Shown piece by piece: positions 1-38,838 of a stretch of DNA of 38,838 nucleotides. Origin of the DNA: a virus; IMG/VR virus record IMGVR_UViG_3300030098_002918, positions 1,549 through 40,386 of that record. The stretch is one strand, 5' to 3'. Position 1 is the first letter of the stretch. Each line of letters starts with the position of its first letter. The notes beneath the pieces are model-generated. The model did no database searches, was not told the DNA's origin, and worked only from the letters and a program-made list of their open reading frames with translations. Both the position numbers and the translations under genes were made by a program.

Positions 1-82
1 CGATGTAACTCCTGAGTTTGGTCCATCTGATTTAGATCTCTTACAAGAACACACTATGAAATACTTTGGGTTATCTCAATGA
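1..82 (+). CDS. 3' end of an unidentified CDS
   Basis: Only the last 26 codons lie in the window, starting in the frame of base 2 and ending in TGA at 80-82. The visible tail is acidic and Leu-rich (includes DLDLLQEH). The stop overlaps the next start as ATGA, the coupling used throughout this region. Function cannot be inferred from this fragment. Confidence 0.55.
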   Translation, partial: DVTPEFGPSDLDLLQEHTMKYFGLSQ

Positions 83-162
83 ATCTTCTACGTGCCTTAA
101 TGGAATCATGTTCCATTGTTGCAACTCTATTACTAATCAACTACTACTTAGGAGGTAATTAA
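79..162 (+). CDS. 27-aa putative membrane peptide
   Basis: A very short frame, ATGA-coupled to the gene before it and TAATG-coupled to the gene after it. The peptide has a single hydrophobic stretch (around SIVATLLLINYYLG, residues 12-25), enough for one membrane pass. The strict coupling on both sides is the main reason to call it a gene. Its 3' end carries the GGAGG that serves as ribosome binding site for the next gene, so it could be only a leader. No family recognised. Confidence 0.45.
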   Translation: MNLLRALMESCSIVATLLLINYYLGGN

Positions 163-536
163 TGAAAACATTAATTGATGATCTTGATTTTAAATCATTA
201 CATAAATATAAAAGTAGATCTCTTGTTGCTTGGGTTAAAAGAAACACAGGAACAAAACAACAACAACAAATTGTAAAAGAAACTCTTGAAAAAAGATCTA
301 AAGAAGTTTTAAATAAACTTAATAATCGGATACAAGTTAATTACAGATTAAGTGAATCTACTTCTAATAAAGTAAAAGATATTTGTGAAAAACTGAAAGT
401 TTCCAAAAATCTTCAATATTTAAATAAAAATATTTTAGAAGTAAAAGATGATTCATATTCTGTTGCACCAACTGAACTGATAAAAGCTATTGTTGAATCC
501 AAGGTTGAACACTTATGGCGTCTTACTCATGAATAA
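162..536 (+). CDS. hypothetical protein, 124 aa, Lys-rich
   Basis: Starts at the ATG overlapping the preceding stop (TAATG), with GGAGG about 7 bases upstream. The product is strongly basic and predicted helical, with many Lys and Asn residues and no Cys pair, signal peptide or membrane segment. The N-terminal half (RSLVAWVKRNTG, KQQQQ) and a later helix (KVKDICEKLKVSK) might suit nucleic-acid binding, but no family is recognised. It is second in the early-looking run of small coupled genes. Confidence 0.75.
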   Translation: MKTLIDDLDFKSLHKYKSRSLVAWVKRNTGTKQQQQIVKETLEKRSKEVLNKLNNRIQVNYRLSESTSNKVKDICEKLKVSKNLQYLNKNILEVKDDSYSVAPTELIKAIVESKVEHLWRLTHE

Positions 537-663
537 ACATGATGACCTTTGGGAGATCGTACAAAAAGATCATCCAAATTTAACTGATCAAGAGAGAAAA
601 CAAATCTTTCTTGATTGGTTATACCAAACACCTACTAAAAAGGAGGATTCCAATGAGCCATGA
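529..663 (+). CDS. hypothetical protein, 44 aa
   Basis: Overlaps the end of the preceding gene by 8 bases and the next gene by 11. The product begins MNKHDDLWEIVQKDHPNL and contains an acidic, Trp-bearing helix (QERKQIFLDWLYQ). The AAGGAGG at 640-646 inside its 3' end is the ribosome binding site of the next gene. Length, coupling and clean codon structure support a real gene. No family recognised. Confidence 0.6.
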   Translation: MNKHDDLWEIVQKDHPNLTDQERKQIFLDWLYQTPTKKEDSNEP

Positions 664-853
664 CGGTAATCGAGAACGTAAAAGAATGTTCTATGAAGAT
701 GCTCTTAAAGAGCTAGAAGATGAACATCCTGAAGTTGATCCTTCTGAAATAGAAGAACGCTTTGGTGATGAAGCAGTACAAAAAGCCGAAGATGCTTTCT
801 ATTACACATCTGAAGGTCATCCAACACTATCCGCAGCTGAGAGGAATCGTTAA
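653..853 (+). CDS. hypothetical acidic protein, 66 aa
   Basis: I place the start at the ATG at 653, preceded by AAGGAGG at 640-646, rather than at a TTG at 611. The product is highly charged and mostly acidic (DALKELEDEHPEVDPSEIEE), with helical character and a Tyr pair near the C-terminus. It ends in TAATG shared with the next start. Small acidic proteins are common among phage early proteins that bind host factors, but no family is recognised. Confidence 0.7.
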   Translation: MSHDGNRERKRMFYEDALKELEDEHPEVDPSEIEERFGDEAVQKAEDAFYYTSEGHPTLSAAERNR

Positions 854-1149
854 TGATTGATAAATTTTCTATTGAACAATGTATGAAAGACGTTGATCAT
901 ATGCTTGAAGCTTTTGATCATATTGAGAATACTCAAATGAAAAAAAATCTAAAGCAAAAAGATAGAGAACAAATAGCTATGTCTGTTCTTTATATACGTC
1001 TATACTTACGTGATGCACCTAAAGAAGATGCTGATCGTGTTTTAACTTTCATAGAAAAACGAGTTAAAAAAACTCTTCCAAAAGACTGGAGTCTTGAAAA
1101 AGAATTCAGACATCTTTCACTCTATAGAAACCTACGGGAACAAGACTAA
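853..1149 (+). CDS. hypothetical protein, 98 aa, helical
   Basis: Starts at an ATG overlapping the previous stop and ends overlapping the next start, both as TAATG. The product looks all-helical and charged (FSIEQCMKDVDHMLEAFDHI, then KNLKQKDREQIAMSVLYIRL). No metal-binding, membrane or signal motif is visible. No family recognised; it sits in the early-looking small-gene operon. Confidence 0.7.
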   Translation: MIDKFSIEQCMKDVDHMLEAFDHIENTQMKKNLKQKDREQIAMSVLYIRLYLRDAPKEDADRVLTFIEKRVKKTLPKDWSLEKEFRHLSLYRNLREQD

Positions 1150-1376
1150 TGCCTCAAATTACTCTTCGTTTTAACATCAATCCTGATGGAACTGTACAAG
1201 AAATTGTAGAAGGTGTATCAGGACATGGTTGTGATCTACTTACTAAACCTATAGAACAATCTTTAGGTGAAGTAGAACAACGTACTCATACAGCTGCTTT
1301 CTATGAAAAGATTAATTCCATACAGAATAGACATATAGAGTACTTAGAAGATCATGACTGGATTGGGTGTATTTGA
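1149..1376 (+). CDS. DUF2997-like protein, 75 aa
   Basis: The N-terminal half has the layout of the small DUF2997 family common in cyanobacteria: a strand (ITLRFNINPDGTVQEIVEG), a GHGCDLLT turn with a Cys at residue 28, then an IEQSLGEV helix. Biochemical function of the family is unknown to me. The C-terminal extension (residues 48-75) is charged. The gene is TAATG-coupled upstream and overlaps the next gene. Presence of a cyanobacterial family supports a cyanobacterial host. Confidence 0.65.
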   Translation: MPQITLRFNINPDGTVQEIVEGVSGHGCDLLTKPIEQSLGEVEQRTHTAAFYEKINSIQNRHIEYLEDHDWIGCI

Positions 1377-1497
1377 AATCATTGTTATACCAATACTATT
1401 CTTGGAGGAATTTGTTAAACGAATTCTGAGTGGAATCTATTTGTTATGGCAACGATTTGATCACTGGAATTTCAATCGTAAATTACCTAAATCATGA
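1354..1497 (+). CDS. 47-aa putative membrane protein
   Basis: Begins with a hydrophobic segment (MTGLGVFEIIVIPILFLEEF) followed by a basic, aromatic tail rich in Arg, Lys and Trp, so one membrane pass with a cytoplasmic basic tail is likely. It overlaps the preceding gene by 23 bases and is ATGA-coupled to the next. No family recognised. Confidence 0.55.
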   Translation: MTGLGVFEIIVIPILFLEEFVKRILSGIYLLWQRFDHWNFNRKLPKS

Positions 1498-1670
1498 CCA
1501 TTAAAACAAAAGATTACATGGTAGATGGCTGGGATAGATCTCCTCATCTAGCTGTACATCCTTATAAACGTGGCTCCAGACACAACCAAATTGGTATGTG
1601 GATTATGTGGTCTTACTACGTTTTAATCACTGGAATTATTCTGCGTTTAATCATTGTATTAAACCAATAG
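1494..1670 (+). CDS. 58-aa putative membrane protein
   Basis: ATGA-coupled to the gene before. The first 33 residues are hydrophilic and basic (YKRGSRHNQ), and the last 25 form a hydrophobic helix (IGMWIMWSYYVLITGIILRL). This suggests a tail-anchored inner-membrane protein. With the previous gene it forms a pair of tiny membrane proteins. Function unknown. Confidence 0.55.
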   Translation: MTIKTKDYMVDGWDRSPHLAVHPYKRGSRHNQIGMWIMWSYYVLITGIILRLIIVLNQ

Positions 1671-1676
1671 ATCCTC

Positions 1677-1910
1677 ATGGAATTTCATTCCTATCGGCAC
1701 ACTGATCTAGTACCAGATAAATGTGGCGTTGAGCCTGTTATCAAAGGCTGGGTGAATGAATTCAAGCCTTGGTACTATGACGGTAAAACTGTCTGGTGGG
1801 GGACTTTATATCCCCTTCGATCAGATGCAGAAGCTGCCGCATTAAAACTTCAACAACAACTTAAACCCAATGACAACAGCAACTCGCTCAAAAGCAAAAC
1901 CCAAGAGTAA
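1677..1910 (+). CDS. hypothetical protein, 77 aa
   Basis: A soluble aromatic-rich small protein (GWVNEFKPWYYDGKTVWWG at residues 22-40) with an Ala-rich helix (SDAEAAALKLQQQL). Its last 41 bases overlap the ArdC-like gene in another frame. There is no strong ribosome binding site, so the start is less certain. No family recognised. Confidence 0.6.
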   Translation: MEFHSYRHTDLVPDKCGVEPVIKGWVNEFKPWYYDGKTVWWGTLYPLRSDAEAAALKLQQQLKPNDNSNSLKSKTQE

Positions 1911-2808
1911 GAAACCTACTCCAGAAGAAAAATTAGTAGAAGAACTAATTACTCTGATGGAATCAGGTAAACAACCTTGGAGAAAAGAATGGGATTGTAC
2001 TAATGGAGGTAAACAACAAAACATCCTTAGTCATCACATCTATACAGGACAGAATCCTGCACTATTAGCTTTTTATCAAATGGCTAGAGGTTATCCTTTA
2101 CCTCTATGGGCTGGAGGAGGACAGATAAAAAGTAAAGGTTGGAAGATTCGTAAAGGATCTAAGGCTTGCTATATCTGTGTTCCTAGTAAATATCAAATTG
2201 AAGTAGAGAATACCTTTGGTGAAAAGATTAAAGAATCTAGAACTGGTGGATTCTATTTCTCTCCAATCTTTAATGTTAAAGATATAGAAGGAGAAGATAA
2301 AGATGAAATCATTGCTAGACACCAAGGAGAAGCTGAACAACCAAGACCTGAACCAGAACGTATGGAGAACTGCGAAAAAGTATTTGCAGAATACCACCGT
2401 CGAGAAACGTTAGAAACCCAATGGGCTGGTGAAAGAGCTTGTTACTCTCCCTCTCTAGACATAGTGACAATGCCTGAACGTAAGAAGTTCCATTCTGCTC
2501 ATGCCTTGTACTCCACCTGGGCGCACGAATTGGCTCATTCAACTGGTCATTCCAAGCGTCTTAAGCGTGATCTCACAGGCATGTATGGCTTGGATAAATA
2601 TGCAAAAGAAGAATTAATAGCTGAATTAGCTGCATATTTAATTTCAGATGAATTACAAATTAATTCAGATGAGAAAAATCATGCCAACTATTTACAGTCA
2701 TGGATTAAATGTCTACGCAAAGATCCTTCTATTTTAAAAGATTCTTTAAGACAAGCTAATGCTGCAAAAAATTATATCCTTCATCCAAAGGAGGAAAAGT
2801 CTTCATGA
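1870..2808 (+). CDS. ArdC-like antirestriction zinc metallopeptidase
   Basis: The 312-residue product has the two-part layout of ArdC/DUF1738 proteins. An N-terminal domain (about residues 18-130) carries the family's ESGKQPWRKEW and GYPLPLWAG-type motifs. A C-terminal zincin domain has HELAH at residues 219-223, followed by TGH and a downstream helix with Glu at 247, 248 and 252 that can supply the third zinc ligand. Established: ArdC-type proteins from mobile elements bind ssDNA and can protect incoming DNA from host restriction. Inferred: this phage uses it just after injection against host defence. The start at 1870 overlaps the preceding gene; the end is ATGA-coupled to the next. It is the only large gene in the left small-gene block. 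Confidence 0.82.
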   Translation: MTTATRSKAKPKSKKPTPEEKLVEELITLMESGKQPWRKEWDCTNGGKQQNILSHHIYTGQNPALLAFYQMARGYPLPLWAGGGQIKSKGWKIRKGSKACYICVPSKYQIEVENTFGEKIKESRTGGFYFSPIFNVKDIEGEDKDEIIARHQGEAEQPRPEPERMENCEKVFAEYHRRETLETQWAGERACYSPSLDIVTMPERKKFHSAHALYSTWAHELAHSTGHSKRLKRDLTGMYGLDKYAKEELIAELAAYLISDELQINSDEKNHANYLQSWIKCLRKDPSILKDSLRQANAAKNYILHPKEEKSS

Positions 2809-3089
2809 TTGGAGATCTAACTAAACGTAAAGAAAGACAAAATCGTTTTAAAAGAGTATTTATCCCTCGTATGAAATCTATTGGTAAAACAATTACTTTA
2901 ATTGGTAATTGTTCTAATAAAAATAATTACGAGTGGCATGAAGAAACAACAAAACGATCCTTTCTTCTTATAGCTCAAATCCTCTTAGCTCAAGCTAAAA
3001 AATTTGGGCTAAGTATGGAGCTTACATACAATGGACAACCTGTTCAAAGTATTAATCCTACTGATCCAGATCTTTTTAAATTGGAGTAA
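2805..3089 (+). CDS. hypothetical protein, 94 aa
   Basis: ATGA-coupled to the ArdC-like gene, with AAAGGAGG at its ribosome binding site. The N-terminus is very basic (LTKRKERQNRFKRVFIPR), followed by an alternating strand-like region and a helix (RSFLLIAQILLAQAKKFG). Tight linkage suggests joint expression with the antirestriction gene. No family recognised. Confidence 0.7.
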   Translation: MIGDLTKRKERQNRFKRVFIPRMKSIGKTITLIGNCSNKNNYEWHEETTKRSFLLIAQILLAQAKKFGLSMELTYNGQPVQSINPTDPDLFKLE

Positions 3090-3092
3090 CTC

Positions 3093-3254
3093 ATGATTAA
3101 AAAAGTTAGAGTAACACTACTTGTTCAAGTAGATACTGAAAACGATGAACGCTGTCCATCTGGTGATCCATTACAAGAAAATTGTGTACTAAACATGATT
3201 CATAATGGAGATTTTTTAGATCCAGTAGAAGTTCTAGATGTTCATTACATTTAA
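3093..3254 (+). CDS. hypothetical protein, 53 aa
   Basis: Three bases after the preceding stop, with GGAG just upstream. It has an N-terminal strand (IKKVRVTLLVQVDTEND) and an acidic remainder with two Cys residues. Strand content suggests a compact beta protein. No family recognised. Confidence 0.65.
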   Translation: MIKKVRVTLLVQVDTENDERCPSGDPLQENCVLNMIHNGDFLDPVEVLDVHYI

Positions 3255-3261
3255 TAATCTA

Positions 3262-3579
3262 ATGTCAACTCATAATCCAGTAGACATTGGTGATCTATGT
3301 ATAGATTGCTATGCCAAAGGTATCCATAAAGATACCACTAAAGAAGGTTTCGTTAATCGAATACCTGCTGAAACAGATGAATACTCTGGCTATATGTGTG
3401 GTCCTTGTGCTGAAGAATCCTCTGATTACATCGACAAGATGAAAGCAGAAGAAGATTTATTCACAATACTTAAAGACGCATTAGACAGATCTAAAGATTC
3501 TATATTGACTCATCCATGTGATGTAGATCAAATAGAAAACGTCTGTAGATTTTATGGCTATGAATCATTATTGGAGTAA
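3262..3579 (+). CDS. putative small zinc-binding protein, 105 aa
   Basis: I choose the ATG at 3262 over one at 3238, because the product then begins MSTHNPVDIGDLCIDCYAKG. There is a CxxC pair near residues 13-16 and a second (MCGPCAEE) near 52-55, so one zinc knuckle is likely. The C-terminal half is acidic and helical. A regulator or host-binding role is possible but unproven. Confidence 0.65.
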   Translation: MSTHNPVDIGDLCIDCYAKGIHKDTTKEGFVNRIPAETDEYSGYMCGPCAEESSDYIDKMKAEEDLFTILKDALDRSKDSILTHPCDVDQIENVCRFYGYESLLE

Positions 3580-3584
3580 TTTTA

Positions 3585-3752
3585 ATGCCAATGACTAAAC
3601 AAAAAGCCTTCTATGAATGGCTATCTAACTGTCCAGTTGAACTTGATTTTCAAATGAATTTTCCAAGTAAAAAAGATAACTGTACAGATGAAATGTATAT
3701 CTTCCGAGATATACCAAATACTGAACTAACTTTGATCAACGGATCTAAATAA
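3585..3752 (+). CDS. hypothetical protein, 55 aa
   Basis: Small soluble product starting MPMTKQKAFYEWLSNCPVE with two Cys residues. It follows the previous gene by five bases with a GGAG upstream. It ends the first run of coupled small genes, and a stem-loop follows at 3776. No family recognised. Confidence 0.6.
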   Translation: MPMTKQKAFYEWLSNCPVELDFQMNFPSKKDNCTDEMYIFRDIPNTELTLINGSK

Positions 3753-3775
3753 AAAGTTATATCAGTTGCATTACT

Positions 3776-3807
3776 CACTAGGCTTTTCTAAAATGTAAGT
3801 CCTAGTG
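3776..3807 (+). promoter_or_regulatory. stem-loop before the 3816 gene
   Basis: CACTAGGCTT at 3776-3785 pairs with AAG plus CCTAGTG at 3797-3807, with one bulged T. The arrangement gives about 10 base pairs around a small loop, nine bases before the next ATG. No U-run follows, so a simple terminator is unlikely. An RNA processing site or translation-control hairpin fits better. The TGTAAGTC at 3794-3801 also occurs in the structured leader at 8291-8298. Confidence 0.4.
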
Positions 3808-3815
3808 TGTAGTCT

Positions 3816-4247
3816 ATGCACTATTACAATCCAACATTAATTAACTTACTTACTACAATGCAAATTGTTAAAGCAATTAAATCGTTAGTTCCTTCTATTG
3901 AATTAACAAATGATGAGAATAGAACTTCTCATTTAACTGGCACCTGGACTGATAACGCAGGTTACAGAGATGAACACAAACTTTCATTCAGATATGTACG
4001 CAACTCTGAAAAATTAGCTCGCATGCATGGGAAACCAAACATGAAAACTAAAGACATTGAATACACAGATGAATGGGGTAACAAGCATGTATTAACTGCA
4101 CAAAGAGCTAAAGAAATTATGCATTTAGCAGAAAGTATTTCTCAAGAAGCAAATGGATTAGCTGATCTTTATCATGAAGCAGGTATTTCACCAAAAGAAA
4201 TTCTTGGTGAATTAGATATGATTGATATTCAAGTTAATCCTGCTTAA
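3816..4247 (+). CDS. hypothetical protein, 143 aa
   Basis: Soluble, mixed alpha/beta product. The start could be the ATG at 3816 or the one at 3858 (MQIVKAIKSLVPSIEL), which would remove 14 residues. The centre is hydrophilic (DEHKLSFRYVRNSEKLARMHG), and the C-terminal third is helical and acidic (AKEIMHLAESISQEANGLAD). A stem-loop sits just upstream. No family recognised. Confidence 0.72.
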   Translation: MHYYNPTLINLLTTMQIVKAIKSLVPSIELTNDENRTSHLTGTWTDNAGYRDEHKLSFRYVRNSEKLARMHGKPNMKTKDIEYTDEWGNKHVLTAQRAKEIMHLAESISQEANGLADLYHEAGISPKEILGELDMIDIQVNPA

Positions 4248-4265
4248 ACTGTAATGAAGTTACGT

Positions 4266-4289
4266 AGACCTCTGAAAAATCAGGGGTCT
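4266..4289 (+). promoter_or_regulatory. hairpin enclosing a ribosome binding site
   Basis: AGACCTCTGA (4266-4275), loop AAAA, TCAGGGGTCT (4280-4289): ten pairs with one T-G wobble. AGGGG, the best Shine-Dalgarno match for the ATG at 4296, lies in the 3' arm. The hairpin could hide the ribosome binding site when folded. No poly-T follows, which argues against an intrinsic terminator. Confidence 0.5.
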
Positions 4290-4295
4290 TATCAA

Positions 4296-4634
4296 ATGGA
4301 TAAAGAACTTACTAAAGAAAGAGAAGAGCTAATTGAACAAACTCTATCCTTAATACCAGAACATACTTGGCCTGTTGTTGCTGATCAATTATCTGCAAGA
4401 ATTGTAGATACTATGCCAGCTGATGTTTTAGAACAATTGACTGGTAATCCAACAGGTTTTGAAAAAGCAGAAAAAATCCTATTAGGCTTTTACCTTCAAT
4501 CAAAGGAAAAACGAAAGGATTTAATTTCTGATGCTTTTGGTTTTATTGGAGCTGAACCCACCCTATATTATTTGGATGGATTAGGTTTGGATAAAATTCC
4601 AGATCCTAAACAGCAGCAAGAGGTTTCTTCTTAG
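4296..4634 (+). CDS. hypothetical protein, 112 aa
   Basis: I prefer the ATG at 4296 to one at 4254, because the earlier start would translate through the stem-loop at 4266-4289, whose 3' arm carries the ribosome binding site. The product is acidic and helical (MDKELTKEREELIEQTLSLI), with a Pro- and Gln-rich tail. Its 3' end overlaps a converging small gene by 29 bases. No family recognised. Confidence 0.68.
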   Translation: MDKELTKEREELIEQTLSLIPEHTWPVVADQLSARIVDTMPADVLEQLTGNPTGFEKAEKILLGFYLQSKEKRKDLISDAFGFIGAEPTLYYLDGLGLDKIPDPKQQQEVSS

Positions 4635-4752
4635 CTAAAAATCTTTTTGCATCTAATAGAATTTCTCTATTTGCTGGAGTGTCTTTCAAGTATCTGCCTG
4701 TATCTTTCTTGATATAGGCGATACCTCTGTACTTAAGAGTAGTGCAACTCAT
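4606..4752 (-). CDS. DUF4278-like small protein, 48 aa
   Basis: Antisense to the flanking genes. The N-terminus LKYRGIAYIKK matches the short Y-R-G-x-x-Y motif of DUF4278 proteins, which are typical of cyanobacteria and occur in cyanophages. The C-terminal half is a basic helix (REILLDAKRFLAKKK). It converges on the + strand gene ending at 4634, overlapping by 29 bases. Function of the family is unknown to me. Confidence 0.62.
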   Translation of the reverse strand: MSCTTLKYRGIAYIKKDTGRYLKDTPANREILLDAKRFLAKKKPLAAV

Positions 4753-4858
4753 TTTGGTAGCCTTTGTTACTAAATTGATAGTATTTCATTTTGAAATTTG
4801 CAGTAGTTCACACTGTAACAAATCTTACATTTTTAATAATTTATTAACAAATCAACAC

Positions 4859-4939
4859 ATGAATTGTCTTGATCTTATGGGGTATTTATCCCTAATCATT
4901 ATTCTTTATTCTTCTATTTACAAATTAATTAAAAAATGA
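4859..4939 (+). CDS. 26-aa putative membrane peptide
   Basis: Short frame with one hydrophobic helix (LMGYLSLIIILYSSIYK), ATGA-coupled to the zinc-ribbon gene at 4936. The coupling and membrane character are the only support. It may instead be a leader peptide for the downstream regulator. An in-frame GTG at 4742 would make a longer product, but that start overlaps the antisense gene and looks less likely. Confidence 0.35.
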   Translation: MNCLDLMGYLSLIIILYSSIYKLIKK

Positions 4940-5244
4940 AATGCCCTAAATGTAAATCTAAAAACACTAGAGTTTCTTCTGTTGATCCACATCCTCTTGA
5001 GGATTTTACTAAACGTTATTGTAGATGTTTAGATTGTGCTGAACGTTTCACTACTATCGAAAAGTATTTAGATACAGCACATAACCCAGGAAGAAAGAAA
5101 AATAGTTTCATATTGAATAGTTATCAATGCCAAATGATTAAAAGAAATAAATATATGTTATCTAATAGTGAATGGGCAGCTATTTATAAAGTTTCTCTTT
5201 CAACCATAGTTACAGCAAAAACAAAATTTCCATCAACTAATTAG
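4936..5244 (+). CDS. NrdR-like zinc-ribbon protein, 102 aa
   Basis: The N-terminus has the zinc ribbon of NrdR-type regulators: MKCPKCKSKNTRV, then RYCRCLDCAERFTTIEKY, giving two CxxC pairs and the RFTT-x-E signature near residues 38-43. The ATP-cone domain of true NrdR is absent. Instead the last 50 residues are basic with a possible helix-turn-helix (MLSNSEWAAIYKVSLSTIVT). Inferred role: a small DNA-binding transcription factor just ahead of the polymerase and SSB genes. It could also be an unrelated zinc-ribbon DNA binder. Confidence 0.72.
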   Translation: MKCPKCKSKNTRVSSVDPHPLEDFTKRYCRCLDCAERFTTIEKYLDTAHNPGRKKNSFILNSYQCQMIKRNKYMLSNSEWAAIYKVSLSTIVTAKTKFPSTN

Positions 5245-5288
5245 TTGTATTTATTAAAAATTGTATTATTATTTATCAGAATTCTTCC

Positions 5289-5531
5289 ATGAAAAAATCA
5301 ACAATGTCTTACGTAATCGCTTGTTGGAAGAGGGGTGTTCCGCATGGAATACAAGTGACTAATAATAAGTTCACACTCGTACCACTTGATTCACAGACAA
5401 ATGTATCTAAACTATTTAACAATCCGCATCGAACTCAGATGCAAAAATTCTTGAACTGGATTAAAGAGAATGACAAAGAACTTAAGCATGAGGAATTCTC
5501 AATTCAAGACTACGGCAGATTCAGAAGATGA
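5289..5531 (+). CDS. hypothetical protein, 80 aa, upstream of DNA polymerase
   Basis: Basic soluble product with a Trp-bearing start (MSYVIACWKRGVPHG from residue 6) and a charged C-terminus. It overlaps the polymerase gene by up to 62 bases, so the two are probably translated together. An accessory role in replication is possible from position only. No family recognised. Confidence 0.65.
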   Translation: MKKSTMSYVIACWKRGVPHGIQVTNNKFTLVPLDSQTNVSKLFNNPHRTQMQKFLNWIKENDKELKHEEFSIQDYGRFRR

Positions 5532-7332
5532 ATCCTGGCTTATATTTGATTTAGAATCTGATGGCTTATATGATGACGTTTCAAAAATCCATTGCCTGGT
5601 TATTTATGACATTCAATCAGGAAACACTTTCAGCTATGGCCCTGATGCTATTGATAATGCTATTAGTCATCTGGACTCCGCTGATGTTTTAATCGGTCAT
5701 AACATACTCTTTTATGACATTCCAGTTCTTAAAAAATTACATGGAACTGATTTCAAAGCAAGAGTAATAGATACGCTGATATGTACACGTCTTATCTGGC
5801 CTAAAGAAACGCTTTATGACCTTGACGAAGAACAATATCAGGAAGTTCCACCGAAGCTCAAAGGTTCTGCTTCACTTAAGGCATGGGGCTATCGACTTGC
5901 AGATCACAAGATTGAGTTCCAAGATTTCACCGAGTACTCCCAGGAAATGCTCGACTACTGCATCCAAGATGTCAGAGTTACAGAAAAATTATGGAATCAT
6001 ATTATCAATCAAAAGTATCCTGAGTCTGCTCTGGTTCTTGAACATGACTTCGCTCAAAAGATCAATGAACAAATTAGGACAGGCATTCCATTCGATGTGG
6101 ACAGATGTCTTGATCTTGTGGATGATCTCAGAGGGAAGAAAGAAAAATTGGAGAATGAATTAAAAACATTATTCCCTCCCTTAAAACGTTCTGAAATTTT
6201 TACTCCTAAAGTAAATAATAAGAAACGAGGTTATGTAAAAGGCGTTCCATTTGAAAAAGTAAGTTATGACGAATTCAATCCAGGATCACGTAAACAAATT
6301 ATTGAACGCTTATTCAATAAGTACCAATGGGTACCAGAAGGAAAAACTGAGAAAGGAAATCCAAAACTTGATGATGATGTCCTCGAAAAACTTCCCTTCC
6401 CAGAAGCTAAAACACTGGGAGAATACATGCTCATTAATAAGCGATTAGGACAAATAGCTGATGGTAATAATGCGTGGTTGAAATTAGTTAATAACGATAC
6501 AGGAAGAATTCATGGAGATGTAATTACTAATGGAACAATCACAGGACGATGTAGCCATCGCAATCCCAACTGCTCCCAGGTAGTAGCCAACAATAAGCCT
6601 TATGGTAAACAATGTCGTTCACTATTCCATGCACCTTACGATTGGGATCTAATCGGTGTAGATGCTAAAGCTTTAGAACTTCGTTGTCTCGCAGGGTACT
6701 TGGCTCTATGGGATGAAGGTGAATACGCTGCCATGGTTATTAACCCAGAGGTAGACATACATACTTATAATCAAGAGCAATTTGGTGTTGCTAATCGAGA
6801 TATAAGTAAACGTCTACTTTATGGAATGTTGTATGGCTGTGGTGCAGCTAAAGCAGGTACTATTATTGATCCCAATGAAAAGAATGAAACCAAATTAAAA
6901 CGTATGGGAAGAGATGCAATTAATGGTTTTATGAAAGGTGTACCTGCACTTAAAAAGTTAAAAGATCAAATTGAAGAAACAATTAGTAACCGTGGTTATT
7001 TAATCGGTTTAGATAGACGTATCCTTCACTGTCGCTCTTCTTTTAAAGGACTTAATGTTTTGTTGCAATCTGCTGGTGGCATATTAATGAAACAAGTTGT
7101 TGTAAACATTCACAACAATATTGAAAATAACTTAAATATGCCTCATGGTAATAATTGGCAACAGTTATTAATGATCCATGACGAAGTACAATTGACTTGT
7201 AACAAAAAGTATACAGAAAAAATAAGAGAACAAGCAATGGCAGCCTTCCCTCAAGCACAAGAGTTCTTTAACTTTAGATGCAAAATTGAAGGTGATTCAT
7301 GTATAGGTAGCACCTGGGCAGAAACGCATTAG
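5470..7332 (+). CDS. T7-like family A DNA polymerase with 3'-5' exonuclease
   Basis: Replicative DNA polymerase of about 620 residues. The exonuclease domain shows D27-x-E29 (FDLESDGL), the GHN...YD motif near residue 80 and YCIQD further on. The polymerase domain has motif A GVDAKALELR with Asp398, motif B RDISKRLLYG starting at Arg443, and motif C IHDE with His570, Asp571 and Glu572. Spacing and wording (ALELRCLA, LLQSAGG, NFRCKIEG) follow phage T7 polymerase, though it is shorter than T7's roughly 700 residues. Starts at 5470 and 5488 (MRNSQFK) are both possible; neither has a strong ribosome binding site. It lies directly before the SSB gene, with a stem-loop between. Confidence 0.92.
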   Translation: MTKNLSMRNSQFKTTADSEDESWLIFDLESDGLYDDVSKIHCLVIYDIQSGNTFSYGPDAIDNAISHLDSADVLIGHNILFYDIPVLKKLHGTDFKARVIDTLICTRLIWPKETLYDLDEEQYQEVPPKLKGSASLKAWGYRLADHKIEFQDFTEYSQEMLDYCIQDVRVTEKLWNHIINQKYPESALVLEHDFAQKINEQIRTGIPFDVDRCLDLVDDLRGKKEKLENELKTLFPPLKRSEIFTPKVNNKKRGYVKGVPFEKVSYDEFNPGSRKQIIERLFNKYQWVPEGKTEKGNPKLDDDVLEKLPFPEAKTLGEYMLINKRLGQIADGNNAWLKLVNNDTGRIHGDVITNGTITGRCSHRNPNCSQVVANNKPYGKQCRSLFHAPYDWDLIGVDAKALELRCLAGYLALWDEGEYAAMVINPEVDIHTYNQEQFGVANRDISKRLLYGMLYGCGAAKAGTIIDPNEKNETKLKRMGRDAINGFMKGVPALKKLKDQIEETISNRGYLIGLDRRILHCRSSFKGLNVLLQSAGGILMKQVVVNIHNNIENNLNMPHGNNWQQLLMIHDEVQLTCNKKYTEKIREQAMAAFPQAQEFFNFRCKIEGDSCIGSTWAETH

Positions 7333-7334
7333 AA

Positions 7335-7356
7335 TAACGTCCTGAGCATGACGTTA
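7335..7356 (+). promoter_or_regulatory. TAACGTC/GACGTTA stem-loop after the polymerase gene
   Basis: Seven perfect base pairs with an 8-base loop (7342-7349), three bases after the polymerase stop and 30 bases before the likely SSB start. A near copy (AACGTC...GACGTT) follows the gene ending at 11115. No T-run follows. Probably an RNA processing or stability element between cotranscribed genes. Confidence 0.5.
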
Positions 7357-7386
7357 AAAGGTTTACAACTCATTCTCAATTCAACT

Positions 7387-8241
7387 ATGAATTTCATTAC
7401 TGTGTCAGCTAAAGCAGTTGACAAACCAGAATCTCTTAAATCCAAAATACCTTGCACAGTTTGCAATGTAGAAATTCCTAAACCAGCATTTGGTAAAAGT
7501 TATGTACCTGTCTATGCTCAATTAAAAATATGGGGTAGAAATGCAGCTCTTTTAGCTGGTGTTCCACAAGGACAGCATCTACTTATTGTTGATGGTGAAT
7601 TACTTATTAACTACAACAAAGAGACTCAAACTAATGAGATTGAAATAAAAGCTAGAACAATAGCTCCATATCATGATGGTCCTTCTTGGCCTCCTATTAA
7701 TAATGTCATTCTTTCAGGAAGAACATTTATTGATTTTGATCCTTCAGATCCTAAACAAAGAAACTATAGAGCAACTGACTCTGGATGGATCTTTGCTGAA
7801 CAACGTTTAGCTGTTCAAAATAAACCTATCAGTACAAATAACTATCCTGATATTTATAGTTTCAAAACTGTATACAACAACAATGCTGAATACAGAGGAA
7901 CTAATTATGCAAATGTTATAGCTGATATGCTGAACAGAAAAAATGTACCTGTCACAATAAAAGGTTCATTAGTTCGTGAAGAATCTAAGAATCCTGAAAC
8001 AGGAGATGTTAGACATTATCCAAAAATCTTATTAGCTGATAAAAATGCTTTATGTGTTGCGAAATTAACACCAGAGCCATCACAAAATGTAAAGCCAACA
8101 AAGCCAAAAGCTCAGTCAGCACCTACAGTTATAGCAGATAACCCTTGGAAAGATTCTGATAACTTTCCAAGTTTAGCTCCTGATCCAACTCCTGTTCCTG
8201 CTGTAGCAACAGCACCAGATACGAGCGAAGATCCTTTCTAA
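7387..8241 (+). CDS. ssb: single-stranded DNA-binding protein (SSB-like)
   Basis: I place the start at ATG 7387 (MNFITVSAKAVDKPE), because an in-frame ATG at 7348 lies inside the stem-loop. The 284-residue product has a beta-rich N-terminal part consistent with an OB fold (residues 1-230), then a disordered Pro/Ala/Thr linker, and ends TSEDPF. An acidic tail ending in Pro-Phe is the hallmark by which SSBs recruit replication partners. It directly follows the DNA polymerase gene. The fold was judged by eye and is diverged from bacterial SSB; the tail and neighbourhood are the strongest evidence. Confidence 0.65.
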   Translation: MNFITVSAKAVDKPESLKSKIPCTVCNVEIPKPAFGKSYVPVYAQLKIWGRNAALLAGVPQGQHLLIVDGELLINYNKETQTNEIEIKARTIAPYHDGPSWPPINNVILSGRTFIDFDPSDPKQRNYRATDSGWIFAEQRLAVQNKPISTNNYPDIYSFKTVYNNNAEYRGTNYANVIADMLNRKNVPVTIKGSLVREESKNPETGDVRHYPKILLADKNALCVAKLTPEPSQNVKPTKPKAQSAPTVIADNPWKDSDNFPSLAPDPTPVPAVATAPDTSEDPF

Positions 8242-8250
8242 ATTTCTAGG

Positions 8251-8349
8251 CGTTCATCTCGCAAGCATTAAGTTGCTAAAAGCCAATTGATGTAAGTCGG
8301 GGAGACATTGTGGGTTCGTCCTACTAAGAGCTTCTCCCTCCTAGAACCC
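8251..8349 (+). ncRNA. structured GC-rich leader, possible pseudoknot riboswitch
   Basis: The 126-base gap before the DUF5895-like gene is GC-rich against an AT-rich genome. GGGAGA (8300-8305) can pair with TCTCCC (8333-8338), and GGGTTC (8312-8317) with GAACCC (8344-8349). The two stems interleave, so they form a pseudoknot or compete as a switch. Upstream, CGTTCATC (8251-8258) can pair through CATC with GATG (8289-8292), followed by TAAGTCGGGG. From memory this resembles the CGUUCA and AAGU core of glutamine-sensing RNAs (glnA and Downstream-peptide classes) of marine cyanobacteria and their phages. The class is a guess; the structured nature is better supported. Confidence 0.42.
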
Positions 8350-8367
8350 CCTTAACTACTGCCTCTA

Positions 8368-9384
8368 ATGACGCAATTAACTACGATGCCTTCTTCCAAG
8401 ACAAAACCTAGTTCAATCACAAACTTTGAAGCCTCTTTCTCTATGTTTAGAGAAACCGAATTTATTGATGGTATAGATGGCTTTGGTACTCTTCAACCTT
8501 TACATAACAATGACAAAGCTTATTGGGCCGTAAAGGAAGAAAGTTTAAAAACATGTAAGTGGACTGCCACTGAAAAAGATTTCGATAAAGATTCAGTTCT
8601 TTGGAATCACTCTCACCGTTTTGCTAATGGTGCTAGAGAAACAATGCATGCTTTTATTAAGCCAAGAATCCAAATCATTCACACTTCTAACATCTTAGTT
8701 GTTGATGATCAGATTAAGGATAGAGCTGGTAAACCAATGAATATTATCGTTGGTGATCTTTCTATGCCTCATATCGCTAAAGCTTTTGAAGCTGATAAAG
8801 AACAGGCTGGTGAAAAAGGTGAACGTCAGTATTCAACTAGAACTAAGTATCTAGTTAATATCCTTACTAAGGATAATCAACCAGCTCATGAAGTTCCTCT
8901 AGTTTTTACAGTTAAAGGATTAGCTAGTGTTGACATGTCTCAAATGTTGAAAGACTTTAATAGCCAAATGAACAAGTGTTATAGCACTGGTTTAGAGCTA
9001 AAAGGCAACATGAAGTTCGACAATAGAACTCAATCAACATTTGTCTTTGTACCTCACTTAGATATTCGTTCTGTACCTGCTCGTGGTAATAGAAGCGTCA
9101 ACATCTGTGCAATAGAAGGTTATGAAAAACCTGACTATTCAACAGTTGAGAAAGCAAAAGAATCCATGTTTGAATACTCCATTCCTGTAGAGAATAGAGA
9201 AAAGACATGGGAACAGATGCAAGATGAATTCTTAGGTAATTACATCAACAAACATAGTGAACAGGAAGCTGCAAAGCTTAATGGTGCTTATGGTATTGCT
9301 GATGGAGTTCCAGCTCTAATGCCTAAGACAGTAGCAGTTCTACCAGAAGGTGCAGCTGATACTGGAGAAGACGCAGCTTTATGA
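8368..9384 (+). CDS. DUF5895-like protein, 338 aa
   Basis: A soluble, abundant-looking protein whose style recalls cyanobacterial DUF5895 proteins (name from memory, moderate certainty). Features: an aromatic N-terminal region (FSMFRETEFIDGIDGFGTLQ), a middle beta-rich domain (PLVFTVKGLASVDMSQMLKD near residues 173-192), and an Ala/Glu-rich disordered tail. Position after polymerase and SSB suggests a role in DNA replication or recombination, for example as a strand-annealing partner, but no catalytic residues are visible. The structured leader just upstream implies control at RNA level. Confidence 0.6.
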   Translation: MTQLTTMPSSKTKPSSITNFEASFSMFRETEFIDGIDGFGTLQPLHNNDKAYWAVKEESLKTCKWTATEKDFDKDSVLWNHSHRFANGARETMHAFIKPRIQIIHTSNILVVDDQIKDRAGKPMNIIVGDLSMPHIAKAFEADKEQAGEKGERQYSTRTKYLVNILTKDNQPAHEVPLVFTVKGLASVDMSQMLKDFNSQMNKCYSTGLELKGNMKFDNRTQSTFVFVPHLDIRSVPARGNRSVNICAIEGYEKPDYSTVEKAKESMFEYSIPVENREKTWEQMQDEFLGNYINKHSEQEAAKLNGAYGIADGVPALMPKTVAVLPEGAADTGEDAAL

Positions 9385-9603
9385 TTTAAGTACGATGTTA
9401 TCAGGGCTAACTAGCTCGCTAATTAGTCCTTTTATAATGACATTACGTTGTGTTGCTAACTGTGCAAGGTAAGTTGCTACATGTTTTAAAGCATCTTTAT
9501 CTTCACAGTTATCAATGCTTCTTCTAAACTTTTCAAATACGAACTGATCTTCTAACGGAATTTTATATTCCAAAAATTCTAATTTAGAAGATTTGTCTTC
9601 CAT
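9379..9603 (-). CDS. NblA-like phycobilisome-degradation protein
   Basis: The 74-residue product aligns without gaps to the pattern I recall for NblA/Ycf18: LEDQF (residues 17-21), F26, a hydrophobic 3 residues after that, then a second helix ending AQLATQRN (47-54) in place of EQMMVREN, and hydrophobic I56/L60. Known: NblA is a small helical adaptor that targets phycobilisomes to Clp proteolysis, and some cyanophages carry nblA. Inferred: the phage dismantles host antennae, which would imply a phycobilisome-bearing host. The gene is antisense to its neighbours and overlaps the upstream gene's end by 6 bases. An AGAGGG ribosome binding site and a GTAGAATAAAG element (9621-9631) precede it. 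The family is short and degenerate, so the match needs a profile search. Confidence 0.55.
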   Translation of the reverse strand: MEDKSSKLEFLEYKIPLEDQFVFEKFRRSIDNCEDKDALKHVATYLAQLATQRNVIIKGLISELVSPDNIVLKS

Positions 9604-9651
9604 TTTGAACCCTCTTATTTCTTTATTCTACATGCATCCAGGAGTTTAATT

Positions 9652-9831
9652 ATGTTAAATAAGTTCGGTCCTCTTACTCTAATGGGTGCTGGTATATTTA
9701 CAGCTGCTAATAACCCTATTACATGGGCTGCTGTTGCTAGTTTTGCAACCTTTAAAGTTAGTCAAAAATTTTATAAAAAAGCTAAACAAAGAGCTAAAAC
9801 TAAACTTGAAGAATATGATTTATTTATTTAA
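9652..9831 (+). CDS. 59-aa putative membrane protein
   Basis: ATG preceded by CAGGAG. Residues 6-33 are hydrophobic and Gly/Ala-rich (LTLMGAGIFTAANNPITWAA), followed by a strongly basic helix (SQKFYKKAKQRAKTK). One or two membrane passes with a cytoplasmic basic tail are likely. It converges on a small - strand gene, overlapping by 8 bases. Holin-like features exist but are not diagnostic. Confidence 0.6.
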   Translation: MLNKFGPLTLMGAGIFTAANNPITWAAVASFATFKVSQKFYKKAKQRAKTKLEEYDLFI

Positions 9832-9976
9832 TTAATTCTGAAAGATTTTTCGTTAAATTATTAACACTATTGGACATTGTTTTATATCCATGTCCTACAT
9901 AAATCTGACCACTAACAACACTAGCTGTCATGATTGCCCAAAAGATATAGTACCAACGTGCTTTGATCTGGGTCAC
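9824..9976 (-). CDS. 50-aa putative membrane protein, GTG start
   Basis: On the reverse strand from a GTG at 9976 the product reads (M)TQIKARWYYIFWAIMTASVV followed by a Gly- and Asn-rich tail. The hydrophobic aromatic helix suggests one membrane pass. Tiny proteins of this style are familiar from cyanophage genomes. The start is non-ATG without a clear ribosome binding site; an internal ATG would remove the helix. Converges with the gene ending at 9831. Confidence 0.45.
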   Translation of the reverse strand: MTQIKARWYYIFWAIMTASVVSGQIYVGHGYKTMSNSVNNLTKNLSELIK

Positions 9977-10021
9977 AAGAATCTTGTATTCTTATCCAAC
10001 ACTAACTCAATTTCAACTTAA

Positions 10022-10927
10022 ATGACAAATGAAATTTATTCTGAGCTAAATGAAGCTCAAAAGATTATCTATACACGCTCTATGATTGGTAGAGCTTTTT
10101 CTGATTTCGATCATGGACAAATCTGTACCATTTATCGTGTAGGAAAAAATTGTATAGTAAAAAGAAAAAATGGGATAGAAGAAAAATATCCTGCAGAAGA
10201 TATCAAAGTTGCTTACTTAAAATTTATACAAAGAGAAGTTCCTTTCTTTTCTTATCTTGGTCCTAATTATCGTGGTCCAATTCCTTGGCCTTATCAATCC
10301 AATACTTATATACTTCTTAAAGGTTGGAATTATGCCTATCAAGGATCTCATAAGATTCCAGAAGCAAGGATGCAACAACTCTGGGCTAATTCATTTACTA
10401 ATTTAAAAAGTATTGAATCAGTTAAAAGTGTACTTGATAATTTAAATGATGATGATCCAGATGATGAAGGATTAGAAGATACAGAAAAAGCATTAGGACA
10501 TATTATGACTCCTTATAAATATTGTTCTTGCCAAGCTTTTCAAAAACAACTTAAAAACTTAGATCAATTTAAAGAAGAATTCTATGAAAATTATCAACCT
10601 ATGTGTAAACATCTCCATTGGTATGACAACTTTAAATTATTCCAGAGGAAACGCAATGAACTAGCAGAAGACTTAGGAGGAAGATCTCCAATGAATGTTG
10701 TTATTTGGTTCTATATTCCACCTGCTAAACAATATCAAAAGGGTACCTTTAAGCTCTGGTGGACTAGAAAAGGACTATATTCTGACATATGTAACTGGAA
10801 ACAAATTAATTCCTTAAGTCAATGGGATGCATGGAGTTATTTCGATAGGATGTTAGAGAAAGGTTTTATTCCTTATGAATCCTCTACTGTCCCAAAATTA
10901 AAATCTATACTATGCGGAAAGTCTTAA
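10022..10927 (+). CDS. putative SWIM-type zinc protein, 301 aa
   Basis: Near residues 165-200 the sequence YCSCQAFQKQ...MCKHLHWY gives a C-x-C...C-x-H pattern like the SWIM zinc finger, a DNA- or protein-binding module. The rest is mixed alpha/beta with many aromatics and an acidic loop (NLNDDDPDDEGLED). The last 16 bases overlap the next gene. Placement among replication genes suggests a DNA-related role. The cyanophage family itself is not one I can name. Confidence 0.65.
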   Translation: MTNEIYSELNEAQKIIYTRSMIGRAFSDFDHGQICTIYRVGKNCIVKRKNGIEEKYPAEDIKVAYLKFIQREVPFFSYLGPNYRGPIPWPYQSNTYILLKGWNYAYQGSHKIPEARMQQLWANSFTNLKSIESVKSVLDNLNDDDPDDEGLEDTEKALGHIMTPYKYCSCQAFQKQLKNLDQFKEEFYENYQPMCKHLHWYDNFKLFQRKRNELAEDLGGRSPMNVVIWFYIPPAKQYQKGTFKLWWTRKGLYSDICNWKQINSLSQWDAWSYFDRMLEKGFIPYESSTVPKLKSILCGKS

Positions 10928-11115
10928 TAGATGGTCTTAAAGCACATGCTCTAGGTCACATCGAAAAACATAAAGCTAACATTGAAATTTATTTACATGG
11001 ATCTGTAGGTATTGGAGAACACTCTGATATTATTGCTGCAATTCAAACTGAATTAGACCATATTGCACACTATGAAGATCAATTAGAAGTGATTGATAAA
11101 TACTTTAGTATATAA
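10912..11115 (+). CDS. conserved cyanophage-type small protein, 67 aa
   Basis: A compact helical product with a His-rich first helix (GLKAHALGHIEKHKANIEIY), the loop GIGEHSDI, and a helix rich in Glu, Asp and His. I recall very similar HIxKHKAN...GIGEHSDI proteins as a recurrent hypothetical family in cyanomyoviruses. Function unknown. It overlaps the upstream gene by 16 bases and is followed at once by a stem-loop. Confidence 0.75.
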   Translation: MRKVLIDGLKAHALGHIEKHKANIEIYLHGSVGIGEHSDIIAAIQTELDHIAHYEDQLEVIDKYFSI

Positions 11116-11118
11116 CTA

Positions 11119-11141
11119 AACGTCCTTTAAGTTATGACGTT
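11119..11141 (+). promoter_or_regulatory. AACGTC/GACGTT stem-loop
   Basis: Six perfect base pairs around an 11-base loop, starting four bases after a stop codon and ending 28 bases before the next ATG. It shares its arms, the CGTCCT and ATGACGTTAAA words and its position with the stem-loop at 7335-7356. The pair is therefore probably a repeated functional element, not chance. Confidence 0.5.
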
Positions 11142-11169
11142 AAACTGACTTCAATTTAACTCAACTCTA

Positions 11170-11907
11170 ATGACACAATCTAATCTTTCTCTCCTTAATA
11201 AGGCTCCAAAAGAAATGCCTTTTAAGGAATTAATTAATCAAAGAGCAGCTTTAACTAGAACAATACCTCTTTTAGATGATGAATCAAAAGAGATTGCAAA
11301 AGCTGATCTTGCTGCAGTCGCTAAGGAATGTTCACCTAAATGGGATGATCTCTATGTAACTAGAGAAAATTTAAAATCAATTATTAATAATTTAAAAGAA
11401 GAAAAATCTCAAGTTGATAAAAGTATCAAATCAAAAACAAATGATCTTGATTCTTTAAATGTTTTACTTAGAGAAATCAGAAGAACTTTTCCACCACATT
11501 CTGATTGTGATACCTTCTCAGGTAAATACTTTCAGTTTAAAGTTAAAGCATACACACCAGGACAACAGTATTCTTTGAAACTTGTACAGACAAAAGACTT
11601 CTTTGAATTTTCTCCAGAAGATCAGGAGAAGTTCTTTTATAAAGAAGAAAAGATTGAAACTAAGGAAACCGTGATAACGTCAATATCAGGTAAGGAAGTT
11701 AAACGAACGACTGAACCTAAGACAACAACACAATTTATTCTGAATCAAGATGCAGTCATCAGTGCTTACCAAGACGGAAGTCTCCCCCATGGAATCAAAG
11801 TCATCCAAAATTACAGAATTACCACAAAGCGAATCAGTGGCGAGCTGGACGTGGAAACATCCGAATATACAAAACAGTTTCTTCGAGAATCTAATACCTC
11901 CAAGTGA
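11170..11907 (+). CDS. coiled-coil protein with Gp157-like layout, 245 aa
   Basis: Residues 55-105 form a long charged coiled coil (ENLKSIINNLKEEKSQVDKS), followed by a beta-rich C-terminal part (QFILNQDAVISAYQDGSLPH, then GIKVIQNYRI). This order recalls siphovirus Gp157 proteins, found beside SSB and recombination genes. The match is architectural only. The gene lies in the replication region behind a stem-loop leader, and its last 119 bases overlap the next gene in another frame. Confidence 0.55.
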   Translation: MTQSNLSLLNKAPKEMPFKELINQRAALTRTIPLLDDESKEIAKADLAAVAKECSPKWDDLYVTRENLKSIINNLKEEKSQVDKSIKSKTNDLDSLNVLLREIRRTFPPHSDCDTFSGKYFQFKVKAYTPGQQYSLKLVQTKDFFEFSPEDQEKFFYKEEKIETKETVITSISGKEVKRTTEPKTTTQFILNQDAVISAYQDGSLPHGIKVIQNYRITTKRISGELDVETSEYTKQFLRESNTSK

Positions 11908-12184
11908 TGTAGAGGAAGCTCATCTCTACATGTGCTGTCATCAACATAATGAGCAAGACTTCGACCTCCAGCTTAAAACTATGGAGCTGGAGTTAGATGA
12001 ATACTTAGATGCTGATGATAGACCAGTAGAAGATTTAATTGCTGATACTCGTTCTAATCAGATTCGTTATTTGAAAAGTAAAAGATATCATCATAATGCT
12101 CGTTGTTGTTATTGGTACTGGATGCAAAGAGAATCAGATGCTAACCATAAAAAAGCAAAACGTAAAAAGAAAGTTCAAAAGTAA
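11789..12184 (+). CDS. hypothetical protein, 131 aa
   Basis: The likely start is the ATG at 11789 (MESKSSKITELPQSES), giving a 119-base overlap with the preceding gene. The middle is acidic and helical (LQLKTMELELDEYLDADDRP); the C-terminus is Tyr/Trp-rich then very basic (KKAKRKKKVQK), suiting nucleic-acid or membrane contact. Three Cys residues are scattered without a clear zinc pattern. No family recognised. Confidence 0.6.
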   Translation: MESKSSKITELPQSESVASWTWKHPNIQNSFFENLIPPSDVEEAHLYMCCHQHNEQDFDLQLKTMELELDEYLDADDRPVEDLIADTRSNQIRYLKSKRYHHNARCCYWYWMQRESDANHKKAKRKKKVQK

Positions 12185-12192
12185 AATTCGTA

Positions 12193-12203
12193 TAGAATAA
12201 AAG
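12193..12203 (+). promoter_or_regulatory. GAATAAAA element, candidate phage promoter
   Basis: TAGAATAAAAG lies 17 bases before the ATG at 12221 in a 36-base gap. It shares the GAATAAAA core with elements upstream of three - strand fibre-region genes (31320-31349, 32311-32340, 35370-35396). The core is short and AT-rich, so a single instance is weak evidence. Confidence 0.3.
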
Positions 12204-12220
12204 AACAAATAAAGGAGTTC

Positions 12221-12487
12221 ATGGAAAGAGATCCAGCTAATCTATACAATTTGCTCGCTGGGTTTACTCAGGAAGGAACTCCTTTAGAAGCTTTAGTTGG
12301 TAGCAAAATTGAATGGGGTGTTACTGTTTTAACTGCTGCAATGCTTGCTAATGAGAATTTAGCAGGAAGTATGGAGGCACAAGAGATGGTTGATGGTGCT
12401 ATTAATTATTACAACCTAATCCAGGAACGCTTGGCTTATTACAGACAGAACCAAGTCCATGCTCTTGAAAAGATGATTGATAAATAA
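12221..12487 (+). CDS. hypothetical helical protein, 88 aa
   Basis: Begins 11 bases after AAAGGAG. The product is helical and acidic (NLYNLLAGFTQEGTPLEALV, later LIQERLAYYRQNQV). No membrane or metal motifs. The TAGAATAAAAG at 12193-12203, just upstream, resembles the core of the repeat before the fibre genes, so it may have its own promoter. A stem-loop follows at 12502. Confidence 0.7.
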   Translation: MERDPANLYNLLAGFTQEGTPLEALVGSKIEWGVTVLTAAMLANENLAGSMEAQEMVDGAINYYNLIQERLAYYRQNQVHALEKMIDK

Positions 12488-12501
12488 TATTTATTCCTAA
12501 A

Positions 12502-12536
12502 AATGCTGGCGTTAAAATAATACTATCGCCAGTATT
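12502..12536 (+). promoter_or_regulatory. stem-loop before the + strand tail fibre
   Basis: AATGCTGGCG (12502-12511) pairs with CGCCAGTATT (12527-12536): ten pairs with one G-T wobble around a 15-base A/T loop. It ends 11 bases before the fibre's ATG. It could be a terminator for the preceding gene lacking a T-run, or a translational control hairpin for the fibre. Confidence 0.5.
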
Positions 12537-12547
12537 CGTGGGAAAGA

Positions 12548-14473
12548 ATGTCACAAACAAAAGCCCAATTAATTAGTGATTTAGTTCAAGCATTAAATTT
12601 TACAGGGACATCCAGTGCTCCAGCTAATGGGATGTATTTGTCAGCAGCTAATACTATTAAGTTAGCTACTAATTCAAATGGAAGATTAACAATAGATAGT
12701 TCAGGTAATGCAACTTTTACAGGTACATGTACTGCTACAACTTTTATAGGTGCTTTAACTGGTACATCAACTAAAATTGATCTTAATTCAAATAATGATA
12801 ATACTGCTTTCAGAGTTCCTTTTACAAGTGGAAATTCAGGGAGTGTCTTTTTGTATGCAGATAATGCTGATGGAATGACATATAACCCCAGTACTGGGAA
12901 ACTTACTGCTCAACAACTACAAGGAACTTTAACTACTGCTGCTCAAACAAATATAACTTCTCTTGGTACTTTATCTAATTTACAAATTGCTAATCATCTT
13001 GGATTAGGTATAGCTGGAGCAGAATTTGGTAGTGGTGTAAAAACAATTCTTTTACAAGGAGGTAGTAGTACAAAATCTGGATGTATTGATTTTAAAGAAT
13101 ATAGTTCAGGTACAAGGTTAGCCAATATTTTTGTTCAAAATGACACCAGTTATGGAATGTCTATCGGTACAAGTTGTAGTGGACAAAATGGTGACTTTAT
13201 AAGATTTCATACAGGTGCTTTAGGTTCTGAAAAAGTCCGCATTACATCAGCAGGTAATGTTGGTATAGGTACAACAAGTCCTAGTAACTTATTGCATGTT
13301 GCTGGTGTACTTGAATGTTCCAATATAAAAATTCTCGGCACAAATTCATTTGAAAGTAGTGCAAATGTTTTTGAAGGTAAAGGAACTAATGGAGCAAGGT
13401 TGAGATCAGCATTATCAGACGCTACTGTACCTACTTTTTCAAATAAAGATGATACAAACACTGGTATGTTCTTACCTGGTTCAGATGTTCTAGGGTTAAC
13501 GACTGGTGGAGCAGAAAGACTTCGCATTGATTCGAGTGGAAGATTATTAATAGCAAAAGGAACTGCAAGCACTACTACTTCTCAAATTCAAATTGGAGAT
13601 CCTGCAGGTGGATATACATGGGATGTAGGAGACGTACCACAGGTGTTAATTGCTGGTGTTAATAATGAATCACCTACAAGCGGAACATTAAATATTGCTC
13701 TTAGAGTAGCAGATGAAAATAATAATAATATGTTCCAAATCCACAATAGAGGTGGAGGTAATAGTGACGTTGGTGAGGTTTACATGGCTGGAAAAGTTGG
13801 GATAGGTACAACAAGTCCTAGTGAACAATTCCATCTTTTAAAGAGTCATAATGGACACACTAGAGCAGTTATTCAAAACAACTGGGGTGCTAGTGCTACA
13901 GCACAATTAAAACTAATATCACCAACTGATGAATTTCAATTAATTAAATATGCTTCTGGTCCTGCTGCTCTTAATCTTTCTAATAACAGCAGAATTTATC
14001 ATAGTGTTGGTGGACAAGTTAGACATCAAATAACTGCTGATACTGCTGGACAGACAGCATGTGTAGTTAATACTCCTGCTGATGGTGGTGTTAACTCTCA
14101 ATATGTAACTGCAACAAAAGCTGCATCAGGAAATTATAATACCTTTCGAGTTACTATTAATCAAAGCAGTTGGGGTTCATTCTTTTTAAAAGTATATGTT
14201 TCTGCTCACGATGGAAATTCCGCTTATAAATGGGTAACTGGATATATGAATACTGGATTTTCCACGGTACTTAATACATTAAGCAATATGAGTGGAAATT
14301 TTTCTGGTGGTACTGCAACAAATACACATATAAGTGGTCAGACATGGAAATATGAAATAATAACTAATGGTGGTAATAGTTCTGTAACTCACCCTGTAAT
14401 GGGTGTTGAACTTATATTTGGTGGGAATGGAAACATGTTAGACACTGGTTCCATTTCTCTCGAAATTTCTTAA
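12548..14473 (+). CDS. tail-fibre-like protein with GIGTTSPS repeats, 641 aa
   Basis: A Ser/Thr/Gly/Asn-rich beta protein. Two copies of the GIGTTSPS motif (residues 239 and 418) mark the repeat unit typical of phage fibres and adhesins carrying intramolecular-chaperone-type stalks. Phrases such as [20 protein letters not shown] and ERLRIDSSGRLL recur in the fibre genes on the other strand. The last 130 residues differ (beta-sandwich-like, NTFRVTINQSSWGSFFLKVY) and are probably the receptor-binding head. Inferred role: adhesion to the host surface. It is the only fibre on this strand, about 15 kb from the main fibre cluster. Confidence 0.85.
   Translation: MSQTKAQLISDLVQALNFTGTSSAPANGMYLSAANTIKLATNSNGRLTIDSSGNATFTGTCTATTFIGALTGTSTKIDLNSNNDNTAFRVPFTSGNSGSVFLYADNADGMTYNPSTGKLTAQQLQGTLTTAAQTNITSLGTLSNLQIANHLGLGIAGAEFGSGVKTILLQGGSSTKSGCIDFKEYSSGTRLANIFVQNDTSYGMSIGTSCSGQNGDFIRFHTGALGSEKVRITSAGNVGIGTTSPSNLLHVAGVLECSNIKILGTNSFESSANVFEGKGTNGARLRSALSDATVPTFSNKDDTNTGMFLPGSDVLGLTTGGAERLRIDSSGRLLIAKGTASTTTSQIQIGDPAGGYTWDVGDVPQVLIAGVNNESPTSGTLNIALRVADENNNNMFQIHNRGGGNSDVGEVYMAGKVGIGTTSPSEQFHLLKSHNGHTRAVIQNNWGASATAQLKLISPTDEFQLIKYASGPAALNLSNNSRIYHSVGGQVRHQITADTAGQTACVVNTPADGGVNSQYVTATKAASGNYNTFRVTINQSSWGSFFLKVYVSAHDGNSAYKWVTGYMNTGFSTVLNTLSNMSGNFSGGTATNTHISGQTWKYEIITNGGNSSVTHPVMGVELIFGGNGNMLDTGSISLEIS
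13262..13285 (+). repeat. fibre-module DNA repeat (GIGTTSP unit)
   Basis: GGTATAGGTACAACAAGTCC and flanking bases encode GIGTTSPS. Near-identical copies occur at 13799-13822 on this strand and, on the - strand, at 31012-31032, 31207-31227 (two differences), 33348-33368 and 36357-36377. Conservation at synonymous positions shows recent copying or gene conversion, not only protein constraint. Confidence 0.7.
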
Positions 14474-14485
14474 TAAGAGGTCATT

Positions 14486-14704
14486 ATGTCTGTAGTTAAA
14501 AATGCAAGATGGATTATTGCAGAAAGCGATCCAATGAAACAGGTAGAAATTGTTTTTGATGACATACCTTGTAAGTATGCTTCATCATCTGATGATGATG
14601 GTTGGAGTGATTTACAAGCGTGGGTTAATTCTGGCAATACAATTATTGCATGGAGTAAAGAGGCATCATCAACACCTGATTTCATTACATCATCAAGATC
14701 ATGA
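14486..14704 (+). CDS. hypothetical acidic protein, 72 aa
   Basis: Follows the fibre gene by 12 bases with AGAGG upstream. The product (MSVVKNARWIIAESDPMKQV) is acidic with a Ser/Asp cluster (SSSDDDGWSD). Fibre-adjacent small proteins are often assembly helpers or minor virion proteins, but nothing here proves it. Confidence 0.65.
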   Translation: MSVVKNARWIIAESDPMKQVEIVFDDIPCKYASSSDDDGWSDLQAWVNSGNTIIAWSKEASSTPDFITSSRS

Positions 14705-14783
14705 AAGCAATAGAAGCATTTTAAATTTAGTAGGAATACAATACTTAATGCCTAAACCTGTTTAATTCGGAGGGATTTTCCTA

Positions 14784-15098
14784 ATGGCATTAACTGAAAC
14801 AATTGAATACGACAAAATTGAAGTCGTAGGCCAGTACAAAGCTGTACAGGTCAGAAAAGCAACAGTTATCAAGAAAGATGGTGTTGAACTAACTCGTTCA
14901 TTCAATAGATTTGTACTTGATCCAGGTACTCTTGATGAATCTGATAATCTTGTTGATAATCCTTTATCAAAAGAACCAGATGGTACAACTGATATTGCAG
15001 ACGAAGTAAAAAGTATTTGCACAGCAGCTTGGACAACAGCCGTAAAGGATGCGTGGAAAGCTAAGTTAATTGCTGACAAGTCTTCTGGACCTGGCTAA
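14784..15098 (+). CDS. conserved cyanophage-type protein, 104 aa
   Basis: Strong ribosome binding site GGAGGG at 14770. The N-terminus ALTETIEYDKIEVVGQYKAV and the following basic strand, then a Trp-containing helix (AAWTTAVKDAWKAKL), match a hypothetical family I recall near fibre genes in cyanomyoviruses. Probably a small virion or assembly protein. It ends one base before a converging gene's stop. Confidence 0.72.
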   Translation: MALTETIEYDKIEVVGQYKAVQVRKATVIKKDGVELTRSFNRFVLDPGTLDESDNLVDNPLSKEPDGTTDIADEVKSICTAAWTTAVKDAWKAKLIADKSSGPG

Positions 15099-15230
15099 TT
15101 ATTTCTTACGCTTACGTTCAAAGTGGAGATCTATTCTCAATTTGCCATAGTACAAAATACCAAGCCAGATTGAGAATGCTACTCCATCAAACCAACTTAG
15201 ACTATGCCAAGCATCTACTGCTCCATCCAT
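15099..15230 (-). CDS. 43-aa putative membrane protein
   Basis: On the reverse strand: an N-terminal Trp-rich stretch (MDGAVDAWHSLSWFDGVAFS), a hydrophobic helix to about residue 28, then a basic tail (HFERKRKK). Single-pass topology with the tail inside is likely. Its stop abuts the stop of the gene ending at 15098 exactly, as expected for two real convergent genes. Confidence 0.55.
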   Translation of the reverse strand: MDGAVDAWHSLSWFDGVAFSIWLGILYYGKLRIDLHFERKRKK

Positions 15231-15273
15231 GTCTTATATCTTTTTAGCTAAATCCATCATCTCACATGGACAT

Positions 15274-15456
15274 ATGCAACCATTGCCACCACAAGGTCAA
15301 CTCGTTGTAATTATTGTTGCAATACTTGCTCTTCTGATGGGTTATGGATTTTATGTAACCTTTGGTCCAGGAGCAGAGGATCTTAGAGATACTATTGATG
15401 AACATGCAAAAATGCATGAACTAGGTATTGCTCATGGACATACAAAGAAAAAATGA
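15274..15456 (+). CDS. psbN: PsbN-like photosystem II-associated protein
   Basis: A 60-residue single-pass membrane protein. Residues 10-22 are hydrophobic, and residues 23-44 follow the PsbN C-terminal pattern without gaps: G-Y-x-x-Y (23-27), FGP (30-32), LRD (37-39) and EH (43-44). Known: PsbN is a thylakoid protein of about 43 residues needed for assembly and repair of the photosystem II reaction centre. Here a His/Lys-rich tail (HELGIAHGHTKKK) extends it. I choose the ATG at 15274; an in-frame ATG at 15229 would add 15 residues but lies within the start of the antisense gene. Inferred role: supporting host photosystem II during infection, as phage psbA does. Confidence 0.68.
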   Translation: MQPLPPQGQLVVIIVAILALLMGYGFYVTFGPGAEDLRDTIDEHAKMHELGIAHGHTKKK

Positions 15457-15491
15457 AGACTGCTATCGTTAATATATAGTCAAGAAATTAA

Positions 15492-15698
15492 ATGGATTCC
15501 GTTCCAGTACCTCGTTTAACTCTAAGTTTTTCTGTCGATCTAGATGTAGATTACGATCCTTTTAAAGGTAAAACTCAACAAGAATTTGTTAAGTATATTG
15601 AATCTGAATTACATGAAGTTCTTTACGATATAAATCCTGCCGTAAAAAACGCTTATACTTCACTTATAGCTATTGAGGAAAATGACAAACAAAGCTGA
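15492..15698 (+). CDS. hypothetical protein, 68 aa
   Basis: Acidic product with a beta-type start (RLTLSFSVDLDVDYDPFKG) and a helix (TQQEFVKYIESELHEVLYDI). Its 3' end carries the GAGGAAA ribosome binding site of the next gene. No family recognised. Confidence 0.65.
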   Translation: MDSVPVPRLTLSFSVDLDVDYDPFKGKTQQEFVKYIESELHEVLYDINPAVKNAYTSLIAIEENDKQS

Positions 15699-16182
15699 TC
15701 AAATCGGAACTCGTGAATGGTTAGAAGAAAATAACCGTAGAGTAATCTTCCAAAATCATATGTACAAATGTGCAGGAAGAGATAATCCTGACCACCCAAT
15801 GCATGGACTCTTTACTGGTTTATGGGAAGATTTTTGTTTAAACGAAGCAGGTAAAGCACAACGAGATGGATGGTTTGAACGTTTGGAATTTTTACAGAAA
15901 GTAGAAAGTGGTGAAATTGAAATACCTAAACCACATTATTACAATTCTGAAGGAGAGATTCCTAGACCTGAAGAACAAGTTGCAGATGATTTTAATGTTT
16001 CTAATTCTTCTGATCCAGTAGATGATTATCTTAATTGTTCAGCTGAATGTGATATTGATGATCAAGAATGCCAAGACATTTGTTTAGATGAATTAAAAAA
16101 ACCTGTAATAGAAGAATTTAATGATTTTTCAGTTGGTCAAGCAGATTCACCACATCAAGCTGCTATAGCTAGATCAAGCTGA
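15682..16182 (+). CDS. hypothetical protein, 166 aa, Cys-containing acidic tail
   Basis: Starts at ATG 15682 behind GAGGAAA, overlapping the previous gene by 17 bases; an upstream TTG is unnecessary. The first 80 residues are mixed (NNRRVIFQNHMYKCAGRDNP) with several His and Trp. The second half is acidic and carries a four-Cys cluster (NCSAECDIDDQECQDICLDE) that might bind metal or form disulfides. It converges on the HNH gene, overlapping its end by 9 bases. No family recognised. Confidence 0.65.
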   Translation: MTNKADQIGTREWLEENNRRVIFQNHMYKCAGRDNPDHPMHGLFTGLWEDFCLNEAGKAQRDGWFERLEFLQKVESGEIEIPKPHYYNSEGEIPRPEEQVADDFNVSNSSDPVDDYLNCSAECDIDDQECQDICLDELKKPVIEEFNDFSVGQADSPHQAAIARSS

Positions 16183-16440
16183 TTCCGCTTCATTCCAATG
16201 TTCGATACGATGACAATTGCTACATAAAGCGACGCATTTATCAATTTCTTTCATAATTGTTTTCCATCCATATCCCACACCTACCATTCTAGAAATACAT
16301 CCTTCTTTATCACAAAGATGATGAAATTCTAGAACACGATAATCATCTAAACCACATGCTTTACAGCATAATGTTTTTTTATATTTAATTAGCTTCTGAC
16401 GATTCTTACGAATTCGTTTCTTATCATCTTTCCAGCTCAT
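16174..16440 (-). CDS. HNH endonuclease, 88 aa
   Basis: A compact HNH nuclease. CCKACG near residues 25-30 gives the first zinc pair, VLEFHHL (36-42) the catalytic HH, and CSNCHRIEH (73-81) the second zinc pair with the final His. Basic N-terminus (KKRIRKNRQKLIKYKK). Known: such small HNH proteins cut or nick DNA and often act as free-standing mobile nucleases in phage genomes. It lies head-to-tail behind the methyltransferase gene, 16 bases apart, as a two-gene - strand cassette inside + strand genes. Confidence 0.85.
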   Translation of the reverse strand: MSWKDDKKRIRKNRQKLIKYKKTLCCKACGLDDYRVLEFHHLCDKEGCISRMVGVGYGWKTIMKEIDKCVALCSNCHRIEHWNEAESA

Positions 16441-16456
16441 GATTAATACTTAAGTA

Positions 16457-17044
16457 TTATTCTTTCCAAATCCATCCTATTTGATATTCATCTATGTAAG
16501 GTTTTAAATCTAATGCATCCATTAGTTCACCAATAAGGCGACCTTTCCCTAGTAGTCTGCCATCTGCTGCTCTTAAATTATCATCTACAACAATTAAAGT
16601 TCCTGGTTTGATAATATTTTTAGCTGCAAATAATTCTTTTAAATGATGTGAAGATGATTCCCAATCGTTTCCCCAGTCTATGATGTTAAATGAATCTAAA
16701 TAAAGTAAATCTACCTTTCCTTCTAAATATCCAAGCTCCTCTACTGAATCACCACAAATAACTTCAACTTGTTTGCTAGTATTACTTCTGGCAAGCTCAC
16801 ATGCTTTAGGGTTAATATCAATTGATATAACATTACCCCCTCTGTATTGTACATAATTGTCAAACAATAATGTAGAACAACCATCACCACTATAATTGTC
16901 TTCTTCTCTGTAGCAGCCTGTTTCTACAATGAAGACTTCTTTACATTTAAGACTATCTAAATACTTAAAAATTTGTTTAAAACTACCAGATCTTCCTGCT
17001 AAATTTTGTGATACTTCCTCGAAATATTCATTCCAAAAAGTCAT
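16457..17044 (-). CDS. class I SAM-dependent methyltransferase-like protein
   Basis: The 195-residue product has a Rossmann methyltransferase layout: motif I around FIVETGCYREEDNYSGDGCS, motif II GGNVISIDINPKACELA with the acidic residue after the second strand, VICGDSVEEL, and a DLLYLDS strand followed by GTLIVVDDN. This is closest to Methyltransf_24/class-I families acting on sugars or small molecules; no DNA-methylase catalytic motif (DPPY or PC) is present. Substrate unknown; modification of a glycan or metabolite is plausible. It is divergent from the exonuclease gene, with a palindrome between. Confidence 0.72.
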   Translation of the reverse strand: MTFWNEYFEEVSQNLAGRSGSFKQIFKYLDSLKCKEVFIVETGCYREEDNYSGDGCSTLLFDNYVQYRGGNVISIDINPKACELARSNTSKQVEVICGDSVEELGYLEGKVDLLYLDSFNIIDWGNDWESSSHHLKELFAAKNIIKPGTLIVVDDNLRAADGRLLGKGRLIGELMDALDLKPYIDEYQIGWIWKE

Positions 17045-17081
17045 TTTGTTCTACTGATTACCTCTTTGAATATAACTAATC

Positions 17082-17099
17082 TATCTGATTTGTCAGATA
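17082..17099. promoter_or_regulatory. TATCTGA/TCAGATA inverted repeat between divergent genes
   Basis: Perfect 7-bp inverted repeat with a 4-base spacer in the 120-base gap between the divergent methyltransferase and exonuclease genes. Its symmetry and position suit an operator for a dimeric regulator. It also contains TTGTCA, a near -35 box. Confidence 0.4.
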
Positions 17100-17122
17100 A
17101 AATATTATTTTTACTCTTATAC

Positions 17123-17150
17123 TTGACAATGTGGATAACATAAACACAAT
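17123..17150 (+). promoter_or_regulatory. candidate sigma70-type promoter of the exonuclease gene
   Basis: TTGACA at 17123-17128 with CACAAT at 17145-17150, spaced 16 bases. The -35 is perfect and the -10 matches four of six. Predicted transcription would begin only a few bases before the ATG at 17165. TATACT at 17118-17123 is an alternative -10. Confidence 0.35.
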
Positions 17151-17164
17151 AAACAACATCTTGA

Positions 17165-18016
17165 ATGACTGAAGCTAATATTCTTGAATTTGAAAAGAAA
17201 GATCAGGTTATAAATCCTGATGTAATGAAAGATATTAATAAAACAGCTGCACGTATAACTCTTAATGGTAAACGACATTACACTACTCCTTTATTTACTG
17301 GACCAGCTCCTTCCGTTACAACCATAATTTCTGAAACTGCTTCTGAACAAAACAAAAAGAAATTGGAGATGTGGTCTAAAGCTAATCCTGGTGTAAAAGA
17401 AAAAGCAGCTGAACGTGGTACTGCTGTTCACTATGGAATGGAACAATATTTAAAAGGTAATAAAGATCCAGAAATTCCTGAAGAATACGTTGAGTTTTGG
17501 TCTGGTATGCCAAAAATTCTTGATCAGTTTGGAGATGTACTTTGGGCAGAATCACCAATCTTAGAAGCTTTTGATTTTACAATGGGTGCTGATGAAGTTG
17601 CTCGTGTATGGGGAGCTGATGAAGAAGGACGTGCATGGGCTGGTGCTCCTGACATCATTGGCTTTGTCGAAGATAAATTAACTCTTGCTGATTTAAAAAC
17701 AAGTGTCAAACCTTACAGTCGTAAGTGGCCTAAAGAATATGAAAAAGGTTCTAAAGAGTGGAGAGATTTATTAGGTGGTTATATGAAATTTAAAAAAACT
17801 TGTAAACAATTAGCAGCCTATGACCTTGCTATACAACAAACTTTAGACGTTAAAGTTGATCAAGCTGCCATATTAGTATCAACACCTTTACGTACTCAAG
17901 TATTTAAAATATCTAGAAAGTTTTTAGATAAATTACATGTTGATTGGCTAAAAGTAGTAGCAGAATATTATAAACAAATCGACAATTGTAACGTATATGA
18001 TCCCGATGCAATTTAA
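17165..18016 (+). CDS. PD-(D/E)XK exonuclease, MGME1-like
   Basis: The 283-residue product shows a RecB/MGME1-type nuclease core: AGAPDIIG with Asp163, LTLADLKTS with Asp176 and Lys178, and CKQLAAYDLA with Gln215 and Tyr219, the QxxxY motif. The N-terminal PSVTTIISET...KKKLEMWSK region is typical of this branch. Known: such enzymes degrade ssDNA ends or flaps in recombination and replication. Inferred: it processes ends for the phage replisome with the PrimPol-helicase downstream. Upstream, a promoter candidate and a palindrome separate it from a divergent cassette. Confidence 0.82.
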   Translation: MTEANILEFEKKDQVINPDVMKDINKTAARITLNGKRHYTTPLFTGPAPSVTTIISETASEQNKKKLEMWSKANPGVKEKAAERGTAVHYGMEQYLKGNKDPEIPEEYVEFWSGMPKILDQFGDVLWAESPILEAFDFTMGADEVARVWGADEEGRAWAGAPDIIGFVEDKLTLADLKTSVKPYSRKWPKEYEKGSKEWRDLLGGYMKFKKTCKQLAAYDLAIQQTLDVKVDQAAILVSTPLRTQVFKISRKFLDKLHVDWLKVVAEYYKQIDNCNVYDPDAI

Positions 18017-18035
18017 AATTCAAGCTTAATATTTT

Positions 18036-18058
18036 GAATAATTTATTTCAGATTATTC
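18036..18058 (+). promoter_or_regulatory. GAATAAT/ATTATTC stem-loop before the 18096 gene
   Basis: Seven perfect base pairs with a 9-base loop in the 79-base gap after the exonuclease gene. It is all A/T except for one pair, so weak alone, but it follows the pattern of stem-loops in short gaps of this genome. GATAAT at 18066-18071 could be a -10 box. Confidence 0.3.
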
Positions 18059-18095
18059 GCACTAGGATAATAGAACACGTAAAAAATACCTGCCA

Positions 18096-18281
18096 ATGGA
18101 GATCAGAATTTCCGTTGGTGAGTGGATGAATACTCTTCAAGACCGCATGCACAAGGCGGTGGAAGGGGATTGTTTTCATTTGCCAACACATATGCATTAC
18201 CATGCATTCACGCTATTAAGTAAAGAGGTATTCCCTGACAAAAAGTTCAATGTAACTATTGACAACAACACTCAACCCTAA
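18096..18281 (+). CDS. hypothetical protein, 61 aa, His-rich
   Basis: Small soluble product with a His-rich centre (CFHLPTHMHYHAFTLLSKEV), which could bind metal. Its stop overlaps the primase-helicase start (TAATG), so the two are translationally coupled. An accessory role in replication is inferred from coupling only. Confidence 0.65.
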   Translation: MEIRISVGEWMNTLQDRMHKAVEGDCFHLPTHMHYHAFTLLSKEVFPDKKFNVTIDNNTQP

Positions 18282-20863
18282 TGACAAAATCACAACCACA
18301 ACCACTAAAGCCTGGAGAGATTAGACTTGATCTCATATCTGCCGAATGGCCCCTTACTCCTTTAGGTGGGAGTAAAGATCCTTACATTACTGGATGGCAA
18401 AACAAACCTTGCAGTCTCCATGAAATTGAAGCTGAAATACTTACAGGGCGATGCAAAGCCATCGGTCTTTTATCGGGTCCAGTTTTTAATCTCCCTTATG
18501 GTTTGGTATGGGTTGATGTTGATGGCCCTAGTGTATACGAATTGATTGAAGGTATATCTGATAAGTCAGTAGATGAAGCTTTACCAAAAACATTAACCAT
18601 TCTTAGTGGTAAAGAAGGAAGAGAAAGAAAGCTTTATAAACTACCAAGAGAAAAGCATAAACATTTTGTTCGTAATAAATATACGTGGCATGCAGAAACG
18701 GATAAAGAAAAATTAGAAATCTTATGGCAAAAGCATCAAGGAGTCTTGATGGGTTTACATCCTGATACGGATGGATACTACACAGCTCCAGATGAAGGTT
18801 TTGAATGGATTACTGATCTTGCTGAACTTCCTGAATGGCTATTAAATTGCATCATTAATAAAAACGTAAAGCAAGGTGTACCAGCGAAAGAAACGACTAG
18901 AATAGTAGGTCCAACCTTTGCTGTAAATGCAGAAGCTTCTCTCGAAAGAGATATGCAACTTGCTACCGAAGCAATGTGGGCTATGCCTCCAGAAGCTTGC
19001 GATGACTACGACATTTGGATTACTGTTGGACAGTCACTTCATTCATTAGACGATTCGTTGCTTGATGATTGGGATGAATGGTCTAAACAGTCTGAAAAAT
19101 ATAAGGCTGGTGAATGTACTAGACGTTGGAAATCTTTTGACAAAGGTGGAGCACGTACTCTCGGTTCTTTAATCCACCATGCAAAAGAATTTGGTTGGAA
19201 ACCTTCTCAAGAACATAAGGTTGTCAACAGAGAAATTGATGAAAAAACACTAGAGGATCTACAGAAAATGATGGCTGATTTCGACGCAATTCCAACGACA
19301 ACTAAACCAAAGGTTGTACGTAAAAAAAAGCTTGCACCAATCGAAGGAAAGGGAAGGGAACAGAAACCAAGAAATCCTTCTTCAGACATTATTACTAATG
19401 TTTTAATTCAATCCTATGACGGAACCCTTAGATATAGTCAGGCACAAGGATGTTTCTTTAATTACAACTATCATTCAGAAGGTTTATGGTCTGCTCTATC
19501 AGATACAGAAACAAAAGGTGAAATAAAAAATAGACTTGAAATGTTGAAAGATCATCTATTGCCTAATGGCTATAGTATGAATCTCGTTAATGACGTATTA
19601 GAACAATTAAAAATCAGCTTAATTCATGATGAATGGTATGAAGGTAATGACTACTTACTATTCACTAATGGAATATTAGAACTCGCAACCAGGGAGTTAA
19701 TTCCTTTTAGAAAGGATATGTTTATGACTCAACAGTTGCCCTATGACTATGATCCTAGTGCGACATGTGAGCCGATTATTAAATGGTTAAAACATGTACA
19801 AGATGGTAACTGGGGACGTGTACAAGTCCTTAGAGCATGGTTACGTGCTGTTCTATTAAGTCATTCAGATATACAAAAGTTCGTTGAAATTGTTGGTCCA
19901 GGTAAGTCTGGTAAGTCTACTTATTCCAATCTTGCACATGCATTAGTAGGTGATACAAACGCTATCATTTCTTCTCTTGATCACTTAGAAAAAAGTAGAT
20001 TTGAAACAGCTAATTTATATAAAAAGAAACTACTTTTATTTAATGATGTTGAAAGATATGGTGGGTCAGTTTCAGTATTGAAGGCAATTACTGGTCGTGA
20101 TTTAATTCGGAATGAACGTAAATTCCAAGGAGGTTCATTAAAGCCGTTTAAATTTAATGGGTTGGTAATGATAACTGCTAATGAACCCATTCAAACGACA
20201 GATCCTACATCTGGGCTTGCACGTCGTCGTCTTACTATTCCTTTTGATCGACCTTTCACTGGTAGTTCAGCTGAACAACGCACCTTAATTGATATGGATG
20301 ATAGTGGAGTACCTTTTGGTGACTTCGCTAAATTACTTCCTGGCTTGGTGAATTGGTTATTAGATATGACTGAAATGGATATGCGTCAATATTTAATGGA
20401 GACAAATCAAAAGGTTGCTTTCTTTGCTAAACATCATCGAGAACAAATTCTTAAATCAAATCAGATTATGGATTGGATGGATCATTGTTTGATCTTTGAT
20501 CCAGGAAACTCTGCTCCTGTTGGTCTAGCTAAGAACTCTCAACCAGGATCTTCTAATGTTTATGTGTCTTGGGATAAGTGGCTTTATGCCAGCTATTGTG
20601 AATTTTCTCGTGGCTCTAATAGTAATATTCTTGGTCGTAGCAGATTTGAAACATTATTAATGGATGTTTGTGTCCATCAGCTTCGTTTAAACATTTATAA
20701 ATTTAAAGATCGTAGAGGCATGAGAGTAAAGAATCTGGCTTGTCGTTCATCCGATCAAAAGTATTCTGATTATCCTTCTATTATTGAAGTTGGTTTGAAT
20801 AAAGATAAATGGAGAAAGGAATATGGAGACATAATTGATAAAAAAGAAATAGAAGAAGGGTAA
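18281..20863 (+). CDS. bifunctional primase-helicase (PrimPol plus D5/SF3 helicase)
   Basis: An 860-residue replication protein. The N-terminal half resembles an archaeo-eukaryotic primase (PrimPol) with VDVDG at residues 78-82, and a PriCT-2-like linker (DIWITVGQSLHSLDD...ECTRRWKSFDKGG). The C-terminal half is a D5/P4-type SF3 helicase: Walker A GPGKSGKST at 539-547, Walker B LLLFNDVE ending at Glu591, sensor GLVMITANEP, and an Arg finger in LARRRLTIPF. Known: such proteins prime and unwind DNA at phage or plasmid origins. It presumably partners the T7-like polymerase and SSB. The start is fixed by TAATG coupling. Confidence 0.9.
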   Translation: MTKSQPQPLKPGEIRLDLISAEWPLTPLGGSKDPYITGWQNKPCSLHEIEAEILTGRCKAIGLLSGPVFNLPYGLVWVDVDGPSVYELIEGISDKSVDEALPKTLTILSGKEGRERKLYKLPREKHKHFVRNKYTWHAETDKEKLEILWQKHQGVLMGLHPDTDGYYTAPDEGFEWITDLAELPEWLLNCIINKNVKQGVPAKETTRIVGPTFAVNAEASLERDMQLATEAMWAMPPEACDDYDIWITVGQSLHSLDDSLLDDWDEWSKQSEKYKAGECTRRWKSFDKGGARTLGSLIHHAKEFGWKPSQEHKVVNREIDEKTLEDLQKMMADFDAIPTTTKPKVVRKKKLAPIEGKGREQKPRNPSSDIITNVLIQSYDGTLRYSQAQGCFFNYNYHSEGLWSALSDTETKGEIKNRLEMLKDHLLPNGYSMNLVNDVLEQLKISLIHDEWYEGNDYLLFTNGILELATRELIPFRKDMFMTQQLPYDYDPSATCEPIIKWLKHVQDGNWGRVQVLRAWLRAVLLSHSDIQKFVEIVGPGKSGKSTYSNLAHALVGDTNAIISSLDHLEKSRFETANLYKKKLLLFNDVERYGGSVSVLKAITGRDLIRNERKFQGGSLKPFKFNGLVMITANEPIQTTDPTSGLARRRLTIPFDRPFTGSSAEQRTLIDMDDSGVPFGDFAKLLPGLVNWLLDMTEMDMRQYLMETNQKVAFFAKHHREQILKSNQIMDWMDHCLIFDPGNSAPVGLAKNSQPGSSNVYVSWDKWLYASYCEFSRGSNSNILGRSRFETLLMDVCVHQLRLNIYKFKDRRGMRVKNLACRSSDQKYSDYPSIIEVGLNKDKWRKEYGDIIDKKEIEEG

Positions 20864-20920
20864 TTAACTATTACTATTTTTGTGTAATCTATGTATATTT
20901 AATACAGAAATAGAATTGTA

Positions 20921-22174
20921 ATGCCAAAAAAACCAAAGCTTTTATGGTGTGGTGATATAGCTGCAAAGACTGGTTTCGCTCGTGTAACAGAAAATGTTCT
21001 ACCTTATCTAGCAAAACAATTTAATATCGTTGTCTTAGCTCATAACTGGTGGGGTGATCCAACACCTTGGCAAAAGAAATATAAACTTTATCCTTCATCA
21101 AATAGATTTCAAACTGCACCATTTGGAGAAGATCGAATTCGAGAAATTGTTCAAATAGAAAAACCAGATTTAGTTTTTACGATTAATGACATGTGGATCA
21201 TTAATGAACAATACAGACGTATACAAGATTTTCATAAAGATAAAAAATTTAAATTCGTTGGCTATGCACCAATGGATTCTTATGGCTGGATTGGTTGTTT
21301 AGCTGATACTGCTAATGATTGGGATGGAGTCATTTCCTATACCCAATTTGGTGCATATGAATTTATTCAAGGTGGTATTACAAAACCAATAGCTGTTATT
21401 CCTCATGGAGTGACACCAGGGCAATTCTTTCCTATGGATAAAGCTGAAGCTAGAAAACAATTAAATATAAAAGAAGATATATTTATTGTCTTCAATGGTA
21501 ATCGAAATCAATTCCGTAAACGAATTGATATAACCATTGCTGCCTTCGCTAAGTTTGCAAGAGATAAACCTAATACCCAGTTGTACTTACATATGGGTAA
21601 AAAAGATCAAGGTTGGGACATTATGCATCTCTTTAATCGAGAGATGAAACGAAATAAATTAGATCCCAATAACAGAATTATTCTTACAGCAGATGTTGAT
21701 GGACCTCCAAGTGTTGAGATAGAGATGCTCAATACGATCTATAACGCAGCTGATGTTGGAGTTAATACCTGTAAAGGCGAGGGTTGGGGTCTTGTTAGTT
21801 TTGAACAAGCTGCTTGTAAAGTTGCCCAAGTTGTACCAGGGCATACATCTTGTAAAGAAATCTTTGAAGGTTATGGTCAACTTATACGTTGTGATCATAT
21901 AGATACTGATACTAATTTCGGTAGAGAGATGCCTTGTCCTTCTACAGATCATTTAGCAGAAATATTAGATGACTTATATAAGAATCCTAAAAAGCTAGAA
22001 GCAACAGCTGAACTTTGTTATGAAAGAGCTTTAGAAAAACAATTTACTTGGGAAGTAATTGGTGCTCAGTTTGCAGGAATATTTGATGATGCCATTAAAG
22101 GTGTAGATCATTCTGTTAAAAAAGTTTCACCTAAGAAAAAAACTCGTAAGAAGAGGAAAATAGGTAATGCTTAG
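20921..22174 (+). CDS. GT4-type glycosyltransferase, 417 aa
   Basis: GT-B fold: the N-terminal KLLWCGDIAAKTGFARVTEN (Gly-rich first loop), VIPHGVTPGQF in the linker, VFNGNRNQFRKRID starting the C-terminal domain, and the donor-binding signature CKGEGWGLVSFEQAA (residues 284-298). A basic tail (KKVSPKKKTRKKRK) may bind membranes or nucleic acid. Known: family GT4 transfers sugars from nucleotide donors. In phages it may glycosylate virion proteins, phage DNA or host glycans. It overlaps the cupin gene by 8 bases, suggesting one sugar pathway. Confidence 0.85.
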   Translation: MPKKPKLLWCGDIAAKTGFARVTENVLPYLAKQFNIVVLAHNWWGDPTPWQKKYKLYPSSNRFQTAPFGEDRIREIVQIEKPDLVFTINDMWIINEQYRRIQDFHKDKKFKFVGYAPMDSYGWIGCLADTANDWDGVISYTQFGAYEFIQGGITKPIAVIPHGVTPGQFFPMDKAEARKQLNIKEDIFIVFNGNRNQFRKRIDITIAAFAKFARDKPNTQLYLHMGKKDQGWDIMHLFNREMKRNKLDPNNRIILTADVDGPPSVEIEMLNTIYNAADVGVNTCKGEGWGLVSFEQAACKVAQVVPGHTSCKEIFEGYGQLIRCDHIDTDTNFGREMPCPSTDHLAEILDDLYKNPKKLEATAELCYERALEKQFTWEVIGAQFAGIFDDAIKGVDHSVKKVSPKKKTRKKRKIGNA

Positions 22175-22526
22175 AAAGATTACCTTTCGTCCTTGGGGTT
22201 GGTGGCAAGCTTTATTCCAAGGACCTGGCTATCTAGCCAAAATTATTAATGTAAAAAAAGGACAACAACTTAGTCTTCAGTACCACAAGCATCGAAGTGA
22301 GACTTGGATTATTGCATCAGGTAAAGGAGAAGTTTTTGCAAATGGTATATGGCAAAAAGCTAGGACAGGTAAATGTATTCACATCCCTGTTCTAGGAACG
22401 CATCGTGTAAAAGCAGATGAAACAGACTTAGTTCTTATAGAGGTCCAATTTGGGGATAAAATTTCTGAAGACGATATTGTACGTATCGAAGATGATTATG
22501 GTCGTGTACAGAAAAACCTAGAATAG
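22167..22526 (+). CDS. cupin, mannose-6-phosphate isomerase type II-like
   Basis: A 119-residue single-domain cupin. RPWGWWQAL and KIINVKKGQQLSLQYHKHR match the C-terminal cupin of ManC/type II phosphomannose isomerases, with metal ligands His40, His42 and Glu45 and a later HRVKADETDLVLIEVQ with the fourth ligand His. Known: this domain interconverts mannose- and fructose-6-phosphate, or binds sugars. Small stand-alone versions occur in cyanophages. With the upstream glycosyltransferase it suggests glycan synthesis or modification. Confidence 0.85.
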   Translation: MLRKITFRPWGWWQALFQGPGYLAKIINVKKGQQLSLQYHKHRSETWIIASGKGEVFANGIWQKARTGKCIHIPVLGTHRVKADETDLVLIEVQFGDKISEDDIVRIEDDYGRVQKNLE

Positions 22527-22608
22527 TCTTTTTTTTTCTTATATATGGCCTAAATTACACTCTTATTCTGAGTCTCAATAGACTGTAAAACTTAGAATAA
22601 AAATGTAA
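22527..22608 (+). terminator. T-run and compound stem-loop after the cupin gene
   Basis: A run of nine T's starts right after the cupin stop, but no stem precedes it outside the gene. Downstream, TTACA...TGTAA (22555-22559 with 22604-22608), TTATTCT...AGAATAA (22563-22569 with 22594-22600) and an inner AGTCT-CAAT-AGACT (22571-22584) stack into one long hairpin. The 3' arm contains AGAATAAAAATG, like the fibre promoter candidate. It may end transcription or serve as a processed leader for the HNH gene. Confidence 0.4.
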
Positions 22609-22652
22609 TTTAACTATAGACATAAGAAATTTCTAAGCTATTCTGTGTTTTT

Positions 22653-22973
22653 ATGACATTTATGCCACATAATTATAAAAAACTGCCTGAAATGTGGCGT
22701 ATAGAAGAGTTATTTAAACTCTCTGATAAATATCCATCAGGTCTTGAATGGGCAAAAAAGAAAGCTCGTTATAAAAAAGGAGATCAAGCTGGACGTTTAA
22801 ATCGAAGTAATGGTTATTATTTTGTTTCTATAGATAATGAAGAATACATGGTACATCGAATTGTTTATTATTTAAGAACTGGATATTGTCCTGATAAATA
22901 TTGTGTAAAACATAACTATCGAAATAAAGAAAAAGACAACAGATTAGAATTAAAACCTATCTTCAATATTTAA
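22653..22973 (+). CDS. HNH homing endonuclease-like protein, 106 aa
   Basis: The C-terminal half carries the phage HNH pattern MVHRIVYYLRTGYCPDKYCV followed by KHNYRNKEKDNRLEL, where the H...N...N order matches the usual VDHINGNKxDNRxENL. Upstream sequence (GDQAGRLNRSNGYYFVSIDN) is the strand region common to this group. Known: these are site-specific nucleases that spread by gene conversion. It is TAATG-coupled to a second HNH-like gene and may be an inserted mobile pair. Confidence 0.75.
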   Translation: MTFMPHNYKKLPEMWRIEELFKLSDKYPSGLEWAKKKARYKKGDQAGRLNRSNGYYFVSIDNEEYMVHRIVYYLRTGYCPDKYCVKHNYRNKEKDNRLELKPIFNI

Positions 22974-23656
22974 TGTCTAATTTAAATGAATTAATCGAAA
23001 TGTCATCTGGTCCTGAACTCTTTCGCTATATTCCTGATATAGATAAAGTTAGTTTAGATGAGTTAGATAACAATGGTTACTACCATGGTTTCCCTTGCGT
23101 TCATGGTCATACAATTAGAGACAAAGACAGACATTGGTGTTATCACTGTGCAATAAAAATACAATCCAATGTTTGTGGTTTTGATATTAACCATTTACAT
23201 AAAGATTACATTACTAAATATCATCGCTTATGGGCTAACATCAATATTAAAAATTTTGATGAATGTTGGGAAGCTAGTCTTCCAGGTAAACGTGGTCCTC
23301 ATCGAGTTTGTTTTCCTTCTTATCGTTCACAATACAGTTGTCAAAAAGCAGAAAATACAACAGCACATAAAGTCATTTATCAATGTGCATGGGGTGATAT
23401 AGGAAGTATGTTTGTTACTAGGTTATGTGGTAATCCATGGTGCCTTAATCCTTTACATATGACATCCAAATGGAATCGAAGAACTTATCCAAAAAAAATA
23501 CATCCTTTTAATAATAAGTTTGAAGCAGAAAAATTAATGAGAATTAGTAAAGCTCGTTTATTAAATAGAGAACAAGAAATTGTAGAAGAAAAATATAAAA
23601 AAACAATCAATGATCCTTTAACTGTTAAAGATACCCCCGATTATGATGAGGGATAG
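22973..23656 (+). CDS. zinc-finger HNH endonuclease-like protein, 227 aa
   Basis: Two metal sites are visible. An N-terminal C-x4-H...C-x2-C group (PCVHGHTIRDKDRHWCYHC, residues 42-60) is probably a DNA-recognition finger. Further on, RLCGNPWCLNPLHMTSKWN has the CxNPxH core of His-Me finger HNH_3 nucleases. A basic, charged C-terminus follows. Likely a homing or free-standing nuclease. It overlaps the preceding HNH gene by one base; the two probably form a selfish cassette between the sugar genes and structural genes. Confidence 0.7.
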   Translation: MSNLNELIEMSSGPELFRYIPDIDKVSLDELDNNGYYHGFPCVHGHTIRDKDRHWCYHCAIKIQSNVCGFDINHLHKDYITKYHRLWANINIKNFDECWEASLPGKRGPHRVCFPSYRSQYSCQKAENTTAHKVIYQCAWGDIGSMFVTRLCGNPWCLNPLHMTSKWNRRTYPKKIHPFNNKFEAEKLMRISKARLLNREQEIVEEKYKKTINDPLTVKDTPDYDEG

Positions 23657-23673
23657 ACTAGTGTTAAATAATA

Positions 23674-24396
23674 ATGGCTCGCAACCAAACAACACAAAGA
23701 CAAAGAACAGCTCAAGATCCATTATTAGTTGGAACATTTGATCAAACTTCTATTCGTTATCTAACAGGTAAACTTGGTGGAACACATACTCCAAGATCAG
23801 GAGGATATGCAGGTGGTTCTGTAAACCATTGGTTTAAATTTAAAATTGAAACTGCTGCTTGGATAATATTAACGAAAGCTGGTGGATGGGAAAAATGGTT
23901 TAATGTTTCTGCTTACGATATAAATAGAAATCCTATTGAAGGTCGAGCAATTTTTGATGATGATAGTATAACAATTACATCAGATGGAAAAGTTTTAAAT
24001 CCATATATTGGGCATGTAATGGGTGCTCAATCTGATCTATATAATAATTTTGATGCAAGACGATTAGATAAAGGAGACTCAAGATATTATCCTCTAAAGA
24101 TAGGTGAGTACTTGCTTTGTGTATCTAGTACTCTTAATACACCATTTGATTATGCAGTAGGTGTAGTAGTAGAAATGGCTGATCCATTTCCTGTTTTACT
24201 TACTGAAGATTATGACCGATTGTTATTAGAAACCACGGCAACTCAAGATAATATTATTTGTGACACTACTCCTAACTATACTGGAGCAGAGGACCATGAA
24301 CATTCATTAACTGAGTGGAAAACAGCATGGAGTCGTGAACGTCAAGCTTATGAAAAATTCCCTGACGCTTTAATTCCTCTGACTACAAAACCATAA
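23674..24396 (+). CDS. putative virion structural protein, 240 aa
   Basis: No membrane or catalytic motif. The first 25 residues are basic and Gln-rich, followed by a beta-rich body (GGSVNHWFKFKIETAAWIIL, WFNVSAYDINRN) and a helical acidic C-terminus (WKTAWSRERQAYEKFPDAL). I recall similar proteins as minor structural components near cyanophage baseplate or fibre genes, but the match is from memory. A simple late structural role is the best guess. Confidence 0.55.
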   Translation: MARNQTTQRQRTAQDPLLVGTFDQTSIRYLTGKLGGTHTPRSGGYAGGSVNHWFKFKIETAAWIILTKAGGWEKWFNVSAYDINRNPIEGRAIFDDDSITITSDGKVLNPYIGHVMGAQSDLYNNFDARRLDKGDSRYYPLKIGEYLLCVSSTLNTPFDYAVGVVVEMADPFPVLLTEDYDRLLLETTATQDNIICDTTPNYTGAEDHEHSLTEWKTAWSRERQAYEKFPDALIPLTTKP

Positions 24397-24404
24397 GATT
24401 TCTT

Positions 24405-24677
24405 ATGACTATTAATCGAGTACCAAATAAACCTTATTTAGGTTTTGATGATTGTGTTTACGATGAAATAGCAATGAACAGTGTAATAGCACTGGAAGAA
24501 AGAAAACAACAATTAAAGGATGAACAATTCATGGATTCAAACTTATATACAGAGATCTTAGATTCTCAATATTTTAAATGGAAATCCAAGCAGAATCAAT
24601 TAGATTTACCAGCTAGATTTAAAGAGGAATGTGAACAAATTCCTTTCTTGCAGCAATGTAAAATTTATGACTGTTAA
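24405..24677 (+). CDS. hypothetical acidic protein, 90 aa
   Basis: Acidic helical product (MNSVIALEERKQQLKDEQFM) with three Cys residues near the C-terminus. It starts nine bases after the previous stop and overlaps the next gene by 11 bases. No family recognised. Confidence 0.65.
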   Translation: MTINRVPNKPYLGFDDCVYDEIAMNSVIALEERKQQLKDEQFMDSNLYTEILDSQYFKWKSKQNQLDLPARFKEECEQIPFLQQCKIYDC

Positions 24678-24897
24678 TGATGAGTTTAAGAACAACGAGA
24701 GCAAAGAAAGTAGCGACAACTCGTATTGGGAAATATATTTTGAAAGTGAGACTGTTACCATGGATGTTCTTAGGAAAAGATGGAGTGATATGGCTGGCAA
24801 GTCTAGCGATAGGAAAAAGCAATCGACAAATCAACGATTGGATGAATCGGAAAACAAACAAAAGAAGATACCTGATGGATACATCTTTGACAGGTAA
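24667..24897 (+). CDS. hypothetical protein, 76 aa
   Basis: I read the ATG at 24667 as the start. The acidic N-terminus (MTVNDEFKNNESKESSDNSY) and helix (VTMDVLRKRWSDMAGKSSDR) look protein-like and the codons end mostly in A or T. A competing frame from 24677 runs through the same DNA into the next gene but gives a Lys/Arg-rich stretch. It overlaps the next start by 23 bases. Confidence 0.5.
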   Translation: MTVNDEFKNNESKESSDNSYWEIYFESETVTMDVLRKRWSDMAGKSSDRKKQSTNQRLDESENKQKKIPDGYIFDR

Positions 24898-25108
24898 ATT
24901 TGGATCTAAAACTCAAGCAATTGCTATTCGTCAAGTTAGAGAATGGATGAAAGAAATACCAGTAGGAGATTCTATTACATTAAGATGTGAATCAGCTTTG
25001 TCAGATAAACAATTTAGAGTATGGAAAAAATGGTTTGAAAAACATGAAAATTCTAATTGGAAAGTAAATGAAAAATATAAATCTTTCTTTTTTTATAGGG
25101 CTGAGTAA
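24875..25108 (+). CDS. hypothetical protein, 77 aa
   Basis: Starts at ATG 24875 behind AAGAAGA. The product (MDTSLTGKFGSKTQAIAIRQ) alternates helix and strand and ends with aromatic, basic residues (KYKSFFFYRAE). The frame is open back to an ATG at 24677, which would give 143 residues and put two genes in the same DNA for about 200 bases. The shorter version is more economical. Confidence 0.6.
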   Translation: MDTSLTGKFGSKTQAIAIRQVREWMKEIPVGDSITLRCESALSDKQFRVWKKWFEKHENSNWKVNEKYKSFFFYRAE

Positions 25109-25133
25109 AATATAAATAGTTTTAAATCAAAAA

Positions 25134-25307
25134 ATGATTGCCCTCATTCGTCCATTACTTTTCAAATTTGTTAATACTCCTCAAGTTAAGCAATTAATTG
25201 TAGATCTTTTAACGAAACTTGCAGATTCAACTGATAATACTGTTGATGATAAAGCAGTTGTATTTATAAAAAATGGTTTATTTCCTGGAGGGAACCAAGC
25301 TAAATAG
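25134..25307 (+). CDS. conserved cyanophage-type small protein, 57 aa
   Basis: Begins MIALIRPLLFKFVNTPQVKQ with an amphipathic, partly membrane-associating helix, then an acidic LADSTDNTVDDKAVV and a Gly/Pro tail. I recall this recurring as a hypothetical protein in cyanomyoviruses. Function unknown. It overlaps a converging - strand gene by 8 bases. Confidence 0.65.
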   Translation: MIALIRPLLFKFVNTPQVKQLIVDLLTKLADSTDNTVDDKAVVFIKNGLFPGGNQAK

Positions 25308-25455
25308 CTGTAAACCACCAAACAACACCTTCTTCTTTATTAACGTAATTACGTAAATTAAATGCATCATACTTATTTAGTGTGGTGCATTTTCTTTCTC
25401 CATGCACTTCATAGCACACGTTTACAGTTATATCCTTGTGTCTATTAAATGTCAT
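25300..25455 (-). CDS. hypothetical protein, 51 aa
   Basis: Reverse-strand frame with product MTFNRHKDITVNVCYEVHGE, then a Lys/Asn-rich helix and an aromatic end (GVVWWFTAI). It converges on the gene ending at 25307 and fills the gap before 25492. Size and composition resemble other small phage genes here; no family recognised. Confidence 0.5.
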   Translation of the reverse strand: MTFNRHKDITVNVCYEVHGERKCTTLNKYDAFNLRNYVNKEEGVVWWFTAI

Positions 25456-25491
25456 AATCCTATACTAATCAGTAGCAGTTAAATATTACAA

Positions 25492-25926
25492 ATGCCAGAG
25501 AAGAAAGATGCGGAAATCCTAGAAGAAAAAAAGGATGAAAATAAAAAAAGTTTACTAAAAAAAATAACTGATGCAGTTCCAGATAGAGAAGAACAGTTTG
25601 AACTTGTTAGTTTAGGAGTGAGATTATTTTTGTTGACTTGGGCAACATTAATGTTGTCATTATCGTACCTAGATTTGAGTAAACTTGGTATTCCTCAACA
25701 AAAAATAGATCCAACCTTTATAGCTTCGGTCTTTGTCGGATTGGCAAGTTCCTTTGGAGCTTCTATTACACAAAAAGGAAAAGAAAATGGAGGTAAAGCA
25801 AATCAAGGTATAACTGCTGCACAAATGAAAGAAATACTAGGTAATTCCCAAATAGTAAGAATTGAACATCCTCCTTTAGTAATTAAGGCAGAAACACCTA
25901 GTAAAGAAAATAAGTATCAGATGTAA
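25492..25926 (+). CDS. putative membrane protein, 144 aa
   Basis: A charged N-terminal 35 residues (KKDAEILEEKKDENKKSLLK) precedes two hydrophobic helices (about residues 45-65, LFLLTWATLMLSLSYLDLS, and 78-92, TFIASVFVGLASSFGASI). The C-terminus is soluble (ITAAQMKEILGNSQIVRIEH). Two-helix topology fits a holin or other inner-membrane phage protein, but no lysis genes are seen nearby, so holin is only one option. Confidence 0.65.
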   Translation: MPEKKDAEILEEKKDENKKSLLKKITDAVPDREEQFELVSLGVRLFLLTWATLMLSLSYLDLSKLGIPQQKIDPTFIASVFVGLASSFGASITQKGKENGGKANQGITAAQMKEILGNSQIVRIEHPPLVIKAETPSKENKYQM

Positions 25927-25960
25927 AATAAAAAAGGAACATAACTAAGGAGGTTTATTT

Positions 25961-26101
25961 ATGAACAGTCCACTTTATATTCCTAATTGGCAATATCATT
26001 CAAAGAAAGATATAACACTTGATTTTGTTAGAAAAGAAAATATGTTAAGGCGAGCATTACATCGTGGAAAAACAATAATTAAAAAAATCCGACGAATGTA
26101 A
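25961..26101 (+). CDS. hypothetical basic peptide, 46 aa
   Basis: Strong AAGGAGG at 25948-25954 ahead of the ATG. The product (MNSPLYIPNWQYHSKKDITL) ends in a highly basic helix (RRALHRGKTIIKKIRRM). The excellent ribosome binding site supports expression. Possibly nucleic-acid or membrane binding. Confidence 0.65.
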   Translation: MNSPLYIPNWQYHSKKDITLDFVRKENMLRRALHRGKTIIKKIRRM

Positions 26102-26131
26102 TATATTGTAGGTAGAAATAATATTTAAATA

Positions 26132-26587
26132 ATGTTTTTTGATTCACTTACTCTTGTAACTGGAGGATTTGATCCTATTCATAGTGGACATATAAAATAT
26201 TTTGAAGACGCTAAAACTTTTTCTGATAATCTTGTTGTTGGTTTAAATAGTGATCAATGGTTAATTAATAAAAAAGGTCAGTACTTCCAAACTTGGAAAG
26301 AACGTGCAAATATAATTAGTCATTTAGATATGGTTAATATTGTTATAGATTGGGATGATTCTGATAATTCTGCATGTAAAGCAATTGAGAAATGTTTTCA
26401 ATTAACTAATAAGATTTATTTTGCAAATGGTGGTGATAGAGCTGAAGATAATACTCCAGAACTTGATGCTTTTGAAAATGATGAAAGAGTTTTATTTATA
26501 TGGGGTGTGGGTGGTAATAATAAGATAAACAGTAGCTCTTGGATATTAGATAAATATTATCAACAAAGAGAATTAATTTGTGGATGA
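26132..26587 (+). CDS. rfaE-like nucleotidyltransferase (cytidylyltransferase fold)
   Basis: A 151-residue single-domain enzyme. LVTGGFDPIHSGHIKYFEDA has the HxGH signature (H17-S-G-H20) of the nucleotidyltransferase superfamily. VVGLNSDQWLINKKG and ANGGDRAEDNTPE match the adenylyl/cytidylyltransferases that charge heptose or glycerol phosphates. Known: the RfaE C-terminal domain makes ADP-heptose. Stand-alone homologues occur in cyanomyoviruses. Likely role is nucleotide-sugar metabolism, in keeping with the cupin and glycosyltransferase upstream. Confidence 0.85.
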   Translation: MFFDSLTLVTGGFDPIHSGHIKYFEDAKTFSDNLVVGLNSDQWLINKKGQYFQTWKERANIISHLDMVNIVIDWDDSDNSACKAIEKCFQLTNKIYFANGGDRAEDNTPELDAFENDERVLFIWGVGGNNKINSSSWILDKYYQQRELICG

Positions 26588-26610
26588 TAGACTTTAATGA
26601 AGTAATGTAA

Positions 26611-27129
26611 ATGTTTAAAATGTGGAAATTACTTTCATTTTTGATATTAATATTTAGTCCACTTTCAGTACGTGCAGATTTGATTCATCGTCTATCAACT
26701 AGTACGCAATTAAACGTGGGAGGAGCTAGTACAACATCTGAACGTATCGGTTCAACTTATGCGGTTTCTGGATCTAATATCAAAGTTGCCTCTGGTGATG
26801 ATCATTTTGGAAAATTATTAGCACCTAGCAATAATGCAGCAGCAACTCTTGATCCTGGTACATATGACATAAATACTGTCGGATCTGCTTTCAGTTTTAG
26901 CGAAAGTTTCACAGCAGGAGATTCCGTAAATCCTATTGGTAGTGGTGTGGATGTGACCAGCGGAGTAGTGGCTGACATGCCAGCTTTTGGTAATACCACA
27001 ACTCAATCGGGCGGTGTGGCAGGTTCCCTCGCAGGTACGATTTTGAGTTCGGGAGTCATGACATTAACCGCAGGAGGTGCAAACACTTCAGCCGTAGGCC
27101 AATTCGTAAGTGAAATAACCGTCAAGTAG
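26611..27129 (+). CDS. secreted/virion protein with signal peptide, 172 aa
   Basis: Residues 1-23 are a clear signal peptide (KMWKLLSFLILIFSPLSVRA, cleavage after Ala). The mature part is Ser/Thr/Gly/Ala-rich beta sequence with no Cys (GGASTTSERIGSTYAVSGSN). I recall a set of such signal-peptide proteins clustered near virion genes in cyanomyoviruses. Export by the host Sec system is inferred. First of three genes in a row with the same design. Confidence 0.75.
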   Translation: MFKMWKLLSFLILIFSPLSVRADLIHRLSTSTQLNVGGASTTSERIGSTYAVSGSNIKVASGDDHFGKLLAPSNNAAATLDPGTYDINTVGSAFSFSESFTAGDSVNPIGSGVDVTSGVVADMPAFGNTTTQSGGVAGSLAGTILSSGVMTLTAGGANTSAVGQFVSEITVK

Positions 27130-27134
27130 CAGTC

Positions 27135-27560
27135 ATGAAGCGGCTTTTACTGCTTTTATTATTAGCACCAATCCCTGCTTTTTCTGTGCCCGTCACGCCA
27201 AATTTTCAAAGTGGTAGTATGACCTCTCATACAGAGACTACTAGTAAAGTAAGCGAAACGATTAACGTGATAGATTATCAAACAGGGTGGCAATATGTAG
27301 TTACAGGAAATAACATAACTACAAGTGCAGATAGTTTAGTTCCTACTGCAAGTTCGACATCTAATACCGTTAATGGGGTGGTTACAACGTGGACAAGTTT
27401 GGATGCAAATCAAATGCCAGATTTCACAATCAAAAATCCAGATTTGCCTTGGCAATTAACAACGAGCGTCAGCCAACCAGGGATGAAGTCGCAGACCATA
27501 ATAACTCGTACAACAGACATAACATCAGTCACAGACACCGTTTCAACGTTCAGTCAATAA
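27135..27560 (+). CDS. secreted/virion protein with signal peptide, 141 aa
   Basis: Signal peptide MKRLLLLLLLAPIPAFSVPV, with cleavage likely near residue 17. The mature part is Thr/Ser-rich and beta-strand prone (ETTSKVSETINVIDYQTGWQ), with repeated TTS/VTDTVS patches. The gene begins five bases after the previous stop. Its stop TAA overlaps an ATA codon that would start the next signal-peptide gene. Confidence 0.75.
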   Translation: MKRLLLLLLLAPIPAFSVPVTPNFQSGSMTSHTETTSKVSETINVIDYQTGWQYVVTGNNITTSADSLVPTASSTSNTVNGVVTTWTSLDANQMPDFTIKNPDLPWQLTTSVSQPGMKSQTIITRTTDITSVTDTVSTFSQ

Positions 27561-28423
27561 AATATATCTTATTGGCTCTGTTCAATGCGGTATCACTATT
27601 CCCCCAGTCAGTACGTGCAGAAAGTGTTGGTGGGGTTAGTGCCTCTGCTGCTCCTGTTGCTAATAGCAGTGGTAGTGTAACAAATCAAGCTATTCAAGTC
27701 CTCCAGGGACCATACATTAATAATTCGTATGGGAATGGAGTCTCGTGTCAAGGACCAACGCTAAACGTTACCCCCTTCGTGACTGGAAGTAATTCTTGGA
27801 AAGATCCCTATGAAGATTATTGGGATTCGCCTGTCTATGACATGACAACAGATGATGATGGTAATCTGAACAATCCAGGTTCTATTTTGTATTACGTTCC
27901 TACAAGGACTGGTCAAAAAGCAAATAACAATGTTTCATTAGGTATTAGTGCAACCATATCCATACCATTAGATAAACGTCACCATGAAGGTTGTTTAAGA
28001 GCAGCTAATACTCAAACAGATTTAACTCAACAGCTATTAGCTAATAAAAGATTAGATTTTGAAATGGCAAGACTCAAGCATTGTGCAGAACAAAAAAGGT
28101 TAGGCGTTTCATTCCATCCAAAATCACCATCATTTCAAATTTGTGCAGATATTGTAGTAACCAATCCTCATGGAGTAATTCCACAGCATCAACATACTAT
28201 TTCTTCTCCTTCTTCTTCTTCGGTTCCTTCAGAGCAGGAAGACCTTTCTTCTCTCGATACTGATTCGCAACAATCTCAGCTCGATTCAAAGTCCTCGGCT
28301 TCTTCCCAAGAAGTTTCTGAATCTTCTTCATTGCAGTCTTTATCAGAGGCTTTATTGCCTTCAGAACAAGATCAGCCAGGGGCTTTGCTAGGACTGCCGA
28401 TGACGTTGCCACAAGAGCAATAG
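27557..28423 (+). CDS. secreted/virion protein, probable ATA start, 288 aa
   Basis: The mature protein clearly follows a signal peptide (KYILLALFNAVSLFPQSVRA) beginning right after the preceding gene, but no ATG, GTG or TTG sits at its front; the codon there is ATA (27557), overlapping the previous stop. A TTG within the signal (27575) would leave only about 12 residues. The body includes GLGISATISIPLDK-type strands, a Cys pair, and LRAANTQTDLTQQLLANKRL leading to a coiled helix with CAEQKRLGVSFHP. The last 75 residues are Ser/Glu/Gln-rich and lie opposite the - strand gene. An ATG far upstream (27389) would run through the preceding gene. Confidence 0.6.
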   Translation: MKYILLALFNAVSLFPQSVRAESVGGVSASAAPVANSSGSVTNQAIQVLQGPYINNSYGNGVSCQGPTLNVTPFVTGSNSWKDPYEDYWDSPVYDMTTDDDGNLNNPGSILYYVPTRTGQKANNNVSLGISATISIPLDKRHHEGCLRAANTQTDLTQQLLANKRLDFEMARLKHCAEQKRLGVSFHPKSPSFQICADIVVTNPHGVIPQHQHTISSPSSSSVPSEQEDLSSLDTDSQQSQLDSKSSASSQEVSESSSLQSLSEALLPSEQDQPGALLGLPMTLPQEQ

Positions 28424-28973
28424 ATGCAGTAGTTGTAACAGCTCCAGCAGTAGGTAATGCTGCAACTACTTGTTCAATAATTGGAATTTCTTCGTAGAGG
28501 GTAACGCATCTACCATTCTGTAATTTATAACCACTTATCTTTTTATTTCCTTCAACCTTAGTACCGACTATAGGAGCGTCATTTGGGGGACAAATAATTT
28601 TAGGAACAGATGGTTGAGGTACTTCTGGATTAATAGGTTCAGCTATTTCATTATTGTCTAATGGAACCATTGGTACTTCAGCTGCTTTAGTAAGTACTAA
28701 GTTCTCTGGTGTGTAATCTATGGGGTCATAACTAGGAACCGTACCATCACATAAAATTCGATTACCTCTCGGATCATCATCAACTAATTGATTCGATTCC
28801 TTATTGCCAGAATTATATTCAACACATCCAGGTAATTCGATAATTGGAGATCCAATACTTAAAGTTACAGCAGGAGTTCTAGGAATATTTAACTTAAGAA
28901 TTGAGTCGTAGTCTGGTATTTCTGTTGTTCTTATTTCAATGTCGTAGATACCAATTTCTGGTATTTCAGGCAT
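28197..28973 (-). CDS. cyanophage-type virion protein, 258 aa
   Basis: The N-terminal half is Pro/Ile-rich beta sequence with a conserved-looking core (IELPGCVEYN, then DDPRGNRILCDGTVPSYDPI, two Cys), which I recall from virion-associated proteins of cyanomyoviruses. A hydrophobic stretch at residues 163-195 (VVAALPTAGAVTTTASIALV) is followed by a Lys-rich tail (KKIQKLLGKKPRTLNRAEI, ending KKKKEKK). It overlaps the previous + strand gene by 227 bases tail to tail and its start overlaps the upstream gene's stop. Confidence 0.75.
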   Translation of the reverse strand: MPEIPEIGIYDIEIRTTEIPDYDSILKLNIPRTPAVTLSIGSPIIELPGCVEYNSGNKESNQLVDDDPRGNRILCDGTVPSYDPIDYTPENLVLTKAAEVPMVPLDNNEIAEPINPEVPQPSVPKIICPPNDAPIVGTKVEGNKKISGYKLQNGRCVTLYEEIPIIEQVVAALPTAGAVTTTASIALVATSSAVLAKPLADLVLKAIKPLIKTAMKKIQKLLGKKPRTLNRAEIVANQYREKKGLPALKEPKKKKEKK

Positions 28974-29224
28974 TAGAACTGAGGAACTCCTAACCCACTT
29001 CTTGTACTTCTTGGTGCGACAGGACCAGTAACACTAGGTAGTTTTGGAATTGGAAGATTTTTTAAAGCTGCATCTGCTGCTGCTCCTCCTACCTGTTTCA
29101 TGATTTTTTCTTTAGCACTTTCTAGGAGTGCATCCTTATTTGCATATACGTAAACACCAGCACCAACAACGGAAGCAGATATAACGAAAGACGCAACAGA
29201 AAGTACATTAATTATTTTCTGCAT
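28973..29224 (-). CDS. cyanophage-type membrane/virion protein, 83 aa
   Basis: Residues 4-27 form a hydrophobic helix (VLSVASFVISASVVGAGVYV), then an amphipathic helix (KDALLESAKEKIMKQVGGAA) and a Pro-rich tail (PIPKLPSVTGPVAPRSTRSG). I recall the same layout preceding the virion protein gene in cyanomyoviruses. Coupled to the next gene by stop/start overlap. Confidence 0.75.
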   Translation of the reverse strand: MQKIINVLSVASFVISASVVGAGVYVYANKDALLESAKEKIMKQVGGAAADAALKNLPIPKLPSVTGPVAPRSTRSGLGVPQF

Positions 29225-29269
29225 AATGAAAAAGTAATTTATGTCCTAATTATATGAGGAATAGACTTA

Positions 29270-29431
29270 TCAGTCAGCAGGATCTGGTGTATTTCCTTCT
29301 GCTACCCATTCTAGGTACTCTTGATAGTCTGTGTTTGCTGGGTCGAAAGGTATCCATGCACCATCAGATTTTCGTCTGATCTGATCGTCTCTTACATTCC
29401 CTTCGGAATCTTTTGTCTTTTTATAACTCAT
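29270..29431 (-). CDS. conserved cyanophage-type protein, 53 aa
   Basis: Reverse-strand product [20 protein letters not shown] followed by [18 protein letters not shown] and an acidic Pro tail. The xDxxGNVRDD...[16 protein letters not shown] pattern is one I recall as a small conserved protein beside fibre genes in cyanomyoviruses. Function unknown. Stop codon precedes the next - strand gene by 45 bases. Confidence 0.8.
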
Positions 29432-29433
29432 GG

Positions 29434-31308
29434 TTAAAGCTCCGCTGTTGCTATGAAGTTAAACAAACTAGCTCCTGTACCTGATAAGCCATCGAAAGTA
29501 GCATAGAATCCATCTTTTGATGATCCCTGTGCAAGTAGATTTCCAGTGCTAGTTTCAGTAATAGTTACAGTAGGATTGGATCTCATTGTTTGCACAAAGA
29601 TGTGGCTTCCTCTTGAATAACCATTAGCACTACCATACCCAGAACTTAAGACTGAATCTGGAACTGTTTGATAATATCTCTGACACCTAGCTAATTCTTC
29701 TCCATATGATCTATGATCAAATTCTGTAGCTATAGATCCTACTTCAAGTTGAACGCCTGTAAGTTCAAATGTTGCATCATTTGTTGTCCACCAAGTAGAT
29801 GTCATATCAGGAATACGATTACCACTAGAAAAAGAAGCCCATGTATTTAAACTAGGGCTACCTGTATAATTAGTACCTCCAAAAGGCCACCAATATATAA
29901 CCATTCCTTGTTTATTATTGTTATCAAATTGAACGTTAGTTCCTCCAGGGATTTTAATTTCTACTTTTGTCCAAGTATTAGCACTCAAAGCACCTGTTGA
30001 GAAAGGAAAATTTTGAGGGCTACCATCTTGTGAAAATACTTGTCCATAGAATGTCTGAGCAACACTTGATCTTACCCAGAAAGATAAAGTTGCATAGCTA
30101 TTACTACTGGTGTAATGCCATCCAGAATTAGCAAGATCTTGTGCTTCTAATCTTGTAATAATCCTTATATAGTCAGCAGCACCAGCTCCACTTGTTTGAT
30201 TTCCATTTTGAATATGGTATGAATATCTAAAACCTTTTGCCCATGGACCTGTATCACTCGACGTAAGAGCATGTTGTGATTGAGTTGGTGCTTCATTTTC
30301 TCCACCATATCCCATTTCAAATCTATCAACTGTATGTATTCCATCGCTTGTTGATGATGTTCCTCTTTGAGCAATTGTAAAAGCACCATTAATTATTAAA
30401 TTTCTACCAAGTAAATTATTAGTTTTTAAATTACCACCTACTTCTATATCTCCTAAACTATTTATAGTTAATCTATCTGCACCAGCATTTGTAGTATCTT
30501 CAATATGGAAGGTACCTGCTTCTACTTGTATCCTAAAATCGCTGTCATTATTAGTATCAGTAAAATTTATAATTGGGTTAGCATCTGATACTGTTATATC
30601 TCCTTTAAAAGTGGCGTTTCCAGAACTATCAATATCAAGATGAATAGAAGTTCCATCATTCCCTGAAAAATCAAAACCATTAGCAGATCTAAGACCCATT
30701 CGACCTGCTGTAGATCCGTTTATAAGATTTCCTGTATTTTGAATTGCCCAAATATATGCGTTACATCCATTTGACTCCATAAACAAACCACCAGAGGAAG
30801 AACCAGAGCTAGTGTGAATTAAAGATTGTGGATTTGTTGTACCTATACCTACATTTCCAGTACTACCTCGTACTGTCATTATTGTTGAATCATTTACTTG
30901 TAAAAAAACATCTCTATTAGCACTACCAGCATTTAATTTTAAATCATTGCCTGTTTTAGAACGTAATTCGTTTAAACATTCAATAGTTCCTTCTACATCT
31001 AATAATTCAGTAGGACTTGTTGTACCTATTCCTAATTTTCCATCTACAATTCTTAATGCTTCAGTACCTGCTTGATTATCTACTCTAAAAGCGTAATTTC
31101 CCGTTCCACCACCTTTTACATAAAGACCATATCCACTTGCATGTGTATTAGTAAGATTAAAACCTGTTGTACCACTTAATGCTCCTTCAACATGTAATAA
31201 ATGATTAGGACTTGTAGTTCCTATACCAATTTTTCCATCAGTTTTTAGATAAAGCTGATCACCAGCAAAACTTTCGTTCTTTATATTTGTGACTTTAAGT
31301 GTTGCCAT
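29434..31308 (-). CDS. tail-fibre-like protein, 624 aa
   Basis: Starts [20 protein letters not shown]. Residues 30-260 contain several GIGTTSP/GIGTTNP repeat units and [14 protein letters not shown] linkers, the same stalk module as the other fibres. The middle switches to [20 protein letters not shown], a motif I associate with phage tail-tip/adhesin heads, and the C-terminal 300 residues are a Trp/Ser/Asn-rich domain ([20 protein letters not shown]). Inferred role: host recognition. Its leader carries one copy of the perfect 30-bp repeat (31320-31349). Confidence 0.88.
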
Positions 31309-31319
31309 AATCTCAGTCT

Positions 31320-31349
31320 CTTAAATACATTTTATTCGTAGTACATTTA
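31320..31349 (-). repeat. 30-bp leader repeat, copy A (candidate late promoter)
   Basis: Identical over 30 bases to 32311-32340. Read on the - strand it contains TACGAATAAAATGTATTTAA. It lies 11 bases upstream of the fibre start at 31308, in a 46-base gap. A promoter or processed leader element is the likely function. Promoters of T4-type late genes (TATAAATA) look related in base content but not identical. Confidence 0.6.
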
Positions 31350-31354
31350 TAAAA

Positions 31355-32299
31355 TTATGCGACTCTATATATAACTGTTCCTCTTATTTCATCATCATCT
31401 AAATGAGTGCATTGAATAGCATTACCACTTCCATCGAAGAGATATATACGAGCCTCACTATTTCCAATTAAGAAACTTTGAACATTGCTATCAGTAGTGA
31501 AAGTAGGAGCACCACCATGTCTTGAAGCACTACCACTACCACCACTAACAAATGGTAATCCATCTATTAACCCTTGAACAGCACTACCATTAGTCGCAAA
31601 TTTAACAATGAAAGTAGCTGTAACCCAGTGTCCAACTCGTTGGTATTTTCCTTCTATCTCAGCTCCAGAATACCAACCTACAGTAGGTTGAGTTGGTGTC
31701 CATGTGCCCTCTTCAAAATGATCTAAAAGCTCACCATTTACAGTAACATCTGTAGCAGAAGAAGCAGTCTGATTACTAAAGTCAATACCTTTACCAGCAG
31801 TTCCTATTATTAAATTGCCAGTATTAACAGTTACATCTCCTCCTACTCCAACTTGAAGTCTTGTAGGATTTCCTGAACCAGTTGTTAATAATAAATCTTG
31901 AGCATTTGTTCCTCCAGATTTTATATTTGGTGAATCACCTGAAGATGCAAGAAAAGCAAATGGAAAACCACTTTTTACATATAATGCATAATTATTTAGA
32001 TAAATTCTACTTAAATTACCAGTTCTTAAATCTATTTGATTATCAGTAAAAGTTATCTTTGTATCGTCATCACCTATATGAAATAAATCTGTACTTATAC
32101 CAACTGCACCAGTAACTGTTAAAATGCTTCCATCAAAAGTAAGATTTGATTGCCAACTTAAATTTCCTGAACCATCTATCTTTAAAAGTTGATTAGCACC
32201 TCCGTTATTTGTTGGAAGAGTTAAAGTATTATCTCCAGCAGATGCAGGAGCTTTTAGCTCTATATAACCAGATGTAGCTCCTCGAAGTCTAAGTGCCAT
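31355..32299 (-). CDS. tail-fibre-like protein, 314 aa
   Basis: Starts MALRLRGATSGYIELKAPAS, a Gly/Ala/Ser-rich stalk (DNTLTLPTNNGGANQLLKID) leading to LLDHFEEGTWTPTQPTVGWY and LIDGLPFVSGGSG. The FEEGTWTP to GLPF module is shared with the C-termini of the fibres at 32346 and 35394, so this is probably a shorter member of the same family. It may be a receptor-binding or trimerization domain. Confidence 0.85.
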   Translation of the reverse strand: MALRLRGATSGYIELKAPASAGDNTLTLPTNNGGANQLLKIDGSGNLSWQSNLTFDGSILTVTGAVGISTDLFHIGDDDTKITFTDNQIDLRTGNLSRIYLNNYALYVKSGFPFAFLASSGDSPNIKSGGTNAQDLLLTTGSGNPTRLQVGVGGDVTVNTGNLIIGTAGKGIDFSNQTASSATDVTVNGELLDHFEEGTWTPTQPTVGWYSGAEIEGKYQRVGHWVTATFIVKFATNGSAVQGLIDGLPFVSGGSGSASRHGGAPTFTTDSNVQSFLIGNSEARIYLFDGSGNAIQCTHLDDDEIRGTVIYRVA

Positions 32300-32310
32300 A
32301 ATATCAATCC

Positions 32311-32340
32311 CTTAAATACATTTTATTCGTAGTACATTTA
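32311..32340 (-). repeat. 30-bp leader repeat, copy B (candidate late promoter)
   Basis: Identical over 30 bases to 31320-31349, at the same distance (11 bases) ahead of its gene's start at 32299. A diverged third version with TATTCGTA lies at about 35370-35396, ahead of the gene starting at 35352. Confidence 0.6.
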
Positions 32341-32345
32341 GATAT

Positions 32346-34052
32346 TTAAGCTGCTGCTAAGTAAGTAAATGTAGCTCTAACTTGTTTTCCTGCTATATGT
32401 GCTCTTGTTTGAGCATGTCCTCCTGTTGGATAATAAAAAGTAATTCTTGTTGAACCTCCAAAAATAACATGTTCTGTATTTGCATTTCGACTTAAAGATG
32501 AACTTGTACCTATCCAATCTAAAGTTATATATGTGGCAGCAGATCTAGAGGTAAATGGTAATCCATCAATCCAAGCAGTTTGAGCTGTATCTGATGGAGC
32601 TGCACTAAAGGCAATAGCAAATGAAATCTGAACTACTTTTCCTATTTTTACATAATCTGCTGAATAAGTGGTGACACTATTCATGTTTGAGTTAGCAGGA
32701 GTCCAAGTTCCTTCTTCATAATCATCCAAAATTTCAGTGGTTTTACCTGCTGCATCACTAGTTGCACTAAAGTCAATACCGTGACCGCTTGCTACTTTTA
32801 GATTTCCGTCAGTAATTGTTACATTAGCTCCAGTACCATCACCAACAATCTCTAGTGCTTGAACAAGATTTGATCCTTGAGTACCATCTGCAGGATGAAC
32901 ATAAATTTTAAATTTAGCTCCATATCCTGATCCTGAATTTTCTGATGATATTTTGGCATATTGCCATTCAGCATTACTGTAATAGCCATTCAATAAAAGA
33001 GCAGGTCCATCACCTGTTGTCGTTGTATTAGGATGTTTAAGTTCTAATAAATTATGATGTCCACGGGCAGCACTACCAGAACCATGGTCATGTGTTTGTA
33101 TCTGTACTTTAGATGATGGAGTTGTTGTACCGATACCTAACTTTCCATCTGATGTGACACGAAGTCTTTCTGCACTAGCAGTTATATCTTTAAATTCAAA
33201 TTGTCCATTGTTATCACTTATATTTGTACCAATTTTATATCTTTTTGCTGAACCACCATGATCATTAAAATCAATAGATGATTCAGTATCACTATCAATT
33301 TGAATTGTAGTTGGTGTTCCATTACTATCTAAATGAAGTGTTGTAGCAGGACTTGTTGTACCAATACCTACATTTCCTCCATTTAAATAAGAAATTCCAC
33401 TAGATCTAAAGAATGTATTTAAAACTCCAGCATTTGTTCTAACTCCCATTGATCCATTACCCGTTGAATCTTGAGAAAAACCTCCCAGTTTATTTCCATT
33501 ATCGTTATAACAATCAAGAACATTATAATTTGAATCGTCACTATTTTTTATACAAAACTGTGCATCGGCTGATGGAGCCATATTGATGCCGATTTGACCA
33601 TTTGATTTAATGCGAAGTCTTTCTGTAACTGAACCACCAGAAGGTTTTGTTCTAAATACTATATCTTTTGCTTGTAATTGATGATCAAAATAAAAATCAC
33701 CACCACTTAATTGAGCAAGTTGAAAACCAGCATCTTCACCTTGTCCAGTTGTTGCATTTGATAATTGTAGTGAACAAGTTCCAGCATTTGGATTATGAAT
33801 CTTTACTTGTCTTCCACCAGTTCCAACAACATATAATTGTGGAGCAGTGCCACCACCACTATATGCAGCACTATGTATAGAAAGATTACCATTTGAATCA
33901 ACACGAAGTCTTTCACTACCACCTGTACTGAAACCTAATATATCTGTACCAAAAAAATAACCAGTATTGGTATCAGTTCCTTGTAATGCTGGTGTTCCCG
34001 CACTACCTGCGATACCTGAAATTCCTGTTGATCCGTTAAGTGTGAGTGCCAT
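32346..34052 (-). CDS. tail-fibre-like protein, 568 aa
   Basis: I use the ATG at 34052 (MALTLNGSTGISGIAGSAGT), which has GGAGA ten bases upstream, rather than a TTG 24 bases earlier. Repeat units include DTNTGYFFGTDILGFSTGGS, ERLRVDSNGNL and GIGTTSPATTLHL. The C-terminus holds EILDDYEEGTWTP and IDGLPFTSRS, the shared head module. The first 60 residues resemble residues around 270-330 of the + strand fibre, showing exchange between them. Confidence 0.88.
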   Translation of the reverse strand: MALTLNGSTGISGIAGSAGTPALQGTDTNTGYFFGTDILGFSTGGSERLRVDSNGNLSIHSAAYSGGGTAPQLYVVGTGGRQVKIHNPNAGTCSLQLSNATTGQGEDAGFQLAQLSGGDFYFDHQLQAKDIVFRTKPSGGSVTERLRIKSNGQIGINMAPSADAQFCIKNSDDSNYNVLDCYNDNGNKLGGFSQDSTGNGSMGVRTNAGVLNTFFRSSGISYLNGGNVGIGTTSPATTLHLDSNGTPTTIQIDSDTESSIDFNDHGGSAKRYKIGTNISDNNGQFEFKDITASAERLRVTSDGKLGIGTTTPSSKVQIQTHDHGSGSAARGHHNLLELKHPNTTTTGDGPALLLNGYYSNAEWQYAKISSENSGSGYGAKFKIYVHPADGTQGSNLVQALEIVGDGTGANVTITDGNLKVASGHGIDFSATSDAAGKTTEILDDYEEGTWTPANSNMNSVTTYSADYVKIGKVVQISFAIAFSAAPSDTAQTAWIDGLPFTSRSAATYITLDWIGTSSSLSRNANTEHVIFGGSTRITFYYPTGGHAQTRAHIAGKQVRATFTYLAAA

Positions 34053-34060
34053 AGTATCTC

Positions 34061-34720
34061 CTAAACAATTACCCAAGTAGCCCCAGCTGGGACAGTGATT
34101 GTTGCTGATGCTGCAATATCTACTGGACCTGCAGACATCGCATTAAAATTTGTAGTCAATGTGTAAGAAGTAGTTATATCTTGATTTGTTTCTACAAAAA
34201 CTTGATCTGCTCCACCACCAGTTGCTCCACCTCCTAATGCACCCCAAGCAGCTCCATAACCTTCAAATTGAGAAGTTGTGCTGTTATATCTTATATATCC
34301 AGCTGTATTAGAAGGTCGTTGTGCTGTTGTACCAGCAGGAACTTTAACTCCTCCAGTACCAGTAGATTTAATATCAGCAGGGAAAGTAAAATCTCCTGTG
34401 TTTGCAATACTAGCTGGTATAACAGTCCCATCACTAGGCTGACCAATAGCTTGCATATCGCCAAAGACGACACAGAAGAATGTTGTATTAGCAACAGGTG
34501 GAGTTGTAAAAGTAATTTGTGAACCAGAGATTGTGAAATCTGTTTTTGGTTCTTGTATTACACCACCTAACGACAATAATAAATTTTGCTCTGTACCTGG
34601 AATAACTGCTTGACTACCAGCAGTTAAATTAAATGCAGTAGTATTTCCATTAAAACCAGTATTAATCTGATCTAACTTGGTATATCTACCAACAACAGGT
34701 CTTTGTCCAATGTAAGACAA
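34061..34720 (-). CDS. cyanophage tail-fibre attachment/collar-type protein, 219 aa, TTG start
   Basis: Starts SYIGQRPVVGRYTKLDQINT, matching the (M)(S/A)YIG...P...KLDxI...FNG opening I recall from cyanophage fibre N-termini, followed by NLTAGSQAVIPGTEQNLLLS, GGVIQEPKTDFTISG and ITFTTPPVANTTFFCVVFGD. This N-terminal domain usually anchors fibres to the tail. Only TTG is available at the front; in-frame upstream is a stop codon. The protein is shorter than the fibres, so it may be an anchor for the separate fibre proteins that follow. Confidence 0.85.
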   Translation of the reverse strand: MSYIGQRPVVGRYTKLDQINTGFNGNTTAFNLTAGSQAVIPGTEQNLLLSLGGVIQEPKTDFTISGSQITFTTPPVANTTFFCVVFGDMQAIGQPSDGTVIPASIANTGDFTFPADIKSTGTGGVKVPAGTTAQRPSNTAGYIRYNSTTSQFEGYGAAWGALGGGATGGGADQVFVETNQDITTSYTLTTNFNAMSAGPVDIAASATITVPAGATWVIV

Positions 34721-34776
34721 GCTTCCATACCATTAACTCTTAACTATTCTAAATTGACTAACTCTAGCGAGAATAT

Positions 34777-34977
34777 TTAAACAACTTCAGTTACTGTTGC
34801 TGCTTCTGGATTTTCTTCTGCTTTCATTTCATTTAGTAGTTCAAGTTGCTTTTGAAGACCAAATGCTTTTTCTTTTTCGGTATTAACAATTTCTAATGCC
34901 TGATTATGTTTTTCAACAGCAACTTTTAACTCTTCAGTTAATTTAGTAATTCTGTCATCTACTGATTGACAAGCCAT
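34777..34977 (-). CDS. coiled-coil protein, 66 aa
   Basis: Residues 8-55 make a continuous heptad-rich coiled coil (RITKLTEELKVAVEKHNQAL, then EKAFGLQKQLELLNEMKAEE), ending in an acidic/Val tail. Two Ser/Cys/Gln-rich residues precede it. Small coiled-coil proteins beside fibres may act as chaperones or connectors, as T4 gp57A does. That role is inferred. Confidence 0.72.
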   Translation of the reverse strand: MACQSVDDRITKLTEELKVAVEKHNQALEIVNTEKEKAFGLQKQLELLNEMKAEENPEAATVTEVV

Positions 34978-35013
34978 GATTCTCTAAAAACTATTTTAAT
35001 TATATATCAAATC

Positions 35014-35352
35014 CTACCAAGGGACACCAGTTTTAGAGGTCGGTGTTTTCGACTCAGTGATTTGTGCAGCAATTCCTGTTTCTATCGAAGTAACTTGATC
35101 AGAACCAAGAGCAGCTTTTGCCCAAGCAACTGCATTGTCCTTACTAACTGAAGCATATGCTGTGAAATCACCAGCGTCAGCAGCACCTAGTCCAACAGAA
35201 CCATAAGAAGAACCTGTATGAGTAACAGCAGAATCACCAGATCCTACAGTTTCTGAATCAGCAGCAGTCCAATGTACAGTTTTAATAACATCAGCAAGAG
35301 AACCTTCTGTAGGAGCACGATCTAAAGCAACTACATTCCAAACAACAGCCAT
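35014..35352 (-). CDS. conserved cyanophage-type virion protein, 112 aa
   Basis: A Ser/Ala/Gly-rich product (VVWNVVALDRAPTEGSLADV) with AGDFTAYASVSKDNAVAWAK and a Pro/Lys/Thr tail. I recall a related conserved family (DUF7936-type) among cyanophage structural genes and place it there with moderate certainty. It lies between the coiled-coil protein and the big fibre, so it probably belongs to the same late operon. Confidence 0.65.
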   Translation of the reverse strand: MAVVWNVVALDRAPTEGSLADVIKTVHWTAADSETVGSGDSAVTHTGSSYGSVGLGAADAGDFTAYASVSKDNAVAWAKAALGSDQVTSIETGIAAQITESKTPTSKTGVPW

Positions 35353-35393
35353 TTTATTTAATCAATATTATGTATATTTTATTCGTACTAAAT

Positions 35394-37541
35394 TTAACCA
35401 GTCATATATGTACCACTAATGTACATTGAAAAATCATTTGAAATTTGATCCCATGAAATATTTTGCCAGTTTTCATTATCTCCTCCTTCTCTAAGAGTCA
35501 TAGTTGTTCCAGCCATGTTAATCATTACTTGATTGTAACCACCATCTAAATTTAAATAACGGTAATTACCAATAGTAAAACTAGCGTACCTATTAGCTAT
35601 TGAACTAAAGGGAAGACCGCTAATATTCATAGTACTAGTCTGACTATGAGAGACAAGAGTTACAAAACATTGAATAAAGACTGTCTTTCCAATTTTTCTA
35701 TATTCTCCACTTACGCTTCCACCAGTTACAGTTCCTAAATTAGGAGTCCAAGTTCCTTCTTCATAGTCGTTTAGACGATTTTGAGCAGCCCAATCTCCAT
35801 TAAAAGTTATACCCGAACATGTATTTGATAATCTGAAATTGTCATATTGACCTTCAAATCTAGCTTTTTCTTCCCCTCCTGTTTGAAATTCTAATGTTGC
35901 TGAATAACCACTATTCTCTGAATCAGCTGCATTTAAAATTACTCCAGAATCATTATTACCTGCTGATTGGTGTGTACTGATATACAATCCTCTATTTGCT
36001 GTATTACCAAACCTGACTGAAGTTGTGTTGGCTGCACCTGAAGTAAGAACAACTCCAGTCGAATTTGTTTCTAGTTTTGTTGAATTTTGATATCTTAATT
36101 GAACTTCCCCACTTTCATAACAACCAACAGCTTGGTAAGTTCCACCATTACTTTTTAAAAATATATTTCCATTTCCTGCTGGATTATCAACAGCTAATAC
36201 TAAATCACCATCTGTATTATGACCGATGTAAGAATAATCTCCACCACTAGAATCTCCATTTGAATCTCCATCTAAAACAAGATATGCACCACCAGCATCA
36301 CTTGATCCGACAATTAAATTTATTTGACCTGATTTTAAACAATGTAATGCTGCACTAGGACTTGTTGTACCAATACCTACGTTTCCAGTACTTGTAATAC
36401 GAGCTCTTTCTAAACCCCCAGTATTGAAACTAATAAAACCATTTGCACTACCAGAATTACCTGCTCCTATCCAAAGTCTACCTTCATTACTACTAACTTC
36501 ATTACCATAAAAAGTTATTCCAGAACCTCTAGTTTGAGAAGCATCTCCTCCACCATTAATAGATAAATATCTATTATCAGAACCGTCACTTGTATTATTA
36601 TTAATCTTTGATTGTGTTTGATTAAATTTTAATTGACCATCATTTGTGATGCGAAGTCTTTCTGCTGCTGAAGATCCACCATCCGCAGTGGTATAGAACT
36701 GCATTCTGGTTGGTTTATCATTATCAGCATGTGTTCCGTCTGCATTAACTATGATTGACGCAGTATTGACGAAAGTTCCATTAGCATCATTACCATAGAA
36801 TTCTAGACCTCCAATAGTATTTCCATCACTAATACTAGTGTCATTTCTACCAATAGCGATTTTTGGGCCATTAATACTATGAACTTGAAAAGGTCTTTCA
36901 GCATTTGTGGATAGTTGTGCAACAGTATCACCTACAATAGTTTGCCCTGTTGAATTGATGCGAAATCTTTCAGTTCCTCCTGTTTCTGCTGTAATTGTAT
37001 CAGCAGCAGGGAATCTGATTGCAGTATTAGTATCTCCAGTATGAATTATCTTATCTGCTATTGATAAATCATTAAGTAATGTAATTGTTCCATCTGATTG
37101 TATTTGTAATCTTTCTGCATTATTTGTTGTATCTATAAAATCAAGTTTCCCTGCGTTGCATTTAATTTCAAAGTCACTATCAGCGTTTGTATCAATAAAG
37201 ATAAGTTTTGGTACTGAGCTTGATATTGTTAAATTTCCAGTAAGCGTTCCACCTACAAGAGGCAGCTTTGTTGCATCAACTACTAACTGCCAAGAACAAG
37301 TTCCATCTCCATCTACTCTTAAATATTTAGTAGTTCCTGATTCACCTGTAGATAAAACAGCTGTACCTTCTGGAGCATTAGCATCATTTCCCCATTGTAA
37401 ATTTCCACTTCCATCTACACTTAATACTTGACCATTAGATCCAACACTTGAAGGACTAAGCTTTGTCGCAGTGACTGCCCTATTTGTTATATTTCCAGTA
37501 TCAATACTGAAATCAGAAGTAATGTTACCTATATATGGCAT
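35394..37541 (-). CDS. tail-fibre-like protein, 715 aa
   Basis: The largest fibre in the window. It starts MPYIGNITSDFSIDTGNITN and carries many repeats: NNAERLQIQSDGTITLLND, ERFRINSTGQTIVGDT, GIGTTSPSAALHCLKSG and SLSINGGGDASQTRGSG-like sheets. The C-terminal module (DYEEGTWTPNLGTVTGGSVS, MNISGLPFSSIAN) recurs in the 31355 and 32346 fibres. Inferred role: main host-binding fibre. It is ATG-started and separated by two bases from the gene upstream. Confidence 0.9.
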   Translation of the reverse strand: MPYIGNITSDFSIDTGNITNRAVTATKLSPSSVGSNGQVLSVDGSGNLQWGNDANAPEGTAVLSTGESGTTKYLRVDGDGTCSWQLVVDATKLPLVGGTLTGNLTISSSVPKLIFIDTNADSDFEIKCNAGKLDFIDTTNNAERLQIQSDGTITLLNDLSIADKIIHTGDTNTAIRFPAADTITAETGGTERFRINSTGQTIVGDTVAQLSTNAERPFQVHSINGPKIAIGRNDTSISDGNTIGGLEFYGNDANGTFVNTASIIVNADGTHADNDKPTRMQFYTTADGGSSAAERLRITNDGQLKFNQTQSKINNNTSDGSDNRYLSINGGGDASQTRGSGITFYGNEVSSNEGRLWIGAGNSGSANGFISFNTGGLERARITSTGNVGIGTTSPSAALHCLKSGQINLIVGSSDAGGAYLVLDGDSNGDSSGGDYSYIGHNTDGDLVLAVDNPAGNGNIFLKSNGGTYQAVGCYESGEVQLRYQNSTKLETNSTGVVLTSGAANTTSVRFGNTANRGLYISTHQSAGNNDSGVILNAADSENSGYSATLEFQTGGEEKARFEGQYDNFRLSNTCSGITFNGDWAAQNRLNDYEEGTWTPNLGTVTGGSVSGEYRKIGKTVFIQCFVTLVSHSQTSTMNISGLPFSSIANRYASFTIGNYRYLNLDGGYNQVMINMAGTTMTLREGGDNENWQNISWDQISNDFSMYISGTYMTG

Positions 37542-37543
37542 GA

Positions 37544-37924
37544 TTAAATACTCGCATCTTGTGGGTTAAGCATGTAAGAAACAGTTATATCTATTGCACT
37601 TGCAGTTCCTGCGTAAGCTTTAATCCAATCTCCTGGTTCGATAATAATTTTATTTCCCGTCATAAATTCTAAAGAAGATTTATTCGGGACATTTCCAGAA
37701 GTTATTAAAGAATTTATAACTTGACTTCCAGTACCACCTGCTTTGATCAAATTAACTGTGACATCTACGGAGTTAGCTGTTTTGTTTGATGCCAAAATAC
37801 CTAATATAACTCCATAAGTAGAAGCAGGTACACCACTTGAATTTGTTGACCCAGTTATAACTGTCGTTGGTGAGCCAGAATTATTTGAAATACTTGCTCG
37901 GCAAACCGATTGAAAACGAGCCAT
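37544..37924 (-). CDS. putative virion protein, 126 aa
   Basis: Begins MARFQSVCRASISNNSGSPT, then a beta-rich run (TYGVILGILASNKTANSVDV) and a C-terminal SAIDITVSYMLNPQDASI. The composition and location among fibres suggest a minor structural or baseplate component. It sits directly before the largest fibre, 2 bases from it. Confidence 0.7.
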   Translation of the reverse strand: MARFQSVCRASISNNSGSPTTVITGSTNSSGVPASTYGVILGILASNKTANSVDVTVNLIKAGGTGSQVINSLITSGNVPNKSSLEFMTGNKIIIEPGDWIKAYAGTASAIDITVSYMLNPQDASI

Positions 37925-37968
37925 TTATTTTTAAAACCTTAGCACTAATGATTTAATTATAAGTTCAC

Positions 37969-38838
37969 TTAACCAAGAGCTATTGCAAACACAATTGAAC
38001 TATCTTCTGCAAAAGTTTGAGTTGCAACTGTATCTCCACTCATTTTGATTGTTGTACCAGTAATTAATGTTGAGCCTGTGATATTAGCTGCTGTCATATT
38101 TGTGAAGTTACCATGAGTACCTGTTACTGTTGTACCCGATACTGTGGTGGTACCTACAACTGTAGCTCCTGTAATTAGGGGTGATAAAACTTTTGTAGTA
38201 CCAGTAATTGTCACACCTTTTATAACATCTTTTCCTTCAATAATTCCTGTAACTGTTAAATCATCCCTAATAACTGCATCATCAGTAACATTCAAATCAA
38301 CTGCATTAACTGTAGTGAAATTAGCAGTAACTCCTGTAACTGTACCTTTACCTTCAATTGTTCCTGTAACTGTTAAATCACCACCTACTGTTACATCATC
38401 AACCACATCAAAATCATCTTCAACAGTAAAGGTTTGAGCCGTAATATCAGTAAATTGACCTGTATTACCTGTAACGACTAGTCCTGAAACTTTAGTGGTA
38501 CCTACAATCGTTGCTCCAGTAATTAATGGAGATAATATTTTGGTACTACCTGTGATAATTGTACCTGTAATATTAGTAGCTGTTAAATCTGTAAATTTAC
38601 CTGCATTACCACTAACTGTTAATCCAGAAACAAGGGTGGTACCTACAACTGTTCCTCCAGTAATAACTGTTCCTCGAACAGCATTACCACTAACAACTGC
38701 TCCAGATGCAAGTGTAGTAAAGACACCTGTTGCACCAGTAACTGAAGTAAATGCACCACTAGCACCTGTGACTGTGACACCAGAAACTTTAGTTGTACCT
38801 TGAATAATTGTTCCAGTAATATTGGTAACATTTGCATG
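37969..38838 (-). CDS. repeat-rich fibre/adhesin, 5'-partial (at least 289 aa)
   Basis: The frame is open from the window edge to a TGA-free stop at 37969, so the true start lies outside; a GTG at 38406 is only internal. The protein is a tandem repeat of Thr/Gly/Val-rich units such as LSPLITGATVVGTTTVSG and TANFTTVNAVDLNVTDD, with IEGKDVIKGVTITG spacers. The repeat is seen at both protein and DNA level. A beta-helix adhesin stalk is likely. Ends in SSIVFAIALG. Confidence 0.82.
   Translation of the reverse strand, partial: HANVTNITGTIIQGTTKVSGVTVTGASGAFTSVTGATGVFTTLASGAVVSGNAVRGTVITGGTVVGTTLVSGLTVSGNAGKFTDLTATNITGTIITGSTKILSPLITGATIVGTTKVSGLVVTGNTGQFTDITAQTFTVEDDFDVVDDVTVGGDLTVTGTIEGKGTVTGVTANFTTVNAVDLNVTDDAVIRDDLTVTGIIEGKDVIKGVTITGTTKVLSPLITGATVVGTTTVSGTTVTGTHGNFTNMTAANITGSTLITGTTIKMSGDTVATQTFAEDSSIVFAIALG

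Follow-up and report, generated by a model that had tools for sequence, protein, structure and literature searches.

The block of small genes near the left end of the window is a variable accessory slot, specific to its clade and preceding the replication genes, in what appears from its sequence to be an S-EIV1-like cyanophage, and the core of this slot is a functional-looking ArdC that probably shields the phage DNA from restriction. The window, i.e., the whole stretch of 38,838 nucleotides analyzed here, corresponds to bases 1549 to 40386 of virus record IMGVR_UViG_3300030098_002918 (40,386 bases in total).

Placement was based on the DNA polymerase A. The closest annotated polymerase was that of Synechococcus phage S-EIV1 (64.6% identity), while the next annotated phage reached 44.8%. 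The flanks also follow the gene order of S-EIV1 (F15/F28, slot, g14, g15, g16, g17, and polymerase), although S-EIV1 itself has neither ArdC nor DUF2997 and carries a PcfJ-like protein. By both measures, the virus groups as a relative of S-EIV1. Relatives of g10 were found in 17 phage records, all of them (17/17) cyanophages, and a cyanobacterial host is therefore likely; the low G+C content and the kin of the virus point to a marine habitat. One record, G001, was 99.96% identical to the window over 6,626 bases.

The initial annotation had described about a dozen coupled short genes around an ArdC-like metallopeptidase, several of them encoding small acidic, membrane, or Cys proteins, and both descriptions were borne out. 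Between positions 162 and 3752 there are 13 plus-strand ORFs of 44 to 312 aa, head to tail, with a full ArdC as the sole large one (Table 1). The 12 junctions measure, in order, −8, −11, −1, −1, −23, −4, +6, −41, −4, +3, +7, and +5 nt, that is, eight overlaps and four spacings of 3 to 7 nt, and a gap of 63 nt separates the end of the block from g14. The acidic proteins (g2, g3, g5, g11, g12, and g13) have pI values of 4.4 to 4.8, g6 and g7 are membrane-like, and g12 has six Cys. The remainder of F15 precedes the window on the far side of a 10-N gap, and F15 homologues are also found to the left of PcfJ in relatives. A scan for promoter-like sites (20 versus 33.8 expected) and terminators (3 versus 3.8 expected) gave no signal.

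Table 1. Features of the accessory slot and its flanks (positions in the window).
Feature	Position	Strand	Basis or remark
F15 C-terminal end, left flank of slot	1..82	+	Translation and intact G001 copy
g1, 124 aa, basic	162..536	+	Found only in this virus and near-identical G001
g2, 44 aa, acidic	529..663	+	Relatives within ArdC clade
g3, 66 aa, acidic	653..853	+	G003 orthologue, 70%
g4, 98 aa	853..1149	+	Relative only in G001
g5, 75 aa, DUF2997 (PF11211)	1149..1376	+	Pfam match
g6, 47 aa, membrane-like, strongly conserved	1354..1497	+	dN/dS 0.02-0.12
g7, 58 aa, membrane-like, strongly conserved	1494..1670	+	dN/dS
g8, 77 aa, immediately 5' of ArdC, overlapping	1677..1910	+	8/8 clade records showing this side
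ArdC, 312 aa, N-terminal domain of ssDNA-binding type followed by a zincin metallopeptidase domain	1870..2808	+	Pfam, solved-structure alignment
g10, 94 aa, phrog_35258	2805..3089	+	Relatives in 17 cyanophage records
g11, 53 aa	3093..3254	+	Relative only in G001
g12, 105 aa, acidic, six Cys	3262..3579	+	5' of ArdC in G003, 3' here
g13, 55 aa, acidic	3585..3752	+	Orthologues, purifying selection
Conserved intergenic element, inverted repeat CACTAGG...CCTAGTG, just 5' of g14	3776..3810	+	Aligned, 7 clade records
g14, right flank of slot	3816..4247	+	Kept in PcfJ relatives
DNA polymerase A	5470..7332	+	Used for placement in S-EIV1 group

The ArdC of the block is complete, with intact metal-site residues, and looks functional. 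It carries an ArdcN domain (PF08401, E = 1.2e-17, 64.7 bits against a cut-off of 22.6) followed by an MPTase-PolyVal zincin domain with HExxH and a downstream Glu (PF18818, E = 1.2e-35, 122.7 bits), and the solved ArdC protein of R388 (PDB 6i89 and 6sna) aligns to residues 22 to 300 (E = 7e-25). Residues H219, E220, H223, E247, E248, and Y274, the metal ligands and their neighbors, are invariant among 10 viral ArdCs and correspond to H201, E202, H205, E228, E229, and Y255, named for R388 ArdC in PMC7213743. According to the same paper, R388 ArdC has an ssDNA-binding domain and defeats HsdRMS, its protease being dispensable for anti-restriction. Purifying selection acts on the gene (ω of 0 to 0.46 in nine comparisons). 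The two proteins share both domains, the length class, HExxH, the EE pair, and the Tyr, but R388 is a conjugative plasmid and the window derives from a dsDNA tailed phage. Two-domain ArdCs amid small genes also occur in SS120-1, S38-C3, P-SCSP2, and HTVC011P, although these phages are recorded as Autographiviridae, their ArdCs are 31 to 40% identical to ours, and the neighbors are different. In three of these four annotated marine phages (SS120-1, P-SCSP2, and HTVC011P) the gene lies between those of the terminase and the RNA polymerase, a span that crosses the record ends in P-SCSP2 and HTVC011P; in S38-C3 it belongs to a block on the opposite strand that also includes an integrase. The polyvalent proteins of PMC5512222 combine ArdC-N and MPTase domains within a longer multidomain chain, unlike the window ArdC with only two. 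ArdC is an ordinary, already known kind of gene. In the literature searched, no paper united anti-restriction, ArdC, and cyanophage, and ArdC and PcfJ appeared together only in a table of transferred genes.

Of 34 relatives searched over the whole record, nine gave an ArdC match (eight above the cut-off), as did the window's own record, whereas the other 24 polymerase relatives had no ArdC. The sequence of G010 starts inside ArdC, and in G008 the Pfam match is to a second, different ArdC-like protein, its clade-type ArdC being truncated where the contig stops. The genes between the left flank (F15/F28) and the right flank (g14) vary by record and do not represent a fixed operon. G003 and G005 lack DUF2997 but retain ArdC and g8, and further small ORFs are present in some clade records and not in others; g8 followed by ArdC was present in all eight that show that side. 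In relatives without ArdC, the slot holds a protein of ca. 570 to 620 aa with a C-terminal PcfJ domain (PF14284). A search of 35 records detected this domain in 18 (17 above the cut-off) and in none of the 11 records G000 to G010, and therefore the window's clade does not belong to the PcfJ type. Polymerase relatives with neither gene (G011 and G020 to G024) are cut 0.5 to 4.2 kb 5' of the polymerase.

We also scanned PcfJ more widely, considering the best 80 of 114 loci, some of which nearly duplicate one another or records already counted. Among these best 80, F28/D23 was found at most 1.5 kb upstream of PcfJ in 75, g14 at most 1.5 kb downstream in 70, both flanks in 68, and ArdC, within the available sequence, in none; no record or locus examined had ArdC and PcfJ together. 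The usual order was not kept in G019, where g14 precedes PcfJ. The PcfJ-like protein of S-EIV1 and relatives thus shares the slot between F28/D23 and g14 but belongs to another Pfam family, and is usually followed by a tRNA-Leu(UAA), which was found between PcfJ and g14 in 64 of the 72 PcfJ loci with g14 anywhere downstream and not in S-EIV1 or two sister records. None of 15 ArdC-clade loci scanned (several from the same records) had this tRNA. In the ArdC clade, the junction with g14 carries the conserved inverted-repeat element.

The exchange of ArdC and PcfJ within the S-EIV1 group is one event, since the seven ArdC rows of a polymerase tree with 30 rows grouped into one clade (100/100), placed within the PcfJ rows under midpoint rooting. 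As a consequence, the mutual exclusion of both genes is weak statistical evidence. The two clades also differ elsewhere: no Thy1, gp88, or D18 was seen 5' of the polymerase in members of the ArdC clade. The closest sequences outside the clade in the ArdC tree were L107 and L115 (98/86), from viruses with polymerases 41 to 43% identical in which ArdC is likewise located upstream of D18 and Thy1. It is plausible that the window ArdC derived from this neighboring group.

Restriction sites were counted in nine pooled ArdC-clade records of partial sequence, leaving out G000 as a near copy of G001. With a Markov test, CCGG was seen once against 71.0 expected, CGCG twice against 40.4, and GCGC 26 times against 84.5, while non-palindromic 4-mers of G+C only, used as controls, reached 1.29 to 1.55 times expectation. 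Six PcfJ records had nearly all of their sites (CCGG, 704 seen and 726 expected; GCGC, 834 and 852), and two sister PcfJ records had lost GCGC (0 and 20.9) and nearly all CGCG (1 and 12.2) but kept CCGG (55 and 50.1). The ArdC clade is the most depleted within the S-EIV1 group. A codon-shuffle control somewhat overstates the depletion, since it lowers the non-palindromic controls as well (65 seen versus 106.4 in the window). This depletion indicates that the ArdC lineage is under restriction pressure and that ArdC did not render the loss of sites superfluous; the idea that ArdC relaxes site avoidance was not supported. In other phages the two traits are uncoupled. Within the first 50 kb, the ORFs of P-SSM7 are devoid of CCGG, GCGC, and CGCG, and the MED4-184 ORFs of CCGG (neither phage was profile searched for ArdC), and the ArdC-bearing S38-C3 is hardly depleted of any of the three. 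The known in vivo target of ArdC is type I restriction, and site loss may answer type II enzymes while ArdC answers type I.

Diverged orthologues were found for 10 of the 13 ORFs (g2, g3, g5 to g8, ArdC, g10, g12, and g13), with dN/dS values of 0 to 0.77 where computable. The most constrained tiny genes were g6 and g7 (0.02 to 0.12, except for g7 versus G003); the values for g7 were 0.02 to 0.06 in three close relatives and 0.24 versus G003. For g1, g4, and g11 no relatives were found beyond G001, which at 99.96% identity is uninformative on selection. Several of the tiny proteins had been annotated as lacking any family, which holds only in part, as g5 is a DUF2997 protein (PF11211, E = 2.9e-16) and g10 matches phrog_35258. 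PADLOC models gave no match at E 0.01 for 10 of the 13 block proteins (g1 to g5, g7, g8, ArdC, g10, and g12), and NCBIfam gave only two sub-threshold matches. Among genome contigs searched for close cellular relatives of the viral DUF2997, 46 stretches fit the pattern used, none of them a relative. In a scan of 78 other ArdC loci, weak hits similar to g2/g3 were located 3' of ArdC in seven and g12-like hits in three, all in other phages; they are short, and habitat is a confounding factor. A role of g8, with a poor predicted model (pLDDT 64.3), as a dedicated ArdC partner was rejected, as 17 of 25 g8 loci had no ArdC in the available sequence, some of them ending ca. 0.5 to 1.2 kb downstream.

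In the reading that we favor, the ancestor of the clade would have gained ArdC where its cousins keep the PcfJ-like protein, usually with tRNA-Leu(UAA). ArdC would be made after DNA entry, its N-terminal domain would bind exposed single-stranded stretches of the phage DNA, and the bound protein would shield this DNA against host restriction, while the intact-looking metallopeptidase site may serve a second role. Against such shielding, the known case of anti-restriction in vivo is conjugation, in which the DNA enters single-stranded. In addition, full relief from restriction should relax site loss, yet the ArdC clade is the most depleted and, with CCGG, CGCG, and GCGC stripped from it, ArdC has not replaced site loss. 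This continued reliance would also suit an ArdC acting mainly in replication or processing, as an ssDNA-binding protein with a peptidase directed at phage or host proteins and without anti-restriction as its job. Its location upstream of the replication genes agrees with such a role, as does the retention of peptidase residues that R388 ArdC does not need for anti-restriction, but the relative tested, R388 ArdC, is anti-restriction (both according to PMC7213743). Moreover, ArdC is missing from the 24 other polymerase relatives searched and is therefore not needed for this type of replication, and we consider this alternative unlikely, although worth keeping in mind.

Less probable still is that the block is mostly a set for the takeover of host physiology, with DUF2997 and the small membrane proteins as its substance and ArdC as one passenger. 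In cyanobacteria, DUF2997 clusters with ycf35 (DUF1257) and the fed7 ferredoxin gene (PMC4284462), and for g5 a host-physiology role is therefore as likely as an anti-defence one. The most conserved tiny genes, g6 and g7, are membrane-like, and g8 has no fixed link to ArdC in other viruses. However, it is DUF2997 that G003 and G005 lack, while they retain ArdC and g8. Chance ORFs around ArdC as the sole gene could account for g1, g4, and g11, which have no diverged relative, but the ORFs are contiguous and overlapping and 10 of 13, including ArdC, are under purifying selection. This refutes the idea for nine tiny ORFs and leaves it hardly credible for the block. Of the anti-defence character given to the block in the initial annotation, the ArdC reading has held up, the gene sitting in a variable accessory slot that may be expressed early. 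The tiny genes, with the PADLOC result, the DUF2997 identity of g5, and g8 occurring without ArdC, remain a guess in this respect, albeit a fair one as a good place for anti-defence proteins.

PcfJ-like proteins are also found on plasmids, going by the family name, and we know of no function for them. The predicted model (pLDDT 83.0) had no Foldseek match in the PDB at E ≤0.001 (best, 0.4). Its C-terminal part showed a weak GNAT-fold likeness, including to a tRNA-dependent transferase, at Z ≤6.8, a level that, according to the tool, possibly reflects a mere common arrangement, and the matches with telling names in a viral library were mostly other PcfJ-like proteins. It is a long shot that PcfJ and its tRNA-Leu(UAA) together serve as a functional equivalent of ArdC, namely an unrecognized counter-defence or DNA-entry module of phages and conjugative plasmids swapped at one locus; in a bolder form, suggested by the model, PcfJ might act on the neighboring tRNA or together with it.

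The most useful product of this analysis is the finding that ArdC and PcfJ, the latter mostly with tRNA-Leu(UAA), have been exchanged. Should a PcfJ-like protein stand in for ArdC at one locus, assays of anti-restriction and the like would offer a direct and cheap test of what such proteins do. For the study of cyanobacteria, the small conserved membrane proteins g6 and g7 and the viral DUF2997 are of interest, and a single lineage separates two answers to restriction, site loss and ArdC.

Throughout the window and the ArdC-clade records, CCGG and CGCG were almost wholly gone and GCGC was strongly reduced. The same sequences were strongly depleted in several 6-base palindromes, among them GAGCTC, seen once against 30.8 expected, and CCTAGG, absent against 17.5 expected (Markov test, counts pooled over nine ArdC-clade records). 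HTVC011P (L309), a pelagiphage that carries ArdC outside the S-EIV1 group, had neither GATC nor TCGA in its ORFs, where 73.6 and 33.0, respectively, were expected from a codon-shuffle control that overstates depletion somewhat.

The sister virus G019, which bears PcfJ, encodes a C5-cytosine DNA methylase between PcfJ and the polymerase, and in G033 PcfJ is split between an ORF of 285 aa and one of 228 aa, while close relatives have a single ORF of 568 aa. G008 has a clade-type ArdC, cut at the contig end, as well as a second ArdC-like protein in which ArdcN is fused to a Peptidase_M78 domain. Within the G029 polymerase ORF (886 aa), about 265 aa are inserted in frame; this insert, possibly an intein, matched no Pfam family. 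The flank gene g16, between g14 and the polymerase, encodes an NrdR-like zinc ribbon.

Coordinates of features in the window and in related virus records
Feature	Source	Position	Strand	Pfam match
Intergenic element, immediately 5' of g14	Window	3776-3810		
g16	Window	4936-5244		PF22811, E 1.8e-8
C5-cytosine DNA methylase	G019	L026:5710-6786		PF00145, E 4e-50
PcfJ, two ORFs	G033	L042:1968-3670		
Second ArdC-like protein	G008	L052:967-1875	-	
Polymerase ORF	G029	L038:8001-10652		

At the right edge of the slot, a tRNA-Leu(UAA) gene lies between PcfJ and g14 in 64 of the 72 loci with g14 downstream (among the best 80 of 114 PcfJ loci, L186-L265), whereas none was found in the ArdC-clade loci scanned. 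There, a conserved intergenic element (CTAGG...TAAAATGTAAGTCCTAGTGTG), shared by seven ArdC-clade records, occupies the position that the tRNA gene holds in most PcfJ relatives, and could be a promoter or an RNA hairpin.
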